Positions 1-54,372 of a stretch of DNA of 54,372 nucleotides are shown one piece after another. A program made the translations under genes and the position numbers. Each line of letters starts with the position of its first letter. Positions within the stretch are counted from its first letter, which is position 1. The notes below the pieces were generated by a model. It searched no databases. It saw only the letters and a list, made by a program, of their open reading frames with translations, and was not told where the DNA came from. The DNA comes from Draconibacterium orientale (lineage in GTDB: Bacteria > Bacteroidota > Bacteroidia > Bacteroidales > UBA1556), in assembly GCA_020718275.1 (NCBI GenBank), contig DYSI01000002.1, positions 29,039 to 83,410 of the forward strand. Direction: 5' to 3'.

Positions 1-235
1 CTCTTTCTCTGGAAGCTGGTTTATCGTCAGAGGAGCGTTTGTATGCTGGACGATCCGAAGAATATGGCTTGTCTTCACTAGATTTACGATAGCTAGGGCG
101 ATCGCTCGAATAAGGTCTAGTTTCACCAGATTTGCGATAACTAGTTTTTTCTCCAGAAGATGTTCCATCCCTTTTGTAAGAAGGCTTTTCATCACGGGAC
201 TTTCGTCCATAACTAGATTTTTCACTCTTTGCATC
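1..235 (-). repeat. tandem 48-bp coding repeats encoding an S/R/K/Y-rich tail
   Basis: Within the methyltransferase gene the same 16-codon block is read at least three times (SYRKSGETRPYSSDRP, SYRKSSEDKPYSSDRP, then AYKRSSDDKP...), preceded by looser copies such as SYGRKSRDEKP and SYKRDGTSSGEKT. The repeats continue past the left edge, so the copy number is unknown. Such tails resemble the basic disordered extensions of RNA helicases and other RNA-binding proteins; function here is inferred. Confidence 0.75.
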
Positions 236-1624
236 TTTAATCCTCTTTTCGACCTCTTCGGTCGATTCTTGGTCGGTATAATGAACACCATCTTCATCAT
301 TCTGCCTTTCCTTACCATTTCCTTCACTAATAAATAAGTCGTAAAATAGCTTATTATCAATGTGAATTACTTCAGGAATTATTTCACTATCATTTACAAA
401 ATCATTCTCTTTTTCTTCGTTTTCCATTTCAAGTTGGTCTTCATTATTTAAATCTACTACTAATATTTTATTTATATCCGCTTTGGGGATTTCATAGCCA
501 ATGTATCGACATTCGAGTGAACCATTAAGTATTGGCAAATTACTATATGCACTAAGTTCAATTGATTCAATAGCCTCAAGGTCAGAACTAATTATCCATG
601 CTTTATACCCAGCAAAATTCTGTTTAATGACATCTCCAATTTTTTTGTATAGCTTAATTAAATCAACTGTTTCAATGCGTTCACCATAGGGAGGATTAGT
701 AATCACCCAGCCCTTAAGTTCTCCTTCAGGTGCAGTTAAGTCAGTAATATCAAGGTTTACTAGCTCTATATCTTTATGAAATTTAATGCGATGAATAATT
801 TCTTCGGCTAATTTTAAATTTTTTGCAGAAAGATCACTTCCTATTATTTTAAATTCAAAGTCGTGTTGAATATCTTGATTTTCTTCCAATAATTCTCTCC
901 AAATTCGGCGATCGTAGTTAGTCCATTTCATGAAGCTAAATTCGGAACGCAAAAAAGCTGGTGGGAAACGATAAGCCATTAAGGCAGCTTCCACGAGTAA
1001 AGTTCCCGTACCACACATTGGGTCAATGAAATGACTATTCATATCCCATCCACTAAGTTTAATTAACCCAGCAGCGAGAACTTCGTTAATTGGTGCTTTT
1101 TGTCCAGGTTTACGATAAGCGCGATCTGAAAGCGAAATACCAGAGGAATTTAAACTCACTTCGCATAGATTGTTAGCGATATGGACGTTAATATAAATAT
1201 CGGCTTGCTGGCGATTAACTTCGGGATATTGATTAAAATAGTAACGAAACTGGTCTGAAATGGCATCTTTAACTTTATAAGAAGCGTATTTTGAATGATT
1301 TATATTGGAGTTAACGAGCACAACATCCACAGAGAAGGTTTTACCAACATCAAAATATTCAAACCATTTAATGGCATAAATGCCATCATAAAGTTCTTTT
1401 TCATTTTCAACCTGAAAACTAGCAATTGGTTTTAAAACATTGATTGCTGTTCTGAGCCAATAATTTGCTTTATACATGAGCTTAATATCTCCTTCAAAGG
1501 CTACAGCTCGCCGTTGTTTTTGAATATTTAAAGCTCCTAATTGTTGAAGTTCATCAGCCAATACATCTTCGAGTCCTTCAAATGTTTTAGCAAGCATTCT
1601 ATAAGCCATGTCCATTAAGTTCAT
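1..1624 (-). CDS. THUMP-domain 23S rRNA (guanine-N2) methyltransferase, RlmL/YpsC type; C-terminus off the left edge
   Basis: This is a reverse-strand reading frame with its start (MNLMDMAYRML) at 1624 and no stop inside the window, so the C-terminus is missing. The N-terminal ~150 residues look like a THUMP RNA-binding domain. The SAM-binding loop DPMCGTGTLLVEA lies near 1000-1035 and the catalytic motif NPPYGERI near 680-710, the pattern of class I SAM-dependent N2-guanine rRNA methyltransferases (RlmL N-terminal half, B. subtilis YpsC). After the catalytic domain comes an acidic linker and then a tail of imperfect 16-residue repeats rich in Ser, Arg, Lys and Tyr (core SYRKSSEDKP + YSSDRP, about 1-235), which is probably disordered and RNA-binding. 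Met codons at 1615 and 1609 are alternative starts. The family assignment is firm; the exact rRNA target is inferred. Confidence 0.88.
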   Translation of the reverse strand, partial: MNLMDMAYRMLAKTFEGLEDVLADELQQLGALNIQKQRRAVAFEGDIKLMYKANYWLRTAINVLKPIASFQVENEKELYDGIYAIKWFEYFDVGKTFSVDVVLVNSNINHSKYASYKVKDAISDQFRYYFNQYPEVNRQQADIYINVHIANNLCEVSLNSSGISLSDRAYRKPGQKAPINEVLAAGLIKLSGWDMNSHFIDPMCGTGTLLVEAALMAYRFPPAFLRSEFSFMKWTNYDRRIWRELLEENQDIQHDFEFKIIGSDLSAKNLKLAEEIIHRIKFHKDIELVNLDITDLTAPEGELKGWVITNPPYGERIETVDLIKLYKKIGDVIKQNFAGYKAWIISSDLEAIESIELSAYSNLPILNGSLECRYIGYEIPKADINKILVVDLNNEDQLEMENEEKENDFVNDSEIIPEVIHIDNKLFYDLFISEGNGKERQNDEDGVHYTDQESTEEVEKRIKDAKSEKSSYGRKSRDEKPSYKRDGTSSGEKTSYRKSGETRPYSSDRPSYRKSSEDKPYSSDRPAYKRSSDDKPASRER

Positions 1625-1638
1625 TTTAAATAAGTGTG

Positions 1639-1646
1639 CAAAGATA
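1639..1646 (-). promoter_or_regulatory. Bacteroidota -7 box (TATCTTTG) for the rRNA methyltransferase
   Basis: On the minus strand TATCTTTG matches the TAnnTTTG consensus exactly and ends 14 nt before the ATG at 1624, giving a short 5' leader. No clear -33 TTG/TTTG element was found at the usual distance. Confidence 0.5.
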
Positions 1647-1863
1647 CATCATTGAATATTACAGAAAGTAGACTTCTTTATTAATTTTCAAGTATTTAAA
1701 GCAAGTGTATTTGTCGATGTTAATTAATAATATGTAATGGAAGTTTTGATATAATCAATGATTTTTATTTATCACTTTCAATTTTTAAAATAATTAGATG
1801 TTCAATGATTATTGGATAGAATAAGTTAGTTCAGTGACTTTTTATATTAATTGTTTTTACGGA

Positions 1864-1907
1864 TAAAAAACAAAAACGGAGGCTAGTCAAAGAATAGACT
1901 GCCTCCG
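1864..1907 (-). terminator. Rho-independent terminator of the gyrA-TPR transcript
   Basis: CGGAGGC (1877-1883) pairs with GCCTCCG (1901-1907) and AGTC pairs with GACT inside it, with one bulged base and an 8-nt loop. On the minus strand the stem is followed by TTTTTG and a further run of six T. It sits just downstream of the TPR stop at 1931. The rest of the 1625-1930 gap shows only the methyltransferase promoter. Confidence 0.85.
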
Positions 1908-1930
1908 AATTCGTAAAAACTTTAATTCCT

Positions 1931-3295
1931 TTATTTTAACTTTTGATTTATCAATTTAAGGTTTTCAGTGTCTTTGGTTTGGCTATAAATTCCACGGAGC
2001 ATTATCATAGTATTACGATCGGTTGGTTGGAGTTCATGGCATTTTTGGAGATAAGGTTTAGCTTCAAGCAGTAATTCATTAGCCATTTTTATCAACTCAT
2101 CATACTTTTCGGTAGCACTAAGAGGGAGATTATTGGCTTCAGTAATAGCTGCAGCGGCTTTATTATTCAATAAGGCACCTAAATTATAAGCTGCATCAAA
2201 ATAATCGGGCTTAATAGAAAGCGCTTTCAGGTAAGCTTGTTTGCCAGCATTAAAGGCGGCAATTTTTGTTTCTTCATTTAAGGAAGAGTCGTTCACCATT
2301 TTATCATAGTTAGCGCCAATTGCAAATTGCAATTGTGCATTATTTGGATCTCGTTCGGCAGCTACCTTTAGGATTGATTCAGCTTCTTTAGCTCTATCTG
2401 CTTGCAAATAAATGTTAGCTTCAGTCAATAATAGGTTTTGATTTTCGGGTAAAATAGATTTGCCAGTTTGAACTACATTAAGTGCTTTATCAAAATCTTT
2501 TTTGCCGATATACAAATATGCCAAACTCATATAAAGATTAGGATTGTCATTTTTCTTTTCTACCAATTGGCTATAATATTTAATTGCTTTTACAGAATCT
2601 TTGATTGTTTCAGCTGCAAAACCGGTATATAAAATCAAATTGTCGTCAGAAGTTCCAAGCTCGGAGAAGATGCTGTTTGCCTTTTCAAAGCAGACAAGAG
2701 CCTCGTCAGATTTTTGTGCTTGAAAATTTTCTATACCTTGATTATATAGTAATCTTGCGATTCTATCTAATCCGATTTCAGCATTTTGTGGAACTAATTC
2801 TGGGCGAATGAAACTAGGATCCAATTCAATAGTTTTTTTGTAACACTGATAAGCAGTTTCAAGCAATTTTCCATCGTCTTTGGCTTTATAATTTTGTTCG
2901 CCTGGAAATTCATAATGATCTACTATACCATTTGCTAAATAAATTTCAAGTGCATTTGGGTAAAACCAACGTTCACCATTTTCTAACTTTTTGAAATTGC
3001 GTTTACTTTCAGGTTCTCCTAATCTTCTAACTACGTCCTCAGCAGATATACCTGCTTCGATTCCAATGGTCATGGTTGAAAAAGTGTATAATTGCAGGTA
3101 GATATTACCTCTATAAAACCATGTTTTGGCATCAGCTTTAGTTGCATCATTGATGATAGCTTTATCTATCTCATCTTTAGCTAAATCTGGCGACCCCATT
3201 TTAAGGTAGTTATATGCACTTGCCACAGCTGTACTCTGTGCCATCGAAAAATTGGCTGTAAAAGCCGCTACTAAAACTAAAATTATTCTTCTCAT
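1931..3295 (-). CDS. secreted tetratricopeptide-repeat protein with a nested BamE/SmpA-like segment
   Basis: This is a 454-residue protein. It begins with a signal peptide (MRRIILVLVAAFTANFSMAQ), which is why the ATG at 3295 is preferred over upstream in-frame Met codons that would add a Phe-rich stretch. The rest is mostly TPR helices, with recognisable units such as AYQCYKKTIELDP, NLYMSLAYLYIGKKDFDKA and YFDAAYNLGALL. Between the first TPR pair and the next (residues ~75-133) is a non-TPR block with ISAEDVVRRLGEPESKR, GERWFYPN and IYLANGIVDHYEF, which reads like a BamE/SmpA fold. It lies 80 bp downstream of gyrA on the same strand, an arrangement common in Bacteroidota. It is probably periplasmic or envelope-associated; no specific role is known. 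Confidence 0.8.
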   Translation of the reverse strand: MRRIILVLVAAFTANFSMAQSTAVASAYNYLKMGSPDLAKDEIDKAIINDATKADAKTWFYRGNIYLQLYTFSTMTIGIEAGISAEDVVRRLGEPESKRNFKKLENGERWFYPNALEIYLANGIVDHYEFPGEQNYKAKDDGKLLETAYQCYKKTIELDPSFIRPELVPQNAEIGLDRIARLLYNQGIENFQAQKSDEALVCFEKANSIFSELGTSDDNLILYTGFAAETIKDSVKAIKYYSQLVEKKNDNPNLYMSLAYLYIGKKDFDKALNVVQTGKSILPENQNLLLTEANIYLQADRAKEAESILKVAAERDPNNAQLQFAIGANYDKMVNDSSLNEETKIAAFNAGKQAYLKALSIKPDYFDAAYNLGALLNNKAAAAITEANNLPLSATEKYDELIKMANELLLEAKPYLQKCHELQPTDRNTMIMLRGIYSQTKDTENLKLINQKLK

Positions 3296-3375
3296 AAAAA
3301 AAAAATTAAAAACCATAATCAATTAAACAAATTGCGCGCCAAAATTACAAAAGAATTAAAGCGGGCAAATTTTAA

Positions 3376-5937
3376 TTATTCATCACTTTCTTGTTCATCA
3401 ATAATATTTTCCTCTTCAGTGTTTAATTCTGTGGAAGATTCGTCAAGATTATTATCAGCCATTCTGCTAACTTTAGCAACTGCAGCAATAGTATCATCTT
3501 CTTGTAATTTAATTAAACGAACGCCTTGCGTTGCTCTTCCCATAACGCGTAAATCAGCTACTGCGATACGAATCACAATTCCAGTACGATTTATTATCAT
3601 CAAATCATCATCATCTACAACTTCCTTAATGGCTATCAAATTGCCAGTTTTTTCAGTTATATTAATGGTTTTAACTCCTTTACCACCTCTGTTAGTAACT
3701 CGGTAGTCTTCAATCGAAGATCGTTTACCATAACCATTTTCTGAAACAACCAAAACGTTTGAATCAGGATCGGCAATACAAATCATTCCAATCACTTCAT
3801 CAGTATCTTCCATTGAAATACCGATTACACCTGATGCATTTCTTCCCATTGGGCGAACTTTCTCTTCTGGGAAACGGATGGCACGACCTGATCTAAGGGC
3901 AATCATCAATTCCGAATTTCCATTAGTCAATTTAGCTTCAAGCAATTCATCACCTTCTCTGATAGTAATGGCATTGATACCATTTTGGCGTGGACGAGAG
4001 TAAGCCTCCAAGGTTGTTTTTTTGATAATTCCCTTTTTGGTAGTCATCACAATAAAATTATTCTCGATATACTCCTTATCAGTGAGGTCTTTAATACTAA
4101 TAAAAGCCTTCACATTATCCTCCCTATCGATATTAATCATATTTTGAATAGCCCTACCCTTGGATATTTTAGTTCCTTCAGGAATCTCAAACACGCGCAT
4201 CCAAAATACCTTTCCCAATTCAGTGAAGAATAACATATAATTATGGTTTGTAGCCACAAAAATGTATTCAATGAAATCTTCGTCACGGGAATTTGAGCCA
4301 CGAGAACCTTTTCCACCGCGATTTTGAATCCTATATTCTGAAAGTGGAGTTCTCTTGATATAACCGAGATGAGAGATTGTAATAACCACTTCTTCGTCAG
4401 GGATTGTATCTTCTACTCTAAAATCCTCAGCAGAGTATTCAATTTTACTATAGCGTTCATCTCCGTATTTTTCTTTGATAAGTAGAAGCTCATCTTTAAT
4501 AATCTTCATTCTCAAGTCTTTACTTGCCAACACCTCTCGTAGGTATTCAATGAGCTTCATCAATTCATCATATTCGTTTCTCACCTTATCGATTTCCATT
4601 CCCGTAAGTCTTTGCAAACGCATATCGAGAATAGCTCTGGCTTGAATTTCAGACAATTGAAATGTTTCCATTAGACCTGTACGAGCTTCTTCTGGGGTTT
4701 TTGATGATCTGATAAGCGCGATTACTTCGTCAAGATGATTTAAGGCAATAATAATACCTTCTAAAACATGGGCTTTCTTTTCTGCTTCTTTCAGTTCATA
4801 ACGAGTTCGACGCACAACAACTTCGTGGCGATGCTCGATAAAATGATGAATAATATCGTACAAATTTAGCATCATCGGACGGCCTTTGACTAGCGCAATA
4901 TTATTTATACTAAAAGCAGACTGAAGTTGAGTATATTGATACAATTTATTCAGCACTACATTGGTAACTGCATCTTTACGCAATTCATATACGATTCTAA
5001 TACCATTTCGATCACTTTCATCACGGATATCTGCAATCCCTTCAATTTTCTTATCATTAACTAAATCGGCTGTTTTTTTAATCATTTCCGACTTATTTAC
5101 TTGGTAAGGGATCGAGCTAACAATAATTTTATCTCTCGAGCCATTTTCACCAGGTTCAATGGTTGATTCACCGCGCATTACCACTCTTCCCCTTCCAGTT
5201 TCGTAAGCTTCTTTAACCCCTTCGTATCCGTAGATAATACCGCCAGTCGGGAAATCAGGTGCTTTAACATATTCCATTAATTGAGGAATAGTGATATCGT
5301 TATTATCGATATAAGCAATGCAAGCGTTAATACTTTCTGTTAAATTGTGAGGAGCCATGTTAGTGGCCATACCAACTGCTATTCCCGAGGCACCATTAAT
5401 TAATAGATTGGGAATTTTAGTAGGCAGAACGGTTGGCTCTTCGAGCGAGTCATCAAAATTAAGTTGAAAATCTACGGTATCTTTTTCAAGATCGGCTAAC
5501 ATTTCTTCGGCAATTTTTTGCAAACGAGCTTCGGTATAACGCATTGCAGCAGGACTATCACCATCAATAGAACCGAAGTTTCCTTGACCATCAACTAGTG
5601 GATAGCGTAATGACCAATCTTGAGCCATCCGAACCATAGTATCATAAACTGATGAGTCTCCATGTGGATGGTATTTACCTAAAACTTCCCCTACAATCCT
5701 GGCGGATTTTTTATAAGGTCTATTGGAAAGTACACCTAAATCAAGCATTCCGTATAAAACTCGACGATGCACTGGTTTAAAACCATCACGTACATCAGGA
5801 AGTGCACGACTCACAATTACCGACATTGAATAATCAATGTAGGCAGCCTTCATTTGATTTTCTATATCAATTTTAATAATATTTCCATGATTAAAACCTA
5901 AATCTTCTATTTCATCATTTTTTCCTTCTTCGCTCAT
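3376..5937 (-). CDS. gyrA: DNA gyrase subunit A
   Basis: This 853-residue protein is the cleavage-rejoining subunit of gyrase (A2B2), which introduces negative supercoils. The 5Y-CAP domain has the quinolone-region motif [19 protein letters not shown], with Ser and Asp at the positions equivalent to E. coli Ser83 and Asp87, so no classical resistance substitution is visible there. The catalytic Tyr134 lies in [10 protein letters not shown]. The C-terminal pinwheel carries a GyrA-box-like QNRGGKG near 4300-4325 and a second TNRGGKG near 3680; the first differs from QRRGGKG at one position. The protein ends in an acidic tail ([15 protein letters not shown]). The start at 5937 ([14 protein letters not shown]) is chosen because upstream codons resemble untranslated leader. 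Confidence 0.98.
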
Positions 5938-6412
5938 CGTATAACTTTTACTTTCTGAATTTATTAATAATTGTACATTACTGAATAACAATTTAGTAAC
6001 TCCGAAATGGGAGTTTAAATGCTAAGGCACGAATTTAGTCAAAAAAACTGTTTGGGCTATTTTTTATTCATGTTTTTCTTTTAAACATTTTTATGTTGAA
6101 AAAAGCGATTTGACTGCTTGTCTTAACCTTTGGTAAAAACTACCTTTGAAGTGGTAATTTCTTGTTTCATTTTAAAATCATTTTTAATGATTTAACTGAT
6201 TCTGTTTTTCTGAAAAATGATATAAGACGGACTATTTCTTTTATTTATATTCATTAAAAATCCTTTATAAATCAGAAAAATTCGTTTTTATTTGTTATTC
6301 AGTCTCAGCTCGGCGAATTTATTGAAAGATATCTTGTTAATTATTAACATATGTATCAAGGAATACACAAGGATTTGTTTCTAATTTTGCTAATTAAAAC
6401 AACACAAACAAT
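5938..6412. other. divergent gyrA/clpC intergenic region
   Basis: This 475-bp AT-rich gap lies between divergent gyrA and clpC. A minus-strand TAAATTCG at 6030-6037 (followed by TGCC) resembles the -7 box and would give gyrA a leader of roughly 85 nt. A plus-strand TAATTTTG at 6382-6389 is a possible clpC -7 box, 23 nt before its ATG. No open frame, CIRCE element or strong hairpin was seen. Confidence 0.5.
6030..6037 (-). promoter_or_regulatory. candidate gyrA -7 box (TAAATTCG)
   Basis: On the minus strand TAAATTCG, followed by TGCC, differs from TAnnTTTG only in a C for T. A -33 element was not evident, so the call is tentative. Confidence 0.35.
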
Positions 6413-8947
6413 ATGGAAGCTAAGTTTTCGCAAAGAGTACGCAATGTTCTCAATTATAGTAGAGAAGAAGCTATACGTTTAGGAAACGAGTACATCGGGA
6501 TAGAGCATTTATTACTCGGTATAATTAGAGATGGCGAAGGTCGTGCAATTGAAATTTTGAATAGCTTTTCGATTGATTTAAAAAATCTAAGAATGATGAT
6601 CGAACGTTCGATTCAAAGTGATTCAATAATTGAAGAGGATAAAGAAATACCATTGGTCAGGCAAGCTGAAAAGTGTTTGAAACGCACCTATCTAGAAGCG
6701 AAAATTTTTAAATCTGATTTAATCAATATTGAGCATTTACTATTAGCCATTCTGAAAGATGAGGATAATGTAGCTACAAGAGTGATCGAAAAATCGGGTC
6801 TTAATTATCAATTAGCCGTTGACGAGCTCCGCTCATTAATTTCTACCCAAGTCAGAAAAGAAGAACCACCAAAATCGGAGGCAACTCCCAGTGACGGACC
6901 TTCGTATGACGATCCTGAAATGTCTATGTATCAATCGATGGGAAAGCCAAAAATTGGCGAAACGAAATCAATGACGCCAGTTTTAGATAATTTTGGAAGA
7001 GACTTAACAAAGCTTGCCGAAGAAAACAAATTAGATCCCATGGTTGGACGCGAAAAGGAATTGGAACGTATTTCACAAATTCTATCTCGACGAAAAAAGA
7101 ATAATCCTATTTTAATTGGTGAGCCAGGAGTTGGTAAATCAGCTATTGCCGAGGGCTTGGCCTTGCGAATTGTAAATCGTAAGGTTTCAAGAGTTCTTTT
7201 CAATAAGCGGGTGGTCACTTTGGATGTAGCCTCCTTAGTTGCTGGCACTAAATATCGTGGTCAGTTTGAAGAGAGAATGAAGGCTCTAATCAATGAATTA
7301 GAAAAAAATCCTAATATCATCATTTTTATCGATGAAATACATACCATGGTAGGCGCTGGTGGAGCTAGCGGTTCTTTGGACGCATCAAATATGTTTAAAC
7401 CCGCTTTGGCAAGAGGTGAAATCCAATGTATAGGTGCCACTACTCTGGATGAATATCGGCAAAATATTGAAAAAGATGGTGCGCTTGAGCGCCGATTTCA
7501 AAAGGTATTGGTTGATCCTACAACCGTTGAAGAAACCATTGAAATACTGCATAATATCAAAGAACGTTATGAAGATCATCATTTAGTAAAGTATACTGAT
7601 GAAGCTATAAAAGCTTGTGTTATGCTAAGTCAGAGGTACATTAGCGATCGTTTTTTGCCTGACAAAGCGATTGATGCACTAGACGAAGCTGGGTCAAGGG
7701 TACACATTACTCATTTAAATGTACCGCAACGAATTATCGATGTTGAAAAATTAATTGAAGAGTCGAGAAATTTGAAACTTCAAGCCATCAAGCAGCAGCG
7801 GTATGAAGAAGCTGCTTCCTATCGTGATAAAGAAACTCATTTACAAACTGAGTTAAACCTTGAAAAAATTAAATGGGAAGACGAAGCCAAGATTCATCGC
7901 GAAGTAGTTACTGATGAAAACGTAGCAGAAGTGATTGCTATGATGTCGGGAGTGCCAGTTCAAAGAATTGCCCAAAGCGAAAGTTTTAGACTGGTGAATA
8001 TGGAGAAAGACTTGCAAGGTTCAGTAATTGGGCAAGAGGAGGCAATCCAAAAAGTAACTAAGGCTATCCGCAGAAACCGCGCTGGGCTCAAAGATCCAAA
8101 CAAACCGATTGGCACTTTCATTTTCTTAGGCCCAACAGGAGTTGGAAAAACACATTTAGCCAAGGTTCTTTCTAGATATTTATTCGACTCAGACGATGCA
8201 ATTATTAGAATTGATATGAGTGAGTATATGGAAAAATTTGCCGTTTCACGATTAGTGGGTGCTCCTCCAGGCTATGTTGGATACGAAGAAGGTGGACAGC
8301 TTAGCGAAAAAGTACGACGTAAACCCTACTCGATTGTTTTGCTCGATGAAATAGAAAAAGCACATCCTGATGTTTTTCATTTGCTTTTGCAAGTGCTTGA
8401 TGATGGACTTTTAACCGATAGTTATGGTCGTAAAATTGATTTTAAAAATACAATCATTATCATGACCTCTAATATTGGATCGCGTCAATTAAAAGAATTT
8501 GGAACTGGCGTTGGATTTAGCACCAGCACCAAGCAAGCCAGTAGAAATGATGATACTCGAAGAGTAGTGGAAAGTGCTCTTAAAAAGGCATTTGCTCCTG
8601 AGTTTCTGAATCGTATTGATGATGTTGTCATGTTTAACCATCTTGAACGAGAAGACATTCATAAAATAATTGATATCGAATTGACTGCTTTATATAAAAG
8701 GGTCAACAACCTAGGCTATCAGCTAAAAATATCAACAAAAGCTAAAGATTTTCTATTAGAAAAAGGTTGGGATCAACAATTTGGAGCGCGTCCTTTGAAA
8801 AGAGCAATTCAGAAATATGTGGAAGATGAGCTTGCCGAAGAAATAATCAAATCGAAGATTTCAGAAGGCGATACAATCAAAATTGATTATGATGAAAAAA
8901 CCGAAAAACTGAAGATTCAAATTCAAAAAGCAAAATCGTTGACCTAA
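6413..8947 (+). CDS. clpC: ATP-dependent Clp protease ATP-binding subunit ClpC
   Basis: This 844-residue HSP100 unfoldase feeds substrates to ClpP in the cytoplasm. Order of domains: two Clp N-terminal repeats (residues ~1-145, each with an IEHLLLGI/IEHLLLAI motif), D1 AAA+ module with Walker A GEPGVGKS at ~236 and Walker B IIIFIDEIHTM, a middle UVR-type coiled coil (KQQRYEEAASYRDKE), then D2 with Walker A GPTGVGKT at ~573 and SIVLLDEIEKAHPDVF. The UVR motif and two-repeat N domain separate ClpC from ClpA and ClpB. It is transcribed away from gyrA and ends at a strong shared terminator. Its length is typical of the family. Confidence 0.97.
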   Translation: MEAKFSQRVRNVLNYSREEAIRLGNEYIGIEHLLLGIIRDGEGRAIEILNSFSIDLKNLRMMIERSIQSDSIIEEDKEIPLVRQAEKCLKRTYLEAKIFKSDLINIEHLLLAILKDEDNVATRVIEKSGLNYQLAVDELRSLISTQVRKEEPPKSEATPSDGPSYDDPEMSMYQSMGKPKIGETKSMTPVLDNFGRDLTKLAEENKLDPMVGREKELERISQILSRRKKNNPILIGEPGVGKSAIAEGLALRIVNRKVSRVLFNKRVVTLDVASLVAGTKYRGQFEERMKALINELEKNPNIIIFIDEIHTMVGAGGASGSLDASNMFKPALARGEIQCIGATTLDEYRQNIEKDGALERRFQKVLVDPTTVEETIEILHNIKERYEDHHLVKYTDEAIKACVMLSQRYISDRFLPDKAIDALDEAGSRVHITHLNVPQRIIDVEKLIEESRNLKLQAIKQQRYEEAASYRDKETHLQTELNLEKIKWEDEAKIHREVVTDENVAEVIAMMSGVPVQRIAQSESFRLVNMEKDLQGSVIGQEEAIQKVTKAIRRNRAGLKDPNKPIGTFIFLGPTGVGKTHLAKVLSRYLFDSDDAIIRIDMSEYMEKFAVSRLVGAPPGYVGYEEGGQLSEKVRRKPYSIVLLDEIEKAHPDVFHLLLQVLDDGLLTDSYGRKIDFKNTIIIMTSNIGSRQLKEFGTGVGFSTSTKQASRNDDTRRVVESALKKAFAPEFLNRIDDVVMFNHLEREDIHKIIDIELTALYKRVNNLGYQLKISTKAKDFLLEKGWDQQFGARPLKRAIQKYVEDELAEEIIKSKISEGDTIKIDYDEKTEKLKIQIQKAKSLT

Positions 8948-8967
8948 ATCTTTAATTTGTTAAAAAC

Positions 8968-9009
8968 AAAAAGAGGCTGATTTAGTTACTAAATCAGCCT
9001 CTTTTTTTT
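8968..9009. terminator. bidirectional terminator between clpC and the glucan operon
   Basis: An 18-bp perfect stem (8968-8985 with 8989-9006, core AGAGGCTGATTTAG) closes on a 3-nt TTA loop and is followed by T's on the plus strand and a T-rich tract on the minus strand. It serves both clpC and the convergent GH57 gene. Confidence 0.95.
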
Positions 9010-9024
9010 AGGTCTGCTTTTTAT

Positions 9025-10584
9025 CTATTGAATAGATTTAAACTTTGTCAAAATTTTTTTCTTGGCATTTTTAATTTGATTATCCCCAAACTTCTGTGCT
9101 GTTTCTTCGATTTTCTCAATTTCAGCCAATATTTTCATCGAGATATTTGAAAAGACTTTATCTTTCAGATTAGATTCAGCATTATGAAAAGCAGCTACAA
9201 GTGTTTCAGCATCCATATTTGCCAATACACTCTTCAGTTTTTGTTTTGGAATACTTGCTAAATCATTAAATTTTATTGCTTTAGCATCAGCAACCACCGA
9301 TTCAGCAACCACTTTCTCCTTACGAACTTTAGGTGAAGGTTTGGTGACGACTATTGGGTCAATCGTTTTAACAGGCTCATTCGCATGCGATAAATTAGCC
9401 ACTGCCTCTTGCACTCGAATTTGGAAATCAGAGAAGACATTCATATAATTAATAAAAGCTTCGTAGGGAGTTCCATAGGGATTAAAATATTTATGAACAT
9501 CGCCATCAGAGAACCATTTGGTACACATATAATAGAAATGGTCACTGGTTTGCAAATATTCCCAGTCTCTAATTAGCGTTGGGTCAGATAATTGCTTAAC
9601 CAATGGTTCAAGTTTATATAGCTTGTCAAATGCCTCATCTTGCAATTCATTACCAAGCCAAGCTGTTAAATCACGTTCTTCGTCAGCCCAAGAGATTGGG
9701 TAAGGAACGTGAACTGGGGCAATAGCTTGCAAATGACTACTTACTTCGGATGGTGTGTTGAAACCAAAATTGGTATGAGCCATAACTTTTTCTGGTAAAG
9801 CTTTCATAAATTCGAAAATACCAGTTTCAGGCCATTGGTGTTCACCAAAAGTTTCATAATCCATAAATAGATTTACAACTTCCTCTTTTTCATTGATTTG
9901 ATTTAACCAGCCGACAAACTTTTCGGTTGTAAGAGGCCAAGATGCCCAACTTTGTTGTGAAAACCGGAAAGCAATATCATCACTCAATTGAAAGTTTTTA
10001 AGCAACATTTTCAATTTAGGATTGATAGCATTAGTATAAAGATAGTTAGGGGATTTCCACCCTAAAATATGTTTTGCTCCTTCGGTAAGCATGGTTTTGA
10101 AGCCCATATCTGCCACCATAGCGCCAATTTCATCAGAATAAATCAACTCCGTATTTCTGAAAGTAGTTGGTGTAACGCCAAATAGATCTTGGATACGTTG
10201 CCGATGTTTTGACACTTGACGAGTAAATTCATCTTTAGATTTAAGTGCTGAAAGAGAGTGAGTATACGTTTCAGACAAAAACTCTACACTCCCACTTTGT
10301 GCAAGCCTACGGAAGCTATCGATTACCTCAGGAGTGTATTGTTCAAACTGATCTAGTGCAGTTCCTGAAATTGAAAAGCTAACTTTGAATAGACTTCCAA
10401 ACTCAATAATTTTATCAAGAAGCAACTGATTCATAGGCAAATAACACTTATCAGCCACACGACGGGCGATAAACTCATTTTGATAATCATCATAATAATA
10501 ATGATCTTTTCCTATATCGAAGAAGCGATATTTTTTTAACCTATACGGTTGATGTACTTGAAAATAAAAACAAATTGATTTCAT
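9025..10584 (-). CDS. glycoside hydrolase family 57 alpha-amylase-like protein with a FliG-C-like tail
   Basis: This 519-residue protein acts on alpha-glucans such as glycogen or maltodextrins. The N-terminus FYFQVHQPYRLKKY is the GH57 opening motif with its His. Glu146 in RNTELIYSDE is the expected nucleophile, and Asp242 in NLFMDYETFGEHQW the expected acid/base of the GH57 (beta/alpha)7 barrel. There is no signal peptide, so it is cytoplasmic. After a Pro/Val/Lys linker, residues ~430-515 form a helical module (DLASIPKQKLKSVL, NMDAETLVAAF, KDKVFSNISMKI) that resembles the C-terminal domain of flagellar FliG. It is the last gene of a three-gene operon with the glycosyltransferase and debranching enzyme. 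The catalytic assignment is firm; the tail assignment is by eye. Confidence 0.9.
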   Translation of the reverse strand: MKSICFYFQVHQPYRLKKYRFFDIGKDHYYYDDYQNEFIARRVADKCYLPMNQLLLDKIIEFGSLFKVSFSISGTALDQFEQYTPEVIDSFRRLAQSGSVEFLSETYTHSLSALKSKDEFTRQVSKHRQRIQDLFGVTPTTFRNTELIYSDEIGAMVADMGFKTMLTEGAKHILGWKSPNYLYTNAINPKLKMLLKNFQLSDDIAFRFSQQSWASWPLTTEKFVGWLNQINEKEEVVNLFMDYETFGEHQWPETGIFEFMKALPEKVMAHTNFGFNTPSEVSSHLQAIAPVHVPYPISWADEERDLTAWLGNELQDEAFDKLYKLEPLVKQLSDPTLIRDWEYLQTSDHFYYMCTKWFSDGDVHKYFNPYGTPYEAFINYMNVFSDFQIRVQEAVANLSHANEPVKTIDPIVVTKPSPKVRKEKVVAESVVADAKAIKFNDLASIPKQKLKSVLANMDAETLVAAFHNAESNLKDKVFSNISMKILAEIEKIEETAQKFGDNQIKNAKKKILTKFKSIQ

Positions 10585-10605
10585 ATTTTAGTCTTAATAA
10601 ATATC

Positions 10606-11880
10606 TTACAATAATGATTGATAAACTTGAATAACTTTTCGAGCGGCATTATCCCACTTCATTTTATCGACTTCTGCTTTTCCCATTGAGATAAACATTT
10701 TGGAGAGTCCATCATAATGAGTCAAACCCCAAATAGAATCAGCCAAGGCGTCTATATCCCAAAAGTCGACTTTGAGGGCATGATGAAGCACTTCGGAAAC
10801 TCCTGATTGTTTGGAAATAATTACAGGAACATTAGAACGCATTGCCTCCAAAGGAGAAATACCAAAAGGTTCGGAAACGGATGGCATTACGTAAACATCA
10901 CTCAAAGCGAACATGTAATCTACTTCATAGCCTTTTAAGAAGCCTGTAAAATGGAATTTATCCGCAATTTTAAGTGCAGCTACTCGCCTAATCATCCGAT
11001 TAAGCATATCGCCGCTACCTGCCATCACAAAACGAACATTAGGATCTTTTTGTAAAACCTTAGCAGCAGCTTCTACGAAATAGTCAGGTCCTTTTTGGAA
11101 GGTGATACGTCCCAAAAAAGTAACAACTTTTTCTTTTACATTTTTTTCGAGACCACAATAATCAGATTGATTTGCAGGCTCAACGGCATTATGAACCGTA
11201 ATGACTTTATTGGGGTCAATTCCATAGCGATTAATAACTATATTTCTTGTCCAATTGCTAACCGTAATAACGCGATCAGCCATTTCCATTCCACGCTTTT
11301 CGATATCATAAACTACCTGATTTACGTTTTCGCCTGAGCGATCAAATTCAGTAGCATGCATGTGAACCACTAGTGGTTTTCCGCTCACTTGCTTAGCAGA
11401 AATTCCAGCCTCGTAAGTTAGCCAATCGTGAGCATGAATAATGTCATGCGATTCTTGCGAGGCAATTTGCGCAGCAACAAGGGCATAACGACGAACTTCT
11501 TCCATCAAACTCTGACCGTATTTTCCTGAGAATTTATAATTAGTAGAAAAAACGGATTCATTTTCTTGGCTGTGATGGAAATATTTACGAGTTATTTTAT
11601 AAAATTCATCATCATCGGCATAAGGAACTAGAATCGAATCTACCTCGATATACTTTAACTTTTCCCAATATTCTGAAAACACCTTGTTGCGTAAATCAAG
11701 CGTAACATCACTTGCATTGACGATTCTAACATCCTGTGATTCATCACCATAAGCTTTTGGAACGACAAAAACAACTTCTTGGTGATTATCCATTAAGCCT
11801 TTAGTCAATCCATAACAAGCTGTTCCAAGACCGCCAGTGATATGAGGTGGAAATTCCCACCCGAACATTAATATTTTCAT
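10606..11880 (-). CDS. GT-B glycosyltransferase, glycogen-synthase-like
   Basis: This 424-residue protein starts MKILMFGWEFPPHITGGLGTA, the N-terminal nucleotide-sugar loop of GT4/GT5 enzymes. The C-terminal Rossmann half has GRITFQKGPDYFVEAA, VRFVMAGSGD and the EPFGISPLEAM motif containing the EX7E glutamates. It has no signal peptide. It overlaps the upstream debranching-enzyme stop by 4 nt (ATGA, 11877-11880) and precedes GH57 by 21 nt, so the three are one translationally coupled operon. The context suggests glycogen or alpha-glucan chain synthesis from a nucleotide glucose; family alone does not prove the donor. Confidence 0.85.
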   Translation of the reverse strand: MKILMFGWEFPPHITGGLGTACYGLTKGLMDNHQEVVFVVPKAYGDESQDVRIVNASDVTLDLRNKVFSEYWEKLKYIEVDSILVPYADDDEFYKITRKYFHHSQENESVFSTNYKFSGKYGQSLMEEVRRYALVAAQIASQESHDIIHAHDWLTYEAGISAKQVSGKPLVVHMHATEFDRSGENVNQVVYDIEKRGMEMADRVITVSNWTRNIVINRYGIDPNKVITVHNAVEPANQSDYCGLEKNVKEKVVTFLGRITFQKGPDYFVEAAAKVLQKDPNVRFVMAGSGDMLNRMIRRVAALKIADKFHFTGFLKGYEVDYMFALSDVYVMPSVSEPFGISPLEAMRSNVPVIISKQSGVSEVLHHALKVDFWDIDALADSIWGLTHYDGLSKMFISMGKAEVDKMKWDNAARKVIQVYQSLL

Positions 11881-13844
11881 TTCTCACCTTTCCTTTCTTG
11901 ATTTTTGAATTTATCAAGCACATCGAGTGCACGAAGAATCTCGGCCACATTCCAGGCTTGAGATATAGCACCACCAGCTTGATGTGGCGGATCTCCTTCG
12001 TAAATCTCTGAGATTGTTCCGAGTCCTTGTTCTGTCATAACTTCTTCAAATTTTTCAAGATGCCACTCCATTTTACGAACACCAGAGAGTCCATATACTT
12101 TTAAGTAGGCTTCAACAAAAAGACCCATCATCCATGGCCATACAGTACCTTGATGATAACTTCTATCCCTTTCGGCTTGATTTCCTTGATAAATTCCCAC
12201 ATAATCGCCATGATTAGGGGAAAGCGATCTTAATCCTCTTGGGGTAAGCAATTCTCTTTCAATAATTTCTAAGATAGCTTTTTGATATCTTTTTTCAATT
12301 GGAGAATAAGGTAAACTTACTGCCAAAAGCATATTAGGACGTATTGCCCAATCTCTATATTCAAATTCTACGTAATCAGCTAAATATTGATATTGATCGT
12401 TCCAGAATTTTTGCAGAAATGCTGTAGGAAAAGAGTCAGCTATCGGCTGAAATTCAGCGACGAAAGAATGATCATTAAATTGCTTTGCGAGTTCGAGAGT
12501 GAACATAATGGCGTTGTAAGCCAGCGCATTCACTTCAACTGGATATCCCGATCTTGGCGTTACTGGACGACCAGCACTGATGGCATCCATCCAAGTGAGT
12601 GCCACTCCTTTTTCTCCTCCACTTACTAATCCGTTGTCATCCATTTTGATATTGTATTGGGTACCAGCTCGGTAACCTCGCAATATCATTTTCATTTTTT
12701 CTCCCCATTTTTTCCACACTTTCTCATTGGTAGAGGAGTATTTAATTAATTGTTGTAAGGTCCAAAAAAACCATAAAGAAGCATCTATTGTATTATATGC
12801 TGCATTATGTCGATATCCGACATTTGGAAAAAGAGGACCTGACATTTCAGCAGAAATGGTATCAAGCACACTGTTAAATAATTTTTCATTACCTCGAACT
12901 AATGTTAAGCCAGGTAATGAAATCATGGTATCTCGACCATAGCGTCCGAACCAATGATAACCAGCTAAAATATCTGTTTTTCCATTTCTATTTACAAAAA
13001 ACTGTTCGGCAGAACTAAGCAAGCAGTTTTTGTAATTATCTCTAGAGATTCGTTTTTTTAATTCTTGAGAAAAAGATTTTGCAAGGGTTGATGTTTCAAC
13101 TTCCTCGGTTCCAGCGGCGATGATGATACTTTCTCCCTTCTTCATATCAAACTCGAAGTAACCAGGAACTAAAAGGTCTTCCTGAAATTCATAGCCTCTT
13201 AATTCTTCTTGGAAATACTCGATATTATAATACCAATTAGGTGAGTGTATGTATTCTCCCTCTTTGTTATATTGCAAAAACAAGGGCGTATAGCCTTGAT
13301 ACATTCTGAATGAAACTCCGTTGTCAGCCTTTTCGAACTTAGTATTTGCAAATTCATTCGCTTTACTTAACTCATGTCTTGATCTGAAAGCTAGGTATGG
13401 ACGAAGCTGGAGTTTGGTTTCAGAATGACAATCAACAAGTGTGTACTTCATTAAAATGCGATCTGAATCAGATGAGAAAAGTGTTTCAACTTTTAGAACC
13501 ACACCACCTACCCTAAAAATAATAAATGGAATTGGATCAACTGATAATTCTCTAACATATTTATGTCCCTTTGGGCTATAAATACCTCCTGGATAACGGT
13601 GGATTCCCAAGTTGAAGGAAGCATCATGTTGAATTATCGTAGGATCAAGGGTTGATAATAGAACATGCAATTCATTGTCAATTGCAGGTTGCGGAGTAAC
13701 CAACAAACCATGATATTTTCTGGTATTACTCCGAATGATACTAGTACTGGAGTATGCTCCTCTTCTATTAGAGCGCAGTAATTCGCGATCCAAAGAGAAT
13801 GATAAGTTCACCAACTTAGTTTTATCAAAATTTAAATACGTCAT
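11877..13844 (-). CDS. glycogen debranching enzyme (amylo-alpha-1,6-glucosidase, GH133 type)
   Basis: This is a 655-residue protein. The N-terminal domain contains the bacterial GDE_N signature (RGAYSSTSIIRSNTRKYHGL). The C-terminal (alpha/alpha)6 barrel begins at GYHWFGRYGRDTMISLPG, and the barrel also contains MDAISAGRPVTPRSGYPVEV and QGTVWPWMMGLF. It would remove alpha-1,6-linked glucose stubs during glycogen breakdown in the cytoplasm. It is the first gene of the glucan operon; its stop overlaps the next start (ATGA). A -7 box (TAGTTTTG) lies on the minus strand at 13930-13937. The length is typical for the bacterial family. Confidence 0.92.
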   Translation of the reverse strand: MTYLNFDKTKLVNLSFSLDRELLRSNRRGAYSSTSIIRSNTRKYHGLLVTPQPAIDNELHVLLSTLDPTIIQHDASFNLGIHRYPGGIYSPKGHKYVRELSVDPIPFIIFRVGGVVLKVETLFSSDSDRILMKYTLVDCHSETKLQLRPYLAFRSRHELSKANEFANTKFEKADNGVSFRMYQGYTPLFLQYNKEGEYIHSPNWYYNIEYFQEELRGYEFQEDLLVPGYFEFDMKKGESIIIAAGTEEVETSTLAKSFSQELKKRISRDNYKNCLLSSAEQFFVNRNGKTDILAGYHWFGRYGRDTMISLPGLTLVRGNEKLFNSVLDTISAEMSGPLFPNVGYRHNAAYNTIDASLWFFWTLQQLIKYSSTNEKVWKKWGEKMKMILRGYRAGTQYNIKMDDNGLVSGGEKGVALTWMDAISAGRPVTPRSGYPVEVNALAYNAIMFTLELAKQFNDHSFVAEFQPIADSFPTAFLQKFWNDQYQYLADYVEFEYRDWAIRPNMLLAVSLPYSPIEKRYQKAILEIIERELLTPRGLRSLSPNHGDYVGIYQGNQAERDRSYHQGTVWPWMMGLFVEAYLKVYGLSGVRKMEWHLEKFEEVMTEQGLGTISEIYEGDPPHQAGGAISQAWNVAEILRALDVLDKFKNQERKGEK

Positions 13845-13929
13845 TGTTGAGATGCTATATATTTTTAAAAATTAGTTATTATTTTATAAAAGCTTTAACC
13901 ACCCTTTTTACCTAAAATTAAGGCGGTGC

Positions 13930-13937
13930 AAAACTAA
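13930..13937 (-). promoter_or_regulatory. -7 box (TAGTTTTG) of the glucan operon
   Basis: On the minus strand TAGTTTTG is followed by CACC, matching TAnnTTTG, and would give an 80-nt leader for the debranching-enzyme gene. It is set back to back with the pyrB leader promoter. Confidence 0.5.
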
Positions 13938-14097
13938 TTTATAATTCGATAAAATTAGGGAAGTTTTTAGAAAAAATAACAATTAAATAATAATTTTAAA
14001 TGTTGACTGAAATTTTATAACAAATGAGCTCGTTTTATTGTTTACAATTTGTTAATACAATTTTCAAATAAAAACAAAACATAAGGAGCTGAGAATA

Positions 14098-14105
14098 TAT
14101 CTTTG
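14098..14105 (+). promoter_or_regulatory. -7 box (TATCTTTG) of the pyrBI leader
   Basis: TATCTTTG followed by CGGC matches the consensus exactly and ends 20 nt before the leader ORF start at 14126. Transcription from here produces a roughly 265-nt leader before pyrB. No obvious TTG was found at the -33 distance. Confidence 0.55.
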
Positions 14106-14125
14106 CGGCTGTTTAAATTAAGGGA

Positions 14126-14317
14126 ATGAGCAAAACAACAATCAGCAAGGAAATAGGTTTTGAAACACACCAATTAATTTTTCGGACTTGGTTTCTAGTT
14201 TTTCAGCTTTCATTAACTCAAAGTCTACTTTTCGATTATTGTCAAAACTCCTGCAGTAGAAGTCCAAAATCAAAACTAGTTTTGCAGTCAAACTGCAATC
14301 ATATTAGTGAATTTTAA
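14126..14317 (+). CDS. putative 63-residue leader peptide of pyrBI
   Basis: This is a small open frame (MSKTTISKEIGFETH...NHISEF) between the promoter box and pyrB, preceded by AAGGGA directly before the ATG. It has no recognisable domain and a Phe/Leu-rich middle encoded by U-rich codons. Its stop (14315-14317) lies 11 nt before the 5' arm of the terminator hairpin, so a ribosome finishing it would reach the stem. That is the geometry of the enterobacterial pyrBI attenuator, in which close coupling of ribosome and polymerase depends on UTP. It could be a chance frame; the position argues otherwise. Confidence 0.5.
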   Translation: MSKTTISKEIGFETHQLIFRTWFLVFQLSLTQSLLFDYCQNSCSRSPKSKLVLQSNCNHISEF

Positions 14318-14355
14318 AATACGTTACCAGCTACTGAATCAGTAGCTTTTTTTTT
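14224..14355 (+). promoter_or_regulatory. candidate pyrBI transcription attenuator (alternating hairpins)
   Basis: Four short segments can pair in alternative ways. TCTACT (14224-14229) pairs with AGTAGA (14255-14260). CAGTAG (14254-14259) pairs with CTACTG (14331-14336). AGCTACTGA (14329-14337) pairs with TCAGTAGCT (14339-14347), and that last pair is followed by nine T (14347-14355), making an intrinsic terminator 23 bp before pyrB. A separate small hairpin TTGCAGT/ACTGCAA lies at 14282-14298. So the upstream CAGTAG could act as an antiterminator strand. No PyrR-box-like sequence was seen. Confidence 0.55.
14329..14355 (+). terminator. intrinsic terminator inside the pyrB leader
   Basis: AGCTACTGA and TCAGTAGCT form a self-complementary stem (the innermost pairs would open to make a loop), with nine consecutive T's at 14347-14355. 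It lies upstream of, not after, pyrB, which is the reason to regard it as an attenuator. Confidence 0.75.
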
Positions 14356-14378
14356 GTTTAATTTTTTAATTATTCGCA

Positions 14379-15290
14379 ATGAAGAACAAAAGTCTAATTT
14401 CAATTAATGATTACAGTAAAGAAGAAATGCTGTATATTCTAAAAGTTGCTGAAGAGTTTGAAGCCAATCCAAGGCAAAAGATTCTGAGCAATCATGTAGT
14501 GGCAACCCTATTTTTTGAACCTTCAACACGAACCCGTTTGAGTTTTGAAAGTGCAATTAATCAATTAGGCGGTAGAGTGATAGGATTTACAGATGCTGCC
14601 AGTTCGAGTGTAATTAAAGGAGAATCATTGCGCGATACCATTCAAACGGTTTCACTCTATTCTGATTTAATAGTAATGCGACATCCACTAGAAGGAAGTG
14701 CACGTTTTGCGAGTGAATTAAATGATACTCCAATCATCAATGCAGGAGACGGAGCCAATCAGCATCCCACTCAATGTTTGCTTGATATGTATTCCATTCA
14801 AAAAACACAAGGAAAATTAGATAATCTAGACATTGCATTTGTTGGGGATTTAAAATACGGGCGTACAGTTCATTCATTAGTAATCGCCATGTCATTATTT
14901 AAGAATACCCGCTTTCATCTTGTGTCTCCCACCGAATTGAAATTACCCCGTTCAATCAAAGAATACATTATCAACTCGGGGCTCACCTACGAGCAATACG
15001 AAGACATGAATGAAGTGATTGATAAAGTTGATATCTTGTATATGACTCGAATTCAAAAAGAACGTTTTGCCGATCAGATGGAATATGAGCGTGTTAAAAA
15101 CTTCTATATCCTGGAGAACTCTATGATGAAAAATTCAAGAAAAAACCTTAAAGTTTTGCATCCACTTCCACGTGTGAATGAGATCGATGAAAATGTAGAT
15201 AGCAATCCTAAAGCCTATTACTTTCAGCAAGCTCAAAACGGTGTATTTGTTCGTCAAGCCTTGCTTTCTGTAATTTTGGGAATGAGATAA
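14379..15290 (+). CDS. pyrB: aspartate carbamoyltransferase catalytic chain
   Basis: This 303-residue protein condenses carbamoyl phosphate and aspartate to N-carbamoylaspartate in pyrimidine synthesis. The carbamoyl-phosphate loop FEPSTRTRLSFESA is present near residue 50, followed by SSSVIKGESLRDT (the Ser-Lys pair contributed across the trimer interface), VMRHPLEGSA, NAGDGANQHPTQCLLD and the C-terminal HPLPRVNEID. It is 33 bp upstream of pyrI, so the enzyme is the allosteric B6R6 form (2 C3 : 3 R2). Expression is probably set by the leader structure just upstream. Confidence 0.97.
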   Translation: MKNKSLISINDYSKEEMLYILKVAEEFEANPRQKILSNHVVATLFFEPSTRTRLSFESAINQLGGRVIGFTDAASSSVIKGESLRDTIQTVSLYSDLIVMRHPLEGSARFASELNDTPIINAGDGANQHPTQCLLDMYSIQKTQGKLDNLDIAFVGDLKYGRTVHSLVIAMSLFKNTRFHLVSPTELKLPRSIKEYIINSGLTYEQYEDMNEVIDKVDILYMTRIQKERFADQMEYERVKNFYILENSMMKNSRKNLKVLHPLPRVNEIDENVDSNPKAYYFQQAQNGVFVRQALLSVILGMR

Positions 15291-15323
15291 TAGATAAATG
15301 TTGAATTATAAAAAACTATCATA

Positions 15324-15785
15324 ATGGAAATCAATAAAACCGAACTGAAGGTATCAGCACTCGAAAATGGGACTGTCATCGACCATATACCACAAGGTCA
15401 TGTGTTAGAAGTAATGCGTATTTTAAATCTGGAGATTTTTGAAGACCAAATTTATTTTGGTGCTAATCTAGAAAGTAAGAAGTACGGAAAAAAGGGAATA
15501 ATTAAAGTTAGTAATCGATTTTTTGAAGATACCGAAATCAATAAAATAGCAGTTGTTGCCCCTACCGCTACCTTAATTGAAATTAGAAATTACGAAGTAA
15601 CCCGCAAAACCGGTGTGTCAATTCCTGATGAAATACATGGAATAATTCGATGTTTCAATCCTAAATGCATAACAAACCATGAGAAAGTGACAACCCATTT
15701 TAGTGTGGTTGATAAAGATGATTTAAAAATCAAATGCCATTATTGCGAAAAAATTACCAAAAAGCAAAATATTACCTTTGTTTAA
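15324..15785 (+). CDS. pyrI: aspartate carbamoyltransferase regulatory chain
   Basis: This 153-residue protein binds CTP/ATP and transmits feedback control to PyrB. The N-terminal allosteric domain starts LKVSALENGTVIDHIPQG, with the His-Ile-Pro nucleotide site. The C-terminal zinc domain has all four cysteines, in RCFNPKCITNHE and KCHYCEKI. It is in an operon with pyrB, which is itself a hint of Bacteroidales-type rather than flavobacterial pyrimidine genes. Length and motifs are standard. Confidence 0.97.
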   Translation: MEINKTELKVSALENGTVIDHIPQGHVLEVMRILNLEIFEDQIYFGANLESKKYGKKGIIKVSNRFFEDTEINKIAVVAPTATLIEIRNYEVTRKTGVSIPDEIHGIIRCFNPKCITNHEKVTTHFSVVDKDDLKIKCHYCEKITKKQNITFV

Positions 15786-15911
15786 GTCATTGAAATCAAT
15801 TGAAAATAAGTTTTCAGCAATTGATTAATTTCTTAGACAATAGCAATAAGACGAATCGAAGGTATCGGATTCTACCACTGGAAATTTTTTGAGCGCTTGG
15901 ATTTAGCAAGT

Positions 15912-15955
15912 AAAAAAAAACGGGACAAATCCTATTGGATAAGTCCCGTTTTTAT
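15912..15955. terminator. terminator downstream of pyrBI
   Basis: ACGGGAC (15920-15926) pairs with GTCCCGT (15943-15949), with an inner ATCC/GGAT extension. T's follow on the plus strand and a run of nine A precedes on the left, so it can work in both directions. Confidence 0.85.
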
Positions 15956-16159
15956 TTTAACGCTGTTGAAACATAGAATTAAAGGGTAGCCTAACAGCAA
16001 TCTAGATTTTGCATTATCAAAATTTCATCTTCAACTCAATTATTTGGAAGTTCAAAAAATTTAATGAAATGGGAATTTAAAAAAACATTAGCAAGCAAAA
16101 TCATTAATACTTGAGAGGTTAAAATCCAAAGTCCATAATCGTAATTAAGGATAAAAAAT

Positions 16160-16230
16160 CACTATTGTCCGTTAAAAATTATATTTAGTCCATTTCGGCA
16201 ATTTAGTAGTTTTTTTATCGGACAACACTG
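16160..16230. mobile_element. 71-bp MITE-like element with 19-bp terminal inverted repeats and 9-bp target duplication
   Basis: The left end CACTATTGTCCGTTAAAAA (16160-16178) and the reverse complement of the right end, CAGTGTTGTCCGATAAAAA (16212-16230), agree at 16 of 19 positions. The element is flanked by an identical 9-bp direct repeat ATAAAAAAT (16151-16159 and 16231-16239). There is no coding capacity. Size, inverted ends and a 9-bp duplication fit a non-autonomous derivative of an insertion sequence, possibly IS4-like from the duplication length; that family guess is weak. The duplicated target is the T-tract of the gdhA terminator. Confidence 0.6.
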
Positions 16231-16232
16231 AT

Positions 16233-16270
16233 AAAAAATTAAGGTTGTTCATCGAGACGAACAACCTTAA
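16233..16270 (-). terminator. gdhA terminator
   Basis: A perfect 12-bp stem TTAAGGTTGTTC (16239-16250) with GAACAACCTTAA (16259-16270) and an 8-nt loop. On the minus strand it is followed by TTTTTT, which coincides with one copy of the MITE's flanking duplication. Confidence 0.9.
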
Positions 16271-16295
16271 CTAAAGAATCAAATATTAAAAAAAG

Positions 16296-17633
16296 TTAGA
16301 TAATACCTTGGTCTAACATGGAGTTAGCAACTTTAAGGAAACCAGCGATATTAGCACCTTTCATATAGTTGACAAAACCATCTTTATCAGTACCATATTT
16401 CACACATTGGGTATGAATATCTTTCATGATTTGATGAAGTTTTTGATCAACTTCTTTTTCGCTCCAAGCGTATTTCATTGAATTTTGACTCATTTCCAAG
16501 CCTGATGTAGCAACACCACCAGCATTAGAAGCTTTACCTGGAGAGTAAAGAATTTTATTATCTAAGAATACTTCGATAGCTTCAGGAGTACAAGGCATAT
16601 TGGCACCTTCACCAACACAAATACAACCGTTTTCGATCAATGTTTTAGCATCTTGTTCGTTCAATTCGTTTTGGGTAGCACAAGGAAGAGCTACATCAAC
16701 TTTAACTTCCCAAGGTCTTTTACCGGCCACAAATTTAGCGGTAGGGAATTCATCAGCATAAGGTTTAACGATATCATTATTGGTAGCACGAAGTTCCAAC
16801 ATATAATCAATTCTTTCACCAGCAATACCTGCTTCATCATAAATGTATCCATCAGGACCAGAAATTGTTACTACCTTACCACCTAATTCGGTAACTTTTA
16901 GGGCAGCACCCCAAGCAACATTACCAAAACCAGAAATAGCAACACGTTTTCCAGCAAAAGAATGACCTTTAGTAGCCAACATTTCTTGAGCGAAATAAAC
17001 ATTACCAAAACCAGTTGCTTCAGGACGAACTAAAGAACCACCCCAATTTAAGCCTTTACCAGTTAAAACACCAGTATTTTCTTTGCGAAGTTTTTTGTAC
17101 ATGCCATACAAGAAACCAATTTCGCGACCACCAACTCCAATATCACCAGCAGGTACATCTGTTTCAGGGCCAATAATTGCTTGAAGTTCCATCATAAAAC
17201 TTTGGCAAAAACGCATCACTTCATTATCAGATTTTCCTTTTGGATCAAAGTCAGAACCGCCTTTACCACCACCCATAGGCAAAGTAGTTAAGCTGTTTTT
17301 GAAAATTTGCTCAAAACCTAAGAATTTCAAAATACTCAAGTTTACAGAAGGATGAAAGCGCAATCCACCTTTGTAAGGACCTATTGCGTTATTGAATTGA
17401 ATACGATATCCTAAATTCACATTTACTTTACCGTTATCACCTACCCATGGCACCTTAAATGTTAAAATACGATCTGGCTCAACGATACGATCGATAATAC
17501 CATGAGCTTCAAATTGAGGGTTTTCGTTAACAATTTCTTCAATTGATTCTAACACTTCGCGCACTGCTTGAAGGTATTCCACTTCACCTGGATGTTTTTT
17601 CTCCAAGTTGTTCATGATTTGTTCTACATTCAT
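16296..17633 (-). CDS. gdhA: glutamate dehydrogenase, probably NADP-specific
   Basis: This 445-residue cytoplasmic enzyme interconverts 2-oxoglutarate plus ammonium and glutamate. The substrate-binding domain has GPYKGGLRFHPSVN and the catalytic-lysine loop LPMGGGKGGSDFDPKGKSD. The Rossmann domain starts at VAISGFGNVAWGAA. The length near 445 and the 'small hexameric' layout match the bacterial NADP-type anabolic enzymes (E. coli GdhA class); coenzyme choice is inferred from family, not from a diagnostic residue. It is monocistronic, with a -7 box at 17680-17687 and its own terminator. Confidence 0.94.
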   Translation of the reverse strand: MNVEQIMNNLEKKHPGEVEYLQAVREVLESIEEIVNENPQFEAHGIIDRIVEPDRILTFKVPWVGDNGKVNVNLGYRIQFNNAIGPYKGGLRFHPSVNLSILKFLGFEQIFKNSLTTLPMGGGKGGSDFDPKGKSDNEVMRFCQSFMMELQAIIGPETDVPAGDIGVGGREIGFLYGMYKKLRKENTGVLTGKGLNWGGSLVRPEATGFGNVYFAQEMLATKGHSFAGKRVAISGFGNVAWGAALKVTELGGKVVTISGPDGYIYDEAGIAGERIDYMLELRATNNDIVKPYADEFPTAKFVAGKRPWEVKVDVALPCATQNELNEQDAKTLIENGCICVGEGANMPCTPEAIEVFLDNKILYSPGKASNAGGVATSGLEMSQNSMKYAWSEKEVDQKLHQIMKDIHTQCVKYGTDKDGFVNYMKGANIAGFLKVANSMLDQGII

Positions 17634-17679
17634 AATTTTATGTTTTTAAATAAACTTTTCAAAGGTTAATTGATGAGCA

Positions 17680-17687
17680 CAAAAGTA
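17680..17687 (-). promoter_or_regulatory. -7 box (TACTTTTG) of gdhA
   Basis: On the minus strand TACTTTTG followed by TGC matches TAnnTTTG and lies 46 nt before the gdhA ATG. Spacing to a possible TTTG upstream (11 bp) is too short for a standard -33 box. Confidence 0.45.
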
Positions 17688-17910
17688 GCAGTCCATAACA
17701 AACTGTGAATAAAGCCTCAAGGGTATTAATATCTTCCTTCACTTGAGAATTATCAAGAAAATTTTTAGAATGTAGTTAATCAGCTCTTACTTTATTAAAG
17801 TACTATTTAACAAATACTTATAGCTATTTGTAATAATTTTAAGTCGTCCAATTACCCTAAAATAAATGAGTAACATTAATATCTTAAATTGATTTTTTCA
17901 AGATAGGTTG

Positions 17911-17953
17911 CTGCCAAAATGACTTTTATGCATTTGCTGGCAGAGAAATTGGT
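17911..17953 (+). promoter_or_regulatory. candidate sigma-54-type promoter and upstream element for grpE-dnaJ
   Basis: TGGCA (17938-17942) and TTGG (17949-17952) have the GG-to-GC spacing of 12 positions expected of a -24/-12 promoter, with one mismatch (GG instead of GC at -12). A partly palindromic CTGCCAAAATGAC sits 14 bp upstream (17911-17923), where an enhancer-binding activator could bind. The predicted start (~17964) gives an ~80-nt leader. The rest of the 17634-18045 gap shows only the gdhA -7 box; no CIRCE element was found. Confidence 0.4.
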
Positions 17954-18045
17954 AAATGCTAGCATACAACTACGGTATATACGCTAACAATAATCTAATA
18001 ATTTATTGTTAATCAATTATATAGAATCAATAGCTATCAAAAATA

Positions 18046-18675
18046 ATGAGTAAGGAGGAAAATAAGATGGAAGAAAAAACAAATCCAGTAGAAAACCAGC
18101 AAGACTCGACTGACAAAAATGCGTCGCAATCCGCACAAAAGGCAGCCATAAACACCGAAAAAGTGGAACAAGAATCTAAACGGAAAAGCAAATTGAAAAA
18201 GAATACCAAAGAAGACCAGTTACAGAATGAGCTAATTGAGTCAAAAGAGAAATTAGCCGAATTAAATGATAAGTATCTACGTCTATATTCTGAATTTGAT
18301 AATTTTCGCAAGAGAACGATGAAAGAAAAGACAGAGTTTTTCAAAACCGCAGGAGAAGATGTGATAATCTCCATCATTTCGATAGTAGATGATTTTGAAA
18401 GAGCATTGAAAATTACCGGTAAATCCGAAGATAACAAAGCACATCGCGAAGGTTTAGAACTGATTTATAGCAAGTTTAAGAAAATACTGGATCAAAAAGG
18501 CGTAAAAGAAATTGAAGCAATCGGTAAAGAATTCGACACAGATATGCACGAAGCTTTAACCAAGATTCCGGCTCCAAGTGCAGAACTGAAGGGGAAAGTG
18601 ATAGATGTGATTGAGAAGGGTTATACGATGAACGACAAGATAATCCGATTTGCCAAGGTAGTGGTAGGTGATTAA
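18046..18675 (+). CDS. grpE: nucleotide exchange factor GrpE
   Basis: This 209-residue co-chaperone releases ADP from DnaK. It has a charged, disordered N-terminus, a long coiled coil (NELIESKEKLAELNDKYLRLYSEFDNFRKRT) and the C-terminal beta domain (EAIGKEFDTDMHEAL, VIDVIEKGYTMNDKIIRFAKVVVG). The ATG at 18067 has AAGGAGG at an 8-nt spacing and may be the true start; the upstream ATG at 18046 has no such signal, but the AAGGAGG also simply encodes Lys-Glu. It is 32 bp upstream of dnaJ on the same strand. Confidence 0.95.
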   Translation: MSKEENKMEEKTNPVENQQDSTDKNASQSAQKAAINTEKVEQESKRKSKLKKNTKEDQLQNELIESKEKLAELNDKYLRLYSEFDNFRKRTMKEKTEFFKTAGEDVIISIISIVDDFERALKITGKSEDNKAHREGLELIYSKFKKILDQKGVKEIEAIGKEFDTDMHEALTKIPAPSAELKGKVIDVIEKGYTMNDKIIRFAKVVVGD

Positions 18676-18707
18676 TTAATACCTTAAATTTAAAGCATTA
18701 AATAAAT

Positions 18708-19850
18708 ATGTCGAAAAGAGATTACTACGAAATACTTGGCGTGAACAAGAATGCCACTGCTGATGAAATTAAAAAGGCTTACCGTCAGAAGGCAATTCAA
18801 TTTCATCCAGACAAAAATCCTGGCGATGCTACGGCAGAAGATAAATTTAAAGAAGCCGCAGAAGCTTACGAAGTATTGAGTGATGCCAATAAAAAGGCAA
18901 GATACGACCAATATGGACATGCTGGCATGGGAAGCTCTTCAGGAGGAGGCTTTAGTGGTGGCGGGATGAGTATGGATGATATATTCTCTCAATTCGGCGA
19001 TATTTTTGGTGGATTTGGATTTGGTGGTGGATCTTCACAAAGAGGACGACGAGTCAATAGAGGCAGCAATTTACGCGTTAGAGTAAAACTAGACTTGAAA
19101 GAAATTGCCCACGGAGCTGAAAAGAAAATTAAAGTTAATAAATACATTAGTTGCAACGCTTGTCATGGCAGTGGCGCAGAGGGAGGAAGTTCTTACACAA
19201 GTTGTAACACCTGTCATGGAACTGGACATGTAACTAGGGTGCAGCAAACATTCTTGGGGCAGATGCAAACTCAAAGTGTATGTCCTCAATGCGGTGGTGA
19301 AGGCAAAATTATCACCAACAAATGTAAAATTTGCTTTGGAAATGGGATTGTTAATGGCGAAGAAGTAATTTCCATCAATATTCCGGCAGGCGTTGAAGAT
19401 GGCATGCAACTATCGGTTTCGGGCAAAGGAAATGCTGCGGCGCGAGGAGGAATCAACGGAGACCTTATTGTGGTTGTGGAAGAAACCGCCGATACTGAAC
19501 TCAAAAGAGATGGCACCAATCTGCTTTATGACCATTACATTAGTTTTCCTGATGCTGTTTTAGGAACTACCATTGAAATACCTACCGTAGATGGAAAAGC
19601 AAAAATAAAAATACCTGCTGGAACACAGGCTGGTAAAGTATTCCGCTTAAGAGGAAAAGGTTTGCCAAGTGTTGAACACAGAGGTATTGGCGATTTGATG
19701 GTCAATATCAATGTTTGGACACCACAACAACTTAGTCATGAAGAGACTAACCTTATGGAAAAACTCAGAAAAGCTAGTAATTTTGAGCCGAAACCAACCG
19801 CTAAAGACATGGGATTCTTCGATCGGATGAGAGAGTATTTTCAAGGATAA
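18708..19850 (+). CDS. dnaJ: chaperone protein DnaJ
   Basis: This 380-residue type I Hsp40 stimulates DnaK ATPase. The J domain has HPD at residues 33-35, followed by a Gly/Phe-rich linker ([24 protein letters not shown]). The zinc domain has four CxxCxGxG-type repeats ([32 protein letters not shown]). The C-terminal substrate-binding domains contain [17 protein letters not shown]. It forms an operon with grpE; dnaK is not in the window. Confidence 0.98.
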
Positions 19851-19882
19851 TATCCAATTTCAGCTTTAACCTCATTTTTGTT

Positions 19883-19890
19883 TAGCTTTG
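19883..19890 (+). promoter_or_regulatory. -7 box (TAGCTTTG) of the sensor kinase gene
   Basis: TAGCTTTG matches TAnnTTTG and lies 16 nt before the ATG at 19907, so the leader would be only about ten bases. Confidence 0.45.
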
Positions 19891-19906
19891 TGCATTAAAT
19901 CTATGC

Positions 19907-21088
19907 ATGAAAACACTTCTACGTCTCAAAGGAATTATCGTCAGTTTACTTTTAGGAATTATTTTTCTTCAAGGAATATGGATTAATAATGCTTATAACG
20001 AACGTAAATTACAATTTTCAAAGCATCTTAATTCTGCGGTCAACCATTCATTAAGGCATTTTTGCGACAAGAAAATCTACCTTTATCCTAATTCAAATAC
20101 TGATTTAGATAAATTGATTCAATATGAGTTAGAATTATTAGGTGAAACTGTTGATTTTAAGACACAACTTCTCAGTGTTTCTGTTAACAAAAGAGACATT
20201 ATCACAAAATATACTCATTTATACGCTTTACGATGTGCTGATAATCAAAAGTATAGAAGCCTTTTGGTACAAGTTAATTCTGAGAGTCGTTATTTAGCAC
20301 AGTCAATCTTTTCATGGATTTCATTGAGCGCTTTATTCGTATTGCTGTTGTCAGTTTTCACTACTATCTATCTTCGTAATCTAAACAATCACAAGCAATT
20401 GCAACTGATGAAAGATGAATTTATTAGCAATATGACTCATGAATTAAAAACCCCCATCAGTACAATTTCGGTTGCGAGTGAAATACTTCAAAATGAAAAA
20501 ATAAGCATTGATTTAGAAAAAGTTAAGCGCTATTCCGACATTATTCACGAGGAAAATAATCGATTAAAACGACTGGTAGACCGAGTGATGGAAGTAGCCA
20601 TATTTGAAAGTGGACGTACCCAAATGCAAATGGTAATAGGCGACCTGCATGAGTTAATTACTAATAGTGTAAAACCGCTTAAGTTGGTAACTCAGAAAAG
20701 AAACGGAGACATTCATCTCCAACTAGAAGCTAGTAATTATAATTTTCCATTCGACAAAAACCATCTCAGCAACATCATCTCCAATTTGATTGAAAATGCT
20801 ATTAAATATAATGAAAGGCAACCCCACATTTCCATTCGTACTTTTAATTTACAAGAGAAACTCATTATTCAAATTGAAGACAATGGCATTGGAATTTCGG
20901 AAGACGACCTAAAACATGTTTTCGAAAAATACTATCGCTCAAAAAGCCACCACAAAAATCAAAAAACAGGATTTGGGCTTGGTCTATTTTATGTATATCA
21001 AGTAGTTAAGAGCCACAATGGACACATCCGAGTGGAGAGCAGATTAAACGAAGGAAGCCGTTTTGTGATCAGTTTTAATATGAAATAA
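19907..21088 (+). CDS. membrane sensor histidine kinase (RprX-like)
   Basis: This is a 393-residue protein. One membrane segment lies at residues ~8-26 and a second at ~135-157, enclosing a periplasmic sensor domain of about 105 residues with two Cys (C53, C109) and no recognisable fold. The HisKA motif FISNMTHELKTPIS contains the phospho-acceptor His178. The ATPase domain has NLIENAIKYN (N box), EDNGIGISEDDL (G1) and GFGLGLFYV (G2). The response regulator follows after 78 bp. The pair is organised like RprXY of Bacteroides; the stimulus is unknown. Confidence 0.93.
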   Translation: MKTLLRLKGIIVSLLLGIIFLQGIWINNAYNERKLQFSKHLNSAVNHSLRHFCDKKIYLYPNSNTDLDKLIQYELELLGETVDFKTQLLSVSVNKRDIITKYTHLYALRCADNQKYRSLLVQVNSESRYLAQSIFSWISLSALFVLLLSVFTTIYLRNLNNHKQLQLMKDEFISNMTHELKTPISTISVASEILQNEKISIDLEKVKRYSDIIHEENNRLKRLVDRVMEVAIFESGRTQMQMVIGDLHELITNSVKPLKLVTQKRNGDIHLQLEASNYNFPFDKNHLSNIISNLIENAIKYNERQPHISIRTFNLQEKLIIQIEDNGIGISEDDLKHVFEKYYRSKSHHKNQKTGFGLGLFYVYQVVKSHNGHIRVESRLNEGSRFVISFNMK

Positions 21089-21095
21089 GAATTCT

Positions 21096-21119
21096 ACGGA
21101 ATACGTTCCGTTTTTTTTT
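21096..21119 (+). terminator. intrinsic terminator between kinase and regulator
   Basis: ACGGAA and TTCCGT flank a TACG tetraloop, and nine T's follow (21111-21119). It would reduce read-through from the kinase gene into the regulator gene. Confidence 0.75.
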
Positions 21120-21126
21120 ACCTTTA
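21119..21126 (+). promoter_or_regulatory. -7 box (TACCTTTA) of the response regulator gene
   Basis: TACCTTTA followed by CACC is one base off the consensus and immediately abuts the terminator T-run. It gives the regulator gene its own promoter about 40 nt before the ATG. Confidence 0.45.
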
Positions 21127-21166
21127 CACCTTTAATTTTATCTTAAATTTAACCCTAAAAAACTTA

Positions 21167-21874
21167 ATGGACAAATCTCAAATCCGGATATTATACGTTG
21201 AAGACGACCTCAACTTGAGCATGGTAGTTGAAGATTTTCTATTGATGCAAGGATTTCAAATTCAGCATTTTAGCAATGCAGAAATGGTTGTCAAGCAATG
21301 GAATCAAATACAAGCAAACATCTGCTTATTAGATATTATGCTTCCTCAAATGGATGGTTTTGAATTAGCAAAATTTATTCGTTCTAAGAATCCGCAAATT
21401 CCTATAATATTCCTGTCAGCTAAGAATCAAACCAAAGACAAAATACAAGGCCTCGAAATTGGCGCAGATGATTATATCACCAAACCATTTAGCACTATTG
21501 AACTAAGCTTAAGAATCCAAGCCATCATGAATAGAATTCCTTATGAGGAATTAGAAAGTGAGAAGGCAAAAATCAATATTAGCCTAGGTTCGATTAACTA
21601 CCAAGAAGCAGAGATGATGCTCATAACGCCAAATGAGAGTTTTACGTTAACCCGAAAAGAAAATCAGCTAATCAAAAAACTTATCGAAAATAGAAATGAA
21701 ATATTAAAGCGTGATGATTTACTGACAGAAATTTGGGGGGAAAACAACTATCAAAACTCAAGGAGCATGGATGTGTATTTGAGCAAAATTAGAAAAATGA
21801 TTGCCATCGAAACGCGGATTGCCATTGTCAATTATCACGGCACTGGTTTCAAGCTTGAAACTAATCTAGAATAA
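21167..21874 (+). CDS. OmpR-family response regulator (RprY-like)
   Basis: This is a 235-residue protein. The receiver domain has the acidic pair (YVEDD), phospho-acceptor Asp56 in CLLDIMLPQMDGF, Thr/Ser in IIFLSAK and Lys in DDYITKPFS. The C-terminal winged helix contains LTRKENQLIKKLIENRN and SRSMDVYLSKIRKMI. It is the partner of the adjacent kinase, although a terminator and a separate -7 box lie between them. Confidence 0.94.
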   Translation: MDKSQIRILYVEDDLNLSMVVEDFLLMQGFQIQHFSNAEMVVKQWNQIQANICLLDIMLPQMDGFELAKFIRSKNPQIPIIFLSAKNQTKDKIQGLEIGADDYITKPFSTIELSLRIQAIMNRIPYEELESEKAKINISLGSINYQEAEMMLITPNESFTLTRKENQLIKKLIENRNEILKRDDLLTEIWGENNYQNSRSMDVYLSKIRKMIAIETRIAIVNYHGTGFKLETNLE

Positions 21875-21876
21875 AC

Positions 21877-21937
21877 TACCTCGAAGCAGAGCTGTCGAGG
21901 TATTGTTGAAACAATAATAATACGCAGCAGAGCTGCG
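21877..21937. repeat. cluster of palindromic hairpins (REP-like intergenic element)
   Basis: Three hairpins follow one another right after the regulator stop. TACCTCGA/TCGAGGTA (21877-21902) has an inner AGC/GCT. TATTGT/ACAATA lies at 21901-21916. CGCAGC/GCTGCG (21923-21937) closes on AGA. The first and third share the core GCAGAGCTG. No T-run follows, so these are not simple terminators. The look is that of an extragenic palindromic repeat family. Confidence 0.55.
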
Positions 21938-22002
21938 GGGAATTAACCCAAAGAGATTAAACATTTATCAAAAAGTGATAAATAAAAAAACAACTTTCAA
22001 CT

Positions 22003-23109
22003 ATGAGACTTCAGCACCTTTCGCTAATTCAATATAAAAACAACGAACAAAGCCAATTGAATTTTAGCGATAGGATTAATATTTTCGTTGGAGATAATGG
22101 AGCCGGAAAAACCAATATTCTTGATGCAATCTACTATCTTTCGTTCTGTAAGAGTCCATTTAGAGTCAATGACAGCCAAAACATCCTACATGACAAGAGT
22201 TTTTTCACTATCACAGGCGAATATCTGACGTCTGAAAACAGCCTAGAAAAAGTATTAGTAAATTATGAAAATGGCGGTAAAAAACATTTTAAACGCAACG
22301 ACAAAGAATACGAGCGGCTTGCTGATCATATTGGAGAATTCCCACTAGTTATAATAAGTCCGGCAGATTCAATTTTGATTAATGGAAGCAGCGAAGAAAG
22401 GCGTAAATATATCGATAGTGTCATTTCTCAATTCGACAAGGCCTATTTACAAACCCTGCTACATTACAACAAAATAATTCAGCAGCGCAATGCACTCTTA
22501 AAAACTTTGCACGATCAACCACAAGTGGATAAAACTATTATTGAAGCACTTAACTCAAAATTAAATCAATACGGAACCATTATTTTTGAGAAAAGAAAGG
22601 CTTTTTTGGAAGATTTTATTCCGCTGATTCAAGTCTATTATCAATTTATTTCAAACGAAAAGGAAATTGCCAATGTTAGTTATCGTTCGCAATTACACAC
22701 CAATCCCCTATCGAAATTATTAGTCGAGCATTTCAATAAAGAATTGATACTGAAATACACCACCGTAGGCATTCATCGTGATGATATTGAGTTTGAAATT
22801 AATGGGTTTCCTATACGTAGTTACGGTTCGCAAGGCCAACAAAAATCATTTTTGATCGCCTTGAAAATCGCACAGTTTGAGTACACTTACAAAATGAAAA
22901 AGTACAAACCCTTGCTATTACTAGATGATATTTTTGACAAATTAGATTATCACCGCGTTAAGCAGCTTATGAAATTAGTAAGTAGGAATGAATTTGGACA
23001 AATATTTATCAGCGATACCAATCAAGAACGAATAGAACATGTATTTGCGCAGATCGAAGTAGACAAAAGAATATTTGAGGTAATTAAAGGTAAAGTACAA
23101 GCAATATAA
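22003..23109 (+). CDS. recF: DNA replication and repair protein RecF
   Basis: This 368-residue SMC-like ATPase loads RecA at gapped DNA with RecO and RecR. Walker A is FVGDNGAGKTNILDAI near residue 34; the ABC signature region is SYGSQGQQKSFLIALKIA and Walker B PLLLLDDIFDKLD. The length is typical. It is followed after 7 bp by a DUF721 gene, a pairing common in bacteria that use DciA as helicase loader. Confidence 0.96.
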   Translation: MRLQHLSLIQYKNNEQSQLNFSDRINIFVGDNGAGKTNILDAIYYLSFCKSPFRVNDSQNILHDKSFFTITGEYLTSENSLEKVLVNYENGGKKHFKRNDKEYERLADHIGEFPLVIISPADSILINGSSEERRKYIDSVISQFDKAYLQTLLHYNKIIQQRNALLKTLHDQPQVDKTIIEALNSKLNQYGTIIFEKRKAFLEDFIPLIQVYYQFISNEKEIANVSYRSQLHTNPLSKLLVEHFNKELILKYTTVGIHRDDIEFEINGFPIRSYGSQGQQKSFLIALKIAQFEYTYKMKKYKPLLLLDDIFDKLDYHRVKQLMKLVSRNEFGQIFISDTNQERIEHVFAQIEVDKRIFEVIKGKVQAI

Positions 23110-23116
23110 GAAAAGC

Positions 23117-23425
23117 ATGAACGAAGATCATAGTTATAAGCGAATCAATAGCCAAAGTTTAGGCGATGTAATTCAACAATTTATTAGAGCCAATGGGTTG
23201 CAACCTAAACTTGATGAAGCCTCAGTAGTAAAAAATTGGGAAGAAATAGTTGGTAAAATGATTGCCCGTCACACCCAAGACCTCTATATCAAACATCGTA
23301 AGATTTTCGTACGTTTCGACTCCGCCGCTTTGCGTCAAGAAATGATGTATGCCAAGTCAAAATTGATAGAAAAAATAAATAATTCAGTTGGACATCAATG
23401 TATTGATGAAGTTGTTTTTTTATAA
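23117..23425 (+). CDS. DUF721/DciA-like protein
   Basis: This 102-residue protein shows the DUF721 pattern: LGDVIQQFIRANGLQPKLDEA, then VVKNWEEIVGKMIARHT and LYIKHRKIFVRFDSAALRQEMMYAKSKLIEKIN. Proteins of this family include DciA, which loads the replicative helicase in bacteria without DnaC/DnaI. The helicase-loader role is a family inference. It is co-transcribed with recF. Confidence 0.82.
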   Translation: MNEDHSYKRINSQSLGDVIQQFIRANGLQPKLDEASVVKNWEEIVGKMIARHTQDLYIKHRKIFVRFDSAALRQEMMYAKSKLIEKINNSVGHQCIDEVVFL

Positions 23426-23578
23426 ACTATGGTGAATATCAAAATAATTCGATAAAAACTTATGATATCCTTCATAATTTTATAATTTTTTAACCTCAAG
23501 GTTAGCAAATTTAGAATTCAATTTCCGAGTGACATCAAATGAATTTATATCTTTGCGCACCTTATATAAGACGAGATA
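23426..23578. promoter_or_regulatory. intergenic region with -7 box TATCTTTG at 23548-23555
   Basis: TATCTTTG followed by CGCACC is an exact consensus match 23 nt before the ArsC-like gene. No terminator with a T-run was seen after the DUF721 gene. Confidence 0.5.
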
Positions 23579-23920
23579 ATGTACAACATTTACCACAATA
23601 CAAGATGCAAAAAGAGCCGAGCAGGCTTAGCACATTTACAATCTAAAGGGGTTGATTTTGAGGTAATTGACTATATGAATAATCCCTTAAGCATTGAAGA
23701 AATCGAGCAGCTTTTTGTAAAATTAAACAAACCAGTCTCGAGTATGATACGCACCCAAGAAAAGCTATATAAAACTGAATTTAAGGATAAGCAATTTACT
23801 GATTCAGAATGGCTTAGAATATTTATCCAACATCCAAATCTAATGAACCGACCCATAATAGCCAACAAGCACAAAGCCATTTGGGGAGACACTTCAGAAC
23901 GAATTGATGAATTTTTATAG
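23579..23920 (+). CDS. ArsC/Spx/YffB-family thioredoxin-fold protein
   Basis: This 113-residue protein begins MYNIYHNTRCKKSRAGL, where Cys10 corresponds to the ArsC catalytic cysteine, with Arg14 after it. MIRTQEKLYK and the cis-Pro segment NRPIIANKHKAIWG contain the other arginines expected of ArsC-type arsenate reductases. No ars genes are nearby, so a general reductase role (as for YffB) is equally likely. Confidence 0.82.
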   Translation: MYNIYHNTRCKKSRAGLAHLQSKGVDFEVIDYMNNPLSIEEIEQLFVKLNKPVSSMIRTQEKLYKTEFKDKQFTDSEWLRIFIQHPNLMNRPIIANKHKAIWGDTSERIDEFL

Positions 23921-23977
23921 AATGGTATAATCCTTGATTAAATGATCACTTTCAAAAACAACCTTAAATCAATTATC

Positions 23978-24436
23978 ATGAAAAAGTACAGTACAATCCT
24001 CTTAAGTATTTTTGCCTTTATTTTGGTTGGCAAAATATACACGGAAATTCCACAAGCACAAGTTAGTCAAGCTCATATCGAGTTTGAAGTTACCTCGCAT
24101 GATTATGGAACGATTCAACAAAATGCCAATGGCAACTTTTCATTCAAGTTTAAAAACACCGGAAAAGAGCCATTAATCATTCAAAATGTACAATCTAGCT
24201 GTGGATGTACGGTTGCAAAACGCCCCACTGCTCCTATCTTACCTGGCGAATCTTCAGAGATTTCAGTAAAATATGATACCCGCAGAATAGGATCTTTTCA
24301 CAAAAACATCACAGTAACATCCAATGCTGACAATGCCAGCGTGGTCCTTTACATAAAAGGCAATGTGGTTGAACAACCCAAGGAAGATGTTCCTGTAAAA
24401 CCCGTTAATGAAGGCTTTACACCAGTAGCCCCTTAA
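23978..24436 (+). CDS. DUF1573 protein, exported (first of tandem pair)
   Basis: This 152-residue protein starts at an ATG followed by a signal sequence (MKKYSTILLSIFAFILVGKIY); an upstream in-frame ATG at 23942 would add a hydrophilic stretch and is less likely. The Ig-like DUF1573 domain has HDYGTIQQNANGNFSFKFKN, SSCGCTVAKRPTAPILPGES and YDTRRIGSFHKNITVTSN. It is probably periplasmic or anchored to the outer membrane; function is unknown. It is 15 bp from its paralogue. Confidence 0.82.
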   Translation: MKKYSTILLSIFAFILVGKIYTEIPQAQVSQAHIEFEVTSHDYGTIQQNANGNFSFKFKNTGKEPLIIQNVQSSCGCTVAKRPTAPILPGESSEISVKYDTRRIGSFHKNITVTSNADNASVVLYIKGNVVEQPKEDVPVKPVNEGFTPVAP

Positions 24437-24451
24437 AAATCTTATAGCAAT

Positions 24452-24850
24452 ATGAAACGAATTTCAATTCTACTGAGTCTAATTTTTCTCTTGGCAAACA
24501 TTAATATTGCAAAGCCATTTATTAAATACAATAGCATTGCAGAAATAAAATTTGACAAGACTGTTCATGATTTTGGTAAAATTAAAAAAGGAGCCAAAAA
24601 CGTAAAATGCAAATTCAAATACACCAATGTTGGAACTGATGTATTGCTGATAACTCGAGTGGTAAAATCCTGTGGATGCACTGAGCCTGTGTATTCAAAG
24701 GAACCTCTGATGCCTGGTCAAAGTACAGAAATGGAAGTTGGCTATACTACAACCGATATTGTTGGCGTATTCAATAAAAAGCTCACAATTTTTACTAATG
24801 GGCAAACTGAATCAGTTATATTAACTATAAAAGGTGAAGTTATTGAATAA
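24452..24850 (+). CDS. DUF1573 protein, exported (second of tandem pair)
   Basis: This 132-residue paralogue has a signal peptide (MKRISILLSLIFLLANINIA) and the same motifs: VHDFGKIKKGAKNVKCKFKYTN, KSCGCTEPVYSKEPLMPGQS and FNKKLTIFTNG. It is co-transcribed with the preceding gene and ends at a strong terminator. Confidence 0.82.
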   Translation: MKRISILLSLIFLLANINIAKPFIKYNSIAEIKFDKTVHDFGKIKKGAKNVKCKFKYTNVGTDVLLITRVVKSCGCTEPVYSKEPLMPGQSTEMEVGYTTTDIVGVFNKKLTIFTNGQTESVILTIKGEVIE

Positions 24851-24875
24851 TGGTAACTGATTTTTACGACCTTTG

Positions 24876-24904
24876 TCCCGCCTATTGTAGGCGGGATTTT
24901 TTTT
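24876..24904 (+). terminator. terminator of the DUF1573 pair
   Basis: TCCCGCCTA and TAGGCGGGA form a 9-bp stem with a TTG loop, followed by eight T. Confidence 0.93.
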
Positions 24905-24967
24905 GTTCAAAGCCTAGTATTAGGAAATTTAACTGATTGAAATACATATTACAAAAAACTAATTCTT

Positions 24968-26167
24968 ATGCCAAAAATATCTAAAAAGGGTCATGCAATG
25001 CCCGAATCACCCATTCGTAAATTAGTACCCTACGCCGATAAAGCTAAAGCCAGAGGCGTAAAAGTTCACCATTTAAATATTGGTCAACCAGATATTGAAA
25101 CTCCAAAAATCGCTTTGGATGCCATTCGCAACTTTAAAGAAGATGTAGTGGCTTATAGCCATTCAGCTGGCATTTTATCCTATAGAAAACGTTTAGTGGA
25201 GTACTATAAAAGTGTAAACATTGAAGTAACCCCTGACGAAATGATAGTTGGAACTGGAGCTTCCGAGGCCATTCTATTTGCCCTGCAAAGTTGCATCGAC
25301 GAAGGAGATGAAATAATTATTCCCGAACCATTTTATGCCAATTACAATGGTTTTGCCATTAATGCAGGTGTAAAAGTTGTTCCTATCAGTTCAAGTATCG
25401 AAACAGGTTTTGCTTTACCTCCAATGGAAGAGTTTGAAAAGGCCATTACTCCCAAAACAAAAGCCATTTTACTCTGTAATCCAAACAATCCAACTGGCTA
25501 TTTATATAGCAAAGAAGAATTAGAAGTGGTTAGAGACATGGTAATTAAGCACGATTTGTTTTTAATTTCAGATGAAGTTTATCGTGAATTCACTTACGAC
25601 AATCATCAGCATTTTTCGGTAATGAATCTAAAAGGAATCGACCAAAATGTGATTCTAATAGACTCTGTTAGTAAGCGTTATAGCGCATGTGGTTTCAGAA
25701 TTGGAGTACTTATCAGCAAAAACAAAGAAGTGATGTCTACGGCCATGAAATTTGCGCAAGCAAGACTCTCGCCGCCTACATTTGGACAAATTGCCGCAGA
25801 AGCTGCAATTGACACGCCAAACAGTTATTTTGAGAAAGTACTAGTAGAATATAAAAAAAGGCGCGATGTAGTGGTTGGTAGAATTAACCAAATGGAAGGT
25901 GCTTTTTGTCCAAATCCAAAAGGAGCTTTTTATGTAGTTGCCAAGCTACCCATTGACGATGCTGATCGGTTTTGCCAATGGCTTTTAGAAGATTACAATT
26001 ATAATAATCAAACAGTAATGTTGGCTCCTGCAACAGGATTTTACGCTACTAAAGGATTAGGAATGAATGAGGTACGTATTAGTTATGTACTTAATGTTGA
26101 TGATTTGAATGCATCGATGGATGTATTGACTCAAGCCATAATCGATTATCCAGGAAGAACCAATTAG
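24968..26167 (+). CDS. class I/II PLP-dependent aminotransferase (aspartate aminotransferase-like)
   Basis: This 399-residue fold-type I enzyme shows VHHLNIGQPDIETP at the N-terminus, CNPNNPTGYLYSKEEL, DEVYREFTYD (Asp and Tyr that hold PLP) and the Schiff-base Lys236 in DSVSKRYSACGFRIG. The conserved Arg for the alpha-carboxylate lies near the C-terminus (NEVRISYV). Substrate cannot be fixed; aspartate or another amino acid with 2-oxoglutarate is likely. Confidence 0.9.
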   Translation: MPKISKKGHAMPESPIRKLVPYADKAKARGVKVHHLNIGQPDIETPKIALDAIRNFKEDVVAYSHSAGILSYRKRLVEYYKSVNIEVTPDEMIVGTGASEAILFALQSCIDEGDEIIIPEPFYANYNGFAINAGVKVVPISSSIETGFALPPMEEFEKAITPKTKAILLCNPNNPTGYLYSKEELEVVRDMVIKHDLFLISDEVYREFTYDNHQHFSVMNLKGIDQNVILIDSVSKRYSACGFRIGVLISKNKEVMSTAMKFAQARLSPPTFGQIAAEAAIDTPNSYFEKVLVEYKKRRDVVVGRINQMEGAFCPNPKGAFYVVAKLPIDDADRFCQWLLEDYNYNNQTVMLAPATGFYATKGLGMNEVRISYVLNVDDLNASMDVLTQAIIDYPGRTN

Positions 26168-26182
26168 AAAAATAATAAGCAT

Positions 26183-26213
26183 AAAAAAAGGCGGTCAATC
26201 CGCCTTTTTTTGT
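26183..26213. terminator. bidirectional terminator between the aminotransferase and the SPFH operon
   Basis: AAAGGCGG and CCGCCTTT form a stem around a short TCAAT loop, with runs of A on the left and T on the right. It overlaps the last codons of the minus-strand ribbon-helix-helix gene. Confidence 0.9.
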
Positions 26214-26377
26214 TTTTCAACTTGCTGATTTGGTAAACGTTTAGCCTCAAAGAGCGCTTTATGAATGATGTATTCTAAATGCCCGTTTGTACTTCTAAAC
26301 TCTTCCGACGCCCATTTTTCAACTTGGTCGAAAACATCGGAATCAATTCGTAAAACAAATGCTTTTTTCTTAGCCAT
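26195..26377 (-). CDS. Arc-like ribbon-helix-helix DNA-binding protein
   Basis: This 60-residue protein begins MAKKKAFVLRIDSDVFDQVEKWA, the beta strand and first helix of an Arc/MetJ fold, followed by FRSTNGHLEYIIHKALFEAKR, the second helix. It is the third gene of an operon with the membrane PH-like protein (4 bp) and the SPFH protein. Its last codons lie in the terminator stem. It could regulate its own operon or simply travel with it; no toxin gene is adjacent. Confidence 0.82.
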   Translation of the reverse strand: MAKKKAFVLRIDSDVFDQVEKWASEEFRSTNGHLEYIIHKALFEAKRLPNQQVEKQKKAD

Positions 26378-26381
26378 ACTT

Positions 26382-26906
26382 TTACTTGTTTTCCATCAGT
26401 TTACGCATTGCAAAATCAATAGCATCCATCCTTTGTGTGCCAATCATCAAACTTTTGCCTGAACTTAGAAATAGTTCCAACCCTTTATTGCCGCTAACAT
26501 TAAAAGCCATAGCGCCATTCTTTTTGATTTGTTGACGATAGCCCCAACCACCAAATTCTTTGATTGGCTTGTAAATTCTCACTTTAAAACTCAATATTTC
26601 TTGCGGATGAATTAGCATGCATTTATTCTTGAAGGGTGGAAATTTAATTCTAATCTCCTGATCATTAATTTCGACTTCTAATCGCATTTTGCGGAAAAGG
26701 AAATAAGTCAACAAAAACACCACTGCCAAGAAAATACCTGTAACTGCTAAAGCTATTCTACTCATTTCCATTGATTTAAGAGTATCCTCGGATGCAATAA
26801 AATAAAACAAGCTGAATGTTAAGACTTGCGCAATAAGTATAACTAGCCAAACCCATGACCACCTAAATTCTTGCACTTCCTTGAAATAACTTCGCGAATG
26901 ACTCAT
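26382..26906 (-). CDS. two-TM membrane protein with a PH-like cytoplasmic domain
   Basis: This is a 174-residue protein. Two membrane segments (WSWVWLVILIAQVLTFSLFYF and IALAVTGIFLAVVFLLTYFLF) are followed by a beta-rich domain, MRLEVEINDQEIRIKFPPF...EFGGWGYR...AMAFNVSGNKGLELFLSSG, with the flavour of bacterial PH domains. The start at 26906 (MSHSRSYFKEV) avoids the 53-nt overlap with the SPFH gene that a longer frame would need. It lies between SPFH and ribbon-helix-helix genes, a conserved trio. Function is unknown. Confidence 0.72.
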   Translation of the reverse strand: MSHSRSYFKEVQEFRWSWVWLVILIAQVLTFSLFYFIASEDTLKSMEMSRIALAVTGIFLAVVFLLTYFLFRKMRLEVEINDQEIRIKFPPFKNKCMLIHPQEILSFKVRIYKPIKEFGGWGYRQQIKKNGAMAFNVSGNKGLELFLSSGKSLMIGTQRMDAIDFAMRKLMENK

Positions 26907-26919
26907 GATAAAAGAGTAT

Positions 26920-27771
26920 TTAGTAGAGTGAACCAGTATTAACCACAGGGCTGGTATCTTTATCCGAGACAAGAACCACTAATAAATTGCTAACCATAGC
27001 AGCTTTTCGATCGTCATCAAGCTCTACAATTTTATTATCAGATAGTTTTTTCAAAGCCATTTCCACCATACTCACCGCCCCTTCAACAATTTTAGCACGA
27101 GCAGCAATAATAGCAGTTGCCTGCTGTCGTTTCAACATTGCTTGAGCAATTTCTTCGGCATAAGCTAAATAATTAATGCGAGCTTCCATCACTTCAATCC
27201 CAGCTATATCAAGCCTTTCGCGTAATTCAAGTTCTAGCTTATTATCAATTTCAACCCCGCCAGAACGGAGCGTAATTTCCACCTCATCCTCATCAAAATT
27301 ATCATAAGGATAGGTTCCTGCGAGTTTACGAATAGCAGCATCGGTTTGAATGTTTACAAAGTGTGCATAATCATCCACATCAAAAACCGCTTTAAAAGTA
27401 TCCTTAACACGCCACACTAGAACCACTCCAATTTTAATAGGGTTCGCTAATTTATCATTCACTTTTATAGGTGAACTATCTTGATTACGAGCGCGTAATG
27501 AAATATTACGTTTTACAAAAAAAGGAATTACCCAATAAAAACCATTCGTTTTGACCGTACCTGTATAATTTCCAAACAAAACCAAAACAAGCGATTCGTT
27601 TGGATTAACGATAAAAAATCCTGGCAACATTAACACAAAAAGCAAGGCAAATAATACACTAAAAACACTTTTAATAGCAATAAACCCAAAAAGTGCTACT
27701 GCTAAAAATAAGACAGCCAGTAAGATGGCTACATAACCTGACATTGGTTTTACAATTTTTTCTCCGTCCAT
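26920..27771 (-). CDS. SPFH/Band 7 (prohibitin-like) membrane protein
   Basis: This 283-residue protein has two N-terminal membrane segments (YVAILLAVLFLAVALFGFIAI and VLFALLFVLMLPGFFIV). An SPFH domain follows (NPNESLVLVLFGNYTGTVKTNGFYW, VKDTFKAVFDVDDYAHFVNIQTDAAIRKL) and then a helical tail with YAEEIAQAMLKRQQATAIIAARAKIVEGA, typical of flotillin-like proteins. It probably oligomerises at the inner membrane. It is the first gene of the operon with the PH-like and ribbon-helix-helix genes. Confidence 0.9.
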   Translation of the reverse strand: MDGEKIVKPMSGYVAILLAVLFLAVALFGFIAIKSVFSVLFALLFVLMLPGFFIVNPNESLVLVLFGNYTGTVKTNGFYWVIPFFVKRNISLRARNQDSSPIKVNDKLANPIKIGVVLVWRVKDTFKAVFDVDDYAHFVNIQTDAAIRKLAGTYPYDNFDEDEVEITLRSGGVEIDNKLELELRERLDIAGIEVMEARINYLAYAEEIAQAMLKRQQATAIIAARAKIVEGAVSMVEMALKKLSDNKIVELDDDRKAAMVSNLLVVLVSDKDTSPVVNTGSLY

Positions 27772-27833
27772 AAGATTTAGATTTATATAATTATTTTAGT
27801 ATTAAAATGATATCACAAATTAAAAGCTTTTCA

Positions 27834-27914
27834 TTGACAAAGTCAAGTTAAATTTTTCAGAAATCAAAGCAAATTGACAAAATGAAGTTCAGGCGCAAAA
27901 TTGCCTTATGCGCC
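27834..27914. promoter_or_regulatory. small palindromes and direct repeats upstream of the SPFH operon
   Basis: TTGACAAAGTCAA (27834-27846) is a short palindrome, and a near-copy TTGACAAAATGAA occurs 40 bp further (27874-27886). An inverted repeat GGCGCA/TGCGCC spans 27892-27914. They lie in the divergent gap between the SPFH operon and the FAD oxidoreductase and could be operator sites, for instance for the operon's own ribbon-helix-helix protein. Speculative. Confidence 0.25.
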
Positions 27915-28003
27915 CAGAATAGAAATAAAAGAAAAAGATTAGGGCAAGACTTCATAAAAAGAGAATAATTGCAATTTGGAAAGTCAGCAATACAGCAAAA
28001 CAG

Positions 28004-28011
28004 TATCTTTG
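28004..28011 (+). promoter_or_regulatory. -7 box (TATCTTTG) of the oxidoreductase gene
   Basis: TATCTTTG ends only 4 nt before the ATG at 28016, so the transcript would start at or next to the start codon. A TTTG at 27975-27978 is 25 bp upstream, slightly longer than the usual spacing. Confidence 0.5.
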
Positions 28012-28015
28012 TGGC

Positions 28016-29632
28016 ATGCAAGAAGATTTAATATATGATTATATAATTATTGGGTCAGGACCGGCAGGCACCATTGCAGCTTTGACTTTGGTTCAAGCCA
28101 AGGCAAAAGTTTTGATGCTGGATGTTGGGCATAAGGACGAGAAATATCAGCAGCTTGTACCCGCGATTAACTATGATGAAATCAGAAGAACAATTCAAAA
28201 TCAAAGTCGATTTTTTTTAGGTGACGAGATGGAGGCTATTCCAAATCAAGGGGTTAAAGTAGGTGCTCAATTAAGCCCTTCGCGCAAAGCCATGATAAAA
28301 GAGGTGGAAAAATGGATACCGCTACACTCCAACACTTTTAATCCAATGGAAAGTTTAGGTTATGGAGGTTTAGGGGCAGGTTGGGGATTAGGAGCCTATG
28401 TTTATTCTGAAGCCGAATGCCAAAGGGTTGGATTACCTTTCGATGAGCTTATGCAATCTTATCAATTTACCGCCGATCATATTGGTATTTCGGTCGGAAA
28501 AGACGCTCTTCAGCCCTATCTTAGTGGTTCACTGGAGCGACTTCAGCCAGCCTTAAAGATGGACAATGCTGCTCAAAAACTCTTGAAAAGATCAGAAAAG
28601 GATGCAGCTTTTTTTACCGCTAATAATATGTTTTTCGGAACGGCAAGCATGGCACTTTTAACAGAGGACAAAGAAAAGCGTAAAGCTACCGCCTATTATG
28701 ATACAGATTTCTATGCTGATTTAAACCAATCGGCCTATCGTCCACAATTTACGCTTGATGAATTACGTAAAGAATCTAATTTCGACTATTTAGGAAAACA
28801 TTTAGCGATCTATTTTATTGATAATCATGAATATACAATTGTCAATACCCTTCAAATAGAGACAGATAAATCCGCAAGTTTTAAGGCGAAAAAGTTAATC
28901 CTTGCTGCGGGAGCTTTAGGCACTGCCCGTTTAGTTTTAAGATCATTTCCACAATTGAATCAATTGCCAGTATTGAGTAATCCGTACGCTTACTTGCCGG
29001 GTATTCAGTTTTCGATGTTGGGTAAAAAACTGGATCCTCAAAAAAGCAGTATGGCACAAGCGATGATGATTTACGATCCTGATGGAAAAAAGGACAATTT
29101 CGTTAGTTTGGCATTCTACACCTATCAATCACTAATGTTGTTTCGCTTAATCAAAGAATCACCACTAAATATTGCCGATAATCGACTTATTTTTCAGTAT
29201 TTACAAAGTGCATTTATCATTGCAGGAATTCATCATCCCGACAGCATGAGTCCTCAAAAATGGCTTAGACTTGAATCAGATAGGACTAGCAAAACAGGAG
29301 ATCATTTATTTGTGCATTATCAGTTAACTGACGATGAAAAAGCCCGCATACATCAGCGCGAAAAAACTATCAGAAAAGCTATTTATAAATTAGGTATTTT
29401 GCCAATTAAGCGAATTGATCCAGGCGCCGGCAGCAGTATTCATTACGGCGGAACCATACCCTTTTCGGATAAAGATGAATTAGGCAAACAAGCGCATTCA
29501 GGAAGACTATACAATACCCGCAATGTGTATATTGCTGATAGTGCGGGCTTTAATTTTCTACCTGCTAAAGGCGTAACACTAAGTATTATGGCAAATGCCC
29601 ATCGAGTAACTTCACAACTACTGAAAAGATGA
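28016..29632 (+). CDS. FAD-dependent GMC-type oxidoreductase
   Basis: This 538-residue protein has a dinucleotide-binding start (YDYIIIGSGPAGTIAALTL), so this ATG is near-certain. AKKLILAAGALGTARLVLRSF lies in the middle, and the C-terminal GMC motif is NVYIADSAGFNFLPAKGVTLSIMANAHR, preceded by SSIHYGGT. An unusual Gly-rich stretch GYGGLGAGWGLGAYVYS lies near residue 115. The substrate is unknown, perhaps a sugar or its nucleotide derivative given the overlapping epimerase-like gene (ATGA, 29629-29632). Confidence 0.85.
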   Translation: MQEDLIYDYIIIGSGPAGTIAALTLVQAKAKVLMLDVGHKDEKYQQLVPAINYDEIRRTIQNQSRFFLGDEMEAIPNQGVKVGAQLSPSRKAMIKEVEKWIPLHSNTFNPMESLGYGGLGAGWGLGAYVYSEAECQRVGLPFDELMQSYQFTADHIGISVGKDALQPYLSGSLERLQPALKMDNAAQKLLKRSEKDAAFFTANNMFFGTASMALLTEDKEKRKATAYYDTDFYADLNQSAYRPQFTLDELRKESNFDYLGKHLAIYFIDNHEYTIVNTLQIETDKSASFKAKKLILAAGALGTARLVLRSFPQLNQLPVLSNPYAYLPGIQFSMLGKKLDPQKSSMAQAMMIYDPDGKKDNFVSLAFYTYQSLMLFRLIKESPLNIADNRLIFQYLQSAFIIAGIHHPDSMSPQKWLRLESDRTSKTGDHLFVHYQLTDDEKARIHQREKTIRKAIYKLGILPIKRIDPGAGSSIHYGGTIPFSDKDELGKQAHSGRLYNTRNVYIADSAGFNFLPAKGVTLSIMANAHRVTSQLLKR

Positions 29633-30507
29633 GTCAACAAATTGTAATAACAGGTGCTAACGGATTTATCGGCCATTATCTGTGCCATTATTTATCTGAA
29701 AAAAACCACACAATCATAGGATTAGCCCATCATTTACCCACTACACATCAGCATAAAATACAATACAGGGCCTTTGATTTAGCCAATTTTGCCAGCGATG
29801 TAATTCCAGAAAATACTGATATAGTTATACATACAGCCTATCAATTCAAAAACAATTTAAGAGAAGGTATCGACTTAAACTATAAAGCCACCAAAAGACT
29901 TTATGATTTCAGCCAGCAAAAGAAAGTGAAGCTTTTTATTTACTTTTCTAGCTTTGCTGCTACTTCCGAATCCATTTCCGCCTATGGACAGAGTAAATAC
30001 CAAACCTCCAATCTCTTTGATTTGGAAAAAGACTTAGTTATTGCGCCAGGCCTTGTAATTGGAAATGGAGGTCTTTTTTCGAGGATAAGTGCCATAATTG
30101 AACAAAGCAAATTGATTCCACTCATAGGAGGAGGTCGGCAACCATTACAATATATTGATATTCAGGATTTAGCAAGGATTATTTCCAATGCCATTGACCA
30201 TCAGATTAGGGGAAATTATCTGCTAGCCCACCCTAGCACAATTGAAATGAGAGATTTCTACCATGAAATTGCCAAAAGCCTTCACAGAAAGCCTGTTTTC
30301 ATTCCAATCAATTATTTCTTTAGTGAAATGATGTTTAATCTCATCCAATGGTTAAAGCTCGGACTTGGATTCGATAAAGAAAATTTTATGGGGTTAAAAC
30401 AAATGCACGAACAGCAAATTAGTCCTGCTGAGGCGATTTTCCATGTTCAATTAAAACCCTTAAGCGAAATTCTTAGCCGAATTTTCAAATCAGGTTCAAG
30501 AACCTAA
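29629..30507 (+). CDS. NAD-dependent epimerase/dehydratase (extended SDR)
   Basis: This 292-residue protein shows the SDR nucleotide site ITGANGFIGHYLCHYL. The catalytic triad region is FIYFSSFAAT with the Tyr-x3-Lys of SAYGQSKYQ. VIAPGLVIG and YIDIQDLARIISNAI are typical of UDP-sugar epimerases and dehydratases. It is translationally coupled to the FAD oxidoreductase. The pair recalls modules in cell-surface carbohydrate clusters, but no glycosyltransferase is next to it. Confidence 0.85.
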   Translation: MSQQIVITGANGFIGHYLCHYLSEKNHTIIGLAHHLPTTHQHKIQYRAFDLANFASDVIPENTDIVIHTAYQFKNNLREGIDLNYKATKRLYDFSQQKKVKLFIYFSSFAATSESISAYGQSKYQTSNLFDLEKDLVIAPGLVIGNGGLFSRISAIIEQSKLIPLIGGGRQPLQYIDIQDLARIISNAIDHQIRGNYLLAHPSTIEMRDFYHEIAKSLHRKPVFIPINYFFSEMMFNLIQWLKLGLGFDKENFMGLKQMHEQQISPAEAIFHVQLKPLSEILSRIFKSGSRT

Positions 30508-30564
30508 ATGAAGGATTTAGAAAAAAATCTAACAAATCCATATTATTTCCAGAAAAAAATTAAC

Positions 30565-30572
30565 TATCTTTA
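30565..30572 (+). promoter_or_regulatory. -7 box (TATCTTTA) of the THX gene
   Basis: TATCTTTA, one base off consensus, lies 42 nt before the ATG. Confidence 0.4.
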
Positions 30573-30614
30573 CGCATTCAATTTATCTAATTATTAACCG
30601 TTAAACATACTATT

Positions 30615-30857
30615 ATGGGAAAAGGCGATATAAAATCAAGAAGAGGTAAAATATCCAATCGTTCGTACGGAAAACTACGCAAAAAAAGGAAAGCCACTTT
30701 ACAAATTGTGAATCAAGAAGTTAAAACAAAAAAAGAGGAATCTAAAGCAGCTGGACAGGTTAAAACCAAGCCTGAAAAATCGCTAGCTAATAAAACAGAC
30801 GAAACCATTTTAGAAAAACCAAAAGCTGCTAGAAAGAGAGTTGCAAAAAAAGAATAA
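30615..30857 (+). CDS. 30S ribosomal protein THX with extended basic tail
   Basis: The first ~25 residues, MGKGDIKSRRGKISNRSYGK, match the short THX peptide that sits at the head of the 30S subunit. The remaining ~55 residues are a Lys/Ala/Glu-rich low-complexity tail (for example AARKRVAKKE at the end), so this 80-residue protein is two to three times the usual THX length. It has its own promoter-like box and terminator. Confidence 0.85.
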   Translation: MGKGDIKSRRGKISNRSYGKLRKKRKATLQIVNQEVKTKKEESKAAGQVKTKPEKSLANKTDETILEKPKAARKRVAKKE

Positions 30858-30887
30858 AATCAGCGATATATCTCAATATAACCCTAA

Positions 30888-30916
30888 AACCTTGAGCGAT
30901 GCTTAAGGTTTTTTTT
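30888..30916 (+). terminator. terminator of the THX gene
   Basis: AACCTTGAGC and GCTTAAGGTT pair over 10 bp (one G-U) around a GAT loop, followed by eight T's. Confidence 0.88.
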
Positions 30917-30919
30917 ATT

Positions 30920-30927
30920 TAGTTTTG
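30920..30927 (+). promoter_or_regulatory. -7 box (TAGTTTTG) of pepE
   Basis: TAGTTTTG matches TAnnTTTG and lies directly after the THX terminator, 40 nt before pepE. Confidence 0.45.
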
Positions 30928-30967
30928 TAGCCACACAAAAACAAAAACAAGCATTAAAAACATACGC

Positions 30968-31696
30968 ATGAAACTACTTTTAATCAGCAATTCAACCATG
31001 GCAGGTGAATCATACCTAGGCTGGCCACAACAACACATTAAAGACTTTTTGCAAAGCAGTGTTAAACGAGTACTTTTTATTCCTTATGCAGGAGTAAATC
31101 TGTCGGACAAAGGACTTGAAGCTTCTTGGGATCTCTACGAAGCCAAGGTATCTGAAGTATTTGCTAAATTAGGCTACGAATTATACTCTATCCATCATCA
31201 AGAAGATCCAATTGCAGCCATTAAGGAGGCAGAATCAATTGCTGTTGGCGGTGGAAACACCTTTCATTTAGTTTATAAGTTGCATCAGTTAGGATTGATG
31301 AACGCCATTAAAGTTCAAGTAGAGAAAGGGATACCGTATATGGGATGGAGCGCAGGTAGCAATGTTGCTTGCCCAAGTCTACGTACTACTAATGATATGC
31401 CCATTGTGGAGCCAGCAAGTTTCGACTGTACTGGATTAGTTCCTTTTCAAATCAACCCGCACTATTTGGATGCACATCCACAAGGGCACGGAGGCGAAAC
31501 ACGTCAGCAGCGAATCAAAGAATTTATTGCCGTTAATCGAGACCTATATGTTGTTGGGTTAAGAGAAGCTTGTTTGCTCCTCATGCAAGATCAACATTTG
31601 CAATTGGTAGGTGCACATCCGATGAGAATTTTTAGATACGGCCAAGAACCTTATGAAGTAAACCCCGGAGAATCATTAGATTTTTTATTTAAATAA
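30968..31696 (+). CDS. pepE: dipeptidase E (alpha-aspartyl dipeptidase, peptidase S51)
   Basis: This 242-residue cytoplasmic serine peptidase hydrolyses Asp-X dipeptides. The nucleophile Ser128 is in GWSAGSNVACP; AVGGGNTFHLVYKL, FQINPHYLDAH and the catalytic His region GLVPFQINPHY are typical of S51. It has no signal peptide and lies 21 bp upstream of the M13 peptidase, probably in one transcript. Confidence 0.93.
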   Translation: MKLLLISNSTMAGESYLGWPQQHIKDFLQSSVKRVLFIPYAGVNLSDKGLEASWDLYEAKVSEVFAKLGYELYSIHHQEDPIAAIKEAESIAVGGGNTFHLVYKLHQLGLMNAIKVQVEKGIPYMGWSAGSNVACPSLRTTNDMPIVEPASFDCTGLVPFQINPHYLDAHPQGHGGETRQQRIKEFIAVNRDLYVVGLREACLLLMQDQHLQLVGAHPMRIFRYGQEPYEVNPGESLDFLFK

Positions 31697-31717
31697 AATC
31701 TATAAATAACTTAATAT

Positions 31718-33769
31718 ATGATAAATACAAAATATTTTATTATTGCCAATCTTGCTTTAATTTTAAATAGTTGTGGCCAAAAAACAGAAAAAGTCAAACC
31801 CATGGAAAAACCTTCGGGAATTGAAATAAGCAATCTAAATCTCGAGGTAAAGCCTGGAGACGACTTCTTTGAATATGCTAATGGCGGTTGGTTAAAGCAA
31901 AATCCGATGCCTGATGAATACAGCAGATACGGTGCTTTTGAGATTTTAGAAATCAAAAAAGATGCGGAAATTAAAAACTTAATTGAGGAAGTAGCTGAAA
32001 AAAAAGACCTTGCAAAAGGAAGTCCAGAGCAACAAATTAGAGACTATTACCAAGCCGCAATGGACACCATTGAAATCGATAAATTAGGCATAAAGCCATT
32101 GGTACCAATTCTTGATGAAATAAAATCTTCAAAAACCAAGCAAGATTTAATTCGCCTACAAGCCAAACTCAATATACTAGGATCCTATCCGTTTTTTGTG
32201 GTTTTTAGTTCGCAAGACGACCGCAACAGCACTCAGGTGATTGCCAATTTGAATCAAGGCGGAATTGGGTTGCCCGAGCGCGATTATTATACCAATACCG
32301 ATAAACGAAGTGCAAAAATCAGAGATGAATATGTAAATCATATCCAAAAAATGCTGATTCTTACTGGATTTGACGAGAAAACTGCGACTAGCAATGCAGC
32401 AAAAATTATGAAGATTGAAACCGTCTTAGCCCAAGCTTCCATGACCATGATTGAGCAACGAGATCCAATAGCCAATTATAATATTTACGATTTGGCAAAA
32501 CTACAAAATAACTGCAAAGGCTATGATTTTGCAAGCTATTTCAATGCATTAGGTTTGACCAATACCGATCACCTCAATGTTCATCAGCCAGCCTTTTTTA
32601 TGGCAATGGCTAAACTATTTAAGAACACAAGTATTGAAGATATTCAATTCTATCTAATTTGGAATTTCATCAATTCCAATGCATCAAAATTGAGTAGTGA
32701 TTTTGAGAAGCAAGATTTCTACTTCAATGCGACAGTCATGTCGGGTGTTGACAAAATGAAACCACGCTGGAAACGGATGGTGTCCTCAACAAGTGATAAT
32801 TTGAGTGATCCAGTAGGAAGAAAATACGTTGAGAAATATTTCCCAGCAGCATCTAAAGAACTAATGCTTAAGCTAGTAGACAATTTACGCCTAGCATTGA
32901 AGGAGAGTATTGCTAATCTCGATTGGATGAGCGATTCCACTAAAATGAGGGCACAAGAGAAGCTAGCCGCAATCACTGTAAAAATTGGCTATCCAAATCA
33001 GTGGATTGATTATACAAGCATTGAAATCATGCCAAACACTTTTGTAGAAAACACTTGGAATTGCCACGCATTTGAGTACAAGCGTAATTTAGCTAAAATA
33101 GGAAAACCTGTTGACCGAGAGGAATGGGGCATGTCGCCACAAACTGTAAACGCCTACTACAATCCAAACATGAATGAGATTGTATTTCCTGCCGCCATTT
33201 TACAAGCTCCATTTTTCGATCCCAAGGCAGATGACGCTGTGAACTATGGTGCGATTGGAGTGGTTATTGGCCACGAAATGACCCATGGATTTGATGATCA
33301 AGGAAGACTGTATGACCAAAATGGAAATTTGAATGACTGGTGGACAGAGTATGATGCTAAAAATTTCAAAAACAAAACACAAATACTTATTAATCAATAT
33401 AATGCTTATACTATTTTAGATTCGATGCATGTAAATGGCGAACTAACTTTAGGCGAAAACATTGCTGATAACGGTGGTTTATTCATTTCGTATGCAGCTT
33501 TACAAAAATCATTTGGCGATAAAGGCCAGCCCGCATTAATTGATAGTTTGAGTGCAGATCAACGCTTTTTAATTAGTTATGCGCAAATCTGGCGTCAACA
33601 TATACGACCAAAAACATTGATGCGTAGACTTCAAGAAGATGTGCATTCCCCTGGCGAAGCTCGCGTGAATGCAGGAGTCGCAAATTTACCTTGGTGGTAC
33701 ACTGCTTTCAAAGTGTCGGAAGGTGATAAAAACTATGTCGCACCTGAACAGAGAGCCAAAATTTGGTAA
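31718..33769 (+). CDS. M13-family zinc metallopeptidase (PepO/neprilysin-like) lipoprotein
   Basis: This 683-residue protein carries a lipobox-type signal (ANLALILNSC, acylated Cys19), so it is exported and lipid-anchored. The zinc motif is HEMTH (His519, Glu520, His523) in VVIGHEMTHGFDDQGRLYDQNG, with the third ligand Glu580 in GENIADNGGLFI. NAYYNPNMNEIVFPAAILQ and the C-terminal VNAGVANLPWWYTAF-like end (normally CRVW) are typical of M13. Residues after Cys19 lack the acidic surface-export signal of Bacteroidota. Confidence 0.94.
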   Translation: MINTKYFIIANLALILNSCGQKTEKVKPMEKPSGIEISNLNLEVKPGDDFFEYANGGWLKQNPMPDEYSRYGAFEILEIKKDAEIKNLIEEVAEKKDLAKGSPEQQIRDYYQAAMDTIEIDKLGIKPLVPILDEIKSSKTKQDLIRLQAKLNILGSYPFFVVFSSQDDRNSTQVIANLNQGGIGLPERDYYTNTDKRSAKIRDEYVNHIQKMLILTGFDEKTATSNAAKIMKIETVLAQASMTMIEQRDPIANYNIYDLAKLQNNCKGYDFASYFNALGLTNTDHLNVHQPAFFMAMAKLFKNTSIEDIQFYLIWNFINSNASKLSSDFEKQDFYFNATVMSGVDKMKPRWKRMVSSTSDNLSDPVGRKYVEKYFPAASKELMLKLVDNLRLALKESIANLDWMSDSTKMRAQEKLAAITVKIGYPNQWIDYTSIEIMPNTFVENTWNCHAFEYKRNLAKIGKPVDREEWGMSPQTVNAYYNPNMNEIVFPAAILQAPFFDPKADDAVNYGAIGVVIGHEMTHGFDDQGRLYDQNGNLNDWWTEYDAKNFKNKTQILINQYNAYTILDSMHVNGELTLGENIADNGGLFISYAALQKSFGDKGQPALIDSLSADQRFLISYAQIWRQHIRPKTLMRRLQEDVHSPGEARVNAGVANLPWWYTAFKVSEGDKNYVAPEQRAKIW

Positions 33770-33789
33770 TCATTTTATCGCCAGAACAA

Positions 33790-33818
33790 AAAAGCTGCTT
33801 TTATGAGCAGCTTTTTTT
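33790..33818 (+). terminator. terminator after the M13 peptidase gene
   Basis: AAAAGCTGCT and AGCAGCTTTT form a 10-bp stem with a 6-nt loop and a T-run. Confidence 0.92.
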
Positions 33819-33829
33819 ATTAGAACAAA

Positions 33830-33867
33830 TAAAAAGAGCGCTACCAATCAGGGAGATGGAGCGCTCT
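33830..33867 (-). terminator. terminator for the minus-strand KAS III-like gene
   Basis: AGAGCGCT (33835-33842) pairs with AGCGCTCT (33860-33867); on the minus strand the stem is followed by TTTTT. It lies ~190 bp beyond the stop at 34060. The 33868-34059 gap shows nothing else. Confidence 0.65.
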
Positions 33868-34059
33868 AAAAGACAAAAAATGAAAAACATTATTACATTC
33901 ACAAAGATAATCCAAAAACAGTCTTTTGGTGAATGATATATATATCAGTGTATCAGCCTTATATTAATTAACACGATTCGCTTAAAAATATTTTCATTAA
34001 AAACCAGCAAATGCAATGCAACAACCAGTTATTTTTTTGGAACTCCCGAAATTAAGGAC

Positions 34060-35133
34060 CTAGAGTTTATAAACTATGGCATTAATGTTCATTCCAGAAC
34101 CAACTGAAGAGAACAAAACCACATCATCTTCTTTAATAGATTGATTAGCAAATTTACCTTTACGAACTAAATCAAAAAGGGTCGGAACAGTAGCTACCGA
34201 ACTATTTCCAAGCCATTGAATGCTCATTGGCATAATGTGTTGTGGGCATTTCAGACTATAGAGTTTATAGAATCGTTTTATGATCGCTTCATCCATCTTT
34301 TCATTAGCTTGATGAATAAAAACTTTTTTCAGATTTACAATGTCAATTGCGGAAGTATCCAAAGCCTCTTTCATAGCAGCGGGCACTTTACTAATAGCAT
34401 ATTCATAAATTTTGCGGCCGAGCATTTTGATATAGCGCACATCAGGATTTTCGGTTTTATCGTATGAATTTCCAAAAAAGAGATAATAAGCTTCATCAAT
34501 AGTATCGGTTCGGGTAGCATGGCTCAAGATTCCTCTTTTTTTAGTTTCCTCTTTTGCTTCAATCACGCAAGCACCAGCGCCATCAGCATAAATCATCGAA
34601 TCGCGATCATGCACATCTACCACACGGGATAAAGTTTCTGTCCCAATTACCAAAACTCTTTTAGCCATGCCAGCTTTGATAAAAGCATGAGCCTGAATAA
34701 CCCCTTCAATCCAGCCGGGGCAGCCAAATAATATATCATAAGCCACGCAGCTAGGATTTACAATACCTAAACGATGCTTAATTCTTGAAGAAAGACTTGG
34801 GAGTACATCCGTTTGAATAGCGGCATTTTTTACGTCGCCAAAATTATGAGCCACAATAATATAGTCTAATTTTTCGGGGTCAATTCCGGAATCATTAATA
34901 GCTGCAACCGCCGCTCTATATCCTAAATCAGAGGAGTTTAAGTTATTTGGGGCATAGCGTCTTTCGACAATGCCAGTGATCTCCGTAAATTTTTCGATGA
35001 TAGTGGTAGTTTCGTATGGAATTGGAGAGCCATCCTCATTCAAAAACTCATGCTGAAAAAAATCCTCATTTTTCTTTACATATTCAGGAATGTAACTTCC
35101 TGTCCCTGTGATTACTGAATTGGTTACAAACAT
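34060..35133 (-). CDS. 3-oxoacyl-ACP synthase III (FabH)-like condensing enzyme
   Basis: This is a 357-residue thiolase-fold enzyme. The nucleophile Cys138 lies in ILFGCPGWIEG, His in KVFIHQANEKM and Asn in WLGNSSVAT, giving the Cys-His-Asn triad of KAS III. The N-terminus has a longer insert (residues ~20-45) than E. coli FabH, as in many Bacteroidota paralogues. It stands alone with no acyl carrier protein nearby, so the acyl chain it initiates is unknown. A -7 box (TAATTTTG) lies at 35197-35204. Confidence 0.88.
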   Translation of the reverse strand: MFVTNSVITGTGSYIPEYVKKNEDFFQHEFLNEDGSPIPYETTTIIEKFTEITGIVERRYAPNNLNSSDLGYRAAVAAINDSGIDPEKLDYIIVAHNFGDVKNAAIQTDVLPSLSSRIKHRLGIVNPSCVAYDILFGCPGWIEGVIQAHAFIKAGMAKRVLVIGTETLSRVVDVHDRDSMIYADGAGACVIEAKEETKKRGILSHATRTDTIDEAYYLFFGNSYDKTENPDVRYIKMLGRKIYEYAISKVPAAMKEALDTSAIDIVNLKKVFIHQANEKMDEAIIKRFYKLYSLKCPQHIMPMSIQWLGNSSVATVPTLFDLVRKGKFANQSIKEDDVVLFSSVGSGMNINAIVYKL

Positions 35134-35196
35134 CAGGTAAAATTTAAATTAATAAATAAGGATAGCAATTAGCATTGCAAGTTGGCTAGCCCATGA

Positions 35197-35204
35197 CAAA
35201 ATTA
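35197..35204 (-). promoter_or_regulatory. -7 box (TAATTTTG) of the KAS III-like gene
   Basis: On the minus strand TAATTTTG matches TAnnTTTG and overlaps the stop codon of the DUF6132 gene, 63 nt upstream of the KAS III-like ATG. Confidence 0.4.
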
Positions 35205-35450
35205 CTCTTTCACTTCCACTTTTGGTTTTGGATTGAACATATCTCCTAATAAATAGCCCATGACTGCACCCCAAATAATACTGATATAAGGATTAGAAGT
35301 GATTGGGCAGCTACCGCTTTGGCAGCCGATTTTAACATAGTAAAGATATCCACCTGCAGCACCAATGACAGTGCCAATTATAGAAGCTAAAGTGAATATT
35401 TTTAGATACTTACGCTTCCAAATATTTGTTTCTTTGGTTTCTATTTTCAT
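35202..35450 (-). CDS. DUF6132-type small membrane protein
   Basis: This 82-residue protein has two membrane segments (IFTLASIIGTVIGAAGGYLYY and ISIIWGAVMGYLLGDMF) separated by GCQSGSCPITSNPY, the cysteine-bearing signature of the family. Its start overlaps the upstream thioredoxin stop (ATGA, 35447-35450). The thioredoxin context suggests a role in thiol or sulfur chemistry at the membrane; the function is not known. Confidence 0.75.
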   Translation of the reverse strand: MKIETKETNIWKRKYLKIFTLASIIGTVIGAAGGYLYYVKIGCQSGSCPITSNPYISIIWGAVMGYLLGDMFNPKPKVEVKE

Positions 35451-35875
35451 TGTATATGTTTATTTAGAAGACTAACGATTTCCTCTTTTGAACGGAGTCC
35501 AACCAATCTTTCTTTGACAACACCATCCTTAAAAATAATAATGGTGGGAATTGAACGAATAAAATATTTGGAAGAAGTGGAGCGAGCTTTATCAACGTCT
35601 AGTTTAGCAATTTTAGCCTTATCCCCTATTTCGTTAGCAATCTGATCCACAATTGGTCCCTGAGTACGGCAAGGACCGCACCAAGGAGCCCAAAAATCGA
35701 CAAGGGTAACCCCTTTTGCAATTTGCTGCTCAAAATTAGAATCGTCGAGAATTAAGGTTTTGCTTTCTTTATCCAAGATGCTATTAGTGGAAGTACTATT
35801 ACCGAAGTTGAAAAAAAAGAAAAAGACCGAACTAAGAACGATTAAATAACTTAAAATACTAATTTTCATACTCAT
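35447..35875 (-). CDS. membrane-anchored or exported thioredoxin
   Basis: This 142-residue protein has an N-terminal hydrophobic segment (ISILSYLIVLSSVFFFFFNF) and then a thioredoxin domain with VDFWAPWCGPCRTQGPIV and cis-Pro SIPTIIIFKDG. The Cys-Gly-Pro-Cys site is intact. The hydrophobic segment and the absence of a clear cleavage site suggest a periplasm-facing anchored form. It is translationally coupled to DUF6132. Confidence 0.9.
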   Translation of the reverse strand: MSMKISILSYLIVLSSVFFFFFNFGNSTSTNSILDKESKTLILDDSNFEQQIAKGVTLVDFWAPWCGPCRTQGPIVDQIANEIGDKAKIAKLDVDKARSTSSKYFIRSIPTIIIFKDGVVKERLVGLRSKEEIVSLLNKHIQ

Positions 35876-35893
35876 ATAAAGATATTAATGGGT

Positions 35894-36229
35894 TTAACTA
35901 TTTTTATTTATTCGACTTTTTAAGGAAACTAATAACTGATCTTTAGAAATTAATTCGGCAAAGCGCATCACCTCTACCCCATTTTGATAAAAAACCATTG
36001 TAGGAATATTTCTAACACCTAACTGTTGTGACAGATAACGATTATCATCCACGTTCAAGGTCATAAAAGCAATTTCATCGAATTCGTTAGCCACTTCCTC
36101 CATCACCTTTTCCTGAACTTTGCAAGCTGCACACCATGGCGCCCAAAAATCAACCAATGCCCAGGCTAAAGTCTTAGCTGTATCCCAATCGGGAGTGTTA
36201 ATTGATTGAAGTTTTGAAGAAGTAATCAT
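35894..36229 (-). CDS. thioredoxin-like protein with CAAC active site
   Basis: This 111-residue protein lacks a signal peptide and carries VDFWAPWCAACKVQEKVM and cis-Pro NIPTMVFYQNG. The active-site dipeptide is Ala-Ala instead of Gly-Pro, which usually shifts redox potential. It is the first gene of a three-gene operon (18 bp to the second thioredoxin). Confidence 0.88.
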   Translation of the reverse strand: MITSSKLQSINTPDWDTAKTLAWALVDFWAPWCAACKVQEKVMEEVANEFDEIAFMTLNVDDNRYLSQQLGVRNIPTMVFYQNGVEVMRFAELISKDQLLVSLKSRINKNS

Positions 36230-36536
36230 GATACGTTTTGCTATAAAAATGAGGGTGCAAATTAAATAAATAAAACCCTAACCACGAAACTAAGCGATGA
36301 ACATAAACGAATTACCTGCTGAAAAACGATATTAAAATAAGTATGAAGGCGTCCTTTTGAACAGATTAAGTATTGAAATACAATATAGTAAGACCAATTT
36401 CAAAAAAAACAAATTACAAGCTAGAAACACACTTATATCATGTCTATAAAGCTGAATATTTATATATCTTTGAGCCCGACAGCTTTCAAAAAGGCAAACA
36501 CATTACCTATTTTTAAACCACATAAAACCGATTATT
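36230..36536. promoter_or_regulatory. divergent region with -7 box TATCTTTG (36465-36472) for the leucine-type operon
   Basis: TATCTTTG followed by AGCCC is an exact match to the consensus, 64 nt before the TTG start of mccB. The remainder of the 307-bp gap is AT-rich without hairpins. Confidence 0.5.
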
Positions 36537-38144
36537 TTGTACCGAATAGAATCGAAAATCAATACACAATCCGAATCATTCAAGAGTCAAAAACTTGAGT
36601 TTCAGAAAATAATGGAAGAATTTAGGCAAAAAATGGCTTCAACAATCCATGGATCCTCCCCTTCCTCAATCGAAAAACATAAGAAACGCGGCAAGCTATT
36701 AGCTCGCGAACGAATTAACTTATTAATTGATCCAAATACCCCTTTTCTTGAATTATCGACCTTAGCCGCCAACGGAAGCTACGAAAACCAATTTCCTGCT
36801 GCAGGAATCATCACGGGGATTGGAATCATTCACAGCCGTGAAACACTTGTAATAGCCAATGATGCAACGGTTAAAGGAGGCACCTATATTAAAGAAACCA
36901 TCAAAAAGCATGTTAGGGCGCAAGAAATTGCCATCGAAAACCACCTACCGTGTGTGTATATGGTCGATTCGGGCGGAGTGTTTTTACCCGAGCAAGCCAA
37001 TGTTTTTCCTGACCGTTTTGATTTTGGAAGATTCTTCTACAATCAAGCGCGGATGTCGAGTTTAGGGATTCCACAAATAGCCATTGTGATGGGAAGTTGT
37101 ACGGCGGGCGGCGCTTATGTGCCTGCCATGAGCGACGAAACCATCATTGTAAAAGATCAAGGAACCATTTTTATTGGCGGTCCACCATTGGTAAAAGCAG
37201 CTACTGGTGAGGAAGTTACTGCTGAAGAGTTGGGCGGAGCTGATGTTCATACCAGTATCTCAGGGGTTGCTGACCATTATGCCATCGACGACCGCCATGC
37301 CTTACAAATTTGTAGAAATATTTTTGAAAATCTAGAATTACGAAAAAAGCAACAACTCGAAACCAGTCCAATAGAAGAACCCTTTTACGATCCAAATGAA
37401 TTATATGGCATAGCACCCATTGATTTAAAAAAACCTGTTGATGCTCGCGAAATTATTGCTCGCATCGTGGATGGCAGTAGATTTCATGAATTTAAAGCAC
37501 GCTATGCTCCAACCATTGTGACCGGTTTTGCCAACATAATGGGTTATCCTATCGGAATAATTGCCAATAATGGAGTTCTTTTTTCTGAAACAGCCTTAAA
37601 AGGAGCTCATTTTGTTGAACTGTGTGGCAAGCGTAATATTCCCCTATTATTCTTACAAAACATCACAGGGTTCATTGTCGGCAAGGAATATGAGCGAAAT
37701 GGGATTGCCCGAGATGGAGCCAAATTTGTACACGCCGTTGCCAATGTGAATGTACCTAAATTTACCGTTGTTTTTGGAGGTTCATTTGGAGCAGGTAATT
37801 ACGCAATGGCTGGTAGAGCTTATGATCCACGTTTTTTGTTTATGTGGCCCAATGCTAAAATTTCGGTTATGGGTGGTGAGCAAGCTGCTGGCGTTCTAAT
37901 TCAAGTTAAGCAAGATCAATTAGCAGCTGAAGGCAAATCCATGCAAATGGAGGAAATTGAAAAACTACGCGAAAACATCCTTCAAAAATATAACCATGAA
38001 GGTTCAGCATATTACAGCACTAGCCGTCTGTGGGACGATGGTATTATTGACCCTGTGGATACCCGAAAGGTTATAGCCATGGGCATTGCCATTTCACTCA
38101 ACAAACCGTATGAAGAAACTAAATATGGGATCTTCAGAATGTAG
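36537..38144 (+). CDS. mccB: methylcrotonyl-CoA carboxylase carboxyltransferase (beta) subunit
   Basis: This 535-residue protein transfers the carboxyl from biotin to 3-methylcrotonyl-CoA. The N-terminal half shows [29 protein letters not shown] and [12 protein letters not shown]. The C-terminal half has [19 protein letters not shown] and [28 protein letters not shown] and TGF-GKEYE are typical of MCC-beta rather than propionyl-CoA carboxylase. The start codon appears to be TTG (36537): the first residues ([15 protein letters not shown]) align with usual family N-termini, and the first ATG is 25 codons later. It is the first of seven genes. Confidence 0.92.
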
Positions 38145-38189
38145 ACTGACAAATTAATATCATAATAATCTAAATAACAAATTTTTACA

Positions 38190-38978
38190 ATGAATCAATA
38201 TACAACTATTGAATTTGAAATAAATAACGAAGTGGGCACGATTTGGCTCAATCGCCCCGAAATTCATAATGCTTTTAATGAAGTTATGATTGCCGAATTA
38301 ATTGCCATTTTTGAAGAAATCAGAGAAATGGAATCTGTGCGTATTATCATTTTGCGCGGACGAGGAAAGTCATTCTGCGCGGGTGCTGATCTCAATTGGA
38401 TGCGTAACGTAGCAAAATACTCCTACGAAGAAAACTATAAAGAAAGCTTAAATCTATCCATTTGTTTCCATAAAATATACACCTGTCCAAAACCTACTAT
38501 CGCCATGGTACATGGGGCAGCAATTGGAGGTGCCAATGGACTTTTAGCCGCATGCGACTTTGCATTTGCTGATCTAGAAACCACTTTCTCATTGAGTGAA
38601 GTAAAAATAGGCATTGTCCCCGCTTGTATTTCCCCTTATGTAACCAAAAGAGTATCTGAATATGGGTCTAAAGAACTGATGCTTACTGGTAAACGTTTCA
38701 AAGGTGCCGAAGCTGCTCGTCACCGTTTGGTAAATGAGAGCATGGCCTTTGAAGTGATGGAAGCCCATGTTGACGAATTAGTAAAACTACTCAAAACCAG
38801 TGGTCCAAAAGCAATGAGTCATTGCAAAAACCTGCTTTATGACATCGCTAATGTACTAGACCTAGACCAAGCCATTGCCTACACTGCGAAGATGATTGCT
38901 GACATCAGAGCCTCCGAAGAAGGTCAAGAAGGGATGAGCGCATTTTTAGAAAAAAGAAAACCAAATTGGGTAGATTAA
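38190..38978 (+). CDS. liuC: methylglutaconyl-CoA hydratase (enoyl-CoA hydratase family)
   Basis: This 262-residue crotonase-fold enzyme has the oxyanion motifs FCAGADLNWM and HGAAIGGANGL, and SEVKIGIVPACISPYV. The AGADLNWM form is the one seen in methylglutaconyl-CoA hydratases, consistent with its place between the two MCC subunits. It would hydrate 3-methylglutaconyl-CoA to HMG-CoA. Confidence 0.86.
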   Translation: MNQYTTIEFEINNEVGTIWLNRPEIHNAFNEVMIAELIAIFEEIREMESVRIIILRGRGKSFCAGADLNWMRNVAKYSYEENYKESLNLSICFHKIYTCPKPTIAMVHGAAIGGANGLLAACDFAFADLETTFSLSEVKIGIVPACISPYVTKRVSEYGSKELMLTGKRFKGAEAARHRLVNESMAFEVMEAHVDELVKLLKTSGPKAMSHCKNLLYDIANVLDLDQAIAYTAKMIADIRASEEGQEGMSAFLEKRKPNWVD

Positions 38979-38998
38979 AAAAACATAAGCAACTATCA

Positions 38999-40999
38999 AT
39001 GAGAACATTCAACAAAATATTAATAGCCAATCGGGGCGAAATTGCTGTGCGAATAATACGGGCAGCGCAACAGATGGGCATACAAACAGTAGCATTATTT
39101 TCAAAGGCGGATTCAGATGCGTTTCATGTTCGTTTAGCCGACGAAAGCTACTACCTTGAAGGTGAAAGTATTGCAGAAACCTATCTCAATGTAGATAAGA
39201 TTATAGAGATAGCCCAAAAATCGGGCAGCGACGCCATCCATCCGGGCTACGGCTTTTTGTCTGAAAATCCAAAATTAGTTGCTGCATGTGGTAATCATCA
39301 AATTACTTTTATCGGACCCAACACACGAGCAATTCAACTGATGGGCAACAAAGTAGAATCCAGAAATTTTGTCGCACAACTAGGAATACCAATGACCAAA
39401 GGCGCAACCGGTAGCCTAGCTGAATTGAAGAAAGCAGCTAGCAATATTCCCTTACCAATTTTGGTGAAAGCGGCAGCTGGTGGCGGAGGAAAAGGAATGC
39501 GTATCGTACATGATTTGAATGATTTAGATCAGATTATCGAAAGTACTAGTAGAGAGGCTCTCTCCTATTTTGGCGATAGTGAAGTTTTTATTGAGCAGTT
39601 TATTGAAGACCCTCGACACATTGAAATTCAAGTACTTGGCGATAAGTATGGGCATGTAATTCATCTATATGAGCGTGAGTGTTCTATTCAAAGGCGATAT
39701 CAAAAAATCATCGAAGAAAGCCCTTCTCCTACGCTAAATCAGGAAGTTAGAAATGCGATGGGAGCTGCTGCAGTGCAAATTGCAAAAGCCATAGACTATG
39801 ATAGTGCTGGCACATTAGAATTTCTAGTGGATAAAAACCTGAACTTCTATTTTCTGGAGATGAACACCAGAATTCAAGTTGAACATCCTGTTACAGAAAT
39901 GGTTACGGGAGTAGATTTGGTAATGGAACAAATTCTAATTGCAGCTGGCAATCCACTAAGGCTACAACAATCGCAACTCAAACAATCAGGACATGCAATT
40001 GAGGCACGGATTTATGCCGAAGAACCAGAAAATAATTTTAGACCTGCGCCTGGAGATATTACTTACTACAAAGAACCTTTTAATCAACATATCCGAATTG
40101 ACTCAGCCATCGATAGTCCCACTACCATTCATAGTTTCTATGATCCGATGATCAGCAAATTAATTGCCTTTGGCGATCGCCGAGAAATAGCCATTGAGCG
40201 ACTTGCTCAAGCTTTAAATCAGTATATCATTCATGGAATTAAGCATAACATTCCTTATTTACTAGAACTAATCCACACTAAAGAATTTATTGAAAATAAG
40301 ATTAGTACAAAATTTTGCGAACTTAACAACGATTATATTTTCAAAGCCATTGAAAACCGCAAAAAAACCTTAGATCTGCATCAGGTAATTGGAGGATACG
40401 TGATTTATGATATTGAATTCAACCGCTTGGGCAATAAATCCAGTGTATGGAATCAGATTGGTTATTGGCGCAACGCTCCATTATTCCATGTACTGGTTGA
40501 CAACCAAAAGTTTGAAGTACAAATTCTTAGCAAGACCAACACAAATTATCATCTTCAAATTGATGGAAACAGCTATTGCGGTCAAGCAAAGGAGTTGAGC
40601 GAGCATTTTATTCGCATCGACTTAAATGCTCATGGAATCAAAATGTATCTTTCCGATGCTAAAGAATTGGGAACTAGACTTAGTTATCATGGCGAAACCT
40701 ACACTTTAAAGCGAGACGATTTACTTTATCTAACAGACTTCTTTGATGCCAGTAGCGATCAAGCCATTAGTGATCAAATAAAATCGCCAATGCCAGGAAA
40801 ACTCATCAAGATTGACATCAGCGAAGGGGATTTTGTTAAGAAAGGTGAGCGGCTGCTAATAGTTGAAGCCATGAAAATGGAGAATAATATCTTAATGCCT
40901 CGAGATGGAATTATCAAAGAAATCAAAGCTAAAATTGGAGAAATGGTAAACAGTACCAGTCCATTAGTAATTATTGAAGAAGAAATACAAACTACCTAA
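38999..40999 (+). CDS. mccA: methylcrotonyl-CoA carboxylase biotin-carboxylase/BCCP (alpha) subunit
   Basis: This is a 666-residue protein. It has the biotin carboxylase domain (FNKILIANRGEIAVRIIRAA, HPGYGFLSEN, ATP loop KAAAGGGGKGMRIV, LEMNTRIQVEHPVTEMVTG) and a C-terminal biotinyl domain with biotinyl Lys626 in VEAMKMENNI. The ATG at 38999 is preferred over a longer frame starting inside liuC. The pairing with mccB and liuC fixes the substrate better than sequence alone. Confidence 0.92.
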   Translation: MRTFNKILIANRGEIAVRIIRAAQQMGIQTVALFSKADSDAFHVRLADESYYLEGESIAETYLNVDKIIEIAQKSGSDAIHPGYGFLSENPKLVAACGNHQITFIGPNTRAIQLMGNKVESRNFVAQLGIPMTKGATGSLAELKKAASNIPLPILVKAAAGGGGKGMRIVHDLNDLDQIIESTSREALSYFGDSEVFIEQFIEDPRHIEIQVLGDKYGHVIHLYERECSIQRRYQKIIEESPSPTLNQEVRNAMGAAAVQIAKAIDYDSAGTLEFLVDKNLNFYFLEMNTRIQVEHPVTEMVTGVDLVMEQILIAAGNPLRLQQSQLKQSGHAIEARIYAEEPENNFRPAPGDITYYKEPFNQHIRIDSAIDSPTTIHSFYDPMISKLIAFGDRREIAIERLAQALNQYIIHGIKHNIPYLLELIHTKEFIENKISTKFCELNNDYIFKAIENRKKTLDLHQVIGGYVIYDIEFNRLGNKSSVWNQIGYWRNAPLFHVLVDNQKFEVQILSKTNTNYHLQIDGNSYCGQAKELSEHFIRIDLNAHGIKMYLSDAKELGTRLSYHGETYTLKRDDLLYLTDFFDASSDQAISDQIKSPMPGKLIKIDISEGDFVKKGERLLIVEAMKMENNILMPRDGIIKEIKAKIGEMVNSTSPLVIIEEEIQTT

Positions 41000-41010
41000 A
41001 CCATAGACCA

Positions 41011-42159
41011 ATGAATTTTGACTTATCAGAAGAACAAAAACTCATACGAGCCACCGTTCGCGATTTTGCAGAACGTGAAGTAAAACCAGTGGCGCAAGAA
41101 TTGGACGAAAAAGCCCAATTTTCGTATCCCCTAACCCAAAGAATAGGTGAGCTAGGGCTATTCGGGATGTATTTGCCAGAGAAATATGGCGGACAAGGCA
41201 TGGATACGCTCAGCTATATTATCGCCGTTGAAGAATTAGCGCGAGTGGATGGTTCGCAAGCCGCCACCCTAGCAGCCCATAACTCACTCGGCATAGGACC
41301 ATTATACTATTATGGTACCGAAGAACAAAAGTTAAAATTTCTACCAAAGCTTTGTACTGGTACTGGTTTATGGGGTTTTGGCTTAACAGAACCAGAAGCA
41401 GGATCCGACTCTCGAGGCACTAAAACAGTTGCCAAACTTGAAGATGGAAAATGGAGAATAAATGGATCTAAAATATTCATTACCAATGGTTCTAATGAAT
41501 TTAATATAGGCACAACTGTTCAGGCAGTAACCAAAATACATGCCGATGGCAACAAAGAATACACCTGCGTAATTGTTGAAAAAGACACCCCAGGCTTCAA
41601 GCAAAAAGCAATGCACAACAAAATGATGTGGCGCGCTTCCGACACCGCAGAACTTTATTTTGACGATTGTATCGTTCCAGAATCCAATCTTTTAGGAAAA
41701 ATTGGCGAGGGTTCTAAAATTATGTTATCGACGCTTGACAACGGAAGATTAAGCATAGCAGCTATGGGTTTGGGCGCAGCACAAGGCGCATTTGAAGCCG
41801 CTTTAGCCTATTCACAAGAGCGCAAACAGTTTGGTAAAGCTTTGTCGAAATTCCAAATTAACGCCTTCAAATTGGCAGATATGGCTACCAAAATTGAATT
41901 AGCCCGCAACTTACTCTATAAAGCTTGCTGGCTTAAAGATAACCATAAACCATTTGCCAAAGAAGCCGCTATGTCGAAATTATATTGCTCCGAAATAGCC
42001 AAAGAAGTATCCGATGAAGCGGTTCAAATCCATGGAGGATATGGGCTTATGAAGGACTATCCAGTAGAAAGATTTTATCGCGACCAAAGACTTTTGCAAA
42101 TTGGCGAAGGCACTAGTGAGATCCAGCGACTTGTTATTTCCCGATACATCGGATGTTAA
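41011..42159 (+). CDS. acyl-CoA dehydrogenase, SCAD-type active site
   Basis: This 382-residue FAD enzyme transfers electrons to ETF. FGLTEPEAGSDSRGTKT and WRINGSKIFITNGS are family motifs. Catalytic Glu366 lies in IGEGTSEIQRL, the position used by short- and medium-chain enzymes. At the alternative site used by isovaleryl-CoA dehydrogenase (helix G) the motif here is TLDNGRLSIA, with Gly instead of Glu. So the operon context says isovaleryl-CoA dehydrogenase but the active-site layout says SCAD-like. ETF genes are not in the window. Confidence 0.9.
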   Translation: MNFDLSEEQKLIRATVRDFAEREVKPVAQELDEKAQFSYPLTQRIGELGLFGMYLPEKYGGQGMDTLSYIIAVEELARVDGSQAATLAAHNSLGIGPLYYYGTEEQKLKFLPKLCTGTGLWGFGLTEPEAGSDSRGTKTVAKLEDGKWRINGSKIFITNGSNEFNIGTTVQAVTKIHADGNKEYTCVIVEKDTPGFKQKAMHNKMMWRASDTAELYFDDCIVPESNLLGKIGEGSKIMLSTLDNGRLSIAAMGLGAAQGAFEAALAYSQERKQFGKALSKFQINAFKLADMATKIELARNLLYKACWLKDNHKPFAKEAAMSKLYCSEIAKEVSDEAVQIHGGYGLMKDYPVERFYRDQRLLQIGEGTSEIQRLVISRYIGC

Positions 42160-42179
42160 ACGAATAAAATTGATAAAAC

Positions 42180-42872
42180 ATGAAAAAAGTAGTAAACAAC
42201 GCAAAAGAAGCCATTGCTGATATCCAAGATGATATGACCCTTATGCTGGGCGGTTTTGGACTGAGTGGCATACCCGAAAACTGCATAAACGCATTAGTAG
42301 AAAAAGGGATTAAAGGACTTACCTGCATTTCCAATAATGCTGGAGTAGACGACTTCGGACTAGGTTTATTATTGCGAAAACATCAGATTAAGAAAATGAT
42401 TTCATCTTATGTAGGTGAAAATAAAGAATTTGAGCGGCAAATGTTGAGTGGCGAATTAGAAGTAGAGCTTAATCCTCAAGGCACGCTCGCAGAACGTATT
42501 CGAGCCGGAGGAACCGGAATACCAGCCTTTTTCGTTCCTGCTGGCTACGGTACCGAAGTAGCCGAAGGGAAAGAAGTGCGAATTTTTGATGGTAAGCCGC
42601 ATATTTTAGAACACGCTCTTAAAGCAGATTTTGCCATTATTAAAGCTTGGAAAGGTGACAAAGCCGGAAATATTATTTTCAGACATACCGCAAATAATTT
42701 TAATCAAGCAATGGGCATGGCCGGCAAAATTACCATCGCCGAAGTTGAAGAGCTCGTTGAAATAGGCGATTTAGACCCCAATCAAATACATTTACCTGGC
42801 GTTTTTGTTCAAAGAATTTTTCAAGGTGTAAACTACGAAAAGAGAATTGAATTTGAAACCACTCGCGATTAA
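42180..42872 (+). CDS. scoA: 3-oxoacid CoA-transferase subunit A
   Basis: This 230-residue protein has [34 protein letters not shown]-like text ([14 protein letters not shown]) and [22 protein letters not shown]. It forms the succinyl-CoA:3-ketoacid CoA-transferase with the next gene and would activate acetoacetate to acetoacetyl-CoA. Confidence 0.93.
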
Positions 42873-42893
42873 TAATATATAAATCAATTGATT

Positions 42894-43553
42894 ATGGCAC
42901 TCGATAAAACACAAATAGCACAACGAATAGCACAAGAATTACAAGATGGGTATTATGTAAATCTCGGAATTGGGATTCCAACATTGGTAGCCAATTACAT
43001 TCCTCAAGGGATGGAAGTTGTTTTGCAAAGCGAAAATGGACTTCTTGGAATTGGTCCTTTTCCTAAAAAAGGCGAAGCAGATGCTGACCTTATTAATGCT
43101 GGTAAACAAACAGTTAGTTATTTACCTGGCGCTGCATTTTTCGATTCTAGTTTAAGTTTTGGAATGATACGCGGCGGTCATATCGACCTTACCGTTTTGG
43201 GCGCTTTTGAAGTTTCAGAAAAAGGCGACATCTCTTCCTGGAAAATTCCAGGCAAAATGGTAAAAGGAATGGGAGGAGCAATGGATTTAGTAGCTGCCGC
43301 GAAAAACATTATCGTTGCAACCACTCATGTAGACAAGGATGGACTTCCAAAGCTCAAAAAGACTTGTGAGCTTCCTCTTACTGGCGTCAATTGCGTCAAA
43401 AAAATAGTCTCCGATTTGGCAGTGGTCGAAGTTACCGAAAAAGGGTTTAAGCTCGTTGAACGTGCTCCAGGAGTAAGTGTAGCAGAGATAGTTGCAGCCA
43501 CAGGTGCAGACTTGTTAATCGAAGGAGAAATCCCAGAAATGAAATTTAACTAA
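42894..43553 (+). CDS. scoB: 3-oxoacid CoA-transferase subunit B
   Basis: This 219-residue protein has [15 protein letters not shown] and the catalytic Glu47 in [12 protein letters not shown], which forms the glutamyl-CoA intermediate. The ATG at 42894 (MALDKTQIA) is preferred over a TTG two codons upstream. It is the sixth gene of the operon. Confidence 0.93.
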
Positions 43554-43566
43554 TAAAAGATAAACG

Positions 43567-44574
43567 ATGAATTATCCAAAAAAAGTAACTATTGGCGACA
43601 TCACCGTTAGAGATGGTTTCCAACACGAAGAAAAATATATTCCCACCGAAGCCAAATTGTGGGTTTTAGAACAATTAATTTTGGCTGGATTTAAACATGT
43701 TGAAGTTTCTAATTTTGGAAATCCAAGCGGAATGCCACAATTTAACGATTGTGATCCACTATTCAAAATGATTCGAAAGAGCAACAAAGTAAAGCATCTT
43801 ATTGATAGCGTGAGTCTTACTGGTATCACTATCCGTGAAAAAGCCATTGAGCGAGCCATCCAAGCAAAGAAGGAAGGCTATGGTCCTGACCGAATTTTAT
43901 TGATGGTTTCGACCAGCGAATCGCATCATCGCAAAAATTCAGGATTAAGTTTGGCTGACTATTGGAAAATGGCCGAAGAATGGATTCCCAAAGCGCGTGA
44001 AGCCGGTCTGAAGGTAAATGGAACCGTAAGCACCATTTGGGGCTGCCCGATTGAAGGTCCAACTGAGCTCAGCAAAGCAGTAGAATTTGCACAAAGATGG
44101 ATCGACATTGGCGCTAATGATGTTGAACATGCTGACCACGACGGATCAGCTTCGCCCGACCGAGTTTACAGATACTTTAGTATGCTGCTCGACCATTTTG
44201 GTAAACCCGACAAACATATTGTACACTTCCACACCACCCGTGGCTGGGGTTTGGCCAATGTTTTAGCAGCTTTGCAGGCTGGTATGACCAATTACGAATC
44301 TACTATGGGTGGAATCGGTGGGCAACCCGCCAACTTTGTTAGTGGAGTTCCTGTGGCTGGAACAGGAAGCTATTACTATAAAGACCCAAATCTTGTAGGA
44401 CTTGTTAGCACCGAAGACATGGTGGTGATGATGGACGAAATGAATATAGAAACCAATCTCGATATAGATAAGGTGCTGGAAATAGGCGCCATGGTTGAAC
44501 GAATCGTTGGTCGAAGATTGCGCTCCGAAGCCATCAAAAACGGTAGAATTCCAAAGAACCTATCTGGTAGATAG
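43567..44574 (+). CDS. HMG-CoA lyase-like protein lacking the catalytic cysteine
   Basis: This is a 335-residue TIM-barrel protein of the HMGL-like family. Metal and catalytic residues Arg-Asp of ITVRDGFQHEE and the His pair in IVHFHTTRGWG are present. In the glycine loop, human-type enzymes read GGIGGCP/GGLGGCP with catalytic Cys266; here it is GGIGGQPA, with Gln253. It may belong to a distinct subfamily with a different mechanism or substrate. The context predicts cleavage of HMG-CoA to acetyl-CoA and acetoacetate. It is the last gene of the operon. Confidence 0.82.
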   Translation: MNYPKKVTIGDITVRDGFQHEEKYIPTEAKLWVLEQLILAGFKHVEVSNFGNPSGMPQFNDCDPLFKMIRKSNKVKHLIDSVSLTGITIREKAIERAIQAKKEGYGPDRILLMVSTSESHHRKNSGLSLADYWKMAEEWIPKAREAGLKVNGTVSTIWGCPIEGPTELSKAVEFAQRWIDIGANDVEHADHDGSASPDRVYRYFSMLLDHFGKPDKHIVHFHTTRGWGLANVLAALQAGMTNYESTMGGIGGQPANFVSGVPVAGTGSYYYKDPNLVGLVSTEDMVVMMDEMNIETNLDIDKVLEIGAMVERIVGRRLRSEAIKNGRIPKNLSGR

Positions 44575-44658
44575 TTTCTTATCAATCAGAATCAAAGCAT
44601 GGGTTCTATTTGCTAGGTAGCTTCTGAAGATTAGTTTATATCATACAGATTTTCCCCC

Positions 44659-44706
44659 AAGGAGTTTGTTCAATTATTTTTGAACGAGCTCCTTTTTCTT
44701 TTTATA
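44659..44706 (+). terminator. terminator of the leucine-type operon
   Basis: AAGGAGTTTGTTCAA and TTGAACGAGCTCCTT form a 15-bp stem (two G-U pairs) with a T-rich tail. The remainder of 44575-44876 shows nothing recognisable. Confidence 0.9.
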
Positions 44707-44876
44707 GGTTTAGAAGAATCTGATGTATTTTCATATACTAAGTTTAGCTCAAAAAAAGGACTTTAACTGAGATTATGAAATATAAATCTTAGTTGATTTG
44801 ATGGAAAGACTGAATATAATAAATTGATTTACTATAATTTAGGCAAGAAAAAAAAATGAAAAAAGAGCTAATCTCC

Positions 44877-46049
44877 TTAAAACTTAAACTGAAATTGATC
44901 AGATTTACGATGAGCATTTTTAACGACGTTGGCAAACATTTTAAGAAAAATCTGTTCATGTTGAAGGGGATTTCCTTCAATTCCATCCAGCTTTTTATGC
45001 ATAAGTTCTATAAATTTCGCCTTCTCTTCAGCGGAATAGTGTGAAGCGAATTGAGTATCTTGGTTTAGTAAATCAGTAGCGATGTAATTATTAGGCCAAA
45101 GATGATAATGAGTCCAGATAAAATCATCGATATATTCAGCTATCTGCTTAATTTTCTCGTTTTTAGGTAAATCGGGATTAATTTTTTTAAGCCAATCTTC
45201 GCTAATGGCAGGGCCAAAGTTAATATGAATACGGCCTTTATAACCCATAATTCCATTATACATGCTATTGAAATCGTCGAGAGGCCCTTTTACAAATTCA
45301 CCGGTATTTTCAATGGTGGCAAGTTCGATCACCTTTTCGCGTACGCATGGATCATATTCGTAACTAATAGCAACTGGGGCAATTCTTAGTTGACTAAAAT
45401 TCTCCACAAAATCCTCATTAGCTGACATTTGAAACATCTTCAAAACGCCTTGCTGTGTAAAATCATTACCATCTTTAGTACGTCCTTCGCGTTGAGCAAT
45501 CCAAACGGAGCTTTTATTTTCGGTAATAAGTTGACGAATGTATTGGGATAATTTTTTAGAATTTTCGAGCATTTGTTGCACACTTGCATCTCGTATAACT
45601 ACAAAACATTTGTTAAGGCGAGCAAGGTCTTTTACCCAAGGAATATTCAGAAGATTATTACCAATTGCAATAGCCGTTGATTCATAATTATTTAGAAAGT
45701 AATTATACAGCTCAAGATTTACAATGGAGGCATCCATTACAATATTACGATGATTGGTAATAAACACATATTTTTGATTAAGATCGCTGCTATAGTGTTC
45801 AGCGCCATTGGAGGTCAATTGATCAACGGACTCGGCCACAAGTTTCTTAATAACTTGAAGAATAAAGTTGATTTGAAAGTCCTTAACACTAGAGTAAGAA
45901 GAAATTTGTGCAATGGCTGCCTCATTGGATGTATTGGGATTCAGAAACCTGCATACGCGCCAAAGATTAGGCTCTTCAACTAACCTAGCCAAAGCAGCTT
46001 GTAGGTCATCCTCTTCGTAATATTTTATATCTGAAAAGTCAATTTCCAT
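44877..46049 (-). CDS. 1-acyl-glycerol-3-phosphate acyltransferase-like protein
   Basis: This 390-residue PlsC/GPAT-fold protein has acyltransferase block I at NHRNIVMDAS, where the His and Asp are separated by five residues rather than the canonical four, and block III-like WIAQREGRTKDG (the Glu-Gly). RIAPVAISYEYDP forms block IV. There is no membrane segment, unlike PlsC. The family is widespread in Bacteroidota; the substrate is uncertain. Confidence 0.75.
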   Translation of the reverse strand: MEIDFSDIKYYEEDDLQAALARLVEEPNLWRVCRFLNPNTSNEAAIAQISSYSSVKDFQINFILQVIKKLVAESVDQLTSNGAEHYSSDLNQKYVFITNHRNIVMDASIVNLELYNYFLNNYESTAIAIGNNLLNIPWVKDLARLNKCFVVIRDASVQQMLENSKKLSQYIRQLITENKSSVWIAQREGRTKDGNDFTQQGVLKMFQMSANEDFVENFSQLRIAPVAISYEYDPCVREKVIELATIENTGEFVKGPLDDFNSMYNGIMGYKGRIHINFGPAISEDWLKKINPDLPKNEKIKQIAEYIDDFIWTHYHLWPNNYIATDLLNQDTQFASHYSAEEKAKFIELMHKKLDGIEGNPLQHEQIFLKMFANVVKNAHRKSDQFQFKF

Positions 46050-46107
46050 GCATTATAAATTTTTTCAATTGAATTACCACCGTTTCCCTGGAATATTTTC
46101 CGATTTG

Positions 46108-46115
46108 CAAAGATA
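46108..46115 (-). promoter_or_regulatory. -7 box (TATCTTTG) of the acyltransferase gene
   Basis: TATCTTTG on the minus strand lies 58 nt before the ATG; the following bases are CAAATC. Confidence 0.5.
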
Positions 46116-46298
46116 GAAAGTTTTTAAAACAAGTGAGTTAATTAACTTAAACTGAATTATATAAACATATACATTTCTTAAATGCAATATTATCATAAGG
46201 TTAACTCAGTAATATTGAAGAATATTTCCATCAAAATGCTGTAAAAAACGAGTCTTGCATTTTTTTTACTTCCTTTGCACACCTATTTTTTACACAGA

Positions 46299-47603
46299 AT
46301 GCATCAATTTTACAAACAAATAGATTTACAAACAAAAGCGCTTATTCCAAAATTGAATTGGCTGATTGAACAAGAGTCGATTGGCTGTTTGTATTACAGT
46401 GGCAATTCTCAGCATGATCAATACGCCAAACATTCGATTTTGGCAGCAATTGGCAAAGTTGCAGCGCTTGAACTAGCTGCCAATTCGTTGGATTTATTCA
46501 AGCAGTTAGATCTGTTTTTGAAAGAAAACGAAAAGAGTTGGAAATTTGGCTATTTATCCTATGATTTAAAAAACCATATTGAGAAATTACATTCCAAAAA
46601 TTCTGATTTAATTGGTTTTCACGACGCCTATTTTTTTATCCCGAAATATTTATTCATATCAGAAAAACAGACGATTAGAATGCTTTATCACGCAAGTGTA
46701 TCGAAGGAAGAAGTCGCGCAAATATGGCTTAGAATTAATACTTCTACCGAAGAAGTTGAGTTTTCTGAGTTGCCAAAAATAGAATTCAACAAACGAATTA
46801 CAAGAGAAGAATACCTACAAAAGATTGAGCGCATTAGAAAGCATATTAAGCGAGGCGACATTTACGAAATGAATTACTGCCAAGAGTTTTACGCTGAAAA
46901 GGCCTTGATTAATCCATATCATGTTTTTATGGAATTAATAGAAAAGTCATCGGCGCCCTTTTCCGCCTTTTGGAAAGAAAATAATCGGTACTTAATAAGT
47001 GCAAGTCCAGAGCGTTACCTTCAAAAACAAAATCAAAATATCATCTCTCAACCTATTAAAGGAACTAGCAAACGGCAGGCAGATTTGCAAGCCGATGAAC
47101 GGTCGAAACGGAATTTACAACAAAGTGAAAAGGAGCGTGCAGAAAATATCATGATAGTAGATTTGGTGCGTAACGACTTGGGCCGAATCAAAGGAGTTCA
47201 GGAGGTAAAAGTGGAGGAATTATGTAAGATTTATAGTTTTCCGCACGTTCATCAAATGATATCGACTATTTCTGCACAATTAGATTCAACGGTGCAATTT
47301 AGCGATATTATTGTCAGTAGTTTTCCGATGGGAAGTATGACTGGCGCACCAAAGGTGCGCGCGATGGAACTAATCGAGGAATACGAAACGACGAAAAGAA
47401 ATCTCTTTAGTGGCAGTGTAGGTTATATCAATCCGAATGGCGATTTCGATTTTAATGTTATCATACGCAGTCTTTTATATAATCAAAGCAATCAATATTT
47501 AAGTTTGAGCACAGGTGGAGCGATCACATATTTGAGCCAAAGCGAAACCGAATATGAGGAAAGCCTACTCAAAGCCAATGCAATTCTACAATTATTTAAG
47601 TAG
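46299..47603 (+). CDS. pabB: aminodeoxychorismate synthase component I
   Basis: This 434-residue chorismate-utilising enzyme has Lys254 in QPIKGTSK, the residue that marks PabB (anthranilate synthase has Ala there). ERAENIMIVDLVRNDLGRI, SFPMGSMTGAPKVRAMELIEEYE and LFSGSVGYI are typical. The ATG at 46299 (MHQFYKQIDLQ) is preferred over a TTG at 46275, which would lie inside the -7-like box (TTCCTTTG, 46270-46277). It makes 4-amino-4-deoxychorismate for folate synthesis. The lyase PabC and the glutaminase PabA are not seen nearby. Confidence 0.9.
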   Translation: MHQFYKQIDLQTKALIPKLNWLIEQESIGCLYYSGNSQHDQYAKHSILAAIGKVAALELAANSLDLFKQLDLFLKENEKSWKFGYLSYDLKNHIEKLHSKNSDLIGFHDAYFFIPKYLFISEKQTIRMLYHASVSKEEVAQIWLRINTSTEEVEFSELPKIEFNKRITREEYLQKIERIRKHIKRGDIYEMNYCQEFYAEKALINPYHVFMELIEKSSAPFSAFWKENNRYLISASPERYLQKQNQNIISQPIKGTSKRQADLQADERSKRNLQQSEKERAENIMIVDLVRNDLGRIKGVQEVKVEELCKIYSFPHVHQMISTISAQLDSTVQFSDIIVSSFPMGSMTGAPKVRAMELIEEYETTKRNLFSGSVGYINPNGDFDFNVIIRSLLYNQSNQYLSLSTGGAITYLSQSETEYEESLLKANAILQLFK

Positions 47604-47748
47604 CTCTACGGTTTTTTTGATGCATTGGGGATTAAATTTTCAGTAATTTCGGGGCATTGTAAAACAAGCAAAATTACGTTCTGTTTTTATAAAATTATTT
47701 TGAAAATGGAATTAAACCAATTAATAATCAAACCATACGAGTCAGTTG

Positions 47749-48465
47749 ATGAAAGCTATGATATTTGCAGCAGGATTAGGAACACGCCTCTACCCGCTCA
47801 CCCAAAACCAACCCAAGGCCCTCGCTCCTTTTCTTAACAGTACTTTATTGGCTTACAATCTCCTTTTTCTAAAGCAACAAGGAATTGATGAATTTGTTAT
47901 TAATACGCATCATTTTGCAGCGCAAATAGAAGCCTATTTATCTGATAATAACAACTTTGGCTGTGACATCAAAATTAGTTACGAACCCATTTTGCTTGAT
48001 ACTGCCGGCGGGATTGCTCAAGCTTACCAACTGATGGACAAAGCGGAAGATGTTTTGCTTTTCAATGTGGATGTGATTAGCAATATTGACGTGCAAGCCA
48101 TGTATCGGCAATACAAAACGGAAGATTCAAAAGCATGCATGGCAGTGCGAAAACGCCCTAGCGGTCGTCAGCTCCTTTTTCACAAGCTGAAGCTCAATGG
48201 TTGGCGGAATCAAAAAACTAATGAAGAGATAATTGTAAATCCTGATTTTACTGACTTGACAGAATATGCCTTTAGCGGTATTCATTGGATTAATAGATCA
48301 CTGATTCAACAAATTCCTCATGAAAAACACTCCATTATTCCGTTTTATCTAGAAGCGGCCAAACATTCAAAAATTACTGCTTATGTTCACGATAGCGATT
48401 TCTGGTTCGACTGTGGAGAATTGAATAAACTGAAGCAAGCGGCTGATTATGTGTCAAATATCTGA
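47749..48465 (+). CDS. sugar-phosphate nucleotidyltransferase (MurU/RmlA-like)
   Basis: This 238-residue protein starts MKAMIFAAGLGTRLYPLT, the GXGTRL signature; NQPKALAPF has the catalytic Lys and LLFNVDV the metal-binding Asp. EPILLDTAGGIAQAY is the sugar-phosphate loop. Size and form resemble MurU (MurNAc-1-P uridylyltransferase), but the companion kinase AmgK is not adjacent. The 145-bp gap before it shows no clear feature. Confidence 0.85.
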   Translation: MKAMIFAAGLGTRLYPLTQNQPKALAPFLNSTLLAYNLLFLKQQGIDEFVINTHHFAAQIEAYLSDNNNFGCDIKISYEPILLDTAGGIAQAYQLMDKAEDVLLFNVDVISNIDVQAMYRQYKTEDSKACMAVRKRPSGRQLLFHKLKLNGWRNQKTNEEIIVNPDFTDLTEYAFSGIHWINRSLIQQIPHEKHSIIPFYLEAAKHSKITAYVHDSDFWFDCGELNKLKQAADYVSNI

Positions 48466-48470
48466 AAAAC

Positions 48471-51314
48471 ATGAAACCATTTTTACAATTAGTCAGTGAA
48501 AAATTAGCTTTGTTGAGCAAGCAAGAATTGCAAAACACTTTAATTATTTTACCAAATCGGCGTGCCAAAATATACTTACAGAAACATCTTTCCGAACGTT
48601 TTGAAGCCCCATTTTGGGCGCCTAGCTTTATGTCGATTAGTGATTTTGTTTTTGACCAATTGAAATTGCAAGAGGTGAAATCAATCGAATTGTTGCTACA
48701 ACTTTACGAAATACATCGCCAAATAGAAAAAACTAATCCCCAATCGCTTGACCAATTTAGCAGTTGGGCGGAGATTCTACTGGCCGATTTCAACGATATC
48801 GATTTGTATTTAGCACCTCCAGATCAGCTATTTAGATATTTATCTGATGTCAAGAAAATAGCCAAATGGGATTTAGATCCGAGCCGATTAACGAGCGCTG
48901 AATTAGATTATTTAAAGTTTTATGAGCAGTTAGAAAAATATTATGAGGAACTTAAGCAACATCTTAGCGCACAAAGAAAGGCCTATCAAGGCTTAGCTTT
49001 CCGACTTTTGAGCGAAAATATCCATCAACTTAAGTTAGGTTTTAGTAAAATATTCGTAGTCGGTTTTAACGCCTTAAGCACTTCTGAATCAAGTATAATT
49101 GATCATTTAAAAATTCATTATTCAGCAGAAATATTATGGGATATCGACCGACTATACTTCGATGATCCACAGCATGAAGCTGGCCATTTTTTTAGAAATC
49201 AATTAGAAAATATTGACGCAAAGAAGATTAGTATTATTGGCGATTATTGGAAACAAAATGCAAAACAAATTAAGATAGTAGGTTTGGAAGGAAATACAGC
49301 GCAAGTAAAATATGCGGCTCAACAACTCGAAAAACTTTTGCAACAGCCTGATTTTAAGGAGGAAGAAACTGCGCTCATTTTGTGTAATGAAGATTTGATG
49401 ATACCAATGATAAGCGCTATTCCCGCTCAAATCAAGCAGTTCAACCTAACCATGTCTTTTCCTTTGAAACTTCATCCTGCTTATGATTTGGTTAACCTGA
49501 CGCTTAACTTGTTCACCAATATTGATGCAGGAGCTACATTGCCAATTCAATGGAAATTTCATCACAAAGATTTCATACTATTTATTCAACACTCACTAAT
49601 TCAGAATGTTATAAACAAAAATACTAGCAATTGTGTAAGCCAGATTTGCCAGTTTATCCGAAAAGAGAACCTTAACAAAATACAATTAGATACAAAAGCC
49701 GACCATAGTTTAATAAGCTTCAGCACAGATTTAGAGCCAATTGCAAATGTATTACTAAAGGCTGATAATCAAGTAATTCATTATGTTGATATCCTGATTG
49801 AACTTTTTCAATTGATTGCTGAGCATATACTAGATGAGATGGATCTCCAATTTGTGAATCATTTTACCAATCTACTGAAATCACTGAAACAAATGTTAGA
49901 CGGAGTACAGTATATTGAGCGATTAAGCACCTTAAAGCGGTGGATTCAAAACACGCTAAATCAATCGCCTGTTCCATTCAGTGGTGAACCTTTGAAAGGG
50001 ATGCAAGTGATGGGCATGCTCGAAACCCGTACTTTGGATTTTAAAAACCTCATTCTTTTGTCGGTGAATGAAGGCATCATTCCAAATTCAAAATCGTACC
50101 AAAGCTTTATATTATTTGATTTACGTAGAGAATTCAATTTGCCATTACCAGTAGATAATGAGGCGGTTATGTCATATCACTTTTATAGATTATTGCAACG
50201 TACCGAGAATATTACTTTGTTGTATAACACTAAAAGTGGCGACACAAGTGGTGCCGAAGCCAGTCGTTTTATCAAACAAATTGAGATAGAAATTCCGGCT
50301 ATAAATCCTAAAATTGAAATCAGTCATCAGCAATTGAGTTTTCATTTGCAAGCCGATGAAACCATCGCTAGTTTTCAGGTTTCAAAAAATGAGAAAATAA
50401 TGAAACAATTGATTGATTTATTTAGTGAACAAGGATTGTCGCCCACCTCTATCAACAATTACAAAAAATGCAGCTATTTATTTTATCTATCAAAGATTGC
50501 CAAGCTAAATAAAGATGGAGAAGTGGAAGAAGAATTCGCCTATAATACACAAGGCGATATAATCCATTCAACCTTGGAAAATTTTTATAAAGAGCTTATA
50601 AATCAAGAAATAACACCAGCATTATTCATATCACAGCAAAAACGTCTCGACACTCATTTTACCGATTTGCTTGGTTCGGAAAAGTACAAAAATCTTGACA
50701 CTAATCATGGTATTAATCTTTTGACAAAGAAGGTTTTGCAACATTTTTTAAAGAGCTTTATAATACAAGAAAGCCAGTTTATTGAGCTAGTAGGAAGTTT
50801 CCGAATCATAGGCCTTGAGCAAAAACTAAGCAGAACGCTAGATTTGGAATATAATCAGCAAAATTTAACCGTAAAATTCTATGGCAATGCTGATCGCATC
50901 GACCAATATCATTCTAACACTCGCATTATTGATTATAAAACTGGCAAGATGAACTCGTCGGATGTGGAAATAAAAATCGCAAAAGGAAATGATAATTGGC
51001 TGAATATGTTTGAAGGAGACCTTGAAAAAGCTTTTCAGTTAATGATGTACGCATGGATGTATTTTCCACAGAAGGCCCCTGAAAATCAACTGAAAATTGC
51101 CATTAGCTCATTCAAAAAGCAAGGACAATATTTTACCCTTAATTTGTACGGTGAGGATTTTGTTAGCGCAGAAAAAATTGAAAAATTCGAATCAGATCTA
51201 AAGCTTCTCATTCAAAATATTCTAAATCCGAGTCTTCCATTTACGCAGCGAAAATACGATCAAGTATGTTCTAGCTGCGATTACAAGGTGATTTGCAAAA
51301 GAACTAAAGCTTAA
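48471..51314 (+). CDS. AddB-like PD-(D/E)XK nuclease with an iron-sulfur motif
   Basis: This 947-residue protein has an N-terminal region resembling an inactivated SF1 helicase (TLIILPNRRAKIYLQKHL, with no Walker A). The C-terminal RecB-like nuclease has Asp808 (GNADRIDQ), Asp821 and Lys823 (IIDYKTGK). Four cysteines sit as in the AddB Fe-S staple: Cys667 (YKKCSYLF) and Cys933, 936 and 942 (CSSCDYKVIC). It is probably a subunit of an AddAB-type double-strand break resection complex; the AddA partner would be elsewhere. It starts 5 bp after the nucleotidyltransferase gene. Confidence 0.88.
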   Translation: MKPFLQLVSEKLALLSKQELQNTLIILPNRRAKIYLQKHLSERFEAPFWAPSFMSISDFVFDQLKLQEVKSIELLLQLYEIHRQIEKTNPQSLDQFSSWAEILLADFNDIDLYLAPPDQLFRYLSDVKKIAKWDLDPSRLTSAELDYLKFYEQLEKYYEELKQHLSAQRKAYQGLAFRLLSENIHQLKLGFSKIFVVGFNALSTSESSIIDHLKIHYSAEILWDIDRLYFDDPQHEAGHFFRNQLENIDAKKISIIGDYWKQNAKQIKIVGLEGNTAQVKYAAQQLEKLLQQPDFKEEETALILCNEDLMIPMISAIPAQIKQFNLTMSFPLKLHPAYDLVNLTLNLFTNIDAGATLPIQWKFHHKDFILFIQHSLIQNVINKNTSNCVSQICQFIRKENLNKIQLDTKADHSLISFSTDLEPIANVLLKADNQVIHYVDILIELFQLIAEHILDEMDLQFVNHFTNLLKSLKQMLDGVQYIERLSTLKRWIQNTLNQSPVPFSGEPLKGMQVMGMLETRTLDFKNLILLSVNEGIIPNSKSYQSFILFDLRREFNLPLPVDNEAVMSYHFYRLLQRTENITLLYNTKSGDTSGAEASRFIKQIEIEIPAINPKIEISHQQLSFHLQADETIASFQVSKNEKIMKQLIDLFSEQGLSPTSINNYKKCSYLFYLSKIAKLNKDGEVEEEFAYNTQGDIIHSTLENFYKELINQEITPALFISQQKRLDTHFTDLLGSEKYKNLDTNHGINLLTKKVLQHFLKSFIIQESQFIELVGSFRIIGLEQKLSRTLDLEYNQQNLTVKFYGNADRIDQYHSNTRIIDYKTGKMNSSDVEIKIAKGNDNWLNMFEGDLEKAFQLMMYAWMYFPQKAPENQLKIAISSFKKQGQYFTLNLYGEDFVSAEKIEKFESDLKLLIQNILNPSLPFTQRKYDQVCSSCDYKVICKRTKA

Positions 51315-51361
51315 TATTCAGGTAATTACAAAATAATTTTCTATAAAATTCTATACTGCAC

Positions 51362-51895
51362 ATGATTAGTAAAGCCCAGCTCGAAAAATTCTTAATGGAA
51401 GAAATATCGACCGTAAGCCTTAAAACATTACGAGAAAACACTCAAGAATTATCAAATCTAATATCCCTTTTATGGCAAATTACGCTTGAAAATATGCATC
51501 CATTAGCATGGAGAGCAGCATGGAGCATGTATCATTTAGGGCATCAGCAAAAAGTTGTTTTCAGACCAATATTGAATGAAATGATTATTCAATTGCCAAG
51601 TTTTAAGCACGATGGCCAGAAAAGAGAATGTATGAAAATCCTCTTACTCTTTGATATTCAAAGTTTAGACATGGGAAAATTATTGCAAATCAGCTATGAT
51701 TTTCTATTAAATCCACAACAAGCATTAGCCGTAAGAGTGCACGCTATGCAAATAATTTATGAAATCAGCGAAATAGAACCCGAATTGAAAGCTGAATTAA
51801 AAAGTAGTTTACTTTTTCTTTTGCCAAATACAAGTGCAGGTTTTAAAAGTCGCGCTAACAAGCTATTGCACAAGATGAAAAAAATCGACCTATAA
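51362..51895 (+). CDS. HEAT-like helical protein of unknown function
   Basis: This 177-residue protein is predominantly helical, with HEAT-like pieces such as LAWRAAWSMYHLG and ALAVRVHAMQIIYEISEIEPELK. There is no signal peptide or motif for catalysis. It is 47 bp after the nuclease gene, so it may be co-transcribed. Function not recognised. Confidence 0.65.
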   Translation: MISKAQLEKFLMEEISTVSLKTLRENTQELSNLISLLWQITLENMHPLAWRAAWSMYHLGHQQKVVFRPILNEMIIQLPSFKHDGQKRECMKILLLFDIQSLDMGKLLQISYDFLLNPQQALAVRVHAMQIIYEISEIEPELKAELKSSLLFLLPNTSAGFKSRANKLLHKMKKIDL

Positions 51896-51953
51896 CCCTT
51901 ATGTTTATTAACATTGATTAGAAAACTATGTAAAAAAGCAAGTGCAAATTTTG

Positions 51954-51961
51954 TACTTTCG
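51954..51961 (+). promoter_or_regulatory. -7 box (TACTTTCG) of the ABC exporter operon
   Basis: TACTTTCG, one base off the consensus, is followed by CGCA and lies 11 nt before the ATG at 51973 (17 nt before the one at 51979). Confidence 0.4.
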
Positions 51962-51972
51962 CGCAAATTATC

Positions 51973-52893
51973 ATGCTTATGGACTTACTAACAGCCGAAA
52001 ATATTATTAAAAATTACGGACTCTATCGGGCGCTCAATGATGTCAGTATCAATGTGGTTGAAGGCAGCATTTTTGGACTTCTTGGTCCAAATGGGGCGGG
52101 AAAAACTACCTTAATCCGCATCATCAATCAAATTACAGGACCTGATTCAGGAAAAATTTATCTCCACGGAAAACCACTTCAACCTAATGATGTTTCCTCC
52201 ATTGGTTATCTACCAGAAGAACGTGGCTTGTATAAAAAAATGAAAGTTGGTGAGCAAGCCATTTATCTAAGTATGCTGAAGGGATTGAGCAAAGCCGAAG
52301 CAGTGAAACAACTCAAATATTGGTTTGAGAAGTACGACATCGCCAATTGGTGGGACAAAAAAGTGGAAGAACTCTCCAAAGGAATGCAACAAAAAGTACA
52401 GTTTATTGTAACCATTTTGCACAAACCCAAATTGCTAATTTTCGACGAACCATTTAGCGGTTTTGACCCTATCAATACTGAAATGCTTAAAACTGAGATA
52501 CTTAACTTGCGTAACGAAGGCGCAACAGTCATTTTCTCCACCCATAATATGTCGTCGGTAGAAGAAATATGCGATCATATTGCACTGATAAACAAGTCAC
52601 AAAAGATATTAGATGGGAAGGTGACTGACATAAAAAAAATGTATAAAACCAGCACTTTTGAATTGGAATACGAGCCCATTCAAGGAAAAATAGAACAATT
52701 TTTACCATCCAATTATCAAGTGATTCAAAACATACAAAACGATAATAACTATCGGGTAATCATCAAATTACCTTCCGATCATCATGCCCACGAATTGCTG
52801 CAAGTGATGATGGCAAACTCACGCATTCATCTCTTCAAAGAACTTATTCCAAGTATGAATGAGATTTTCATCAAAAGAGTTACTGAAAACTAA
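51973..52893 (+). CDS. ABC transporter ATP-binding protein (NatA-like)
   Basis: This 306-residue protein has Walker A GLLGPNGAGKTTLIRI, Q-loop YLPEERGLYKKMKVGE, signature ELSKGMQQKVQF and Walker B LLIFDEPFSGFDPINTEML, followed by an H-loop (STHNMSS). The C-terminal ~90 residues form the regulatory extension of export-type ATPases. An alternative start lies at 51979. It pairs with the ABC-2 permease 20 bp downstream. Confidence 0.93.
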   Translation: MLMDLLTAENIIKNYGLYRALNDVSINVVEGSIFGLLGPNGAGKTTLIRIINQITGPDSGKIYLHGKPLQPNDVSSIGYLPEERGLYKKMKVGEQAIYLSMLKGLSKAEAVKQLKYWFEKYDIANWWDKKVEELSKGMQQKVQFIVTILHKPKLLIFDEPFSGFDPINTEMLKTEILNLRNEGATVIFSTHNMSSVEEICDHIALINKSQKILDGKVTDIKKMYKTSTFELEYEPIQGKIEQFLPSNYQVIQNIQNDNNYRVIIKLPSDHHAHELLQVMMANSRIHLFKELIPSMNEIFIKRVTEN

Positions 52894-52913
52894 AACCCGA
52901 AAAAAATTGAATT

Positions 52914-54239
52914 ATGAATAAGATCTGGTTAGTCATACAACGCGAATATTTAAGCCGAGTAAAAAAGAAAAGTTTTATCATCATGACCATCCTCGGCCCA
53001 ATTTTGATGGCTGCGGTAATGATAGTACCCATCTACATTGCCACAGTGAGTGACGAGTCCAAGACTGTGGGAATAGTGGACGAGAGTGGTTTTTTTACTG
53101 ATGCTTTTAAAGATAAAGATAAAATTAGTTTCAAGCAAATGCACATGCAGATTGAAGAATCTAAGAAAAATTACACTGCATTAGGCTATGATTTAATACT
53201 TTACATTCCGAAACCAGCCTATATTTACCCAAGTAAGATTTTTATCTTTTCGGCAAAGGAACCCGGTATGAACGTTGAAACCTATATCAAAAATAGCATC
53301 AACGACGATTTACGAACCATGCGACTCAAAGATGCTGGGGTTCAAGATGAAGTGATCAGTGCTATGAAAGATTCTGTTACAATTTCGAGTATCAAAATTG
53401 ACGAAACAGGAAAAGAGGAAAAGCGCGCAGGCATGCTTAATTTTATATTAGGAACAGTGCTCGCCTTGACCATTTATTTTTTTATTTTCCTGTATGGAAC
53501 TCAAGTTATGCGCGGGGTAATTGAAGAAAAAACAAGCCGAATTGTTGAGGTTATCATCTCTTCCCTCCGACCATTTCAGTTGATGATGGGTAAAATAATT
53601 GGATTAGCCTTGGTTGGTCTAACCCAGTTTTTGTTGTGGGTTTTTCTCACTTTAGCCATTGTTACAAGTGCCAAAATCGCGTTTTCAGACCATATTTCGC
53701 AGATCGAAAAATATCAAATGCAAAAAAGTGGACAAGTGATTGACCCATCCAATCAAGTGCAAGTGGATGAATCGCTTGATAAAACAAGCGAAATTTTCAA
53801 TCTACTATATTCCATTGATTTTAAAACAATTACATTTTCGTTTCTGTTTTATTTTCTGTTTGGATATCTTATTTATGCGGCCCTTTTTGCGGCTATTGGT
53901 GCCGCGGTTGATAATGAAACCGATACCCAGCAATTTATTCTTCCAGTAACAGTTCCCCTGATATTAAGTATAGCCTCCTTGCAACCCATAGCCAATAATC
54001 CCGACGGACCAATTGCCTTTTGGCTTTCAATCATTCCGCTTACGGCACCGGTTTCAATGATGATTCGTATTCCTTTTGGTGTTCCTTGGTGGCAAATGGC
54101 TCTTTCAATGTCGCTATTAATTCTTGGTTTCCTTTTCTTTACATGGTTTGCTGCTAAAGTTTACCGAGTGGGAATATTGATGTACGGCAAAAAACCGAGC
54201 TACAAAGAAATTTGGAAATGGATGAAGTATAAAGCTTAA
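52914..54239 (+). CDS. ABC-2 type permease (NatB-like)
   Basis: This 441-residue membrane protein has an N-terminal segment (FIIMTILGPILMAAVMIVPIY), a large extracytoplasmic domain of ~150 residues, and a C-terminal block of five or six further membrane segments with the ABC-2 coupling region VMRGVIEEKTSRIVEVIISS. It forms an exporter with the preceding ATPase. The sequence suggests a NatAB-type Na+ or drug exporter; substrate unknown. Confidence 0.9.
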   Translation: MNKIWLVIQREYLSRVKKKSFIIMTILGPILMAAVMIVPIYIATVSDESKTVGIVDESGFFTDAFKDKDKISFKQMHMQIEESKKNYTALGYDLILYIPKPAYIYPSKIFIFSAKEPGMNVETYIKNSINDDLRTMRLKDAGVQDEVISAMKDSVTISSIKIDETGKEEKRAGMLNFILGTVLALTIYFFIFLYGTQVMRGVIEEKTSRIVEVIISSLRPFQLMMGKIIGLALVGLTQFLLWVFLTLAIVTSAKIAFSDHISQIEKYQMQKSGQVIDPSNQVQVDESLDKTSEIFNLLYSIDFKTITFSFLFYFLFGYLIYAALFAAIGAAVDNETDTQQFILPVTVPLILSIASLQPIANNPDGPIAFWLSIIPLTAPVSMMIRIPFGVPWWQMALSMSLLILGFLFFTWFAAKVYRVGILMYGKKPSYKEIWKWMKYKA

Positions 54240-54280
54240 TTGTTCCGCGTTCCGAAAATTGATTTTTGAAAATTCAGGTG

Positions 54281-54334
54281 TAATGGACATTTTTCATGCT
54301 TTTTCAAGGACGATATGCTCTAATGGACATTTTT
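54281..54334. repeat. two direct repeats at the right edge (possible IS end)
   Basis: TAATGGACATTTTT occurs at 54281-54294 and 54321-54334, 40 bp apart, with a similar downstream ATG (CATG/AATG). Multiple short repeats near one end are typical of IS21-like elements, whose genes would begin beyond the window. No transposase is visible here, so this is tentative. Confidence 0.35.
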
Positions 54335-54372
54335 AATGGTATTTATTTTCTGTTGATTTGAGATTGTACCAT

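Follow-up and report, generated by a model that had tools for sequence, protein, structure and literature searches.

The intergenic region ahead of pyrB in the Draconibacterium orientale window (the whole stretch of DNA analysed, 54,372 nucleotides) would appear to contain an attenuator of pyrBI that is coupled to translation and works as in enterobacterial pyrBI; we put the probability of this reading at roughly 0.55. The window comes from an 83-kb contig of an uncultured member of the Bacteroidales whose genome is 71% complete. Between a glycogen-debranching gene (minus strand, start 13844) and pyrB (14379) lies a gap of 534 bases, and on its plus strand a TATCTTTG box, a 63-codon frame, an intrinsic terminator and a further 23 bp precede, in that order, pyrB and pyrI (Table 1). 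A pyrBI-like attenuator had been proposed here in an initial annotation. Its promoter, probable leader, terminator and geometry were supported, and the layout was found to recur; the antiterminator and the U-rich frame which belonged to the proposal were not supported.

Table 1. Features ahead of and including pyrBI, with their positions in the window
Feature	Position	Strand	Basis or remark
Putative upstream promoter element TTTACAATTTGTTAAT	14041–14056	+	position shared with FKBP promoters of relatives
−7 box TATCTTTG	14098–14105	+	aligns with FKBP promoter of relatives
Leader frame, 63 codons, ATG start, probably translated	14126–14317	+	open reading frame; aligned ATG; proximity to hairpin
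Candidate pause hairpin TTGCAGT-CAA-ACTGCAA, inside leader frame	14282–14298	+	dG −7.2
Intrinsic terminator, 8-bp stem, 3-nt loop, T run	14329–14355	+	dG −9.4; hairpin in relatives
pyrB, aspartate carbamoyltransferase catalytic chain, 303 aa	14379–15290	+	sequence and family knowledge
pyrI, aspartate carbamoyltransferase regulatory chain, 153 aa	15324–15785	+	named by sequence and position

The −7 box is present where it had been annotated, from 14098 onward, and represents what we take to be the housekeeping promoter type of Bacteroidota (TAnnTTTG). On reading the sequence, no TTG or TTTG could be recognised at the −33 distance from it. A promoter ahead of pyrB is a supported prediction. The motif TTTACAAWWTGTTAAT is found 56–57 nt before the −7 box in the window and likewise ahead of an FKBP-type isomerase gene in three relatives (G001, G003, G004); it shows no excess across the window as a whole, and is possibly the site of a regulator. 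Loci L114, L115 and L116 are those with the motif upstream of FKBP, which makes four genomes with the window, and a near copy, TTCACAATTTGTTAAT, was noted ahead of pyrB in L008 and L009, both without FKBP at that place.

The terminator, with its hairpin AGCTACTG-AAT-CAGTAGCT at 14329–14347 and a T run extending to 14355, was correctly placed by the annotation 23 bp before pyrB. It is the sole plus-strand intergenic terminator in the 54 kb which does not follow the end of a gene, and transcripts would be expected to terminate there. A second orphan candidate on the plus strand, at 30890, was explained by the gene preceding it: at 30615–30908 a small basic protein of 80 aa is followed by a terminator, 59 nt ahead of the next gene. 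Rfam gave no match, either for the window or for the pyrB leaders at ten related loci.

The leader frame is also present as annotated, and its stop codon indeed lies 11 nt before the hairpin stem. An ATG frame of 63 codons arose within 14105–14328 in 0.16% of dinucleotide shuffles and anywhere in the whole intergenic region in 2.3%; shuffle frequencies for the frame, as for the 6-mers considered below, are nominal, the features having been picked by eye. A frame coming this close to the hairpin (15 nt or less) had p = 0.01 in the window. The description of the frame as U-rich had to be dropped (T 0.33 in the frame vs 0.37 in the intergenic region), and a U-run next to the hairpin was not significant (p = 0.42). 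The leader peptide is not conserved, even within the genus, and of the leader DNA only the hairpin and the T-rich stretch that follows it were matched in relatives. The frame is probably translated. The 75 nt ahead of the terminator are more stably folded than their shuffled versions (p = 0.027), and at one related locus (L003) a strong hairpin occupies a place similar to that of the candidate pause hairpin (p = 0.003); L004, L005 and L007 have no counterpart of a strong pause hairpin. A pause hairpin was rejected as a general feature, its support being nominal in the genus and two clades and lacking in others.

If the attenuator works as proposed, RNA polymerase would begin immediately downstream of the TATCTTTG box, with a ribosome translating the 63-codon frame. 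When UTP is low, the polymerase would pause in AU-rich RNA, and the ribosome would be close behind it at 14329–14355, covering the RNA and blocking the hairpin, with the result that pyrBI is transcribed; when UTP is high, the polymerase would run ahead, the hairpin would form and transcription would stop. The sequences themselves show the anatomy, a hairpin conserved in the genus and the recurrence of the layout before pyrB across Bacteroidales; from these we infer that the frame is translated, that transcription terminates, that the two are coupled and that UTP is the signal. UTP sensing is supported by U-runs in some clades, but not in the window, where it is unproven, since the frame is not U-rich and no significant U-run precedes the hairpin. 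Counted against the attenuator in the window are also the unconserved peptide and promoter–hairpin sequence, and the three genus members (L008–L010) in which the hairpin before pyrB is absent.

The same hairpin stands ahead of pyrB in five same-genus relatives (G001, G003, G004, G009, G010), and thus in six of nine genus members when the window is included. PyrB identities to the eight same-genus relatives where pyrB was found were 78–86%. (A short contig of genome G000 carries a second carbamoyltransferase with 36% identity to PyrB, L002, at G000:C74:159-968, a paralog or a contaminant.) The comparison of leaders across relatives, which the annotation had suggested as a check, showed the hairpin arms to be kept, but neither the peptide of the frame nor the antiterminator partner to be conserved. 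The annotation had also missed a gene: in all five relatives an FKBP-type isomerase is encoded between the same promoter and the hairpin, and the window appears to be the one hairpin-bearing member that lost it. In G001, G003 and G004 the debranching gene lies divergently on the far side of FKBP; for G001, FKBP and pyrB are on two contigs, which were joined via the FKBP 3' end upstream of pyrB. The window genome, at its 71% completeness, yielded no ortholog of this gene, its best FKBP matches being a different, multi-domain FKBP protein. Promoter and leader ATG of the window align with the FKBP promoter and ATG of the relatives, the spacing from box to ATG being 28 nt in the window and 26–39 nt in the FKBP-bearing relatives; given these similar spacings, and those from TTTACAAWWTGTTAAT to the box, the leader ATG would occupy the former FKBP ATG site. 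In the pyrB tree the window was placed beside G003, within the FKBP-bearing group and with moderate support (84/88), a placement that speaks for FKBP having been lost in the lineage of the window. Synteny and alignment together suggest that the leader probably arose on loss of the FKBP gene from between promoter and hairpin. The frame does not appear to be a decayed FKBP protein, its similarity being not above that of shuffles (p 0.67 and 0.83).

Because the hairpin follows FKBP in five relatives, it could be the terminator of that gene. Promoter and terminator would then have been left before pyrB as a relic of gene loss, expression of pyrBI would depend on read-through without regulation or on a promoter that escaped recognition, and the 63 codons would be a chance frame. 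We consider this unlikely, but it is the main rival for the window and a serious one. The position of FKBP between the same promoter and hairpin, the nesting of the window among FKBP-bearing relatives and a frame with neither conserved sequence nor U-run all agree with it. Less easily reconciled with it is the distance of the hairpin from FKBP, which is 85–245 nt past the stop codon in four relatives, the last part being occupied by a short frame whose end lies anywhere from 10 nt short of the hairpin to 13 nt within it (for such short frames reaching the hairpin, Fisher p = 1.9e-4); in G009 the hairpin overlaps the FKBP end. Furthermore, the hairpin stays paired in all six genus members, the window has no promoter box in the interval from hairpin to pyrB, and the same layout is found before pyrB where FKBP is absent. 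In G009 (L006, 56–34 nt before pyrB) the FKBP frame was seen to read through the hairpin and to end 6 nt before pyrB, which reflects either a genuine fusion or a misassembly.

Beyond the genus, pyrB of Bacteroidales repeatedly stands behind a promoter box, then a small frame and then a hairpin with its T run, the hairpins being unrelated in sequence (GCGAC/GTCGC, GACGGC/GCCGTC, CGACC/GGTCG, CCAATATAA/TTATATTGG). In 43 of 46 assembled leaders a box was present upstream of the hairpin, at a distance of 25–180 nt, and in none of the 46 between hairpin and pyrB; at other pyrB loci a box stood 10–90 nt before pyrB in 25 of 107. Small frames extend as far as the hairpin or across it in 26 leaders (Fisher p 9e-13), and in 21 after removal of close relatives (p 8e-11). 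Since the leaders were in part chosen by hand for having box and hairpin, and several are relatives of one another, these values are nominal, as are those given for frames and U-runs in the window and its relatives. U-runs ahead of the hairpin were significant overall (p = 4e-4), with runs of U7–9 just before it in some leaders, notably those of one gut clade. Orphan terminators precede 25 of 151 pyrB genes vs 8 of 599 other genes at the same loci (p = 2e-12), the latter obtained by crude gene calling. We think it quite probable that in many Bacteroidales this architecture is genuine and has a regulatory role. The wider proposition, that pyrB in this order is commonly controlled by a ribosome-occluded attenuator of the pyrBI type, which has kept its architecture while its sequence turned over, originated repeatedly and may re-form from a deleted gene, is given an even chance.

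The hairpin of family f42 was paired in 97% of cells, 7 of its 13 pairs were changed on both sides, and its covariation values were reached by 0–1 of 500 shuffles. Covariation, for which the annotation had asked, was found in f42; in the genus of the window the shared hairpin core has G-U changes only. The leaders of f22 and f42 were fetched from families with one member already positive and do not sample the order at random. In f42 (L185–L211) the covarying hairpin, ACCAATATAA..TTATATTGGT with a T run, is located about 30–130 nt before pyrB in many genera; no Rfam match to it was obtained for L196, L199 and L207. In f22 (L176–L184) the leader frames upstream of pyrB have in common a core resembling RLPxESxR as well as a GACTC..GAGTC hairpin, after which come a U-rich stretch and a CGACC..GGTCG terminator. 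Synonymous changes in the leader peptides of two other clades were in slight excess (94 vs 73 and 47 vs 36 expected), from which purifying selection was not concluded; the weak conservation of the peptides there counts against the attenuator. A further conserved order, at L011–L024 and other loci, has a GTPase-like gene upstream of pyrB with a terminator unusually near its stop, the hairpin mostly lying 5–11 nt past it; taking all terminators, the median gap from stop to terminator was 11.5 nt before pyrB vs 25 nt for other genes. The GTPase-like gene may itself act as a leader.

A variant of our preferred explanation retains occlusion by the ribosome, with the general state of translation or growth as the signal instead of UTP. 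It takes account of the fact that the geometry is evident in the window and a U-rich pause site is not; the U7–9 runs right before the hairpin in the gut clade argue against it, as does the nature of the regulated gene, which encodes the committed step of pyrimidine synthesis, and we judge it improbable. An attenuator of the trp/his type, in which a stalled ribosome would select either the terminator or an antiterminator formed by CAGTAG (14254–14259) with the left arm of the terminator, can be practically dismissed: the annotated complementarity of CAGTAG to either partner exists and such a pair of mutually exclusive 6-mers is nominally rare (0.6% of shuffles), but on folding the antiterminator had an equilibrium probability of 0 with the terminator present and its 6-nt partner is not conserved in relatives, on which grounds the proposed exclusive fold was rejected, the 63 leader codons contain no run for a single amino acid (as judged by composition), and in amino-acid attenuators over 20 bp separate the leader stop from the terminator (PMC4824070), compared with 11 in the window.

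Attenuation by ribosome occlusion needs a ribosome which follows RNA polymerase closely. To our knowledge, it is not settled whether ribosomes do so in Bacteroidota, which include major gut bacteria. If the wider proposition on pyrB of Bacteroidales is true, it would imply close coupling of transcription and translation in this phylum, and an attenuator before pyrB could serve as a ready in vivo reporter for it. Such an attenuator would also be a candidate for pyrimidine control in genomes without PyrR, and an example of a regulatory device that keeps its architecture and not its sequence.

Among known systems, PyrR-dependent attenuation in Bacillus likewise places pyr genes under terminator-based control, but needs the RNA-binding protein PyrR. 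None of 41 genomes, including the 71% complete window genome, exceeded the NF003549 cut-off, above which 6 of 14 controls were found, and control by PyrR was rejected on this count. Amino-acid operons of Flavobacterium psychrophilum are attenuated through a leader peptide and a terminator (PMC9723704) and thus offer a parallel within Bacteroidota, though for other operons. Transcriptome papers on Bacteroides and Flavobacterium mention frames resembling leader peptides (PMC7366714, PMC9723704); pyrB does not occur in their main texts, nor in that of a large survey of premature terminators (PMC2965389), and since the literature was covered in part, an earlier description may exist.

The closest counterpart is pyrBI with its leader pyrL in Escherichia coli and Salmonella, where a promoter, a short leader frame and an intrinsic terminator also precede pyrBI. 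Homology is neither shown nor likely; no relation in sequence between the two leaders was seen by eye, and none is expected. The window differs from pyrBI in lacking a strong U-run, in its Bacteroidota promoter and in the position of its leader at the site of a lost FKBP gene. Its frame stops 11 nt before the hairpin, whereas pyrL runs through it, the pyrBI terminator being inside its leader gene (PMC4824070). In E. coli, terminators up to about 27 nt from a stop codon are repressed by translating ribosomes (PMC4824070), and pyrBI uses no antiterminator switch (PMC5021804). In both systems the end of the frame is so near the hairpin that a ribosome could block it, and an antiterminator is not needed; with the 11-nt gap of the window and with frames entering the hairpins elsewhere in Bacteroidales, the leaders match the geometry of pyrBI.
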